Below are positions 1 through 46,764 of a DNA stretch of 46,764 nt, piece after piece; positions within the stretch are counted from its first letter, which is position 1, and the number at the start of each line of letters is the position of its first letter. The translations under genes were made by a program, and so were the position numbers. The notes beneath the pieces are model-generated. The model did not search any database. It had not been told where the DNA came from and saw only the letters and a program-made list of their open reading frames with translations. The stretch covers positions 1 through 46,764 of the forward strand of contig JADIMD010000124.1 of assembly GCA_017695015.1 (NCBI GenBank), given 5' to 3'. The DNA comes from Candidatus Cryptobacteroides faecigallinarum. Its GTDB lineage: Bacteria; Bacteroidota; Bacteroidia; Bacteroidales; UBA932.

Positions 1-101
1 TGAAATCAGCTGTTGTTGCCATAAATATGTGTGTTTAATTGTAATTCACAGTGTTTCGGGCGCAAAATTATAAAATTGTCAGTTTCCTGCAAAATTTTCT
101 G

Positions 102-1049
102 TCAATAGAAGCGCCTTATGGCGGCGGCTATCTGCTCAAGCAGCCATTTGGGAGTGGATGTTGCCCCGCATACGCCCACATTGTCTTCCCTCCTGAACCA
201 TTCTTTTTTCAACTCACTTTCCGAAGAAATGTGATATGTCCTGATGTTCAGCGATTTACACAGGTCACACAAGACCTTTCCGTTGGAGCTCGCCTTCCCT
301 GACACAAAAATTATGATATCATGGTCCAATGCGAAACGGGAAAGCTTGGCATGTCTTGTAGCCACCTGGGAACAGATGGTGTTATGCACCACAAGAAGCC
401 TCCTTCCCTTGAACTGGGTGATGGGCATTTCGTTGGCCGCCGCCATCATCTCCTCCAGCCTGGAACATATGGAAGAATATTCTGCAGGACTCTTTGTGGT
501 CTGGGAAAATATTTCCACAGGATTGTGCAGGCAAATCGTCCCGTCCGCAATCAGGTCGGAAAGCATTTTCATGTCCTCTATCACAATGGCGTCACCACCG
601 ACCTGGCCAAGCAGCCCCATCACTTCCGGATGCCCTATTTTCCCGAAAATTATGACCTGGCCTTTCCGCGGACCGTCATGCATTCTCCCGTATGCCTGAC
701 GGATGTCCTGTTGGAGCTTGAGTACCACGGGACAGGTGCAGTCTATTATCTTGAATCCCAAAGATTCCGCTTTCGAATAAGTCGCAGGAGGCTCGCCATG
801 TGCCCTGATGAGGAGGCTTTCCCCAGAGGCGTCCTGCATCTCCTCAAGGTCCTCCTTGTCCACAGTCACAAGACCTTTCTGTCCCAGACGGGAAAGCTCC
901 GACTCGTTGTGTACTATGGCGCCAAGAGAATACAGTCTTTTCTCCTGTCCGTCCTCAATGTGGTCCAGATAATCTTCGGCTTTCTCGATAGCCCTGATGA
1001 CACCTGCACAGAAACCTGAATTCTTGTCGACTTCAACTGTCATATGCAA
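102..1049 (-). CDS. ispH: 4-hydroxy-3-methylbut-2-enyl diphosphate reductase (IspH)
   Basis: N-terminal VDKNSGFCAGVIRAI motif, later conserved Cys/His segments (IDCTCPVV, FGKIGHPEVMG, TICSQVATR) and about 315 aa length; adjacent to cmk as in many Bacteroidetes. Confidence 0.95.
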   Translation of the reverse strand: MHMTVEVDKNSGFCAGVIRAIEKAEDYLDHIEDGQEKRLYSLGAIVHNESELSRLGQKGLVTVDKEDLEEMQDASGESLLIRAHGEPPATYSKAESLGFKIIDCTCPVVLKLQQDIRQAYGRMHDGPRKGQVIIFGKIGHPEVMGLLGQVGGDAIVIEDMKMLSDLIADGTICLHNPVEIFSQTTKSPAEYSSICSRLEEMMAAANEMPITQFKGRRLLVVHNTICSQVATRHAKLSRFALDHDIIIFVSGKASSNGKVLCDLCKSLNIRTYHISSESELKKEWFRREDNVGVCGATSTPKWLLEQIAAAIRRFY

Positions 1050-1056
1050 TAATTTT

Positions 1057-1761
1057 TCAGTCAGTCTCCTTGACAGAGAATTTCTCGGAAATCAGATGAC
1101 GGAGCCACACCATCTGCTCGTCTATGGTCATGGCAGAATTGTCAAGGACAACAGCATCCTCAGCCTTCTTCAGAGGAGACACTTCCCTGTGGGAGTCGAT
1201 GAAATCCCTTTCCTTGATGTTTTTCATCACTTCTTCCAGATTGACATTCTCCCCTCTCCGTATCATCTCGTCCGCTCTGCGCCTGGCCCTGACTGCCGTG
1301 TCGGCAACCATGAAAATCTTCAGCTCGGCCTCAGGGAACACCGTAGTGCCGATATCCCTGCCGTCCATAACCACCCGTTTTTTCTTGCCGAACTCCCTCA
1401 GGCGCTCATCCACGAAACTGCGCACTTCGGGCACTGTGGCAATCGGGCTGACCTTTTCTGAAACTGCCAATGTCCTGATTTCCTTCTCAACGCATTTCCC
1501 TCCGATATATGTCCTGCTGCCATCTTCCTTGGCCTCGAAATGGATGTCGAGCCCTGGCAATGCCCTTCCCAAAGCCTGCCTGTCAATCTCTCCTGAAGGG
1601 GAAATGATACCGTGCTCTATGGCATACAAGGTGACTGCCCTGTACAGGGCTCCTGAATCTAAATAAAGGAAAGAGAACTCTGAAGCAATCCTCTTTGCAA
1701 AAGTGCTCTTCCCTGTGGACGAATAGCCGTCGACAGCTATGATAATGTCAGGTATCTTCAT
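1057..1761 (-). CDS. cmk: Cytidylate kinase
   Basis: P-loop IAVDGYSSTGKSTFAKRIA, YLDSGALYRAVTLYA, MDGRDIGTTVFPEAELKIFMVA. Confidence 0.95.
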   Translation of the reverse strand: MKIPDIIIAVDGYSSTGKSTFAKRIASEFSFLYLDSGALYRAVTLYAIEHGIISPSGEIDRQALGRALPGLDIHFEAKEDGSRTYIGGKCVEKEIRTLAVSEKVSPIATVPEVRSFVDERLREFGKKKRVVMDGRDIGTTVFPEAELKIFMVADTAVRARRRADEMIRRGENVNLEEVMKNIKERDFIDSHREVSPLKKAEDAVVLDNSAMTIDEQMVWLRHLISEKFSVKETD

Positions 1762-1801
1762 CTCAGTACACAGATCGTTAGGGGTAGCAAAATTATAAAA
1801 A

Positions 1802-1834
1802 TTTGTGTAAACACGGAAATTTGTCCGATATTTG
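1802..1834 (+). promoter_or_regulatory. Candidate Bacteroidetes sigma-ABfr-type promoter for the response regulator gene
   Basis: TTTG (1802-1805), N21, GATATTTG (1827-1834); near match to TTTG-N19-21-TAnnTTTG. Confidence 0.4.
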
Positions 1835-1887
1835 TATCTGTTGCTGGCCTGGACAATGCCGGTTGACGGACATAAAACACGAAATAC

Positions 1888-3057
1888 ATGAAAATTCTCA
1901 TAATTGATGACGAACGCGCCATCAGGAATTCACTCAAGGAGATACTGATGGACGAAGGCTACGAAGCCGATGTGGCTGAAGACGGGGCCCAGGGCGTGGA
2001 CATGGCGCTCAAAGAGAAATACAGTGTGATTTTCTGCGACATCAAGATGCCGAACATGGATGGAATCGAGGTTCTGGACAAATTCATGGAAGAAGGCGTG
2101 GATGCCGCAGTCATCATGATTTCCGGGCACGGAGACATAGACACGGCAGTGGAATGCATCAAGAAAGGGGCCTTTGACTTTATCCAGAAGCCTCTGGACC
2201 TCAACAGGATACTCATCACCATCAAGAACGCGACAGATAAGGTCACCCTCATCTCCAAGACAGAAAGGCTCGCTTCGGAAACATCAAGGCTCAAGAAGAA
2301 AGTCTACGGTCAGGAAATGGTCGGAGAGTCAGCCCCTATCCAGAAAGTGAGGGACATGATAGACAAGGTCGCACCGACAGATGCAAGAGTGCTTATCACA
2401 GGTGCAAACGGTACGGGCAAAGAATTGGTGGCGAGGACATTGCACCAGAAAAGCATGCGGTCCCAGATGCCTTATGTGGAAGTCAACTGTGCTGCCATCC
2501 CTTCGGAGCTTATCGAAAGTGAACTGTTCGGACATGAGAAAGGGGCATTCACCTCTGCCGTCAAACAGCACAAAGGCAAGTTCGAGCAGGCGGACGGGGG
2601 AACACTGTTCCTGGACGAAATCGGAGACATGAGCCTTGCCGCCCAGGCGAAAGTGCTGAGAGTCCTCCAGGAAAGGAAACTCTCGCGTGTCGGAAGCGAC
2701 AAGGACATCAGCGTGGATGTAAGGGTGCTTGCCGCAACCAACAAGAACCTCAAGGAAGAGATTGCAAAAGGGAATTTCAGGGAAGACCTTTACCACAGGC
2801 TTAGCGTAATAGTTATCAATGTACCTTCCCTCGACGAAAGGAAAGACGACATCCCGATACTGGTCAACCATTTCATAGACCAGATATGCACCGAGACAGG
2901 GATGCAGCGCAGGGAAGTTGACGCAGACGCGATGCAGCTTCTCGTGGACAAGACCTGGACAGGGAACATCAGGGAGCTGCGCAATGTCGTGGAAAGGCTT
3001 CTGATCCTCTCGGGCAGCAGGATTACAGCCCAGGACATACACGCCTATGTCTATTGA
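1888..3057 (+). CDS. Sigma-54-dependent response regulator (receiver plus AAA+), no C-terminal Fis/HTH domain
   Basis: Receiver domain MKILIIDDERAIRNSL...CDIKMPNMDG; AAA+ GANGTGKE, GTLFLDEIGDM; GAFTSA in place of GAFTGA; ends shortly after WTGNIRELRNVVERLLIL. Confidence 0.93.
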   Translation: MKILIIDDERAIRNSLKEILMDEGYEADVAEDGAQGVDMALKEKYSVIFCDIKMPNMDGIEVLDKFMEEGVDAAVIMISGHGDIDTAVECIKKGAFDFIQKPLDLNRILITIKNATDKVTLISKTERLASETSRLKKKVYGQEMVGESAPIQKVRDMIDKVAPTDARVLITGANGTGKELVARTLHQKSMRSQMPYVEVNCAAIPSELIESELFGHEKGAFTSAVKQHKGKFEQADGGTLFLDEIGDMSLAAQAKVLRVLQERKLSRVGSDKDISVDVRVLAATNKNLKEEIAKGNFREDLYHRLSVIVINVPSLDERKDDIPILVNHFIDQICTETGMQRREVDADAMQLLVDKTWTGNIRELRNVVERLLILSGSRITAQDIHAYVY

Positions 3058-3076
3058 CGACAGGGTATTGACGGAA

Positions 3077-3108
3077 AAGGGGCTGGCCGGTTTTCTGGAC
3101 AGCCCCTT
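3077..3108. terminator. Bidirectional hairpin between convergent genes
   Basis: AAGGGGCTG ... CAGCCCCTT inverted repeat between the response regulator (+) and the EF-G-like gene (-). Confidence 0.65.
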
Positions 3109-3128
3109 CTGTTGATTGTAAAGAAGTC

Positions 3129-5282
3129 CTATTCTTCAGTATCCTGCTCTGCGTATGCTTTCAGGAGCTTGTCCTGAACATCGGAAGGAACAGGCTGATA
3201 ATCAGCAAACTCCATAGTGAATGTTGCACTTCCGGATGTAAGGGAGCTGAGAGTAGTGGAATACTTGTAGAGCTCTGCAAGAGGGACGCGGGCCTTGATG
3301 ACATCGAATCCCTTGTCACTACCCATTCCTTCGATTAGGGCGCGGCGGTTCTGAAGGTCAGACATGCATGAACCCATATATTCAGAAGGAGTCATGACTT
3401 CAAGACTGTAGATAGGCTCCATGATCTTCGGTCCTGCATTGCGGAACGCCTCCTTGAATGCATTGCGGGCTGCAAGGACGAATGAAATTTCATTCGAATC
3501 CACCGGATGCATCTTGCCGTCGAACACATACACACGGATATCACGGGCAAGCGAACCTGTAAGAGGTCCTTCGCTCATCTTCTCCATTATACCCTTGAGA
3601 ATTGCAGGCATGAACCTGGCATCGATGGCACCTCCGACAATACAGTTGTAGAACTCGAGCTTGCCGCCCCAGTCAAGGTCGAAACTCTCCTTGCTCTTGA
3701 TGTTGAGCACCATTTCCTTGCCGTCCACCTTGAACTTGTTGGTGGCTTCAACCCCTTCCACAATCGGGCAGATGAGAAGATGCACTTCACCGAACTGGCC
3801 TGCGCCTCCGGACTGCTTCTTGTGACGGTAGTTTGCGACAGCAACTTTGGTGATGGTCTCCCTGTAGGAAATCTTAGGAGGGAACATCTCGATCTCTATC
3901 TTGTTCTCGTTCAGAAGTCTCCATCTGACAATATTGATGTGCTGCTCGCCCTGTCCCTTGAGGATAGTCTGCTTGAGTTCCTTGGAATATTCAACTATGA
4001 TGGTAGGGTCTTCTGCAGACATCTTTGCCAGAGCCTCACCCATCTTTTCCTCGTCCTTCTGCTCCTTTGCCTTGATGGCTGTACGGAACTTGGATGCAGG
4101 GAACTTGATATGCTCATACGCGATGTCGCATCCCGGCTGTGCAAGTGTCACATTGGTCTTTGCCGCCCTGAGCTTGACTGTACACCCGATGTCTCCGGCA
4201 AACAGGTCAGAGACTTTCTCTTTCTTCTTTCCTGCCACGGCATAGATGGCGGTAATCCTTTCCTTATCACCTGTCTCGGGGTTCTCGAGATCCTGACCTT
4301 CCGTCAACTCTCCCGACATCACCTTGAAATATGCCACCTCACCGAGATGAGGCTCCACTGCTGTCTTATATATAAAGAGTGTAGTAGGAGCATCCTGCTT
4401 GCACTCCACCTCGTTTCCGTCCTTTGTCATTGCCTTCCTGTCAGCAGGAGAAGAAGCCACCTTGATGGTGAACTCCATGAGCCTCTTGACTCCTATGTCC
4501 TTCTTTGCCGACAGGCAGAACACAGGCAGCACCTCGCCTGCCTTGCATCCGATGCCTATACCCTTGCGGATCTCGTCCTCGGTCAGCACACCTGCCTCGA
4601 AGAACTTCTCCATCAGGGTATCATCATATTCTGCCGCCCTTTCGATGAGCGCAGACCTGAGCTCTTCAGCCTCAGCCTTGTACTGTTCTGGAATTTCCAG
4701 GTCTTCCCTGGTCCCGTTCTCGTCCTTGAAATGATAGTATTTCATCTTGAGGACATCTATGAATCCGTCGAATGACGGTCCCGGATTGACTGGATACTGG
4801 ATAAGCACCGGCTTCTTGCCGAATGCCTCCTTCATGGAATCAAGGGTGTTCTCCCATGAAGCCTTCTCCCCGTCCAGCTGGTTGACGCCCACTATAAGAG
4901 GAATACCGTACTGCTCTGCATAGCGGGCAAAGATTTCCGTCCCCACCTCGACTCCCTGCTGGGCATTGATCAGAAGGACTCCCGTGTCGCAAACCTTGAA
5001 TGCAGACACTGCTCCTCCGACGAAATCGTCTGCGCCCGGAGTGTCGATTATATTGAATTTGGTGTCCATGAACTCCGCATACAGTGGAGTCGCATATATG
5101 GACCTCTGGTTGATCTGTTCGATCTCGGAATTGTCCGAGACTGTATTTTTGGATTCTACCGTCCCGCGGCGCTCGATGACCTTGCCTTCAAAGAGCATCG
5201 CTTCAGATAATGTGGTCTTTCCCGACTTGGTGCTGCCGAGGAGAACCACATTACGGATGTTTTGAGTTGAATAAGCTTTCAT
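3129..5282 (-). CDS. Elongation factor G-like translational GTPase (EF-G paralogue)
   Basis: 717 aa; GSTKSGKTTLSEAM P-loop, DTPGADDF G3, GVNQLD G4; EF-G domain III-V regions (ISYRETIT, GPLTGSLARDIRVYVFDG, EPIYSLEVMTPSEYMG). Confidence 0.9.
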   Translation of the reverse strand: MKAYSTQNIRNVVLLGSTKSGKTTLSEAMLFEGKVIERRGTVESKNTVSDNSEIEQINQRSIYATPLYAEFMDTKFNIIDTPGADDFVGGAVSAFKVCDTGVLLINAQQGVEVGTEIFARYAEQYGIPLIVGVNQLDGEKASWENTLDSMKEAFGKKPVLIQYPVNPGPSFDGFIDVLKMKYYHFKDENGTREDLEIPEQYKAEAEELRSALIERAAEYDDTLMEKFFEAGVLTEDEIRKGIGIGCKAGEVLPVFCLSAKKDIGVKRLMEFTIKVASSPADRKAMTKDGNEVECKQDAPTTLFIYKTAVEPHLGEVAYFKVMSGELTEGQDLENPETGDKERITAIYAVAGKKKEKVSDLFAGDIGCTVKLRAAKTNVTLAQPGCDIAYEHIKFPASKFRTAIKAKEQKDEEKMGEALAKMSAEDPTIIVEYSKELKQTILKGQGEQHINIVRWRLLNENKIEIEMFPPKISYRETITKVAVANYRHKKQSGGAGQFGEVHLLICPIVEGVEATNKFKVDGKEMVLNIKSKESFDLDWGGKLEFYNCIVGGAIDARFMPAILKGIMEKMSEGPLTGSLARDIRVYVFDGKMHPVDSNEISFVLAARNAFKEAFRNAGPKIMEPIYSLEVMTPSEYMGSCMSDLQNRRALIEGMGSDKGFDVIKARVPLAELYKYSTTLSSLTSGSATFTMEFADYQPVPSDVQDKLLKAYAEQDTEE

Positions 5283-5341
5283 GTGTACTTATGATTTATT
5301 AGTTTGTGTTTCCAGTGCCGTGTGGTAACAACACATCCTTG

Positions 5342-5373
5342 CAAACTTAATAAAATATTATGTAAATAACAAT
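5342..5373 (-). promoter_or_regulatory. Candidate sigma-ABfr promoter for the EF-G-like gene
   Basis: Minus strand ATTG-N20-TAAGTTTG (plus-strand caaactta at 5342-5349), about 50 nt upstream of the CDS. Confidence 0.5.
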
Positions 5374-5378
5374 CCAAT

Positions 5379-5639
5379 TCACAACAAATATAAAGGAATA
5401 TGTCCCCTGTATGCTTTCAATATGTCAGCTCCGGACAATCCGAAACTGTCATAGAGATACCTGTCCATTTCCCCGGCAGACACTCCTGCCTTGCTGCACA
5501 TCTCTTCGAATGACATGTTTTTACCGTTCTCCGTTCCCGATTCGAGCAACAACGCAAAACGCTCGAGCTTCCTGTCCATGACCGACCTTTCCATAACGAA
5601 TATTTTTATTTGCAAATCTCCTGCATCGGATTCTGACAA
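5379..5639 (-). CDS. Small protein with AraC-like helix-turn-helix half (start may be internal)
   Basis: MSFEEMCSKAGVSAGEMDRYLYDSFGLSGADILKAYR resembles an AraC/HTH segment; upstream of the EF-G-like gene on the same strand. Confidence 0.5.
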   Translation of the reverse strand: MSESDAGDLQIKIFVMERSVMDRKLERFALLLESGTENGKNMSFEEMCSKAGVSAGEMDRYLYDSFGLSGADILKAYRGHIPLYLL

Positions 5640-5774
5640 GCAATAGCCCGATGCTGTTTTATCTTTTTTGCTATATTATTTTTTCTCTTTTTTATCATTT
5701 TTCTGTTTTTGATATCTGTTTCTTGTCATTGGCAACTATTTCTTGCCTTTATTTGACATTGCCGAACTCTTCTG

Positions 5775-5805
5775 TTGCGAACGAAATCTGCTTTGAGTAT
5801 CTTTG
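5775..5805 (+). promoter_or_regulatory. Candidate sigma-ABfr promoter for rnhB
   Basis: TTGC (5775) N19 TATCTTTG (5798-5805), about 20 nt upstream of the ATG at 5825. Confidence 0.6.
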
Positions 5806-5824
5806 TCAGGATTATATTGCGGCT

Positions 5825-6520
5825 ATGAGAAAGACGGAATTACTGAGTTTCATGAACGGCAGCCTGATCGAGGCCGGGTGCGACGAAGCAGGAAGAGGCC
5901 CTATCGCAGGACCCGTATTCGCCGCTGCAGTGATTCTGCCGCAAGACTTCCGCCATCCGCTGCTGGATGACTCCAAAAAGATGACTGCATCAGCAAGGGA
6001 AACCCTGGAACCGGTGATACAGAAAGAAGCCGTCGCATTTTCCGCCATGTCCGTAAACGCAGATGAGATAGACAGGATAAATATCCTGAACGCGTCCATT
6101 GCCGCCATGCAGGCCGCAGTGATGCACCTTTCTCCAGTGCCCGAATATCTTCTGGTCGACGGCAACAGGTTCAGGACATTCTCACATATCGCTTCAATCA
6201 TCGGCCACGACACCTCTGACAGCGCCCTTTCGTACATCGCAGGGATGAAGGACAGGATACGGGAATTCGACCGCATTCCGTTCAGCTGCATAGTGAAAGG
6301 AGACGGGAAATATGCATCCATAGCCGCCGCGTCAGTGCTCGCCAAGACCGCAAGGGACAGGTACATGCGCGAAATAGCAAAGGATTATCCGGAATACGGA
6401 TGGGAGCGCAACATGGGCTACCCTACCCCGGAGCATATAGAAGCAGTACGGAAATACGGACTGACTCCGCACCACCGGAGGTCTTTCCACATCAAGGAAC
6501 TCGAACCTGCCCTTTTCTGA
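5825..6520 (+). CDS. rnhB: Ribonuclease HII
   Basis: IEAGCDEAGRGPIAGPVFAAAVIL, LLDDSKKMT, ASIAAASVLAKTARDRYM; start moved to internal ATG 5825 because the TATCTTTG box lies inside the longer ORF. Confidence 0.95.
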   Translation: MRKTELLSFMNGSLIEAGCDEAGRGPIAGPVFAAAVILPQDFRHPLLDDSKKMTASARETLEPVIQKEAVAFSAMSVNADEIDRINILNASIAAMQAAVMHLSPVPEYLLVDGNRFRTFSHIASIIGHDTSDSALSYIAGMKDRIREFDRIPFSCIVKGDGKYASIAAASVLAKTARDRYMREIAKDYPEYGWERNMGYPTPEHIEAVRKYGLTPHHRRSFHIKELEPALF

Positions 6521-6554
6521 GGGCGGAAACATACGACACTAAACAAAATCTGCC

Positions 6555-7412
6555 ATGGCTATCGCAAAAACATTCATGATCGGAATCCTGCTCGGGGCTG
6601 TCGTTGCTTCAGCGGACATCTGCAACGGGACCACGAAACCAGACGGGGGATATGCCCATCTCAAGGACATCCCATATGTTTCACAAGATGAAACAGACCC
6701 ATACAAACTCGAAAGGTGCAAGCTTGACCTGTATTATCCGGAAGACACTGAAGGCTTCGCCACATTGGTCTGGTTTCACGGAGGAGGGCTCGAAGGAGGC
6801 TCGAAATCCCTCATGGGCGAATTCAGGGAGCAGGAGTTTGCAGTGGCTGACATCAACTACAGGCTTTATCCGAAAGCTAAATGCCCTGCATATATCAATG
6901 ATGCCGCCGAAGCCGTCGCATACATATTCAAACACATAGCAGAATATGGAGGGGACCCGTCCAGAATCTATGTCGGAGGTCATTCCGCAGGAGGATACCT
7001 CACCCTCATGCTCGTGCTGTGTCCGGAATATATCGCGGCATACGGGGCGGATGCGGACGACATCCGGAAGGCATATCCTGTCAGCGGACAGACATTCACC
7101 CATTTCACCATAAAGAAGGAACGGGGGATGTCCATGGACCTGCCTTATATAGATGAATATGCTCCGATAAACAATGTGAGGAAAGAAGGCGCTCCACTCA
7201 TGCTGATTACAGGGGACAGGGACTTGGAAATGCTGTGCAGATTCGAGGAGAACGACTGTCTGATGAGCATTCTGGAACATTTCGGGCACCCCGCCGTGCT
7301 GTATGAGCTCGATGGTTTCAACCACAGCAATGTCATCGGACCTGCCGCCCTTCTCATCCGCGAGGACATCAAAACAGACATGGCCAGGACAGCCGGGAAA
7401 GATTCGGAATGA
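6555..7412 (+). CDS. Alpha/beta hydrolase (esterase/lipase-like), secreted
   Basis: Signal-like N-terminus; LVWFHGGGLEGG oxyanion-hole motif, YVGGHSAGGYLT nucleophile elbow, GDRDLEM and FNHSN acid/His regions. Confidence 0.88.
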   Translation: MAIAKTFMIGILLGAVVASADICNGTTKPDGGYAHLKDIPYVSQDETDPYKLERCKLDLYYPEDTEGFATLVWFHGGGLEGGSKSLMGEFREQEFAVADINYRLYPKAKCPAYINDAAEAVAYIFKHIAEYGGDPSRIYVGGHSAGGYLTLMLVLCPEYIAAYGADADDIRKAYPVSGQTFTHFTIKKERGMSMDLPYIDEYAPINNVRKEGAPLMLITGDRDLEMLCRFEENDCLMSILEHFGHPAVLYELDGFNHSNVIGPAALLIREDIKTDMARTAGKDSE

Positions 7413-7476
7413 AAATATATTCCGTATATTTGGCTGCGCCATATATACTGTTCACGCCTCGGCAATCGCAAACAAG

Positions 7477-7508
7477 TTTGCATTGCACTCGGCTTCTGCG
7501 TATATTTG
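7477..7508 (+). promoter_or_regulatory. Sigma-ABfr promoter upstream of S46 peptidase 1
   Basis: TTTG (7477-7480), N20, TATATTTG (7501-7508), about 40 nt upstream of the ATG. Confidence 0.7.
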
Positions 7509-7548
7509 CAAGCTTTAACATACTGCTGAATCAGTAAACAGACATGAT

Positions 7549-9690
7549 ATGAAGAAATTTATTTGTTTTTTGACTGTCCTGACAGTATTTGCATCGGGAA
7601 TCAGGGCAGACGAAGGAATGTGGATGCTCCCTCTGTTGGAGAAAATGAACGGAAAGGCTCTCGAAGAGGCAGGATGCCGCCTGAGCCCTGACCAGATTTA
7701 CAGCATCAACCACTCTTCCCTCAAGGATGCGGTAGTGCAGTTCGGAGGAGGATGCACCGGAGAAATCATCTCCGACGAAGGACTGCTGGTGACCAACCAT
7801 CATTGCGGATATGCCAGCATCCAGCAGCTCAGCAGTGTGGACCATGACTATCTGACAGATGGATACTGGGCCATGAACAGGTCGGAAGAACTTCCAGTGG
7901 AAGGGCTCAGTGTAACATTCCTGGAATACATGGAAGATGTAACCGCTGACTTCGAGGCAGGTCGCAAGAAGGCAGAAAAGATGTTCAGGGACAGCACCGA
8001 CAAGGAAGCTCTCGTGATAAACTACCTCAACGAGCATGTATACGGCAAGATCCTCAACAAGGCTGAAGAGGATTTCCCTGAGTGCGACTCCTACATCATG
8101 CCTTTCTACAATGAAAATGTATATTATCTGATAGTATATAAGGAGTACAGGGACATCAGGTTCGTAGGGGCACCGCCTTCCTCTATCGGAAAGTTCGGGG
8201 CAGACACCGACAACTGGGTATGGCCGCGCCACACCGGAGACTTCTCGATGTTCCGAGTATATGCCGACAAGAACAACAATCCGGCAGACTATTCTGAAGA
8301 TAATGTGCCTTACACTCCAAAGCAGTCTCTGAAGATATCTCTCAAAGGATTCCAGGAAGGCGACTTCACCATGATTATGGGATACCCTGGAACAACCGTC
8401 AGGTTCCAGACCGCTCCTGAACTGCAGAATATGCTTGCGCAGAATGACATAAGGATTGCAGCAAGGACCGTAAGACAGGATGTGATCCTTGAGGATATGC
8501 TTGCCGACCCTGCTGTCAAGATACAGTACGCCAACAAATATGCGAACTCTTCCAACGGATGGAAGAAATGGAAGGGAATGAAACTCGCATTCGAGAAACT
8601 GGACATTATCGGCAGAGCGGAAGCGGAAGAAGCAGCATTCTCGGAATGGGTCAGCTCAAACAAGAAACGCTCCGCCAAATACGGGGACTGTCTGGCGACC
8701 ATCAAGAACGCTACGGAAAAGCTCACCGGGCCTTATTCCGTATTCACCACCCTTTCCGAATCGGTTGCCAGAATCGAGCTCGCGTCATTTGCAATGAAAT
8801 GCAATTCAGCGCTGATGGACACGACAGAGGCGGCTGTTTCCGATGCCATTTCCTCTGTCCGTGACCTGTACAAGGATTACTCCGAACCTACAGACCGCAA
8901 GGTGGCAAAGGCACTCATCAAATTCTACAGGGACAACATTTCCCCTGAATATTATCTTGAAGGAATCGGAGACTTCGCATCAATGGATATCGATGCTTAT
9001 GTGGACAGCCTGTTCGACAACAGTTCCTTCACCTCTCTGGAGAAACTGAAAGAACAGACGGCAGCAAAAGGCGCTTCCGCCATCACCGATGACCCTGCAG
9101 TGGCACTCGGGAAAGCATGCAACAAAATCCTGGATGAAAGCTTCACTCAGATGCGCGCATACCTTGAAAAGATAGGCGAAGGCAGGAAAGCCTACACTGC
9201 TGGACTGCTGGAGTGGAAGAAGGGAGAACCTTCCTACCCTGATGCGAACTTTACCATGAGATTGACTTACGGCTCGGTGAAGTCCTACTCTCCTGCCGAT
9301 GCTGTGCTCTACAGATACTACACCACCCTTGACGGAGTGATGGAGAAAGAAGACCCGGACAACTGGGAATTCGTAGTGCCTGCAAAGCTCAAGGAGCTCT
9401 GGAAAAACGGAGACTTCGGAGAATATGCCATGGCTGATGGCAAGATGCCCGTGGCCTTCCTTACCAACAACGACATCACCGGCGGAAATTCTGGTTCTCC
9501 TGTCCTCAATGCAGACGGCGAGCTGATAGGACTGGCCTTTGACGGCAACTGGGAATCCATGAGCAGCGATGTGATGTTCGAGCCTGAACTCCAGAGATGC
9601 ATCTGCGTGGACATCCGCTATGTGCTGTTCATCATGGACAAGTTCGGAGGGGCCGGTTACCTGCTCGATGAAATGAATATAGTACGGTAA
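7549..9690 (+). CDS. S46 family peptidase (dipeptidyl-peptidase, DPP7-like)
   Basis: Signal peptide then DEGMWMLPLLEKMN; TNHHCGYASIQQLS (His), DNWVWPRHTGDFSMFR (Asp), TGGNSGSPVLN (Ser). Confidence 0.95.
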   Translation: MKKFICFLTVLTVFASGIRADEGMWMLPLLEKMNGKALEEAGCRLSPDQIYSINHSSLKDAVVQFGGGCTGEIISDEGLLVTNHHCGYASIQQLSSVDHDYLTDGYWAMNRSEELPVEGLSVTFLEYMEDVTADFEAGRKKAEKMFRDSTDKEALVINYLNEHVYGKILNKAEEDFPECDSYIMPFYNENVYYLIVYKEYRDIRFVGAPPSSIGKFGADTDNWVWPRHTGDFSMFRVYADKNNNPADYSEDNVPYTPKQSLKISLKGFQEGDFTMIMGYPGTTVRFQTAPELQNMLAQNDIRIAARTVRQDVILEDMLADPAVKIQYANKYANSSNGWKKWKGMKLAFEKLDIIGRAEAEEAAFSEWVSSNKKRSAKYGDCLATIKNATEKLTGPYSVFTTLSESVARIELASFAMKCNSALMDTTEAAVSDAISSVRDLYKDYSEPTDRKVAKALIKFYRDNISPEYYLEGIGDFASMDIDAYVDSLFDNSSFTSLEKLKEQTAAKGASAITDDPAVALGKACNKILDESFTQMRAYLEKIGEGRKAYTAGLLEWKKGEPSYPDANFTMRLTYGSVKSYSPADAVLYRYYTTLDGVMEKEDPDNWEFVVPAKLKELWKNGDFGEYAMADGKMPVAFLTNNDITGGNSGSPVLNADGELIGLAFDGNWESMSSDVMFEPELQRCICVDIRYVLFIMDKFGGAGYLLDEMNIVR

Positions 9691-9725
9691 CATCCTCAAC
9701 GAAGGATATGCTAAACTGAATAGAT

Positions 9726-10802
9726 ATGACATCTGAAGAAATAATCAGGATTCTGCAGGAAGTGGAGCATCCGGGCAACGGTGACAGGGACATCGTGGAC
9801 CTCGGAATGGTGGAAAGCGTACAGACTGACGGCAACAAAGTGACTGTCAACCTCGCCTTCCCGAAACACCGCGACCCTCTGTCAGAATATCTTGTAGGCA
9901 GTTGCAAGGCTACCATAATAAGACATTTCCCTCAGGCGGAAGTCGAGGTAAAGACTTCAGTAAAGGAGGCTGCACCCAAGAAAAAGCCCGGGCTGGATCT
10001 CGGTTTCGAGGAGCTGAAGAATGTACGCCATCTGATAGGCGTGGCTTCAGGCAAAGGCGGAGTAGGGAAATCCACAGTGGCAGTCAATCTGGCCGTTGCC
10101 CTCGCCCGGGAAGGGTACAGGGTGGGTCTTGCGGACGCTGACGTATACGGACCTTCCGTTCCGAAAATGACAGGTACGGAAGGGGCTGTTCCCGATGCTT
10201 TCAACGACCCTGAACTCGGCAGGGACGTGATAGTCCCCATAGAGAAATACGGAGTGAAGTGGATGTCCATCGGATATTTCGCCAAACCGGAGCAGGCACT
10301 CATATGGAGAGGGCCGATGGCCTGCAATGCGCTCAAACAGATGATACTGCAGGTCCGTTGGGGAGAGCTCGACTTCCTGCTCATAGACATGCCTCCGGGA
10401 ACAGGGGACATACACATCAGCCTCGTGCATGACATCCCGTTCGAGGGGGCAGTGATTGTGAGCACTCCACAGGATGTAGCCCTTGCAGATGTCGAGAAAG
10501 GGGTCAACATGTTCAGAAACCAGAGCATCAACAAGAAGATTTTCGGATTAGTGGAGAACATGGCATGGTTCACCCCCGAGGAACTTCCCCAGAACAGATA
10601 CTATATCTTCGGCAAGGACGGAGGCGCAAGAATGGCGGAGAAATACGGCATCCCTCTTTTAGGACAGATTCCTATCGTGCAGAGTATCCGAGAGGGAGGC
10701 GACAGCGGTGAACCTGTGGCTCTTTCTTCCCGTCCTGACGGGACAGCATTCGCCGCTCTCGCAGCAAAATTGGCTGAAGAGGCAGAGGAAGACAGCAAAT
10801 GA
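9726..10802 (+). CDS. mrp: Mrp/ApbC (NBP35) family Fe-S carrier ATPase with N-terminal DUF59/MIP18 domain
   Basis: GVASGKGGVGKSTVAVNLAVALA, DADVYGPSVPKM, DFLLIDMPPGTGDIH; N-terminal DIVDLGMVESV region. Confidence 0.93.
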   Translation: MTSEEIIRILQEVEHPGNGDRDIVDLGMVESVQTDGNKVTVNLAFPKHRDPLSEYLVGSCKATIIRHFPQAEVEVKTSVKEAAPKKKPGLDLGFEELKNVRHLIGVASGKGGVGKSTVAVNLAVALAREGYRVGLADADVYGPSVPKMTGTEGAVPDAFNDPELGRDVIVPIEKYGVKWMSIGYFAKPEQALIWRGPMACNALKQMILQVRWGELDFLLIDMPPGTGDIHISLVHDIPFEGAVIVSTPQDVALADVEKGVNMFRNQSINKKIFGLVENMAWFTPEELPQNRYYIFGKDGGARMAEKYGIPLLGQIPIVQSIREGGDSGEPVALSSRPDGTAFAALAAKLAEEAEEDSK

Positions 10803-10820
10803 CAGTGAAATCAGCTTTTC

Positions 10821-10857
10821 GTGCCGGTGACCTTACGCAAGGAGGGATCACCGGCAC
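10821..10857. terminator. Bidirectional hairpin between mrp and the MATE gene
   Basis: GTGCCGGTGA ... TCACCGGCAC perfect 10-bp inverted repeat between convergent genes. Confidence 0.65.
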
Positions 10858-10876
10858 TTTGCATAATTATCCTTGA

Positions 10877-12289
10877 TCATCTGATTCTCTCAAGCCAGCG
10901 GCCACGGAAAAGGCGGTACAGGAAGATGGCACCCCGGAAACAAAGCTCAATGCACATGGCAATCCAGACCCCTTTCAGACCGAGAACGGGGGCAAGCAGA
11001 GCTGCAAGCGTCAGCCGGACAACCCAGATGCTGAAAAAGTTCATACAGCTCGGAATAAGAGTGTCGCCAGTACCTATGAAAGCGCAATAGGCAACAATAG
11101 AAGCAGCATACATAGGCTCGGCAAACGCCTCTATCCGCAACACCGAGACTCCGAGATCCTTGATTTCCTGCACCGGAGTCATTATGCCCATCATGAGAGG
11201 AGCTGCCAGATACATGACCAGTCCCATTACTGTCATTACAGCCATCCCGAGCCCCACTGACATATATGCAAACTTTTTAGTCAGATCTTTTCTGCATGCC
11301 CCCACACTCTGCCCCACCAGGGTCGTGGCCGCATCTCCTATTCCCTGACCAGGCATATAGCAAAGGCTTTCAGCCGTCACCGCAAAAGCATTGGCTGCTA
11401 TCGCAATGTTGCCGAGCGGAGCAACAATAATGGTGGACGCAATCTGTGCCCCACACATTATAGTATGTTCAAGACCAATCGGCGCCCCTATCTGGAATGC
11501 CTTTTTCAATGTGCCGCCCTGCATCCTCAGCCTGACCTTGTCCTGGACAAGAGACAGTTCCCTCGATTTGAAGCACAGATATGAAGACATCAGCAAAGAT
11601 GTGACGGCAATGGCGAGAGCAGTGCCGAGGGCAGCACCTGCCACCCCCATTCCGGCTCCGTACACCGTGAATGACATCCCAAGGAATGACACTTCTCTTG
11701 TCGGGAAAATGAATATCGTATTGAAAACTATGTCCAGCAGGCACATGAACACATTGAGCATGCTCGGCACCCTCATGTTACCGCTGCTCTGCAGCATGCT
11801 TCCGGAAAGACGGTTGAGCTGCATGAAAGGGAGCGAGAATGCGAATATCATGAAATACTCGGATGCCATCCCGGAAATGGATTCCCCTCCTCCGAGCCAT
11901 CCCGGCAGGAACGGGCTTATCGCACATGCGACACACATGGCGGCTGCCCCGAACACCGATGTCGCAGCCAAAGCCTGCCTCAGGACATCCCTCGCCATTT
12001 TGAACTCACCCGCCCCGATAAGATGCGCGACCTGCACGCTGAATCCGACAGAAGCCGCAGAAAGGATGCCGCCGAACAGCCAGGTGCTTGTGGACATGAG
12101 TCCTATCGCCGCTGATGCCTCCGCCCCAAGACTCCCCACCATCGAAGCATCTATATATACCATTACTATATATGAAAGCTGAGCCAGCATGGAAGGGACA
12201 CTGAGCCGCACAATCAAAGCAAGCCGCTGCCTCCACGACAACGACCTGCCCCTGCGCACCATTTCCAGCAATATCGCTTCTGTCTTCAT
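10877..12289 (-). CDS. MATE family efflux transporter
   Basis: 470 aa, about 12 hydrophobic segments; IGLMSTSTWLFGGILSAASVGFSVQVAHLIGAGE, GIGDAATTLVGQSVGA. Confidence 0.92.
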   Translation of the reverse strand: MKTEAILLEMVRRGRSLSWRQRLALIVRLSVPSMLAQLSYIVMVYIDASMVGSLGAEASAAIGLMSTSTWLFGGILSAASVGFSVQVAHLIGAGEFKMARDVLRQALAATSVFGAAAMCVACAISPFLPGWLGGGESISGMASEYFMIFAFSLPFMQLNRLSGSMLQSSGNMRVPSMLNVFMCLLDIVFNTIFIFPTREVSFLGMSFTVYGAGMGVAGAALGTALAIAVTSLLMSSYLCFKSRELSLVQDKVRLRMQGGTLKKAFQIGAPIGLEHTIMCGAQIASTIIVAPLGNIAIAANAFAVTAESLCYMPGQGIGDAATTLVGQSVGACRKDLTKKFAYMSVGLGMAVMTVMGLVMYLAAPLMMGIMTPVQEIKDLGVSVLRIEAFAEPMYAASIVAYCAFIGTGDTLIPSCMNFFSIWVVRLTLAALLAPVLGLKGVWIAMCIELCFRGAIFLYRLFRGRWLERIR

Positions 12290-12329
12290 CAGTCATAAAA
12301 ATTCTTCAACTCATGCCTCACTGAAAAGG

Positions 12330-12947
12330 TCAGAGCAGGATAAACAGCAAGAGAACAATGATGCCTGCAAGCAGTTCGATTCCACCCCTGCCCCACAATC
12401 CCTTGGTCCCTTTGAGCATCACCAGTCCTGTCAATACAATGAGCAGAAGACATACGGCGAATATGTCCGAGAACCATGTCCACAGCCTTGTAGGATTGTA
12501 GTGCAGTCTGCTGAATGCACCGAGGACCGGTCTCTTGCGCAATTTCTCGTACCGGGCCGATCCATCCGACAAGTCTACATCTAGTGAAGACCCTCCCTTG
12601 AAGAAAATCTTCACTCCGCTCTCTCCCACTGCAGAATACCTGGTATAGGTCTCCTTATCAGGAAGCTGGTCCATAAATGACAGGATCTGTTCTTTCCCGA
12701 CCGCAGATGATGCACATGGGAAATCGCCCTCCAGAAACAGTTCATAGCGTTTAAGGGAATAATTCGAATTGAAATCCCTCTTGTGGTTGAGACAGATTCC
12801 AGAGATGGCATAAATGCAGATGAGTCCGGCAAAAAAGAAAGACAGGTCACGGTGTATAGTCCGTGACCATTTCCTTATCCTGGCGCCTGCAGTGGAATTC
12901 CCGGAAGGCACCTCCTCCCCTATTGGCGTATCACTTTTCCGGCTCAT
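12330..12947 (-). CDS. PepSY-associated TM helix protein
   Basis: IRKWSRTIHRDLSFFFAGLICIYAISGICLNHK, LHYNPTRLWTWFSDIFAVCLLLIVLTGLVML. Confidence 0.75.
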   Translation of the reverse strand: MSRKSDTPIGEEVPSGNSTAGARIRKWSRTIHRDLSFFFAGLICIYAISGICLNHKRDFNSNYSLKRYELFLEGDFPCASSAVGKEQILSFMDQLPDKETYTRYSAVGESGVKIFFKGGSSLDVDLSDGSARYEKLRKRPVLGAFSRLHYNPTRLWTWFSDIFAVCLLLIVLTGLVMLKGTKGLWGRGGIELLAGIIVLLLFILL

Positions 12948-13461
12948 AACTGTAAGCCTCTATGGTATAGTTACTCCAATAGTTCTTACCCGTCCTTGCA
13001 AACCGCGCGGCTATTGAATCCCTTAATGCCGAAATCTGTCCTTTCAGCACAGCCACAGCCTCTGGATTGCCACCATCCGGTGCTTTCAGACTTTCATCAA
13101 GCCTGTATTCCCAATCGGCAAGGAATACGCTGTCCACCCGCTGCTCGTCAAGCACACCTTCGACAGTCACATATGAATATTTAAGCCCCTCGTCGAAAGA
13201 TACCAGCCCGTCATCAGCGATCACATTGATTGCATGGAGGCTGTCATCGCTCACTAGTGTTATGTGGTTCGCACCCTGCAAGCACACATCCACGCAGAAT
13301 CCCCTGACGGACAAGGTATCCCCGCTCTTCATATCCTCAATCACATTTGCGAGTTCCTCCATATTCACAGTCTCCTTCCCGTTCCTGGACCCGTTTCCAC
13401 ATGACACGGCCACGGAAGCGGCTGCCATTGACATGGCAATGAAAATGATCAGTCTATTCAT
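12931..13461 (-). CDS. Lipoprotein of unknown function (OB-fold-like), overlaps the PepSY gene start by 17 nt
   Basis: Lipobox ASVAVSC; SVRGFCVDVCLQGANHITLVSDDS; overlap suggests translational coupling. Confidence 0.7.
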   Translation of the reverse strand: MNRLIIFIAMSMAAASVAVSCGNGSRNGKETVNMEELANVIEDMKSGDTLSVRGFCVDVCLQGANHITLVSDDSLHAINVIADDGLVSFDEGLKYSYVTVEGVLDEQRVDSVFLADWEYRLDESLKAPDGGNPEAVAVLKGQISALRDSIAARFARTGKNYWSNYTIEAYSYEPEK

Positions 13462-13484
13462 TACTTTACCGTTTAAATACAGGG

Positions 13485-13515
13485 CAAAGATACTAAGGCT
13501 TACGCATATTCTGAA
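13485..13515 (-). promoter_or_regulatory. Candidate sigma-ABfr promoter for the lipoprotein/PepSY operon
   Basis: Minus strand TATCTTTG (plus-strand caaagata 13485-13492), -33 box weak, about 25 nt upstream of the CDS. Confidence 0.55.
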
Positions 13516-13605
13516 AAATTTCCATGAATCTTATAGATTCCCCGAATATTACAGAAAGTCATTACAAAAAAAATCATCATGTTTGCAGCATAGCCGACAA
13601 ATACT

Positions 13606-13623
13606 TAAAAACGAGTGTTTTTA
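13606..13623. promoter_or_regulatory. Palindrome, candidate operator upstream of the SusC gene
   Basis: TAAAAAC-GAGT-GTTTTTA perfect 7-bp arms just upstream of a TACCTTTG -7 box. Confidence 0.3.
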
Positions 13624-13648
13624 TCTTCAAAATCATCATTTTTAGCGA

Positions 13649-13680
13649 TTTTATTATTTTTCCTTTAATTCATACCTTTG
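13649..13680 (+). promoter_or_regulatory. Candidate sigma-ABfr promoter of the SusC/SusD operon
   Basis: TACCTTTG at 13673-13680 about 35 nt upstream of the ATG; T-rich -33 region at 13649. Confidence 0.55.
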
Positions 13681-13714
13681 CCAGCCGTATAGAAATGGGA
13701 CAAAGGCATAAGAG

Positions 13715-16700
13715 ATGACAAGACACTGCATAATTCTATTATTATTCAGTCTGCTGTGTTTCAACGCCCTTGGTCAGGACAGAACATCGCTCCCCCAGAA
13801 AAGGACACTCATCGGTGTAGTGAAGGATGAAGCCGGGAAAGGTCTTCCGGGCGCTGTAGTGTATGTCAAGGATCATGAAACCATCGGCACGGAAACAGAC
13901 AAATACGGCAACTTCTCACTTCAGAACATTCCAGAAGGCAACCAGACCATCATTTTCTCCATGTTGGGCATGGAGGAAGTGCAGATCGCCTATACAGGAC
14001 AGGAAAGCACGGTCGTCACGCTGAAAGAAGAAGCGGCAACCCTTAATGATGTGGTGGTGACCGGTATCATCACAAGGCACAGGAACAGTTTCACTGGATC
14101 GGCATCAACCTTTTCCGGACAAGAGCTGAAAATAATCGGCAACTCGAATATTCTCCAGAGCCTCAAGACTTTGGAGCCATCCATGAACATTGTGGAGAAT
14201 AATCTGCGTGGAGCCGACCCCAACACCATGCCTGACCTCGAAATAAGGGGTAAGACAAGTATTGTCGGCGAGATTTCTTCCGACTACGAGAATGTCCCCA
14301 ACCAGCCTCTGTTCATACTGGACGGAATGGAGGTGACCATAGAGACCATCATGAACCTCAACATCGACAGGGTGAAGAGCGTGACTGTGCTCAAGGATGC
14401 CGCATCTACAGCTATCTACGGCTCCAAGGCGGCCAACGGAGTCATTGTCGTCGAGACCATACCTCCAGAGCCCGGACAGCTCCGGGTAAGCTACAGCGGC
14501 AATTTCGGAGTACAGTTCCCTGACCTGAGCGACTACAACCTGATGAATGCGGAAGAGAAGCTGACTTTCGAGCGTCTGGCCGGGAGATACACTTCGGACA
14601 ACGAGGCGGAATCCCCAGAACAGGATGCCCTCGACGCCCTGTATTATTCAAGGCTCAAGGCTGTGCGCCAAGGCGTAGACTCATACTGGCTTGCCGAACC
14701 GCTGCGCACAGTATTCAACCACTCCCACAACCTGTATATTGACGGCGGAGACCAGAACATGCAATACGGGATTGGAGTGAACTATGGCAATGAAAAAGGC
14801 GTGATGAAAGGGTCAGACCGCGACATCGTGGGAGGCAATATCCAGGTAAGATACCGAAAGGGAAGTTTCACTTTTGCCAACAATTTCAACATGAGCCTCG
14901 TGAACTCCGCCACGGAACCGGTATCATTCAGCCTGTTCGCAAACGCCAATCCATACTACAGGAAACGGAACCCTGACGGATCAGTGCCGCTCCTGCTCGA
15001 AGACATCGACATTGCGGGACAGTCAATATACAATCCCCTTGCTCTGTTCAACATACCGAACACCAACAAGACCAACGACCTGACATTTTCCGACCAGATC
15101 GACCTGACATGGAGATTCTGGAACGCCTTCACCATCAAGGGGACATTTGGGATCAGCAACAATTCCTCAGAGACCGAGGCGTTCCAGTCCCCGGACCATC
15201 CGGACTTCATAGGAAGTCTTGCAGACAAGAAGGGACTGTACACCACAAGCAAGACCAACAATTTCAGCTATAACGGAAGAATTGTCTTCAGCTACGGAAA
15301 ACTGTTCGGCGCACATCATAATTTCAGTGCAAATGCTGCCTGGGACTTCAGTAACAAAGATACCAAAAGAGGAGGATACAGCGTATCCGGATTCGTCGGC
15401 AACCAGCACCAGAATCCTGAATTCTCGGCAGGTTTCAACCAGGGGGACAAGCCGGAGTATTCTACCACAAGAGCCAGATCAACAGGTTTCCTGTTCAGCG
15501 CCAACTACGCATTCAAGAGCAGATATATGCTTGACCTGAACTACAGGCTTGACGGGTCCTCGGTATTCGGGGCACAAAGGATGTTCACAGGCACATGGTC
15601 TGCAGGCGTGGCATGGGACATAAGCAACGAGGCATGGTTCAAAGTGAAGTGGATTGACTTCTTCAAACTGAGATACTCCATCGGAAACCCGGGGAACCAG
15701 AACTTCGACGCATATATGTCATCCGGCATATATGAATACAACCCTGACTACACCAATATCTTCGGGGAAAGCGCGATAATCCAGAAGGTGGCCAACCGCA
15801 ACCTGGCATGGCAGAAGACACTGGACCAGAACTGGGGACTCGACTTCACCGCATGGGACGACCGTATAAGGCTCGGCGTGGACTACTACTACAAGAACAC
15901 CGACCCTCTGCTCGTATCGATATCCCTTCCGCCATCTGCCGGACAGACCAGGATATACACCAACCTCGGAGGACAGATCTCGCAGGGATTTTCCGGAACA
16001 TTGAATATAGTGGTCCTCAGGACACAGACCATGAGACTTGGTGTGAACTTCACATTTGCCCAGAACAGGTCGAAATATGTCAATATCGGGGACAGCCTGG
16101 AGTTCATGAACGAAAAAGGAAGCGCTTCAGTGCTGCGCAGATATTACGATGGTGCAAGCCCTGATGACATCTGGGCCGTCAGGTCTCTCGGAATAGACCC
16201 TGCCACGGGACGGGAAGTATTCCTGACAAAGGAAGGAGAATACACATTCCAGTATGATGCCGACGATGAAGTCAAGGTAGGCTCCACCGCTCCGGATCTG
16301 GAAGGCATCATAGGAATATCTTTCTACTGGGGACAGTTCTCTGCCGCAATCAATTGCCGTTACGAGCTGGGAGGACAGATATTCGCCTCCGCCCTGTATG
16401 AAAAAGTTGAGAATATCAGTGAAGAGGAGCTCTATTATAATGTTGACAGACGCGCGCTCTACGACAGATGGCAAAAGCCCGGAGACAACGCGCGCTTCAA
16501 GGCTATCGATAACCTCGATTCGACCCCGATGTCATCGAGATTCGTACTGGACAACAATGTATTCACATTGGAATCCATTTCCGTAGGATATGACACCGCA
16601 GCCAGATGGCTACAGAAAATCAAGGTTCAGGGAGCATCCATCAGACTGTATGCCAACAACATATGGAGAATAGCCTCAGTTAAGGAGGAAAGAGGTATCG

Positions 16701-16750
16701 AATATCCTTTCTCAAACAGTATCTCTATGTCCATCAGCCTGAGGTTCTGA
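13715..16750 (+). CDS. SusC/RagA family TonB-linked outer membrane protein
   Basis: CarboxypepD_reg-like N-terminus (LIGVVKDEAGKGLPGAVVYVKD), LFILDGMEV, VTVLKDAASTAIYGSKAANGVIVVET plug; C-terminal Phe. Confidence 0.95.
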   Translation: MTRHCIILLLFSLLCFNALGQDRTSLPQKRTLIGVVKDEAGKGLPGAVVYVKDHETIGTETDKYGNFSLQNIPEGNQTIIFSMLGMEEVQIAYTGQESTVVTLKEEAATLNDVVVTGIITRHRNSFTGSASTFSGQELKIIGNSNILQSLKTLEPSMNIVENNLRGADPNTMPDLEIRGKTSIVGEISSDYENVPNQPLFILDGMEVTIETIMNLNIDRVKSVTVLKDAASTAIYGSKAANGVIVVETIPPEPGQLRVSYSGNFGVQFPDLSDYNLMNAEEKLTFERLAGRYTSDNEAESPEQDALDALYYSRLKAVRQGVDSYWLAEPLRTVFNHSHNLYIDGGDQNMQYGIGVNYGNEKGVMKGSDRDIVGGNIQVRYRKGSFTFANNFNMSLVNSATEPVSFSLFANANPYYRKRNPDGSVPLLLEDIDIAGQSIYNPLALFNIPNTNKTNDLTFSDQIDLTWRFWNAFTIKGTFGISNNSSETEAFQSPDHPDFIGSLADKKGLYTTSKTNNFSYNGRIVFSYGKLFGAHHNFSANAAWDFSNKDTKRGGYSVSGFVGNQHQNPEFSAGFNQGDKPEYSTTRARSTGFLFSANYAFKSRYMLDLNYRLDGSSVFGAQRMFTGTWSAGVAWDISNEAWFKVKWIDFFKLRYSIGNPGNQNFDAYMSSGIYEYNPDYTNIFGESAIIQKVANRNLAWQKTLDQNWGLDFTAWDDRIRLGVDYYYKNTDPLLVSISLPPSAGQTRIYTNLGGQISQGFSGTLNIVVLRTQTMRLGVNFTFAQNRSKYVNIGDSLEFMNEKGSASVLRRYYDGASPDDIWAVRSLGIDPATGREVFLTKEGEYTFQYDADDEVKVGSTAPDLEGIIGISFYWGQFSAAINCRYELGGQIFASALYEKVENISEEELYYNVDRRALYDRWQKPGDNARFKAIDNLDSTPMSSRFVLDNNVFTLESISVGYDTAARWLQKIKVQGASIRLYANNIWRIASVKEERGIEYPFSNSISMSISLRF

Positions 16751-16786
16751 CGGAGCAACAGCATTGACAATTTGACAACATCTGAC

Positions 16787-18265
16787 ATGACACACAATAG
16801 AATATACATAATTGGACTTCTTTTTGCGGTCTTGATGACGACTGCCGGCTGCCGCGGTTGGCTTACGGTAGATTCCGAAGACAGGATAATGGAGGAAGAG
16901 CTTTTCAAGAATACTGACGGATTCTACACCGCCCTCAACGGAATCTATGTGGATCTTGTAAACGAGAATCTGTATTCAGGCACATTCGGACCGTCCGATC
17001 CGGACATACTCGCCCAATATTACAACACCAGTGCAGACAACCATATGGACGGCTCGCTTGCCCTGTACCAAAACGAAGCCAAAAGACTAGCCGTCAGCAA
17101 CGCATGGACCAGGGCATACCTTATGATACTCAATGCCAACAAGATCATAGAACACTGCGAAAGCGGCAGGGGCAGTGTTCTGAACGACACGGACTACAAT
17201 ATCATAAAAGGAGAATGTCTAGGACTGAGGGCACTGCTGCATTTTGAACTGTTCAGATATTTCGGTCCTGTCTATACGGTATCCCCCGGAGCAGACGCCA
17301 TTCCGTATATGGATGTATCCGACCCACAGGTAAAACCCGTGCTGAAAGCAACGGAAGCCGCAGAAAAGATACTCAATGACCTTGAAACGGCGGAAGGCCT
17401 GCTTGCCGCAAGCGACCCTGTAAGGACACTCGGCAAGAACGAGACCGACAGCGGAAACAGGAACCTGTACAGCTACCGCAACCTCAGATTCAACTACTTC
17501 GCAGTGAAAGCACTCGCCGCAAGAGTCAATATGTATCTTGGCTATAGCGCCAACAAGGAAGAAGCACTGAGACTGGCGGAAGAAGTGATATCCGAAGCCA
17601 GGGACTTCTTCCCGTTCTCCACCAGGGATGAGGTAACAGGACAGGCGGCGACCGGAGCCGTAGTGGAATCCGCAGAAGACAGAATCCTGTCTTCTGATGT
17701 GCTGTTCGCCGTTTACAATGTACATCGCGGAGAGGACATATATGAGGCATATTTCTCCAACTCCCTTGAAGCTACCAACCTGCTTGCCATCTCGGCTAAC
17801 GGCTACAGGAACATGTATCCTGAAGAAAGCGATCTGAGGACATACCAGTGGGAAAGCACTAAGGATGTGTTAGGGAATGACATAATGAGCTTCATCAAAT
17901 ATGAGGCGATGGAAGTGGACGGGAAAAACTATCCATACATGATACCGGTACTCAGGATGTCGGAAATGTATCTCATAGCAGCCGAATGCTATGCCGACAA
18001 TGGGAATGATGACCTTGCGTACGCACGGCTGAACACTGTCAGGAACGCAAGGCAGACATCTTCCGTCTCGTCTAATATCCTGAGCAACATCGAAAGCGAA
18101 TATATCAGGGAATTTGTCGGAGAAGGACAGCTCTTCTGGTATTACAAAAGAAACAACATGCAGTCGATACCTGCCCTCTACGACAGATCAAGACCCAACA
18201 TCAGCATCAGCACGGCAAACTATCTGTTTGAACTTCCTCAATCCGAAGACGGATTCAGGGACTGA
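16787..18265 (+). CDS. SusD/RagB family nutrient-binding outer membrane lipoprotein
   Basis: Lipobox TTAGC, NTDGFYTALNGIYVDL, GECLGLRALLHFELFRYFG, MSEMYLIAAECYADNG; directly follows the SusC gene. Confidence 0.93.
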   Translation: MTHNRIYIIGLLFAVLMTTAGCRGWLTVDSEDRIMEEELFKNTDGFYTALNGIYVDLVNENLYSGTFGPSDPDILAQYYNTSADNHMDGSLALYQNEAKRLAVSNAWTRAYLMILNANKIIEHCESGRGSVLNDTDYNIIKGECLGLRALLHFELFRYFGPVYTVSPGADAIPYMDVSDPQVKPVLKATEAAEKILNDLETAEGLLAASDPVRTLGKNETDSGNRNLYSYRNLRFNYFAVKALAARVNMYLGYSANKEEALRLAEEVISEARDFFPFSTRDEVTGQAATGAVVESAEDRILSSDVLFAVYNVHRGEDIYEAYFSNSLEATNLLAISANGYRNMYPEESDLRTYQWESTKDVLGNDIMSFIKYEAMEVDGKNYPYMIPVLRMSEMYLIAAECYADNGNDDLAYARLNTVRNARQTSSVSSNILSNIESEYIREFVGEGQLFWYYKRNNMQSIPALYDRSRPNISISTANYLFELPQSEDGFRD

Positions 18266-18297
18266 CCCTGACCGGAAGACCGACAAACCGAAAAATT

Positions 18298-19092
18298 ATG
18301 AAAAGGCACATGATAAAGCATATCGGATTAACCCCAAAGGAGCACCTGTTCCCGACGGTCATCATCGTTTTTCTTGCACTCTCCGTCTCATGCTCCTCAG
18401 AGCTGGAGACCTACAGTGGAGTATCCGGAGTCTATTTCGCCATGAATGCTGGCTCCACTGCAATCAACGCGGACACCATGTATAGCGAGACTTCTTCCCT
18501 GCCGTTCATAGTGACCAGATCTACCGATTCCACATTCAATCTCAAGGTGAAGATACTGGGGGCAATATCAGACCGTGACAGGCAGGTTTCAATAGAAGTA
18601 GTGCCCGAAGAGACGGATGCCCTCGACGGAGATTACGACAGGCTGTCAGACAACTATGTGTTCCCTGCCGGAACCGTATTCGGGAACATTCCCATCACTT
18701 TCCACCGCACTCCGTCTCTGGAGGGAAAGGAAAGGAAACTGACAGTCAGACTTGTTGAAAACAACGACTTCGCCCTGCCGATCAGGCTATGGCGCAACTC
18801 CTCTGACGAATATGTAGATGTTGTGAAACACACTATAGTCTTCAGCGACAAATATGTCCAGCTTCCGGGATACGAGACCGGATATTTCGGACCGTTCTCG
18901 GAAAAGAAGATGAAGCTGATGCTTGAAGTGCTCGGACTGGACATATCGGACTTCAACGAAAAAATGCCATACACGCGGGCCAAGGCTCTTGGGCAACAGT
19001 TCGACAGATATCTTAAAGAACAGAAAGCTGCCGGAACCCCTGTCCTGGAGGATGACGGCACAGAAATGACTGCCGGAGAATATATCTATTGA
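18298..19092 (+). CDS. DUF4843-like lipoprotein
   Basis: Lipobox SVSC; TYSGVSGVYFAMNAGS N-terminus and position after susD. Confidence 0.75.
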   Translation: MKRHMIKHIGLTPKEHLFPTVIIVFLALSVSCSSELETYSGVSGVYFAMNAGSTAINADTMYSETSSLPFIVTRSTDSTFNLKVKILGAISDRDRQVSIEVVPEETDALDGDYDRLSDNYVFPAGTVFGNIPITFHRTPSLEGKERKLTVRLVENNDFALPIRLWRNSSDEYVDVVKHTIVFSDKYVQLPGYETGYFGPFSEKKMKLMLEVLGLDISDFNEKMPYTRAKALGQQFDRYLKEQKAAGTPVLEDDGTEMTAGEYIY

Positions 19093-19109
19093 CACTCAGA
19101 CACTCGAAG

Positions 19110-20690
19110 ATGAAAACCGAATACATACCAATGCCTGCCCTGCGGCTGCTTACCCTGGTCATGATTCTCGCCGGAGGAATGGCCCTTGTCTCTGGCTGCT
19201 TCAAGGACCTGGGCAACTATGACTACACGGATATCAATGAAGCAGTGATCGGGGACGAGGGATTTTCCGTCCCGTATAATATCCGTATCAACGAAATCCT
19301 GAGAATCGAGCCTGATATTACATTCACACTCGACAAGGAAGGTACAGGAGACTATTCATACGAATGGGTGGCAGTCGGACAGACCATGTTCAGAGGAGAG
19401 CGCTTCACCATCGGCACAGAAAAGATTCTGGACTATGTGATGAAACTTGAGTCTGACAACTACATACTGTACCTCAAAGTCAAGGACAATGCCACCGGTA
19501 TCGTTTACAGCAAGGATGTAGAACTCAATGTGATGTCTCCATATTCCGTAGGTTGGCTACTGGCAGGTGAAACAGACGGTGCGGGACAGGTTGACATGAT
19601 GTCCATCAGCAATGACATCATATTCTACCGAAACACTCTGGAGATGGAGGGTATTACCTTATCCCCCATACACTGCATTTGGGTAGACAATGACACATGG
19701 ACAGCGGATGACAGGCTGTATGCAGGAACCGTGAATGGGTCATACAAATTCGACAGGTCCTCGTTCACAGGTTCGGAAGAGACCGACATCAGGCGCTCTT
19801 TCGCCGTAGATCCAGGGGACGATACATATGATATAACTGACATACAGCAGATTATCTCTGACAATACAGGCAGCATCAGAGTTGCCGCAATCATCAATTC
19901 AAGGGCACACATCATCTCGTCTGAAGGCGGACTGATCGAGAACAGTTTCAGTTTTTATAAAGATGCGGACGGGAACATGGCAGATTTCAGAGTAGCGGAC
20001 AGGATCATCTGCAACCATCGCCAGAGCGGCTGCAGAACAATGGTATTCTATAACACGGATGCTAAGGAATTCTGCTATATCAGCGGACTCACAATAGAGG
20101 GAATGAAGACTCTTGGAGACGGGGAAAACGATGAATTCAGCTGGAACACCAAGGCGGATTTCCCCGATGAAAACGGGCTTGACTTCGTATATGCAGTCAA
20201 TTCTTTCTTCAGTGACGGACAGTCAGCTGCTATCCTGAAAGGACCGGTTTCCGGGACATACTACATCTACTGCATCACTGCCAACCGCGGAGAACCAAGC
20301 ATCACCAAAAACGGAAGATACACCGTGGACAACAGTATCGCGCCAGGATTCGGGTCCTCTCCATGCTACGCAATGACTACAACATACGGATACTTGCTCT
20401 ACGCATCCGGCAACACTCTCTACGGCTACGACTTCAGGAAATCTCCGCAGCAATGCACCGTACTCAGGACTTTCGATGCCCCGATATCATATATGATGGT
20501 CGACACCGAGACCGACGAAAAATACGATGACTGCATCTATGTGGCAACATACGACGAGAGCCGCAGCCGCAGCGGGACATTGTACAAGATGCAGATGGTG
20601 GACTCTCCAGACAGAATTGAAACGTCAGAACCCGAGAAACTGGAGGATGGACTGCTGAAAATAACGGATATGTATTACAAGTCATTCTGA
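19110..20690 (+). CDS. PKD-like family lipoprotein of a SusCD locus
   Basis: Lipobox LVSGC FKDLGNYDYTDINEA; repeat-rich, propeller-like sequence; operonic position. Confidence 0.75.
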   Translation: MKTEYIPMPALRLLTLVMILAGGMALVSGCFKDLGNYDYTDINEAVIGDEGFSVPYNIRINEILRIEPDITFTLDKEGTGDYSYEWVAVGQTMFRGERFTIGTEKILDYVMKLESDNYILYLKVKDNATGIVYSKDVELNVMSPYSVGWLLAGETDGAGQVDMMSISNDIIFYRNTLEMEGITLSPIHCIWVDNDTWTADDRLYAGTVNGSYKFDRSSFTGSEETDIRRSFAVDPGDDTYDITDIQQIISDNTGSIRVAAIINSRAHIISSEGGLIENSFSFYKDADGNMADFRVADRIICNHRQSGCRTMVFYNTDAKEFCYISGLTIEGMKTLGDGENDEFSWNTKADFPDENGLDFVYAVNSFFSDGQSAAILKGPVSGTYYIYCITANRGEPSITKNGRYTVDNSIAPGFGSSPCYAMTTTYGYLLYASGNTLYGYDFRKSPQQCTVLRTFDAPISYMMVDTETDEKYDDCIYVATYDESRSRSGTLYKMQMVDSPDRIETSEPEKLEDGLLKITDMYYKSF

Positions 20691-20730
20691 ACGCGAGACG
20701 AGACAAAACAAACACATAACAAAATTTAAA

Positions 20731-23433
20731 ATGAGATTGAGACATTTTTTGACAGCAGCCTGCGCAATGCTGCTGATCACCGCTATCGGAGCCGAAGCCG
20801 GTGAAAAGAAGCCAGTGAAACCGAGAAAGAAGAAGAAAGGGGAAGTGGAACAGGTCGACACTGCAAAAACAGAGAAGAAGGACAAATACAAGGAAGCCAT
20901 CAAGGATGCAAAAGTATATGATGGTCTCATCAAGGCATATGTCACCCCAAAAGAGGAGCTTTATTTCGAGATAACCCCAGAAAACACTGGACATTTCTAT
21001 CTTCTGACCAACAGGATAACCGAGACAAGCGATGACGCCGCATTTGCTGCGGGGGAACTCATCGGGAATCCTATCATGTTCAGGATATCCGTGGACACAT
21101 CATATGTGCATTTCTATTCAGTAAACACATTCAGAAAAGTCCGTGAAGGGGATCCAATTACTGAGGCATTCGAGAGAAACAACAGAGAACCTATCATCAA
21201 GTCATTCAAGGTCAAGGCATTCAGAAAAGACACATCCTACCTCATCGACATGACATCGTTCTTCAAGTCCAATGAGAAGCTTATCACACCTCTCCAGTAC
21301 AGTCAGAACATCATGGGAACGAAAAGCGGCTCATACGATGCAGATGCCTCAAAAATACTGGAAGTCAAATCATTCCCGAAGAATGTCGAAATCTCCAGCC
21401 AGATCTGTTTCCAGTCTGAGCCTACGCCATATCTGGTCGAGATACGCAGGTCCATTCTGCTGCTTCCTGACGAGCCGATGAAGACCCGATACCAGGACAA
21501 CCGGGTCGGATACTTCTACTCTTCTTACCAGTATTTCACTTCAGATGCTGACAGAGTTGATGTAAAGAGCATCATCCACCGCTGGAGACTCGAGCCAAAG
21601 CCCGAGGATATGGAGAAATATTTCAACGGGGAACTGGTTGAACCGGAGAATCCTATCGTATTCTATGTGGACTCTGCATTCCCTGACAAATGGAGGGAGG
21701 CTGTCAAGCAAGGAATCGAGGACTGGCAACCTGCATTTGAGGCAGCCGGCTTCAAGAACGCCATCATCGCCATGGACTATCCTGCCGACAGCACCGGATT
21801 CGATCCTGATGACATAAGATACAACTGCATAAGATACATCGCAAGCGATATAGCCAACGCCTCCGGTCCAAGCTATGTAGATCCGCGTTCGGGAGAAATT
21901 CTTGTTGGTGATGTCAACTGGTACCACAATGTAATCTCTCTTGTCAACAACTGGAGATTCACTCAGACAGGCGCTGTCGATCCGCGCGTCAGGAAAGCCG
22001 TCTTCGACGATGATGTCATGGCAGAATCACTGAGATATGTGGCATCACACGAAATCGGGCACACGCTCGGGCTTATGCACAACATGGGGGCAAGCTACTC
22101 GTTCCCTGTCGATTCTCTCCGCAGCCCGTCCTTCACACAGAAGTACGGCACTACCCCGAGCATCATGGATTATGCCAGGAACAATTACATCGCCCAACCC
22201 GGCGACTTGGAAAAGGGTGTTCGGCTTGTTCCCCCTCTTGTAGGCGTATATGACATATACGCAATCAACTGGGGCTACAGGCTATTCCCGGGTGACCTTA
22301 CCCCTGAGCAGGAAAAAGTGAAACTCAATGCCATCATCGCCGAGAAGGCAGGAGACCCGATGTACAAATTCGGGGCACAGCAGATTTTCAACACAATAAG
22401 CCCTGCAGACCAGATGGAAGACCTTGGCAACGACCACATGAAAGCAGGAGACTATGCTGTCGCGAATCTTAAGAGACTGGTGCCGCATCTTGCGGAATGG
22501 TTCTACAAAGAAGGCGATGACTACATGGAAATCAAGATCAAGTATTTCAACCTTGCCAACCAGTACAACCGCATCATGATGCATGTCTACCCGTATCTGG
22601 GAGGAGTATTCTTCAACGACCTTGTCCAGGATGGAAGCGACGACGGCATCGCAAGGGTATATGTAGACAAGAAGACACAGAAACGGGCGATGCAATGGCT
22701 TGTCAACCAGGCTCTGACATTCCGTGAATGGCTGCTTCCCGCATATATTCAGGATATCACGGGATACGGCTCCGGTGATCTCGACGGATACCAGAGAAGC
22801 CTGATGGCAAAAATGTTCGGAGCCGCCACTCTCACATTCATAGCCGAAGGGGAACGCTCCGGACAGGAAGGGCTCTACACACTGGACGGATATATGAAAG
22901 ACGCAGTAAATACAGTCCTTGGCAATACGCTCAAGGGCAGAAAACTGACCATAGAGGACATGAACATGCAGAATGCAATGGTGGCATCCCTTGCCGAACT
23001 TGCAGGAGTCATCGAGGTTCCGAAAGATGCAATCGCCCTTTCAGGAATGGGAGGACAGTCCATATCAGGCAGCTACCGTGCAGATATAGCCGATGGTAGC
23101 CCTGTACTCGGAAGCGGCTCTTTCGAAGAAGAAGCTCTACAGTGCAGGCTGGCTCTACAGAAACAGATGGAGGCAGCCGCCGGCGAGCCGTTCTGCTGTT
23201 TCGGTCATGACCACAATGCTTCAAGCAGGACCGCAGGAGACATGACCACATCTTATTTCCGCCAGAACAATGACCTGCCGAAACTCTCGGGAGCACTTGC
23301 CCGTCCTATCGCCCTCAAGGAACTGAACAGGGTGATCTCCATATACAAGAGTGCAAGGAATTCCGGAGACAGCCGCACCAAAGCTTTCTATGACTACCAG
23401 ATCGACAAGATCGAGAGGGCAATGAACAAGTAG
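20731..23433 (+). CDS. Zinc-dependent metalloprotease (DUF5117/DUF4953-like, metzincin motif)
   Basis: HEIGHTLGLMHNMG (HExxHxxGxxH) with downstream SIMDYARNNY Met-turn; signal peptide. Confidence 0.93.
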   Translation: MRLRHFLTAACAMLLITAIGAEAGEKKPVKPRKKKKGEVEQVDTAKTEKKDKYKEAIKDAKVYDGLIKAYVTPKEELYFEITPENTGHFYLLTNRITETSDDAAFAAGELIGNPIMFRISVDTSYVHFYSVNTFRKVREGDPITEAFERNNREPIIKSFKVKAFRKDTSYLIDMTSFFKSNEKLITPLQYSQNIMGTKSGSYDADASKILEVKSFPKNVEISSQICFQSEPTPYLVEIRRSILLLPDEPMKTRYQDNRVGYFYSSYQYFTSDADRVDVKSIIHRWRLEPKPEDMEKYFNGELVEPENPIVFYVDSAFPDKWREAVKQGIEDWQPAFEAAGFKNAIIAMDYPADSTGFDPDDIRYNCIRYIASDIANASGPSYVDPRSGEILVGDVNWYHNVISLVNNWRFTQTGAVDPRVRKAVFDDDVMAESLRYVASHEIGHTLGLMHNMGASYSFPVDSLRSPSFTQKYGTTPSIMDYARNNYIAQPGDLEKGVRLVPPLVGVYDIYAINWGYRLFPGDLTPEQEKVKLNAIIAEKAGDPMYKFGAQQIFNTISPADQMEDLGNDHMKAGDYAVANLKRLVPHLAEWFYKEGDDYMEIKIKYFNLANQYNRIMMHVYPYLGGVFFNDLVQDGSDDGIARVYVDKKTQKRAMQWLVNQALTFREWLLPAYIQDITGYGSGDLDGYQRSLMAKMFGAATLTFIAEGERSGQEGLYTLDGYMKDAVNTVLGNTLKGRKLTIEDMNMQNAMVASLAELAGVIEVPKDAIALSGMGGQSISGSYRADIADGSPVLGSGSFEEEALQCRLALQKQMEAAAGEPFCCFGHDHNASSRTAGDMTTSYFRQNNDLPKLSGALARPIALKELNRVISIYKSARNSGDSRTKAFYDYQIDKIERAMNK

Positions 23434-23543
23434 GCGTCCCGGCTACAGCATAAGACAGAACCGGAGAGAGAAAGCGGCATGAAAGAAGAGAAGCAACTGC
23501 TTAAAAGGAGAAGAGACAATATTAACTATAAGATTATGATATT

Positions 23544-24644
23544 ATGAAAACAACACGAACAATCCTGATGACCGTCGCCGCAATGCTGGCAATGGCATCC
23601 GTGTCCTGCACAAAGGACGAAAACACAGGTAATGGAGAAGATACGACTTACACTCTTTCTCTTGCAGACCCGCTTGACAAGGAGATTATCCTGACCGACA
23701 ACGAAGTCAGTACAATTTCTGTCAATATCAACACCAACCTGAGAGCAGACCAGATCTCCGTAGAGCCTAAGGAAGATCAGAAATGGTGTACCGCCACTCT
23801 TTCCGATGACGGCAAGACCATCACTGTAATTCTGGGAGAAAGCGCCGGAGAAAAAGATCAGACAGCGACATTCATTGTCTCCGCTACGGTTGATGGTGTC
23901 GAGCCTTTCGAGTTCACTGTCACCAGAAAGGCGACAAAATATGTCATTGAATCAATAGAGGGAGAAGGTCTGGACTTCAAAGAAGACCAATACATGCCCG
24001 GCGGCTATCTGATCTCATATAATGCATCGGCAAGTTCACCCGCCAGTCTCACGATTACGGTGAATACCAATGCGCCGTCATGGTATTTCGCAGACAGCAA
24101 CATGGCCATGGATCCGGACACATATGAGCCGATAGAATGGTACACAGTTGACAGAAGAAGCGGAAGAGACGGTGAAACAATCACCATCACATTCAAGGAG
24201 AATACCAGTGCAAGCAACAGGACATCGATGTTCTATTTCGATGTTGTTCCATTTGAAGGAGACTACCCGTTCAGCGATGTCAGCGTCACCGTCACTCAGG
24301 ATGCGGCACCATCAACTTATGTAAAACTCTATGATGCGGATGGCGCCAAAATCGAATCCGGGAGCGAAGTGCAAATTGGGAAAGACGGTGAGTCATTGGA
24401 TTACACGATAGAAACTGACTTTGGTATAAGTTCTATATTCGCTAACCCGGGAACCTCCGATCCGGCATTTGACGGAGAAAACGACTGGGTAACCGGAGGT
24501 CAGGCAATATGGGACCCTACCAGTTTTTCCATCAACGCACAGGAAAACAGCACAGGCAAAGAGAGGGCTGTAGACCTGGTTATCACTCCGGCAGGAAGTG
24601 ACACGGAGCTCTTCCGGCTGTCAATTGTCCAGGCAGGGGAATAA
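23544..24644 (+). CDS. BACON-like repeat lipoprotein
   Basis: Lipobox ASVSC; repeated beta-rich domains ending in VTVTQDA and LSIVQAGE, typical of BACON/Ig-like repeats. Confidence 0.65.
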   Translation: MKTTRTILMTVAAMLAMASVSCTKDENTGNGEDTTYTLSLADPLDKEIILTDNEVSTISVNINTNLRADQISVEPKEDQKWCTATLSDDGKTITVILGESAGEKDQTATFIVSATVDGVEPFEFTVTRKATKYVIESIEGEGLDFKEDQYMPGGYLISYNASASSPASLTITVNTNAPSWYFADSNMAMDPDTYEPIEWYTVDRRSGRDGETITITFKENTSASNRTSMFYFDVVPFEGDYPFSDVSVTVTQDAAPSTYVKLYDADGAKIESGSEVQIGKDGESLDYTIETDFGISSIFANPGTSDPAFDGENDWVTGGQAIWDPTSFSINAQENSTGKERAVDLVITPAGSDTELFRLSIVQAGE

Positions 24645-24668
24645 TATTCCATTCATCTGCTGAAAACG

Positions 24669-24705
24669 ATACTGCGCATCCGGCTACATGTCAGATGCGC
24701 AGTAT
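24669..24705 (+). terminator. Hairpin after the BACON-like gene
   Basis: ATACTGCGCATC ... GATGCGCAGTAT perfect 12-bp inverted repeat. Confidence 0.65.
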
Positions 24706-24746
24706 TTCATAACGACAAGAACCTGAGCAAAATATTGTTGCTAAAA

Positions 24747-24778
24747 TTGCACGGCTACAGAATATTTGCCTATATTTG
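24747..24778 (+). promoter_or_regulatory. Candidate sigma-ABfr promoter of the truncated YeiH-like gene
   Basis: TTGC (24747), N20, TATATTTG (24771-24778). Confidence 0.55.
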
Positions 24779-24829
24779 CAGCCCGTTCTGAAAGCCAGGA
24801 TGGGTTATTTAATTCTAAAGCATTTACTT

Positions 24830-25304
24830 ATGCCATCCGAAGCAAGGAAAAGCATGCTCCACGGGATTCTCCTCATCGCGCTGTTCTCATGCGCAGCATT
24901 CTACATCGCGGATTTCGACTTCATCCAAAAACTGTCTTTCAGCCCACTGATTGTCGGCATCGTACTTGGAATGCTGTATGCCAATTCATTGCGCAACAAT
25001 CTCCCTGAGACCTGGGTCCCGGGCATCAAGTTCTGCTCAAAACAGATACTGCGGCTGGGAATCATCCTCTACGGGTTCAGGCTCACTTTCCAGAGTGTCA
25101 TAGCTGTCGGCTTCCGTTGTGGGCTTCATCAACAATTTCGACACATTCCTCCTGACCATGGCAATGACAGCCCTCGGCGCTGAGACCAGCATCGACAAGT
25201 TCCGTCAGGCCGGAGCCAAGCCATTCATCCTTGCCGCCATACTTTTTATATGGCTCATGGGAGGCGGCTATCTCCTCGCCCGCTACCTCGGACCTCTGCT
25301 GTAA
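24830..25304 (+). pseudogene. YeiH/UPF0324 family putative sulfate exporter, internally deleted and frameshifted
   Basis: N-terminal part LSPLIVGIVLGMLYANSLRNNLPETWVPGIKFCSKQILRLGIILYGFRLTFQSVIAVG in one frame; C-terminal part VVGFINNFDTFLLTMAMTALGAETSIDKFRQAGAKPFILAAILFIWLMGGGYLL in another; middle absent. Confidence 0.85.
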
Positions 25305-25598
25305 CCGCTTCTGTCCCTTATGGTCTGATTGACAAGATGAAGTTCCGGAAGCACAATCCGGATCTCCTTGTTCGCGTCTTCATCTTTCCACCATACGACG
25401 AAATTGACTTTAGCCTCGGCAATAAAATATCCTTTATTTCTGAAATCAGTCAACAGTGTGCTTCGTCTATGACAAACCTGGCTATCCGCCCTCTCTCGGA
25501 CAGAGGGCACAAATTTAATGAATTCTTCAATCTGTTATCCGGATTTAATTTACTATCTTTAGGGCATTGACTGATTATCGGTTTTTAATCAAAATACT

Positions 25599-26276
25599 AT
25601 GAAAAGATTTTTACTTATCGCAGTTATGGGTGCAATAACCATGACCCTCTCTGCACAGGAACAAGGAGATTTCTCCGTAGGCGGAACAATTGGCGTAACA
25701 GGAGGCAGCGCCAGCCTGAAGACCTCAACCACCACCAACGATCAGACCAACACTACAAATTCGTCAGCTCCGGAAGCGACAGGATTCAAATTGGCCCCGA
25801 TGTTCAATTACTTCGTCATCGACAATCTCCAGCTGTCTGCAGGCCTGTCCTACCAGATGGACAAGACTTTCAAAACGACAGATGCCAACAACAAGAATCT
25901 GTTCAATTTCTCTCATACAGCATTGTTCGTGATAGGGGCCCACTATTATGTACCTGTCATTAAAGGGAGTCTCTACTATACCCCTGGTATAGAATTCGGA
26001 TTCGGCGGCGGTTCGAATGTATCCCAAAACGGAAACGGGTCTTCAACCACAACGAAAATTCCTTTCGCATTTGCGTTCAACGCCAATCTCGGGACGGTGG
26101 AATTCAAGCCGATAGACTGTCTCGGCATCACCCTGAATGTACTTGACTTCACCATAACTACCGTAACAAACCGCCGGGAAATGGCACAGGCAAACACGGT
26201 CTACAAGAGCACCTACACAACATTCCTCGCAGGTCTCAACTATGGAATAAGCGCCGGAGTAAAATACTATTTCTAA
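25599..26276 (+). CDS. Outer membrane beta-barrel protein (porin-like)
   Basis: Signal peptide, amphipathic beta-strand pattern, FSVGGTIGVTGGSASL, ends GISAGVKYYF. Confidence 0.75.
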   Translation: MKRFLLIAVMGAITMTLSAQEQGDFSVGGTIGVTGGSASLKTSTTTNDQTNTTNSSAPEATGFKLAPMFNYFVIDNLQLSAGLSYQMDKTFKTTDANNKNLFNFSHTALFVIGAHYYVPVIKGSLYYTPGIEFGFGGGSNVSQNGNGSSTTTKIPFAFAFNANLGTVEFKPIDCLGITLNVLDFTITTVTNRREMAQANTVYKSTYTTFLAGLNYGISAGVKYYF

Positions 26277-26298
26277 CACAACGCTCCCACAAACACCC

Positions 26299-26333
26299 AC
26301 AGCCCGCCCTGAAACCAGGACGGGCTGTTTTTA
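26299..26333 (+). terminator. Rho-independent terminator
   Basis: ACAGCCCGCCCTG-AAAC-CAGGACGGGCTGT followed by TTTTT. Confidence 0.85.
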
Positions 26334-26351
26334 TCGTTGACCCAGGACTGC

Positions 26352-26795
26352 CTACAGTATCTGCGCAGCGTGGTTCTTGGTGTCTACCTTGTCGATGATT
26401 CTTTCAATTTCTCCTGTTTCAGAGATAATGAATGTCTTGCGCAATGTACCTTCAGTGACCTTGCCGTACAACTTCTTTTCGCCCCAGGCCCCAAATGCCT
26501 TCAACATCTCCGTAGACGGATCGGAAAGGAGTGTGAACGGCAAAGAATTCTTCTCCCTGAATTTTGTATGCGACGCAACGCTGTCCTTGCTCACTCCATA
26601 CACTTCATACCCTGCCGCACGCAATGCCCCGAAATTGTCCCTCAGATTGCACGCTTCGGCGGTACACCCGGGCGTACTGTCTTTCGGATAGAAATAAAGC
26701 ACTATCTTCTTGCCTGACAAATCCTTGTCTGTAACATAGTTGCCATCCTGGTCCTGTACCTGGAACTCCGGCATTTTGTCTCCTTCTTTCAACAT
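26352..26795 (-). CDS. bcp: Thioredoxin-dependent thiol peroxidase (Bcp/PrxQ)
   Basis: MLKEGDKMPEFQVQDQDG, FYPKDSTPGCTAEACNLRDN; start at internal Met. Confidence 0.93.
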   Translation of the reverse strand: MLKEGDKMPEFQVQDQDGNYVTDKDLSGKKIVLYFYPKDSTPGCTAEACNLRDNFGALRAAGYEVYGVSKDSVASHTKFREKNSLPFTLLSDPSTEMLKAFGAWGEKKLYGKVTEGTLRKTFIISETGEIERIIDKVDTKNHAAQIL

Positions 26796-26897
26796 AGCCT
26801 TATTGTTTTGATGATCCTTGATTTTATGACTAATGTAACAATATCTTCCAATCCCGTCAGAAATCAAATCGGAAGATTCTCTGTAAATGGCAGGCAA

Positions 26898-27350
26898 TTA
26901 AAGTGCTGCGACAATCTTACGGACATTCTGCAACTTTTCCATAAACGATTTATTCCGTTTGGCTGTAAGCATATTGTATCTTGCCTGCATCTGCAACAGT
27001 GATTCTGCTGGAATATCCAATGCGGCCTCTACAAGCAGTACAAGTTCTGTATTTACCTGTCTTTTACCGTTCAGTACTTCATTAAGTAATGTGTATGAAA
27101 TCCCCATTTCTGCAGCCAGCTGTTTCTGGGAGATTCCTCTATACTCCAGTTCATCTTTCAGCACTTCCCCAGGATGTGTCAGTCGGAAAGGCTCAAGATT
27201 ATTTGCTATCATATTCGGGTCTGTCCCCATTGATGGATTCTCGATAAGGTCCTTACGGAATTGGGCAAGGTCAGACAGAAAAGACTTGTATTTCTTTGCA
27301 AGCCGCTTCATGTTCTTTACGAATACGGCTGAATATAAAATATCTACCAT
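26898..27350 (-). CDS. Chimeric protein: RelE/ParE-like toxin N-terminus (about 44 aa) fused to a HigA-family antitoxin
   Basis: MVDILYSAVFVKNMKRLAKKYKSFLSDLAQFRKDLIENPSMGT resembles RelE/ParE N-termini; DPNMIANNLEPFRLTHPGEVLKDELEYRGISQKQLAAEMGIS is a HigA-type XRE HTH. Confidence 0.8.
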   Translation of the reverse strand: MVDILYSAVFVKNMKRLAKKYKSFLSDLAQFRKDLIENPSMGTDPNMIANNLEPFRLTHPGEVLKDELEYRGISQKQLAAEMGISYTLLNEVLNGKRQVNTELVLLVEAALDIPAESLLQMQARYNMLTAKRNKSFMEKLQNVRKIVAAL

Positions 27351-27589
27351 TATTCAACTTCGTATTCCTTTAACAAATCTTCAAGACGAGGCAATTCCTT
27401 TCCTGTTTTCTGCGCTTCAAGAACTTCTGTATAGGCTTCTCTTATGTCCTGCAGGATTTCCTCTTTCTCCGACTTGGCCGTTTTCGTCCGGCTCGTCTGG
27501 ACAACAGAAACCCCTTTCAACTGTCCCAACACTTTCCGCAGACTTGGAATAATGTCCGGATTTTCTATGTTCAATATCATCTGTGTCAT
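27350..27589 (-). CDS. Antitoxin component of a RelE/ParE-type module
   Basis: 79 aa MTQMILNIENPDIIPSLRKVLGQLKGVSVVQ..., stop/start overlap TAATG with the downstream toxin remnant. Confidence 0.7.
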   Translation of the reverse strand: MTQMILNIENPDIIPSLRKVLGQLKGVSVVQTSRTKTAKSEKEEILQDIREAYTEVLEAQKTGKELPRLEDLLKEYEVE

Positions 27590-27616
27590 AATCGTAAATA
27601 TTTAATGGCTTCTTTG

Positions 27617-27624
27617 CAAATATA
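27617..27624 (-). promoter_or_regulatory. Candidate -7 box of the TA locus
   Basis: Minus strand TATATTTG (plus-strand caaatata), no clear -33 box. Confidence 0.45.
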
Positions 27625-27687
27625 GTCTTTTTATCTATAACTGGAAATGAGACTGTCAAAAGTCCCGAAAAGATTTAGGCATATCAG

Positions 27688-27715
27688 ATTCTTCGCTGTC
27701 GCTCAGAATGACAGA
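27688..27715. repeat. Dispersed intergenic repeat signature (reverse translation reads CHSERQRRI)
   Basis: agattcttcgctgtcgctcagaatgaca; resembles the widespread tgtcattctgagcgacagcgaagaatct intergenic repeat. Confidence 0.6.
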
Positions 27716-27721
27716 GAGACG

Positions 27722-27866
27722 ACATGTGCGCACGGAGAATGCCACTCATGGCGTAGGATAAGGATGCCCTGCGCAGATGTCGGGAGAAAAACCGAGATGT
27801 GTGCAGGGGAAATGCCTCCCAAAGCGTAGGATGAGGGTCCTCTGCGCACATGTCAGAAAACTCGAA
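27722..27866. repeat. Two tandem imperfect copies (about 73 bp) of a REP-like hairpin
   Basis: Units start at 27724 (atgtgcgcac...gcgtaggataaggatgccctgcgcagatgtc) and 27797 (atgtgtgcag...gcgtaggatgagggtcctctgcgcacatgtc), each with inverted ends. Confidence 0.75.
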
Positions 27867-27882
27867 CGCAGGCACTGTCAAA

Positions 27883-27913
27883 CAAAAAAAGAGACTACCC
27901 GAAGGTAATCTCT
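27883..27913 (-). terminator. Rho-independent terminator of tRNA-Gly
   Basis: Minus strand GAGATTACC-TTCG-GGTAGTCTC-TTTTTTT; UUCG tetraloop. Confidence 0.9.
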
Positions 27914-27920
27914 CCATGGA

Positions 27921-27992
27921 GCGGAAAACGAGACTCGAACTCGCGACCCCAACCTTGGCAAGGTTGTGCTCTACCAACTGAGCTATTTCCGC
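27921..27992 (-). tRNA. tRNA-Gly (GCC)
   Basis: Minus strand GCGGAAATAGCTCAGTTGGTAGAGCACAACCTTGCCAAGGTTGGGGTCGCGAGTTCGAGTCTCGTTTTCCGC folds to a cloverleaf with GCC anticodon; CCA not encoded. Confidence 0.95.
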
Positions 27993-28043
27993 AAAATATT
28001 TAAATTTTCTTTGAAAGAGCTCCCATCTTGATGAATGGGACTG

Positions 28044-28074
28044 CAAAGATAGATGAATTTTCCGATTCTCCAAA
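28044..28074 (-). promoter_or_regulatory. Sigma-ABfr promoter for tRNA-Gly
   Basis: Minus strand TTTG-N19-TATCTTTG (plus-strand caaagata 28044-28051 and caaa 28071-28074). Confidence 0.7.
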
Positions 28075-28136
28075 ATATTTCTGCAAAATCGCCAAAAATC
28101 CCTAAACTGCAGCATTCACCATCCGTCTCTCCGGCG

Positions 28137-28466
28137 TCACTGCTGAGGGACGACTGCAAGGAATTCGAGATCCGCGTCCGAATCATTGACCAGGCTGTGG
28201 GAATGTCCCTTCGGACAGTAATGGCATATCCCTTCACTGACCGGCTCCTTCTCCCCGTCAAAGATTACCGAGCCGTGCCCTGCCGTGATGAAAATGATTT
28301 CGCTGCTGTCTTCATGGATATGCATCCCAATAGACGCGCCCGGCACAAGAAGCCCTTTCATGATGCGGTTGGTCCCGTCAAAGAACATTTTCGCACGCAA
28401 TTCCTTCTCCCCTCCCTTGAAAGAGGGAAGAACGGAAAGCTCAATCTTGCTGAAATCTATATTCAT
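28137..28466 (-). CDS. Cupin domain protein
   Basis: MNIDFSKIELS...GLLVPGASIGMHIHEDSSEIIFITAGHGSVIFDG...CHYCPKGHSHSLVN. Confidence 0.85.
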   Translation of the reverse strand: MNIDFSKIELSVLPSFKGGEKELRAKMFFDGTNRIMKGLLVPGASIGMHIHEDSSEIIFITAGHGSVIFDGEKEPVSEGICHYCPKGHSHSLVNDSDADLEFLAVVPQQ

Positions 28467-28485
28467 TATCGCAGTATTACCATCT

Positions 28486-29511
28486 CTAATAAGCCGTCTC
28501 GAATTCGCGGAGGAACCTGACATCATTCTCGAAATAGTTGCGGAGGTCCTTGACCTGCCATTTGAGCATTGCGATACGCTCCACTCCCATTCCGAATGCA
28601 AATCCGCTGTATTTCTTGCTATCTATGCCTGAGGCCTCAAGCACATTAGGATCGACCATTCCGCAGCCGAGAATTTCAAGCCAGCCAGTACCTTTGCAGA
28701 TGTTGCAGCCCTTGCCGTGGCAGATGTTGCAGCTCACATCCACTTCGGCAGAAGGCTCGGTGAACGGGAAATATGACGGCCTCATCCTGATCTTGGTCTC
28801 AGCCCCGAACATCTCGCGGGCAAACAGCAGGATTGCCTGTTTAAGGTCGGCAAATGTCACATTCTCATCTATATACAGCCCTTCTACCTGGTGGAAGATA
28901 CAATGGGCACGCGCTGAAATCGCCTCGTTGCGGAACACTCTTCCCGGGCAGACGATCCTGATCGGAAGCTTCATGGTCTCCATGGCACGGACCTGCACAC
29001 ATGAAGTATGAGTCCTGAGGAGTACAGGATTATGGCCTGAAGTGACAAAGAAAGTGTCCTGCATGTCACGGGCAGGATGCTCGGGAGGGAAGTTCAGGGC
29101 CTCGAACACATGCCAGTCATCCTCGATCTCCGGTCCTTCAGCCACATCATATCCGAACTTGCGGAATATCTCTATGATTTCCTTTCTCGCAATGGATACA
29201 GGATGATGAGACCCGAGAGGATAGCTGTCCCCCGGCATTGTCAGGTCGAAAGAAGGAGCATCAGCCCCAGCCTTCTCCTCTGCCGCCGATTTCAGAGCCT
29301 CTATCTTGGACACCGCCGCTGTCTTGAGCTCATTCAGGCTTTTGCCGAATTCCCTCTTCAGTTCCGGAGCCACTGTACGGAACTCCTCAAACAGCCGAGT
29401 TATCTCACCCTTCTTGCCGAGCAGGCGGACTCTCGCCTCCTCCACCTCCTTGCCGGTCTTGCATGCGAGACCGTTGATTTCTGCGAGTATAGCTTCTATT
29501 CTATCTTTCAT
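28486..29511 (-). CDS. pheS: Phenylalanine-tRNA ligase alpha subunit
   Basis: SYPLGSHHPVSIARKEIIEIFRKFGYDVAEGPEIEDDWHVFEALNFPPEHPARDMQDTFF, FRNEAISARAHCIFHQVEGL, FAFGMGVERIAML. Confidence 0.97.
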   Translation of the reverse strand: MKDRIEAILAEINGLACKTGKEVEEARVRLLGKKGEITRLFEEFRTVAPELKREFGKSLNELKTAAVSKIEALKSAAEEKAGADAPSFDLTMPGDSYPLGSHHPVSIARKEIIEIFRKFGYDVAEGPEIEDDWHVFEALNFPPEHPARDMQDTFFVTSGHNPVLLRTHTSCVQVRAMETMKLPIRIVCPGRVFRNEAISARAHCIFHQVEGLYIDENVTFADLKQAILLFAREMFGAETKIRMRPSYFPFTEPSAEVDVSCNICHGKGCNICKGTGWLEILGCGMVDPNVLEASGIDSKKYSGFAFGMGVERIAMLKWQVKDLRNYFENDVRFLREFETAY

Positions 29512-29523
29512 TTCCGTATGATT

Positions 29524-29955
29524 TTATCTTTTCTCTAAAGCCTTTTCAGCCTTTGCCTTGCGTTTTGCACGAGCTTTCTGCTGCTTCTCCGCCCCACTCT
29601 TGAGGTACGCATTCCACTGATCCTCCGTGAAAATAGTCCTGTAGGTGGAATCTATCGTCTCCATCCACCTGTCCTGCACCGCAACATACATGGAGACATT
29701 GGACACTTTACTCCGCTGGAACATCTCCAGCTCGGCCTGCATTGCTGCATAATCGTGCTGAAGCGTCGAATCCACATAGAATGCCTGCCAGTCCTCCAGT
29801 TCGAGAAGCCTCTGGAGCCTTTCCGTCTCTTTCTCGGCAATCTCCACCATATCAAGCTTTTCACCCGGATTCTGCGCCTCAACGCGGCATACAGGCGAAA
29901 AAAGAAAGACAACAGACACTACAAAAAAAGATATGCCAAGTGTACGCATATTCAA
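29524..29955 (-). CDS. Secreted hypothetical protein, Lys/Ala-rich C-terminus
   Basis: Signal peptide; helical repeats; immediately upstream of pheS on the same strand. Confidence 0.6.
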   Translation of the reverse strand: MNMRTLGISFFVVSVVFLFSPVCRVEAQNPGEKLDMVEIAEKETERLQRLLELEDWQAFYVDSTLQHDYAAMQAELEMFQRSKVSNVSMYVAVQDRWMETIDSTYRTIFTEDQWNAYLKSGAEKQQKARAKRKAKAEKALEKR

Positions 29956-30028
29956 ATAAAAATATAAATTTGTGACGGCTCATATACGGGAAACCCTCCG
30001 TGAGCGGTGCAAAAATAGAAATAAGTAT

Positions 30029-31810
30029 ATGAAAAAACAAACAGTTGTCATTTCAATCGTTGCTCTTTCATTGCTGGCTTGCTACAACAGCATGGCTTGC
30101 ACCAATATTCTTGTGACCAAAGGAGCGAGCACGGACGGGTCCAACATGATTTCATATGCAGCTGATTCGCATCAGCTGTTCGGGGAGCTTTACTTCCATC
30201 CTGCAGCATACTGGGCGGAAGGGGCGATGCTCGATGTAACCGAGTGGGACACAGGGAGATTCCTCGGCAGGATTCCGCAGGTGCCTTACACATTCAAGAC
30301 CGTAGGCAACATGAACGAGCATCAGCTGATAATCGCGGAAACCACCTACGGAGGACGGGGACTTGCCGACACCACAGGGATAATGGACTATGGCTCACTG
30401 ATATACATCACTCTCCAGAGGGCAAGGACAGCCAGGGAAGCCATACAGACAATCGTCGAGCTTGCCAACACATACGGGTACTGCTCCGAAGGGGAATCGT
30501 TCTCGATTGCAGACAAGGACGAAGTCTGGGTGATGGACCTTATCGGGAAGGGGACAAAAATGGAAAACGGTGTGAATGTACGCAAGGGCATCGTATATGT
30601 GGCCCGCAGGGTTCCTGACGGATATATCTGCGCACATGCCAACCAGGCCAGAATCAGCACCTTCCCTCTCGACGACCCTGACAACTGCATCTACGCCCCA
30701 GATGTGATCTCGTTTGCAAGAGAAATGGGATGGTACGACGGGCCTGACGAGGAGTTCAGTTTCTGCGACACCTACAATCCGCTTAACTTCGGCGGAATGA
30801 GAGGCTGCGAAGCCCGTGCATGGAGCGCATTCAACATCCTGTGCGACGGGAAGTTCACCTTTGAGGACGAAAACGGCGACACTGTCACAAAAGACGCATA
30901 CGACTACATAGATTACGCAATGGGATACGATGCCGGCAAACGCTTCCCTCTGTTTGTGAAGCCGTCACGCAAAATCAGCGTAAAGGATGTGGCAGATGTG
31001 ATGAGGGACCATTTCGAGGGGACTCCAATGGACATGACCAAGGACATCGGAGCAGGAGGGAATGCCCTTCCTTACAGGTGGCGCCCGATGGATTTCGAAT
31101 ATGAAGGCAAGACATATGTAAATGAAAGGGCAATCGCGACACAGCAGACCGGATTCTGGTTCGTGGCACAGTCCAGGGCTGAATTCCCCGACATGATAGG
31201 GGCGCTCATATGGTTCGGGACAGACGATGCCGCCACTTCATACCTGACTCCGATATATGTCGCGACTTCGGAAGTGCCCGAATCATTCAAAGTCGGCAAC
31301 GGCAACATGGTCACATACTCCCCTACTTCCGCCTTCTGGATGTGCAACCGCGTAGCCAACGCCTGCTACAGGATGTACAACATCATGGAGCCGACAGTGA
31401 GGGCGGAGATAGACAAATGGGAATACGGACAGATGGAGAATGTCAGGAAAGTGGACATGACCGCAATGGAAATTTACAAGAAGGCACAGGAAGCACCGCG
31501 AAAAATGATCCGCCGCAACGACAAGTTGAGACGCACTCCTGACCCGTACTCGGAGCTAAAGGCATATCTCACAGAATATACGGTACAATCGGCACAGGAA
31601 ATATTCCAAAAATGGACAGAGCTGGAGACATTGCTTTTGGTCAAATACATTGACGGAAATGTCAAGGCGCAGAATCCTGACGGCTCCTTTGTAACCAACC
31701 CATACACCGACCGCATCCCTGACGGGATCACCCAGCCGGGATACACTGAAAAATGGAAAGAATGCGTGGCCAATGACCATGGACAAACGCTGGAGCAAAA
31801 AGAACTTTAG
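30029..31810 (+). CDS. C69 (U34) family dipeptidase
   Basis: SMACTNILVTKGASTDGSNMISYAADSH with processed Cys nucleophile; EVWVMDLIGKG, YVARRVPDGYICAHANQARI; start at internal Met 30029. Confidence 0.92.
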   Translation: MKKQTVVISIVALSLLACYNSMACTNILVTKGASTDGSNMISYAADSHQLFGELYFHPAAYWAEGAMLDVTEWDTGRFLGRIPQVPYTFKTVGNMNEHQLIIAETTYGGRGLADTTGIMDYGSLIYITLQRARTAREAIQTIVELANTYGYCSEGESFSIADKDEVWVMDLIGKGTKMENGVNVRKGIVYVARRVPDGYICAHANQARISTFPLDDPDNCIYAPDVISFAREMGWYDGPDEEFSFCDTYNPLNFGGMRGCEARAWSAFNILCDGKFTFEDENGDTVTKDAYDYIDYAMGYDAGKRFPLFVKPSRKISVKDVADVMRDHFEGTPMDMTKDIGAGGNALPYRWRPMDFEYEGKTYVNERAIATQQTGFWFVAQSRAEFPDMIGALIWFGTDDAATSYLTPIYVATSEVPESFKVGNGNMVTYSPTSAFWMCNRVANACYRMYNIMEPTVRAEIDKWEYGQMENVRKVDMTAMEIYKKAQEAPRKMIRRNDKLRRTPDPYSELKAYLTEYTVQSAQEIFQKWTELETLLLVKYIDGNVKAQNPDGSFVTNPYTDRIPDGITQPGYTEKWKECVANDHGQTLEQKEL

Positions 31811-31870
31811 ACATCTTGCCAACCTTGAGGGCTGACAAGCAAACAATAACACACAACAATTTTCTGGATT

Positions 31871-34858
31871 ATGGGCAGATTTTTCATATCCGTGGTATTA
31901 TTTACCATGATGTCGGCTGCAGCATTTGCCCAGCAAAAGACATACAGCATAAGCGGTACCGTCGTCAACAAGGAGACGGGTGAACCTGTGGAATTCGCCA
32001 CAATCGTGCTCACCTCCACTGAACAGTGGGCTGTTGCGGACGCGAATGGCAACTTCACTATCCAGAATGTACAGCCGGGCAAGACCCAGATCAGCATCTC
32101 CTGCCTGGGTTATGTGACTGACACAAAGGAAATAACCGTAAGCAAGGACATCCCTGTGTATTGGATCGAACTTGCAGAGGACAATCTTACCCTCGACAGC
32201 GTGGTGGTCACAGCGCAGGACAACAGCAACAGCGCCACCACAAGCAGGACAATAGACAAGGCCGCCCTCGACCATATCCAGATGCTGAATGTGGCCGACG
32301 TGTCGAGCCTGCTGCCAGGAGGGGCGACACGCAACCCGGACCTTCTTACAAACCAGACATTTAGCATCCGTTCCGGCTCAGGCGAGGTCGGGAATGTATC
32401 TTTCGGGACAGCCGTTGAAGTAGACGGCGTCCGCCTTTCGAACAACGGGAGCTTTGCCTCTATCGCAAACATCAACACCGGGGTCTCCGGAGCTTCCGTC
32501 AACAACATAGCATCCACAAATGTAGAGTCCATCGAGGTCATCACAGGTGTCCCGTCTGTAGAATACGGAGACATGACATCGGGAGTGGTGAAAATCAACA
32601 CCAGGAAAGGAAGGACTCCATACACAGTCACGCTTTCCACCAATCCGAACATGAAGCAGGTCTCTGCGAGCAAGGGATTCGGGCTCGGGACCACCAGGAG
32701 GGGCGCGTCACGGGGAGTCCTCAATACCAGCCTCGAATACACCAGGGCCACCAAAGACCAGCGGTCTCCATACGAGTCATATGACCGCAAGCAGATCCAG
32801 CTGACATACAGCAATCTTTTTGACAGGGGTATATTCACTGACACGCCTTTGAGATTCTCCGTAAGCGCCTCGGGCAATCTCGGAGGAATGGACACCAAGG
32901 CCGACCCTGATGCATTCTCTGAAAACAGGACTACCGTCAGGGACAATTCATTCCGCGGAAATTTCGATTTCGACTGGCTTCTCAGCAAGAAATGGATCAC
33001 CAACATCGAGCTGAGCGGATCCGTAGTGTACAGCGACAAGTTGAACAGAGTCCACGAGAATGTCAACTGGGCACAGGATTCTCCTGCGGTCCATGGCAGG
33101 GAAGAAGGATATTTTGTCGCCCAGAAATATGAAGACAATCCCGATGCGGCCGTTATTCTCCGTCCGAGAGGATACTGGTACAGCACGATGTGCGTAGATG
33201 ACAGGCCCATCAACTACAGTCTGAAACTCAAAGCCAACTGGGCAAGACAGTTCGGCAATGTCAACAACAAGATCAAGCTCGGTGTGGACTGGTCGGGAGA
33301 CGGGAACTTCGGTATCGGCGAATACACCGAGAACATGAGCACGGCCCCGGATTTCTGGGAATACCGCTATTGCGATGTCCCTTTCATGAACAATGTGGCT
33401 GCCTACATAGAAGAAAACATCACAATCCCAATAGGCAAGACCAGGCTCAACCTCATTGCCGGACTGAGGAATGACAATACCATCATCAGAGGCTCGGTAT
33501 ACGGGACTACTTCAAGCCTGTCCCCGAGATTCAACCTCAAATACACAATCTTCTCGCCGGCAAACAGATGGAACAAGACAGTGAAAGAGCTCTCGTTCAG
33601 GGCAAGCTGGGGAGTAGCCACCAAACTGCCTTCATACTCCGTCCTTTATCCGGTCCCTACATATTACTACCTCAGCACATTCTCATCCACATCGGCATCC
33701 GACGGCTCGGCATATTCAGCCTATTACATCATGCCGAAGACAATAGACTACAATGCCAACCTCCGCTGGCAGAAGAACCAGCAGGCTGAAGTGGGATTCG
33801 ACATCGACATAGACGGATACAAGATATCCCTTTCCGGATACTACAACAGGACCATCGACGCATACAGGCTGTGTAATGAATACGAGAGATTCACTTACAA
33901 TTACACCCCTATATCATCTTTGGAAAGCTGCCAGATACCGGCGGAAAACCGTGTGTTCAATGTAGACAGGAAAACAGGTATTGTCACCGTATCCGACGCA
34001 ACAGGAGTCTTTGCCGACCAGACTCTCGACTACAAGAGCAGGAAAAGGATGACCTCTACGACATATGCCAGCAACAGCATAAATCCTATCACAAGATATG
34101 GAGTGGAATGGGTTGTGGACTTCAAGAGGATAAGACCTATCAACACCACAATCAGACTGGACGGCTCGTTCTACGGCTATAAGATGATTGACGAGAATTT
34201 GGTGGCATACAGCCCTTCAGTGACCGCTGCTGACGGAGAGCCGTATAAATATGTAGGATACTACATAGGAGACAATGATGTCGCAAACGGGAAAGAAACC
34301 CGCCAGCTGAGCACCAATCTCACCATCACCACCCATATCCCTAAGGTCAGGATGATCATATCCATGAGAGTAGAGGCCACTCTCCTCAGTTATTCAAGAT
34401 ACCTCAGCGAAAAGGACGGAGGGGGCAGGTCCAGGGTCATCTCAAGCAGGGACAACATCCTGTCTGTCGTGGACGGCTCAATCTATGACAACGAGGGATA
34501 CACGGTACTCTACCCGGAATACTACACCACATTCGACGACCCTTACACCCAGAGGAACTATTACGAAGATCTGGTATGGGCAAGAGAGAACGATGCACAG
34601 ATGTATTCCGACCTGTCGCGCCTCGCCGTGACATCGTACTACAACTACCAGTTCAAGAAGAACTACTATAGCCCGTATTTCTCCATGAACTTCAGCGTGA
34701 CCAAAGAAATAGGAGACATAGCATCCATCTCGTTCTATGCCAACAATTTCTTCAACAACTACGGGCAGGTCTATTCCAGCATGACAGGCAACTGGGAGAC
34801 AGCCAGGAGATATATCACGAATTTCTATTATGGCTTGACGCTCCGGCTCAAGTTCTAA
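31871..34858 (+). CDS. TonB-dependent receptor with CarboxypepD_reg-like N-terminus
   Basis: YSISGTVVNKETGEPVEFATIVLTSTEQWAVADANGNFTIQNV; plug NVESIEVITGVPSVEYGDMTSGVVKINTRKG; C-terminal Phe. Confidence 0.93.
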   Translation: MGRFFISVVLFTMMSAAAFAQQKTYSISGTVVNKETGEPVEFATIVLTSTEQWAVADANGNFTIQNVQPGKTQISISCLGYVTDTKEITVSKDIPVYWIELAEDNLTLDSVVVTAQDNSNSATTSRTIDKAALDHIQMLNVADVSSLLPGGATRNPDLLTNQTFSIRSGSGEVGNVSFGTAVEVDGVRLSNNGSFASIANINTGVSGASVNNIASTNVESIEVITGVPSVEYGDMTSGVVKINTRKGRTPYTVTLSTNPNMKQVSASKGFGLGTTRRGASRGVLNTSLEYTRATKDQRSPYESYDRKQIQLTYSNLFDRGIFTDTPLRFSVSASGNLGGMDTKADPDAFSENRTTVRDNSFRGNFDFDWLLSKKWITNIELSGSVVYSDKLNRVHENVNWAQDSPAVHGREEGYFVAQKYEDNPDAAVILRPRGYWYSTMCVDDRPINYSLKLKANWARQFGNVNNKIKLGVDWSGDGNFGIGEYTENMSTAPDFWEYRYCDVPFMNNVAAYIEENITIPIGKTRLNLIAGLRNDNTIIRGSVYGTTSSLSPRFNLKYTIFSPANRWNKTVKELSFRASWGVATKLPSYSVLYPVPTYYYLSTFSSTSASDGSAYSAYYIMPKTIDYNANLRWQKNQQAEVGFDIDIDGYKISLSGYYNRTIDAYRLCNEYERFTYNYTPISSLESCQIPAENRVFNVDRKTGIVTVSDATGVFADQTLDYKSRKRMTSTTYASNSINPITRYGVEWVVDFKRIRPINTTIRLDGSFYGYKMIDENLVAYSPSVTAADGEPYKYVGYYIGDNDVANGKETRQLSTNLTITTHIPKVRMIISMRVEATLLSYSRYLSEKDGGGRSRVISSRDNILSVVDGSIYDNEGYTVLYPEYYTTFDDPYTQRNYYEDLVWARENDAQMYSDLSRLAVTSYYNYQFKKNYYSPYFSMNFSVTKEIGDIASISFYANNFFNNYGQVYSSMTGNWETARRYITNFYYGLTLRLKF

Positions 34859-34893
34859 GAACACATAATGTTTAACTTAATCCCCAAACAACC

Positions 34894-36213
34894 ATGAAAA
34901 GGATCATTATCTTTATGATGGTGGCAGCCGCAATGGTAGCCGTATCATGCGAAAAGACACCTTCCAACCCACCGGTGGAGGTACAGATCTCGCTTATGCT
35001 CGACGGTGAAATCTATGCTGAAGACGGCATCACCGTTGCTCTTGCTTCACAGGGCAATTCTGCATCATACGAAGCAGTCACTACCGCAGGAATTGCCAAA
35101 TTCACCGTAATTCCAGGGCTTTACAACGCCACTGCATCATTCAGGACAACTGAAGGTACCACCAACACCGTCTACAACGGCACTGCAGCAATAACAGTAG
35201 TGTCCGGAGGAGAAAACGCATTCGAGCTGAACCTTTCGACCTCCCAGACCAACCCTCTGATCATCAAGGAACTGTACACCGGAGGATGCCAGAAAAATGA
35301 CGAGAGCGGATATTACAGGCACGACAGCTATGTGATCCTATACAACAACAGCGATGCAGAGATCGACATCAGCAATGTGGCATTTGCATTTGCGACTCCG
35401 GCCAACAGCAATGCAACCAACAAATATATCGTTGACGGCGAGCTGACATATGCTTCCCAAGGCTGGATTCCTGCAGGATGGGACATCTGGTGGTTCGACT
35501 CGCAGGTAACCCTCGCCCCTTACTCCCAGATCGTTGTCGCAATAGACGGGGCTATCAACCACACCGAGACCTACACCAATTCAGTTGATCTGAGCGACGG
35601 AAGCTACTATGCGATGTATGATCCGGAAGCGTTCGGAGAGAAATACATGCAGGCCCGCTATCCAAACCCTTCCGACGCCATCCCGTCCAGCCACTATCTG
35701 CAGACCTATCTGTACGGAATGGGAAATGCATGGCCAATCTCGGACACGAGTCCTGCATTCTACATCCTCGAATATGCCGACATCGAAGCTTATTCCATGG
35801 ATGATGCTAACTACGACAGGACTGAAAATGCAAAACTCCCTGTAGTCAAGGTGAAGAATGAGTGGGTACGCGATGCAGTGGAGGTGTTCACTGCAGGTAA
35901 AGAAGCGGATAACCAGAAGAGATTCCCTGCAAACATAGATGCAGGCTATATATATTACACTACGAACTATGGCTACACCATCTACAGGAATGTGGACAAG
36001 GAGGCTACCGAGGCCCTTGCCGAGAATGAAGGCAAGCTTGTCTACAATTACACGGGTGGAACTGACGAAGTAGACGCAACTTACGGCAACACCGACCCTT
36101 CAGGAATCGATGCGGAAGCTTCAATTGCCAATGGAGCCCATATCATTTACAAGGACACCAACAATTCTTCAGCAGACTTCCACCAGAGAAGGGTAGCTTC
36201 TCTGAAGAAATAA
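34894..36213 (+). CDS. DUF4876-like lipoprotein
   Basis: Lipobox VAVSC; NPLIIKELYTGGCQKNDESGYYRHDSYVILYNNSDAEIDISN; position behind a TonB receptor. Confidence 0.75.
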   Translation: MKRIIIFMMVAAAMVAVSCEKTPSNPPVEVQISLMLDGEIYAEDGITVALASQGNSASYEAVTTAGIAKFTVIPGLYNATASFRTTEGTTNTVYNGTAAITVVSGGENAFELNLSTSQTNPLIIKELYTGGCQKNDESGYYRHDSYVILYNNSDAEIDISNVAFAFATPANSNATNKYIVDGELTYASQGWIPAGWDIWWFDSQVTLAPYSQIVVAIDGAINHTETYTNSVDLSDGSYYAMYDPEAFGEKYMQARYPNPSDAIPSSHYLQTYLYGMGNAWPISDTSPAFYILEYADIEAYSMDDANYDRTENAKLPVVKVKNEWVRDAVEVFTAGKEADNQKRFPANIDAGYIYYTTNYGYTIYRNVDKEATEALAENEGKLVYNYTGGTDEVDATYGNTDPSGIDAEASIANGAHIIYKDTNNSSADFHQRRVASLKK

Positions 36214-36248
36214 ATGTCTGCCGGGACTGATTCATAAAAGACAAGGAC

Positions 36249-37859
36249 ATGTGTAACTGCAAGACTATATCAGCCTGCTTCCTTATGGCAGCCATAAGCC
36301 TTTCTGCATGGGGACAGGCACCGCAAAGGAATCTGTATGACTTCAGTTTCATACAAGATGCCAACCCTTGGCTGACAAGCTCCAATGCCGCCGGTCTCGG
36401 GACACTCCAGGTGGACAGGACATCCATCGTGGAGGCAGAGTTCAACAAGGAAGACGGGGGTCTGATACCTGTGGAAGGGTCTGACAACAGCTGGCTTGCA
36501 GGAGCACAGACCGAGTCTTTCGTGAAAATCTCAGACAGGATAGCTTTCCACGGGAAGCTGTCCTACTCATATTTCCATGGGAACAATATGGGGGGACATT
36601 ATCTGATGGACCCCTCATATAATCCCATAAATTTCCTTGAAAGCGTCAAGGACAACAACGGAGTGAAGGTCAGGGAACTGTACGGACTGCTCGGAGGCAT
36701 CTCCTATTCCTTCAACGACAAATGGTCAATAGGGGCAGAAATCGGCTACGAGACAGGGAGTTATGCAAAGCGCAAGGACGCCCGTCCCAAGAGCAACTGG
36801 ATGTCCCTTGACATCACGGCCGGGATGCGTTTTGCTCCAAGCCGCAATTTTGCAGGAGGTCTGAACCTGAAATATGCCCGTACCACCGAAAACCTGGTAT
36901 GCAGCATTTTCGGGACCACAGGGACCCAGTACTACACTCTGATTGACTATGGAGGATATTTCGGAAAGATAGAAAGTCTTGATTCGGAGTCAGGATACAT
37001 CAGCACTTCCGATCCTGGAAACCCCATGATCAACACATTCTACGGAGGCTCTCTCCAGCTCGTGTTCGGGAATGCGGACCGCACGCAGTTCTTCAACGAA
37101 ATCTCCTACCTCAGCAGGAGCGGATATTTCGGGGAGCGCAAGTACAATTCGGTAGTATTCTGCGAATTCGGAGGCAGCGAGATCAGCTACAACGGCATCC
37201 TTGACATCCGCAGGGGCACCTCTCTCCACAGGATAAACCTCTATGGAGAATATGCCGGAATTGTCAATAATGAAAATATCTACCGCAGGACCACTGCTGC
37301 CGGAGAAAACACTGTCGTGGAATATTTCGGGCAGAACGAGATCCTTGACCAGACCGACATCAAGGGACACCTGTCATACACCGGCTATCTCGGAGTCTCC
37401 CAGAACCGTCCGGAATGGGAATACGGCATCGACATAGACGGGACATTCATGACGGCAAGGACCACATATTACCCGTTCTACAGAGACCGCGACCTCATCA
37501 CCATGCAGGCTGTCCTGCACGGGAGAAAGAACTTCAAGGTCACCAAAAACATCTTCACTGTCGGGCTCGCTGCAGGCTACTATATAGGTACCGGCACTAA
37601 AAACAGTGACGGGGCTTATGCGACCAGCACTTCCGACAACCTGAGGACCGACGACGGATATCTGAATCTCGATTTCGAGTACGACACCGCTTCAAGGGTC
37701 TTCGGCACACTGTGCTTCCGCTATACAAGACTTTTCGGAGACAAGGCAGCAGTATATATCGATATCCGCGACACCTGGAACCAGACAATGGAAAAACCTG
37801 TATATTTGTCTTCGGGCTACAGGAATTCATTTACCGTAACCCTTGGCTGTGCTTTTTAA
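36249..37859 (+). CDS. DUF6850-like outer membrane beta-barrel protein
   Basis: LYDFSFIQDANPWLTSSNAAGLGTL...; beta-barrel pattern, ends FTVTLGCAF. Confidence 0.7.
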   Translation: MCNCKTISACFLMAAISLSAWGQAPQRNLYDFSFIQDANPWLTSSNAAGLGTLQVDRTSIVEAEFNKEDGGLIPVEGSDNSWLAGAQTESFVKISDRIAFHGKLSYSYFHGNNMGGHYLMDPSYNPINFLESVKDNNGVKVRELYGLLGGISYSFNDKWSIGAEIGYETGSYAKRKDARPKSNWMSLDITAGMRFAPSRNFAGGLNLKYARTTENLVCSIFGTTGTQYYTLIDYGGYFGKIESLDSESGYISTSDPGNPMINTFYGGSLQLVFGNADRTQFFNEISYLSRSGYFGERKYNSVVFCEFGGSEISYNGILDIRRGTSLHRINLYGEYAGIVNNENIYRRTTAAGENTVVEYFGQNEILDQTDIKGHLSYTGYLGVSQNRPEWEYGIDIDGTFMTARTTYYPFYRDRDLITMQAVLHGRKNFKVTKNIFTVGLAAGYYIGTGTKNSDGAYATSTSDNLRTDDGYLNLDFEYDTASRVFGTLCFRYTRLFGDKAAVYIDIRDTWNQTMEKPVYLSSGYRNSFTVTLGCAF

Positions 37860-37872
37860 ATTTACAGGAAAG

Positions 37873-40695
37873 ATGAAAACATTTTATGCCATCCTTCTTT
37901 CAGCGGCTGCCGCAATCGTATCGGTGACAGCCTTTTCGCAGGAAAGAATACCGGACGATCCTCAGCTGGTCACAGGCAGGCTCGACAACGGAATGACCTA
38001 TTATATCCGCCACAATTCCAATCCGGAAGGGTGTGCAGATTTTTATATTATACACAATGTAGGCGCATTGCAGGAAGAAGACAACCAGAACGGGCTCGCG
38101 CATTTCCTGGAGCACATGGCGTTCAACGGGACCCGGCACTATCCCGACAAGGAACTTCTTGATTTCCTTGCCAAGGACGGGGTGAGATTCGGATACAATG
38201 TGAATGCATACACTTCCAAGACAGAGACAGTCTACAACATTTCTTCAGTCCCTCTGATTCGGGAAAGTTTCGTGGACTCCGTGCTGATGGTGCTTCATGA
38301 CTGGTCCTGTGACATTTCCTGCGAACCGGCCGCCCTCGATGCCGAGAGAGGAGTCATCAGCGAAGAATGGAGACGCAGGGATGAGCCGCGTTCCAGAATG
38401 ATGTACAAGCAGAACGACCTCATCTACAAAGGAGCGAAACATACCACCCGCAATGTCCTCGGGACGCTTGAGGTCATCAACGGATTCAAGCCCGAAGAAA
38501 TTCTCGATTTCTACCACAGATGGTACAGGCCTGACCTTCAGGCTATCGTGGTTGTAGGGGACTTCGACGCGGAAAAGATGGAGCAGAAAGTCAGGAAGAT
38601 GTTTTCTGACATTCCTGCGAGGGAAAATCCGGAGCCGAAAGGAGAATATCCGATTCCGGCCCTGACAGAGCCGCTTTTCGAAAACATGCTCGACCCGCAG
38701 GTGAAATACCATGTGCTCAAGGTCATCCACAGGCAGCCGTTCCCTGAAGCCGGACTGCGGAACACGGACTTTTTCTACAAGGACATGTTCTCAAGACAGA
38801 TAGTCACCTCCATTTTAGACGAAAGGATGGGCAGGGACGCCAAGAAGCCCGGAAGTCCGCTTTCATCTGCGGTGCTCGTCACAAGTCCTTACGGGGCGGA
38901 TTTCTACATCTCCCTGTTCACCCTGTCTCTCAAAGGGGCGGACAAGATGGAGGATGCACTCGCATTCTACACCGAGGAAGTGGAAAGGATGCTTCGCTAC
39001 GGGTTCTCTGAAGACGAATTCGAAGCAGCCAGATTCAGGGTGATGAAAAGGCACAGGCTCAACATGGAGAACTTCGCTTCCGATGTCACCGACAAACAGA
39101 TAGTGGATGCCTGCAAGGAAAATTTCCTCAGGGGATTTGCGGCAGCCTTCCCGTATGACCTGAAAGAGTTGCAGAAGGTCATACTCAGCGAACTGACATA
39201 CGACGATGTCAAGGGCTATGAGAAGAAAATGTTCGGAGACAGCGAGAAGATATATTCATGGTGCATGAATGAAAAGGAAGCGCCGTCTATACCTTCCCCT
39301 GAAAGGATGAAAGAGATAATCGAACAGACCAGGGCGGAGGACATCATGCCCGAATACATAGAATACGATAAAATCTCTTTCGACTACGATCCACATCCAG
39401 GAACCATTGTCAAGACCCGGCCTATAAAGGGAACAGAGAGCGAAGAATGGACACTCAGCAACGGGATTCGGGTATACTGGACCCCTTCCGAGCCGGTGAA
39501 ATCCAACACGCATCTTTCCATGGAGCTGTATTTCGACACCGGATACAGGGCTCTCCCTCAGGATAATATTGTTCCGGCAATATTCTCTGCAAGATTTATT
39601 TTCCGCAATCTCGGGATAGGCGGACACGACGCGACAGCCCTTCGCAACAGTCCTGAATGTGCCGGAGTCAACATTTCTCCATATATCGGACAGAAATCCT
39701 CCGTCATTTCCATGACTGCAGACAGGAAAAGCATTGACGAAGGATTCAAGATGGTATACGGGATGATTACAGACCCTTGTTTCTCTTCTGAAGCCACACT
39801 GAAGAAGACCATACAGGACAATCTGAGGGTGCTCGGGAAGAAAAAGTCCAACAGCGACATCTTCAATGAAGAGAGCAGGAAGATGAAATACGGTTCGCAC
39901 CCGTGGATGGAGGAATACGACAGCGCATCCGTGAACGCGGTCGACATGGATATGGTAAAAGATGTCTTCGAAAGGAGCTTCAAGGATATCAGCAAGCTGA
40001 AAGTGTTCATTTCCAGCGATATGGACAAGCAGGAAATTGAAGACCTCGTATGCAGGTACATCGCATCCCTGAAGAACCTGCAGCCTGTGACCCTGTCCAG
40101 GACAGAACTCCCGTCTCCTGCATACAAGGGAGAGACTGTGCTTGACCGCAGCTATCAGGTAGAGACTGTGCCCAAGAGCGATGTGACATATTCCTTCAAG
40201 GGAAAGATGAAGCTGTCACCGAAGAACCTTGCCATCGTCGAAATGATGGATTATATAATGTCCGCACGGTACATGCAGCAGATAAGGGAGGAGCGCGGAG
40301 GCACATATCATGTAAGCTTCCTCACCGAGATAGATTACTCCGATTCCGGTGCATTCGAGTCCGTGGTGGCTTTCCAGACCAGGCCTGAACTCGTGGATGT
40401 CCTCGTGCAGGATGTAAGGGACGAAATGGACAGGATGGGCAAGGAAGGTCCTTCCGCAAAGGAAATGGAAGAGGCGGCAAAATATCTTGTCAAGCATCAT
40501 GGAGAAAAGAAGGCTATGAAAGCCAATTCTCTCGAATCCGTCAACGACGGTTGCATCAATTTCATCCTTTACGGGATCGAGCCTGATTATGATTACGATG
40601 CTGTAATAGGTAGCATTTCTGCCGACGATATACGGAAATTCGCCGCAAAGCTCGACAAAGGGGATAAATTCATAACTATATACAGAGAAGAATAA
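37873..40695 (+). CDS. M16 family (insulinase/pitrilysin-like) metallopeptidase, two-domain
   Basis: LAHFLEHMAFNGTRHYP (HxxEH) and LDAERGVISEEWRRR; start at internal ATG 37873 to avoid overlap. Confidence 0.95.
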   Translation: MKTFYAILLSAAAAIVSVTAFSQERIPDDPQLVTGRLDNGMTYYIRHNSNPEGCADFYIIHNVGALQEEDNQNGLAHFLEHMAFNGTRHYPDKELLDFLAKDGVRFGYNVNAYTSKTETVYNISSVPLIRESFVDSVLMVLHDWSCDISCEPAALDAERGVISEEWRRRDEPRSRMMYKQNDLIYKGAKHTTRNVLGTLEVINGFKPEEILDFYHRWYRPDLQAIVVVGDFDAEKMEQKVRKMFSDIPARENPEPKGEYPIPALTEPLFENMLDPQVKYHVLKVIHRQPFPEAGLRNTDFFYKDMFSRQIVTSILDERMGRDAKKPGSPLSSAVLVTSPYGADFYISLFTLSLKGADKMEDALAFYTEEVERMLRYGFSEDEFEAARFRVMKRHRLNMENFASDVTDKQIVDACKENFLRGFAAAFPYDLKELQKVILSELTYDDVKGYEKKMFGDSEKIYSWCMNEKEAPSIPSPERMKEIIEQTRAEDIMPEYIEYDKISFDYDPHPGTIVKTRPIKGTESEEWTLSNGIRVYWTPSEPVKSNTHLSMELYFDTGYRALPQDNIVPAIFSARFIFRNLGIGGHDATALRNSPECAGVNISPYIGQKSSVISMTADRKSIDEGFKMVYGMITDPCFSSEATLKKTIQDNLRVLGKKKSNSDIFNEESRKMKYGSHPWMEEYDSASVNAVDMDMVKDVFERSFKDISKLKVFISSDMDKQEIEDLVCRYIASLKNLQPVTLSRTELPSPAYKGETVLDRSYQVETVPKSDVTYSFKGKMKLSPKNLAIVEMMDYIMSARYMQQIREERGGTYHVSFLTEIDYSDSGAFESVVAFQTRPELVDVLVQDVRDEMDRMGKEGPSAKEMEEAAKYLVKHHGEKKAMKANSLESVNDGCINFILYGIEPDYDYDAVIGSISADDIRKFAAKLDKGDKFITIYREE

Positions 40696-40724
40696 TTTTA
40701 CTACGGATTATAACAGACTGAATT

Positions 40725-42746
40725 ATGGCAAAAAACTCCACAATCAAGAAGAACTGGCCGAAATACCTCCTGCAATGGGGTGTTTTAGCGGCCTTAGTCG
40801 TGTTTCTGACTGGTATCATTCCGAGCAAGGAACCGGCAGATCCTGAAGCATACTGCCCTGTAGGAGGACTTCAGGCACTTACGACATGGTTTGTGAGCGG
40901 CTCTCTCCCATGCAGCATGACTACGCTGCAGATAGTGATGGGTATCGCTCTTGCAGCTGCAGTAATCCTGTTCAGCAAGCTGTTCTGCGGCTATCTCTGC
41001 CCGATAGGGACAGTGGAAGACCTCCTGACCAAGGCAAGGAAAGCCCTGCACATCAGAGCCATCACCGTCAGCAACGGCTCGATGACTGACAAGATTCTCA
41101 GGGTTGTGAAATACATCCTGCTGTTCTGGATTTTCTATATGACAGCGACTTCAAGCGAACTGTTCTGCAAGAATCTGGACCCTTACTATGCAGTAGCCAC
41201 GGGATTCAAGGGAGAGATCACCCTGTGGATGTCCATCATATCCCTCGTGCTTGTGATTCTCCTCGGATTCTTCATTGATAATTTCTGGTGTAAATATATC
41301 TGCCCTCTCGGAGCGGCATCCAACACATTCAAATTCTGGTTATGGGTTGTCATCCTGTTTGCAATCTACGCCATTTTTGCTCTCTTAGGTCTCCCGATTC
41401 CTTGGTTCATCATGCTCGCAGCATTCTGCATCCTCGGTTATCTGCTGGAGATTCTCTGCGGCAAGCCGAAATACCAGCTGCTGTATGTGCTGAAAGAGCA
41501 GGATAAATGTACAAGCTGCGGACTCTGCACCAAGAGATGCCCTTACCATATTGATGTGGCATCATCCAAAGAGCAGAAGATAGCTTCCGTAGACTGTACG
41601 CTCTGCGGAGACTGCATAGGAAGCTGCCCTACAGAAGCCCTGAAGATAGGTGCCTGCAAAGGTAAAGGACAGAAATGGATGAATTATCTGCCTGCTGTCA
41701 TCACCGTCATTCTCGTAATCCTCGGTATCTGGATCGGCGGCAAATTCGAACTTCCGACCATAGATGTGACATGGGGTGTCGAGCAGACTGCAGAAGACGG
41801 CACAGTGACTCAGCTGATCGATCCGTCGACCCTCAAGACTGCCGAACTCACAGGCCTGAGGTCTGTGAAATGCTACGGCAGCTCAATGGCTTTCAAGGCC
41901 CGTCTGGAGAAAATCGCCGGTGTCCACGGGGTGAAGACTTTCGTGAATACACACCGTGCAGTCGTGACATATGACCCTTCAGTCATCACTCCTGAGAAAA
42001 TACAGGAAATGATATTCATTCCTTCCAAGTTCAGGGTGAATTCTCCTGACCCTGCGACAGTTGACAGCATAAAGATTGTCACCATCCGCACTGAAAACAT
42101 GTACGACAAGATGGACCTGAATTATCTCGGTCTGCAGATGAGGAATTCCGGCAAGAAGATATACGGTCTCCAGAGCGAGTTCGCATGTCCTCTGATTGTG
42201 AGGGTATATATGGACCCTTCTGAAGAGGTGGACGGCAAATGGTTCAAGAATATCGTGGAAATGGACAAGCTCGAAATGCCTGTACATGGCGGAGGAGTCA
42301 AGGAAATCGAAGTCGACTACAAATATGAAGGCATGGAGGACGGAGTGTCGTATATGCCTGTGGATGAATATCTCAGGATGATGTTCTCCCCTTTCAAGGC
42401 ACAGTTTAAGAAGCGGGTTGAACAGTATGCAGGTCAGCCTCAGTATATATACGAGATTGCGGACCAGAACTACGAGAAACCTATCATCATGAGGAACATG
42501 CCGTATCTGAGCAACCATCTTTCAGGAAATGAAGGCATCATCGGCATCTATCTCGACCTCAACGAAGAGCTCGTGCCTGCCATCACCATCAGGTTTGCCG
42601 CTCCTATGACAGAAGAGAAGCTCTGGGAGCTGATGACCATGGAGACCTGGTCAATCACTTACGGCAAGGACGATGTGCGCGAAGTCGGGGCAAAAATCGG
42701 ATTCGAGACCCCTGGTACAGTCAAGCCTTATCAGGAAAAGGAATAA
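40725..42746 (+). CDS. Membrane 4Fe-4S protein (NapH/NosR/CcoG-like) with HMA-like domain and unassigned C-terminal domain
   Basis: CGYLCPIGTVEDLL, WCKYICPLGA, CTSCGLCTKRCPYHID and CTLCGDCIGSCPTEAL; SVKCYGSSMAFKARLEKIAGVHGVKTFVNTHRAVVTYDP HMA-like segment. Confidence 0.88.
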   Translation: MAKNSTIKKNWPKYLLQWGVLAALVVFLTGIIPSKEPADPEAYCPVGGLQALTTWFVSGSLPCSMTTLQIVMGIALAAAVILFSKLFCGYLCPIGTVEDLLTKARKALHIRAITVSNGSMTDKILRVVKYILLFWIFYMTATSSELFCKNLDPYYAVATGFKGEITLWMSIISLVLVILLGFFIDNFWCKYICPLGAASNTFKFWLWVVILFAIYAIFALLGLPIPWFIMLAAFCILGYLLEILCGKPKYQLLYVLKEQDKCTSCGLCTKRCPYHIDVASSKEQKIASVDCTLCGDCIGSCPTEALKIGACKGKGQKWMNYLPAVITVILVILGIWIGGKFELPTIDVTWGVEQTAEDGTVTQLIDPSTLKTAELTGLRSVKCYGSSMAFKARLEKIAGVHGVKTFVNTHRAVVTYDPSVITPEKIQEMIFIPSKFRVNSPDPATVDSIKIVTIRTENMYDKMDLNYLGLQMRNSGKKIYGLQSEFACPLIVRVYMDPSEEVDGKWFKNIVEMDKLEMPVHGGGVKEIEVDYKYEGMEDGVSYMPVDEYLRMMFSPFKAQFKKRVEQYAGQPQYIYEIADQNYEKPIIMRNMPYLSNHLSGNEGIIGIYLDLNEELVPAITIRFAAPMTEEKLWELMTMETWSITYGKDDVREVGAKIGFETPGTVKPYQEKE

Positions 42747-42785
42747 TCCGCTATCGCTTCGATGAATCTGTAAAAGAATTCTGAA

Positions 42786-45008
42786 ATGAAACGAATACTT
42801 ATCAGTATTGCTCTGCTCTGCCTGGGAAGCCTCATTTCCCGGGCAGATGAGGGCATGTGGATGATCAACATGATCAATTCCGCCCTCGAAAAAAAGATGC
42901 AGGAAAGAGGGCTGCTCCTTTCCTCAGATGAAATCTACAATGCAGACGCAGACGGGACCACCATATCCGATGCTGTTGTCTCCCTCGAATTCGGTTGCTC
43001 GGGAAGTATCATTTCCGACCAGGGGCTGATGATTACCAACCACCACTGCGCATATGCAGATGTCTACAACCTCAGCACTCCTGAACACAATTATTTGGAG
43101 GACGGCTACTGGGCAATGACTGCCGACAAGGAGATCAACATCCCTGGAAAATCCATCCTCTTCCTCAAGAAAGTAATAGATGTGACTGATGAGGTGAAGG
43201 CTTTCAGGGCCGAACTCAGGGCTGCAGGCAAGCCGGCAGGAATGAGAAAAGTCTCTTTCCAGATGGAAAAGAAATATGCCAAAGAAAGCGGTCTGGATGC
43301 TTACCTGTCCTCAATGTGGGATGGCTCCAGATACTATATGGCGCTTTACAAGACATACAAGGATATCAGGCTCGTGGCTGCCCCTCCTGTCTCCATCGCA
43401 GCATACGGTGGCGATGTGGACAACTGGGAATGGCCTCAGCACAAATGCGATTTTGCCCTCTACAGGATCTACACAGCTCCAGACGGCTCACCTGCCGAAT
43501 ATTCTGAGGAGAACATCCCTTTGGTGCCTGAAAGGAAACTCGAAATCTCCCTTGACGGATACAAGCCCGGGGATTTTGCCATGGTCATAGGATTCCCTGG
43601 AATGACCGACAGGTACAGCAGCTCTGCGAAAGTCAATTTCAAGGAAAGGGTCAGCCTCCCTATAAGCAACGAGCTGAGAGGGGCCCAGATGGACATCATC
43701 AGCAGATGGATGAACACCGACCCTGACATCAGGCTCCTGTATTCAGACTATTTCTTCGGGCTGAGCAATGTGCAGGAAAACAACGAGGGGATGGCCAAAT
43801 GTTTCCGCAGATTCGGAGTCGTGGATGAGAAGAAAGCTGTCGAAAAGGAACTGCAGGAATGGATCGATGCCTCCGAAGAGCGCAAGGCCAAATGGGGGAA
43901 TCTGATAGGAATGCTGAACGAGAAATATGCGGCACAGGAAGAAGCGCAGAAAGATGTGACCTATTACCGTGAAACTCTCGTGAGGGGTACACAGTTCGCC
44001 AAGACGGTCAACAGAATCTCCACAATGGGGAACTCGGTGCTCAAAAGCTGCGGGATCAAGCCTGCAAGGACAATCGACCAGTATGTCAGCGACGAGGAAA
44101 AGGAATGCCGCAGATGCCACAGATTCTGCGGACAGGACTTTGAAATCATCAGCAGTGCCATGAAAAAGGACTACGAGGCAATCGACCTCCGCGTGGAAAA
44201 GGATCTCTTCCGCTATGCCGTGGAACAGTATTACGACAATGTGGACCCGTCATGCTTCGGACCTTACCAGACAGGACTGCTTGAATATTTCACAAAAGAA
44301 GACGGCAAATGCGACTTCGATGCCCTTGTGGACAGCCTCTGGAACAACAGCTACCTGACAGATCTCGACAGACTCGGGAAGATGATTGGAGAGGAGCACA
44401 CCATCGACGAATACACGGCCGATCCTATGTACAAGTTCTTCAAGGATGTGAGCATCATAGACTTCAACCACAAGATTTCTGCTGCTCAGGGCTCTCCTAA
44501 GATAATGTCTCTCGACAATGCCTATACCCACGCCCTCTACCAGATGAAGATGGACAAGGGGATAGAACAGTATCCTGATGCGAACTCCACAATGCGTATC
44601 ACTTACGGAACTGTCGGAGGTCTCGAACCATATGATGCCGTCATCTGCTCATGGCAGACCACTACTGACGGTCTTCTGGAAAAGGACGATCCTTCATCAT
44701 ATGACTTCTGCCTCGGGGAACGGCAGAGGGAACTTCTGCAAGGTCTTGAAGAGCCTCTCCCTGTCGATTTCCTGACAGACAACGACATCACTGGCGGCAA
44801 TTCCGGCTCTCCTGTAATGAATGCAAAAGGGGAACTCATCGGTCTTGCTTTTGACGGTAACAAGGAATCTCTCGCGAGCGATGCCAGCTACACTCCGGGA
44901 TACAACAAATGCGTCTGCGTAGATATCCGTTTCGTCCTGTGGACCCTTGACGAGTACGCAGGGATGGACCGTATCCTCGACGAAATAGGCTATGTCCGCA
45001 GACCTTGA
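42786..45008 (+). CDS. S46 family peptidase (second copy, DPP7-like)
   Basis: ADEGMWMINMINSALEKKMQERG; TNHHCAYADVYNLS, DNWEWPQHKCDFALYR, TGGNSGSPVMN. Confidence 0.95.
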   Translation: MKRILISIALLCLGSLISRADEGMWMINMINSALEKKMQERGLLLSSDEIYNADADGTTISDAVVSLEFGCSGSIISDQGLMITNHHCAYADVYNLSTPEHNYLEDGYWAMTADKEINIPGKSILFLKKVIDVTDEVKAFRAELRAAGKPAGMRKVSFQMEKKYAKESGLDAYLSSMWDGSRYYMALYKTYKDIRLVAAPPVSIAAYGGDVDNWEWPQHKCDFALYRIYTAPDGSPAEYSEENIPLVPERKLEISLDGYKPGDFAMVIGFPGMTDRYSSSAKVNFKERVSLPISNELRGAQMDIISRWMNTDPDIRLLYSDYFFGLSNVQENNEGMAKCFRRFGVVDEKKAVEKELQEWIDASEERKAKWGNLIGMLNEKYAAQEEAQKDVTYYRETLVRGTQFAKTVNRISTMGNSVLKSCGIKPARTIDQYVSDEEKECRRCHRFCGQDFEIISSAMKKDYEAIDLRVEKDLFRYAVEQYYDNVDPSCFGPYQTGLLEYFTKEDGKCDFDALVDSLWNNSYLTDLDRLGKMIGEEHTIDEYTADPMYKFFKDVSIIDFNHKISAAQGSPKIMSLDNAYTHALYQMKMDKGIEQYPDANSTMRITYGTVGGLEPYDAVICSWQTTTDGLLEKDDPSSYDFCLGERQRELLQGLEEPLPVDFLTDNDITGGNSGSPVMNAKGELIGLAFDGNKESLASDASYTPGYNKCVCVDIRFVLWTLDEYAGMDRILDEIGYVRRP

Positions 45009-45075
45009 CAGTTTTACTCCATCTGACCGGCACAATCAGAAAGACACCCTGAATATCAGGCATTAACAAAAAAGG

Positions 45076-45115
45076 AACTGGACAATACCTTTGATTTTTG
45101 CGGTATTGTCCAGTT
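45076..45115. terminator. Bidirectional terminator between S46 peptidase 2 and the fimbrillin-like gene
   Basis: AACTGGACAATACC ... GGTATTGTCCAGTT perfect 14-bp inverted repeat flanked by A-tract and T-rich tail. Confidence 0.85.
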
Positions 45116-45163
45116 TTGCTTTTCTCAATTGACTTTATATCAATTTTTTCTTACAGCAAATTG

Positions 45164-46764
45164 TCAGTCGGCATCCTTGACACAGCGGACAGGGGTGGCA
45201 GTCCCGAGAGTGGCATACGCCACATTGACCCTTCCTTCAGGATATGCATTGGTAAAAGTGGTCATCATCGAGAACAACTGGAGAGTCCCGACCGACGACA
45301 CATATCCGGTAGAACTCATTATATAGTTCAGGGCCGGCAGCCCAAGGCTGTCCGTCAATGTAGTGTTCCCGGAATAAAGCTGGGTCAGGGAATATTTGTA
45401 GATACGGGCATCGGAACTTCCGGAGAGCTGGCGGCAGCCTGCAAGCTGATAATTCCATCCTGCATCATTGAAAAGCGTCCGTTTGCCTCCCTTGTAGCCG
45501 GCATCGTAGAACAAGGCATTCTCATCTGTCTGGTTGCCGGTCTCGGTGCCTGAATCATCCTTGTTGGAAAGTCCGCAAAGAGCAAAATACTCAGCCCTTG
45601 TCGGCACATGCCAGCCCGGAGGGCAGATGCCCTGTGCTCCCTCGAAGCTGTGGATGTTCTCCGATGTAATCTCATCAACCCCGAAAATTGCATAGGCGTC
45701 ATAGAGATAACCCTTTTCTTCAATGGACTCCGCATCTGTAAGTGCCTTGGCGCTGCTTGCGTTTATTGCTGAAGGTGTCCCCCCGTCATTCACCAGTTCA
45801 TATGGATACAGGATGTGGGCTTCAGGGTCGGTCCCGTCTGCAGAAGGGGTGTAGCCGTCAGGAAGATAGCTGAGATTCTTGGCCATCCATACAGAGCCGT
45901 TGGAAAGAGTGACCGTAGGGTAAGTGACTCCGTCATACACGAAATAGCCGTCATATTCCTCGAACTGGACTTCCCCTGACGGAGTCGCAGGTCCGATTTC
46001 TCCTTCATCTGTCCAGTTGGTGATTTCTCCTGACAGATTGACCGAAAGGTTATCCTCCACCACTGTTGCCGACATCGTGTACTGGCCTCCCTGCTTGAGG
46101 TCTACTGATGCAAGATTCTGTGTCAGGGTTTTGCCTGAAGCTGTAGTCACAGTAAGGGTGAACGCCACTGTCTGAGGGATGACGATTGCCCTGTACTGCT
46201 CTCCTGCTGTCACTGCCTGCATGGTGATGTCTTCAGCTGAACCTGACTCGTCAACAGCCACCGTAAGAGATGAAAGGTCGACTGACGCAGATATCTTTGA
46301 CCCTGACAGCTTCACAGAAGTGAGTTCAGACCCGGACTGGTTGTCTATGTCAAGCATAATCTTGGAAAGAAGATGTTTGAATCCGACAGTGACCGCAGCT
46401 GACGAAGGAGTGACATCCGACTTGGTGCCGGCAATCAGATCGGACTCTTCATAGCCTTCCGTCTGGTCTGCCTGTACGGCAAAAGTCTCAGGCATGCCGG
46501 ATGCACTATAAGGATAGTATGCTGTCAGGACAGATGTCTCTGCGCCTTCCGTGTACCATACGAGATCTCCGGCGAATACTCCGTCGCCGAAAGTGAGCAA
46601 TGCGTTTTCTGCATAATACGCATCATTTTTGAAAATGCTCAATCCGATACGGTCTCCGTCCTCGAAATTGACATCTGTGACTTTAGTGATAACCGGAGAA
46701 ATTTTCACTATTTCTCCTCCGAGCGACGGAATGTCTGTCGCTTCTTCTTTCTCGCAGGCAATCA
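45164..46764 (-). CDS. Fimbrillin-like lipoprotein with C-terminal FISUMP domain (5' end outside the window)
   Basis: Reading frame runs to the window edge as ...IACEKEEATDIPSLGGEIVKISPV (lipobox-like); C-terminal GSVWMAKNLSYLP...GICPPGWHVPTRAEYFALCGL FISUMP signature. Confidence 0.8.
   Translation of the reverse strand, partial: IACEKEEATDIPSLGGEIVKISPVITKVTDVNFEDGDRIGLSIFKNDAYYAENALLTFGDGVFAGDLVWYTEGAETSVLTAYYPYSASGMPETFAVQADQTEGYEESDLIAGTKSDVTPSSAAVTVGFKHLLSKIMLDIDNQSGSELTSVKLSGSKISASVDLSSLTVAVDESGSAEDITMQAVTAGEQYRAIVIPQTVAFTLTVTTASGKTLTQNLASVDLKQGGQYTMSATVVEDNLSVNLSGEITNWTDEGEIGPATPSGEVQFEEYDGYFVYDGVTYPTVTLSNGSVWMAKNLSYLPDGYTPSADGTDPEAHILYPYELVNDGGTPSAINASSAKALTDAESIEEKGYLYDAYAIFGVDEITSENIHSFEGAQGICPPGWHVPTRAEYFALCGLSNKDDSGTETGNQTDENALFYDAGYKGGKRTLFNDAGWNYQLAGCRQLSGSSDARIYKYSLTQLYSGNTTLTDSLGLPALNYIMSSTGYVSSVGTLQLFSMMTTFTNAYPEGRVNVAYATLGTATPVRCVKDAD

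What the first reader, a model, noticed from the sequence alone, without database searches (positions are those of the whole stretch)
26898..27589. Collapsed toxin-antitoxin locus: intact antitoxin followed by a RelE/ParE N-terminus fused in frame to a HigA antitoxin
Read on the minus strand, a 79-aa antitoxin-like protein overlaps (TAATG) a 150-aa ORF. The first 44 or so residues of that ORF look like the beginning of a RelE/ParE toxin (VDILYSAVFVKNMKRLAKKYKSFLSDLAQFRKDLIENPSMGT). The remainder is a near full-length HigA-family antitoxin (DPNMIANNLEPFRLTHPGEVLKDELEYRGISQKQLAAEMGIS...). The simplest explanation is one deletion between two adjacent modules that removed the toxin-1 C-terminus and HigB. 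It would leave two antitoxin domains under one promoter and no catalytic toxin. The locus could now act as an anti-addiction element, an autoregulator, or a new DNA-binding protein with a toxin-derived dimerisation or antitoxin-docking head.
Basis: partly seen in the sequence, partly recalled or inferred. Interest (0 to 1): 0.75.

Follow-up and report, generated by a model that had tools for sequence, protein, structure and literature searches.

The report
Deletion-made toxin stub fused to antitoxin
Two neighbouring bacterial poison-antidote gene pairs appear to have been joined by a small deletion that destroyed both poisons and left one intact antidote gene plus a second antidote carrying a harmless stub of the first poison; this is a real rearrangement, and similar poison-losing, antidote-keeping losses occur in related gut bacteria.

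Summary
On the minus strand a 79-aa antitoxin-like ORF (27350-27589) overlaps by ATG/TAA a 150-aa ORF (26898-27350). That ORF is 43 residues of a RelE/HigB2-type toxin followed in frame by a near-complete HigA antitoxin. Intact relatives of both halves exist in the same genus. L142 carries the antitoxin plus a complete 111-aa toxin, 94% identical in DNA up to the junction and no further. L144 and L146 carry complete HigBA, about 90% identical in DNA from the junction onward. The junction (27227-27218) is a 7-10 bp microhomology between the two genes, so one deletion between two modules is the best account. Adjacency of the two modules was never seen directly. No other genome searched has this exact fusion, but independent HigB deletions that spare HigA were found, two of them also in-frame toxin-stub::HigA fusions. 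The deletion removed both catalytic parts, HigB, and the conserved HigA operator, so autoregulation through that operator is unlikely. Most likely this is a decayed toxin-antitoxin locus expressing one or two residual antitoxins, possibly with anti-addiction activity. The origin is well supported; function is untested.

The parts
27617..27624 (-). Promoter-like TATATTTG (Bacteroidetes -7 type), shared with intact module 1 in L142
   Evidence: Direct sequence; conserved in L142. Promoter type is from general knowledge, not tested.
27350..27589 (-). AT1, 79-aa putative antitoxin of module 1, apparently intact
   Evidence: 97.5% aa identical to the ORF directly upstream of the intact RelE-type toxin in L142; same pairing in L143, L194, L197, L198
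26898..27350 (-). 150-aa chimeric ORF (toxin-1 stub :: HigA)
27222..27350 (-). Toxin-1 stub, residues 1-43 (start of a RelE/HigB2-type toxin)
   Evidence: 95.5% identical to the start of the L142 toxin, which is Pfam RelE PF06296 and HigB2-like
27218..27227 (-). Junction GGGACAGACC, microhomology between toxin-1 gene (L142 GGGAACAGACC) and higA 5' end (L144/L146 GGGACAGACC)
26898..27221 (-). HigA antitoxin domain, residues 44-150, lacking only the usual first 8 or so residues
   Evidence: NCBIfam TIGR02607; 97% aa identical to HigA of L144; Foldseek best hits HigA structures
26849..26897 (-). higA 3' flank with palindromic, terminator-like element shared with intact higBA loci
   Evidence: DNA alignment runs to 26849 in L144, L145, L033, L146, L032

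Best explanation
The locus is a collapsed pair of type II toxin-antitoxin modules. Shown: an AT1-RelE-type toxin gene was joined in frame, at a 7-10 bp microhomology, to the 5' end of a higA gene; the toxin's catalytic two-thirds, the whole of HigB and the HigA operator are missing. Inferred: both modules lay side by side and a short-homology deletion (for example replication slippage) fused them. The locus now makes, from the module-1 promoter, AT1 and a HigA protein with a 43-residue inert toxin stub (or HigA restarted at the internal ATG). It is a non-toxic remnant. Its HigA part is probably folded and may still neutralise HigB toxins that arrive on mobile DNA (passive anti-addiction), without the original autoregulation.
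For: Window DNA is 94% identical to intact module 1 in L142 up to 27218, and about 90% identical to intact higBA loci from 27227 onward. The microhomology junction is seen by comparing window, L142 and L144/L146. The intact toxin is RelE-type; catalytic residues of relatives lie beyond the retained part (PMC9098466). The HigA domain passes the family cut-off, is modelled with pLDDT about 90-95 and matches HigA structures. HigA dN/dS to L038 is 0.017/0.351, with 5 silent and 2 replacement window-unique changes. HigB and intact toxin 1 are absent from the genome assembly, with positive controls for HigB. The HigA operator is present upstream of higB in all the closest loci and absent from the window. 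Parallel antitoxin-sparing HigB deletions: L073, L137, L145, L033.
Against: No genome shows the two intact modules adjacent. The host MAG is 84% complete, so absence of HigB or operators is not final. Selection statistics cover a branch that began before the fusion. One replacement, P to L before THPGE, hits a position invariant in the close set. Expression and neutralising activity are untested.
Confidence: 0.75

Rival explanations
1. Plain pseudogene: the locus is decaying and neither antitoxin does anything; the open frame is a recent accident.
For: Toxin-antitoxin decay is common here: 38 of 105 HigA loci show no single full-length HigB match; L204 has module 1 with an in-frame stop in AT1 and a truncated toxin; L148 has both HigB and HigA truncated. 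A conserved proline in the window HigA is changed.
Against: Both ORFs are fully open. Window-unique changes in HigA are mostly silent (5:2).
Confidence: 0.4
2. Selected anti-addiction element: HigA (and AT1) are kept because they neutralise related toxins on incoming mobile DNA.
For: Close higBA modules are scattered and multi-copy in the genus (G332 has several), so matching toxins circulate. Repeated deletions remove HigB and keep HigA. The principle is known (PMC7354431, PMC7192599).
Against: No functional data; the review literature says this use of orphan antitoxins is not shown to be common (PMC7354431).
Confidence: 0.35
3. New DNA-binding regulator with a toxin-derived dimerisation or docking head.
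For: HTH domain is intact and modelled well; the stub is predicted as a helical hairpin.
Against: Stub pLDDT is about 54-71 and the linker is below 50. No ATTCACN6GTGAAT operator in the genome; the looser pattern gives 3 sites against 1 in the control, two of them inside coding sequence.
Confidence: 0.08
4. Assembly chimera in the metagenome-assembled genome.
For: Host is a MAG of 125 contigs; higA is a repeat that breaks a contig in G150.
Against: Overlap at the junction is only 7-10 bp, and the result is in frame. The same kind of junction at the same higA site is seen in L073, L145 and L148.
Confidence: 0.06

Closest known systems
HigB-HigA single-gene fusions of the RelE/ParE superfamily (10 + 17 prokaryotic cases, PMC11980606)
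   Same: Toxin sequence at the N-terminus fused in frame to HigA
   Different: Those are listed as fusions of a BECR-fold toxin domain to an antitoxin domain; here only 43 residues of a toxin from another module remain, with no catalytic part
Orphan antitoxins (Klebsiella survey, PMC7192599) and anti-addiction antitoxins (Erwinia CcdA, cited in PMC7354431)
   Same: Antitoxin kept after loss of its toxin
   Different: Here two antitoxins sit in one apparent transcription unit and one carries a foreign toxin stub
HigBA of Proteus vulgaris and HigBA2 of Vibrio cholerae (solved structures)
   Same: HigA fold (4mct, 6cf1); the intact toxin-1 relative is HigB2-like (5ja8)
   Different: No functional toxin at this locus and no HigA operator upstream

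Membership tests
HigA family antitoxin | Passes TIGR02607 cut-off over HTH and C-terminal region | tested here: met
   54 bits vs 47.7, residues 58-132
HigA family antitoxin | Encoded directly after a cognate HigB gene | tested here: not met
   No HigB upstream, none in the genome assembly
HigA family antitoxin | Neutralises HigB | not testable with these tools
   Needs expression test
RelE/HigB2 toxin | Full BECR fold with catalytic C-terminal strands | tested here: not met
   Only residues 1-43 of 111 are kept; catalytic residues of relatives lie later
HigB-HigA fused toxin-antitoxin | Complete toxin and antitoxin domains in one frame | tested here: not met
   Toxin domain incomplete and from another module
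Functional type II toxin-antitoxin module | Complete toxin plus antitoxin in one operon | tested here: not met
   No complete toxin at the locus
Orphan antitoxin / anti-addiction element | Antitoxin without toxin that cross-neutralises a related toxin | tested here: inconclusive
   Orphan state met; neutralisation not testable
HigA autoregulator | Palindromic operator at its own promoter | tested here: not met
   TTCACN5-7GTGAA is upstream of higB in close intact loci; none in the window

The most novel reading that the evidence does not exclude
In this clade higBA loci are repeatedly converted by short-homology deletions, ending in the same stretch of about 12 bp at the start of higA, into toxin-stub::HigA proteins that are selected as toxin-free anti-addiction proteins. 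The window case recruits a stub and promoter from an unrelated module.
Probability: 0.12. Interest if true: 0.6.

Novelty: new variant of a known kind. Interest (0 to 1): 0.38.

Why it matters
It gives a sequence-resolved example of how addiction modules are disarmed in natural gut bacteria: the toxins go, the antitoxins stay. The parallel cases (L073, L137, L145) make it possible to test whether antitoxins left behind are kept by selection as protection against incoming modules, or are just slower to decay.

Tried and rejected
Profile search of the 43-residue stub alone found nothing, so its identity rests on the intact homologue. Phage and plasmid collections gave only HigA-part matches, none covering 80% of the query. 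A first protein alignment misplaced the toxin stubs and was not used for modelling. Synteny around bcp in the relatives examined did not show the ancestral locus; one hint is sdaA, which follows AT1-Tox1 in G284 and follows HigA, with bcp next, in G150. PADLOC matches were generic helix-turn-helix matches and were not followed. Literature search for microhomology deletions in toxin-antitoxin loci gave nothing directly relevant.

Full report
Observation. The minus-strand ORFs are exactly as described. AT1 is 79 aa at 27350-27589. The second ORF is 150 aa at 26898-27350, and the two overlap as TAATG. The host is a metagenome-assembled genome of 2.08 Mb, 125 contigs, 84% complete. Records of close relatives with public titles name uncultured Bacteroidales and Candidatus Cryptobacteroides.

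What the two halves are. The HigA part passes the NCBIfam HigA cut-off. The stub has no profile match of its own. A genus-wide search of 400 genomes found an intact homologue of the first module in L142 (G332:C15): AT1 97.5% identical, followed by a 111-aa toxin whose first 44 residues are 95.5% identical to the stub. That toxin passes the Pfam RelE cut-off and its best solved relatives are HigB-2 toxins. Complete HigBA modules with HigA 93-97% identical to the window are in L144, L146, L032 and others; their HigB passes the Pfam HigB-like cut-off.

The junction. Window DNA matches L142 at 94% up to position 27218 and then stops. It matches higBA loci from about 27227 onward at about 90%, through the end of higA and about 50 bp beyond. 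The sequences are: window AATGGGGACAGACCCGAATATG; L142 toxin gene GCAATGGGAACAGACCTCGG; L144 and L146 higA TTAAAGGGACAGACCCGAATATG. The shared word is ACAGACC, or GGGACAGACC if the window's own toxin allele had the base seen at the junction. This is the signature of a short-homology deletion. Measured against the intact relatives, it removed toxin-1 residues 44-111, everything between the modules, the higB promoter and operator, HigB, and the first 8 or so codons of higA.

What was lost. Catalytic residues of RelE-type toxins lie in the later strands (RelE K54, R61, R81; Y82 in V. cholerae HigB2; PMC9098466), so the stub cannot be a catalytic toxin. No HigB and no further copy of toxin 1 is found in the genome. 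A control search with a HigB-HigA query found HigB in G353, G332 and G284 but only the HigA part in G000. A palindrome TTCAC-N6-GTGAA lies about 55 bp upstream of higB in all the closest higB-start upstream regions tested (HigB identity 82% or more), and variants occur in some distant ones. It is absent from the window, and the 18-bp form is absent from the genome. The looser form occurs 3 times against 1 in the reversed control; two of the three lie in coding sequence.

Parallel cases. Among 105 distinct HigA loci at 50% identity or more, 67 have a single full-length HigB match upstream and 38 do not. Some of the 38 are contig ends, frameshifts or diverged HigB, so 38 is an upper bound for loss. 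Clear deletions are: L073, HigB residues 1-55 fused in frame to HigA at an 8-bp GGATAAAC overlap; L137, about 13-16 HigB residues fused in frame to HigA; L145, the HigB start joined to higA codon 9 or so, a stop, then HigA from its internal ATG; L148, HigB fragment joined out of frame to a truncated HigA; L033, only the last 17 HigB residues left. In the window, L073, L145 and L148 the right-hand breakpoints fall within about 12 bp of each other. Module 1 decays too: L204 has a stop in AT1 and a truncated toxin. The exact window fusion was not found in 400 genus genomes, in the GTDB contig scan, or in phages or plasmids.

Was the ancestor two adjacent modules? Not seen. None of the toxin-1 relatives found in 16 genomes has HigBA within about 1.5 kb, apart from the window itself. 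A hint: sdaA follows AT1-toxin 1 in G284 and follows HigA in G150, where bcp comes next. In the window the chimera is followed by bcp. This fits a shared neighbourhood but does not prove it.

Function. AlphaFold2 gives pLDDT about 90-95 for the HigA part and 54-71 for most of the stub, with a disordered linker. Foldseek returns HigA structures. HigA against L038 has dN 0.017 and dS 0.351; window-unique changes are 5 silent and 2 replacement, one of them P to L at a position invariant among close relatives. That branch began before the fusion, so this is weak evidence for selection after it. I infer a non-toxic remnant with a probably folded HigA that may neutralise HigB toxins, which are present and multi-copy in relatives such as G332. 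Orphan antitoxins and fused toxin-antitoxin genes are both known (PMC7192599, PMC7354431, PMC11980606). Whether the antitoxins are kept by selection remains open.

Verdict. Real, well explained in origin, a new variant of a known kind (toxin-losing, antitoxin-keeping decay), with modest interest raised by the recurrence.

Noticed in passing
L073:2851-3330: In-frame fusion of HigB residues 1-55 to HigA with an 8-bp microhomology; promoter and HigA operator retained.
   Followed up: partly
L137:2948-3300: About 13-16 residues of a HigB start fused in frame to HigA in a Mediterranea MAG.
   Followed up: partly
L145:9592-9935 (minus strand; G295:C8): HigB start codon joined to higA codon 9 or so, then a stop; HigA likely starts at the internal ATG. 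HigA 96% identical to the window.
   Followed up: partly
L003, L038, L040, L041, L043, L044, L046, L060, L058, L014 upstream of higB: Conserved TTCAC-N5-7-GTGAA palindrome about 48-55 bp upstream of higB, a likely HigA operator of this clade.
   Followed up: partly
26849-26897, L144:5770-5816: Palindromic terminator-like element after higA that also occurs elsewhere near other genes in L144.
   Followed up: no
27917-27992: tRNA-Gly(gcc) just upstream of the locus; intact module 1 in L142 also lies downstream of a tRNA-Gly (ccc), about 500 bp away.
   Followed up: no
L204:1300-1941: Module 1 in G143 with an in-frame stop in AT1 and a toxin lacking its first 29 residues.
   Followed up: yes
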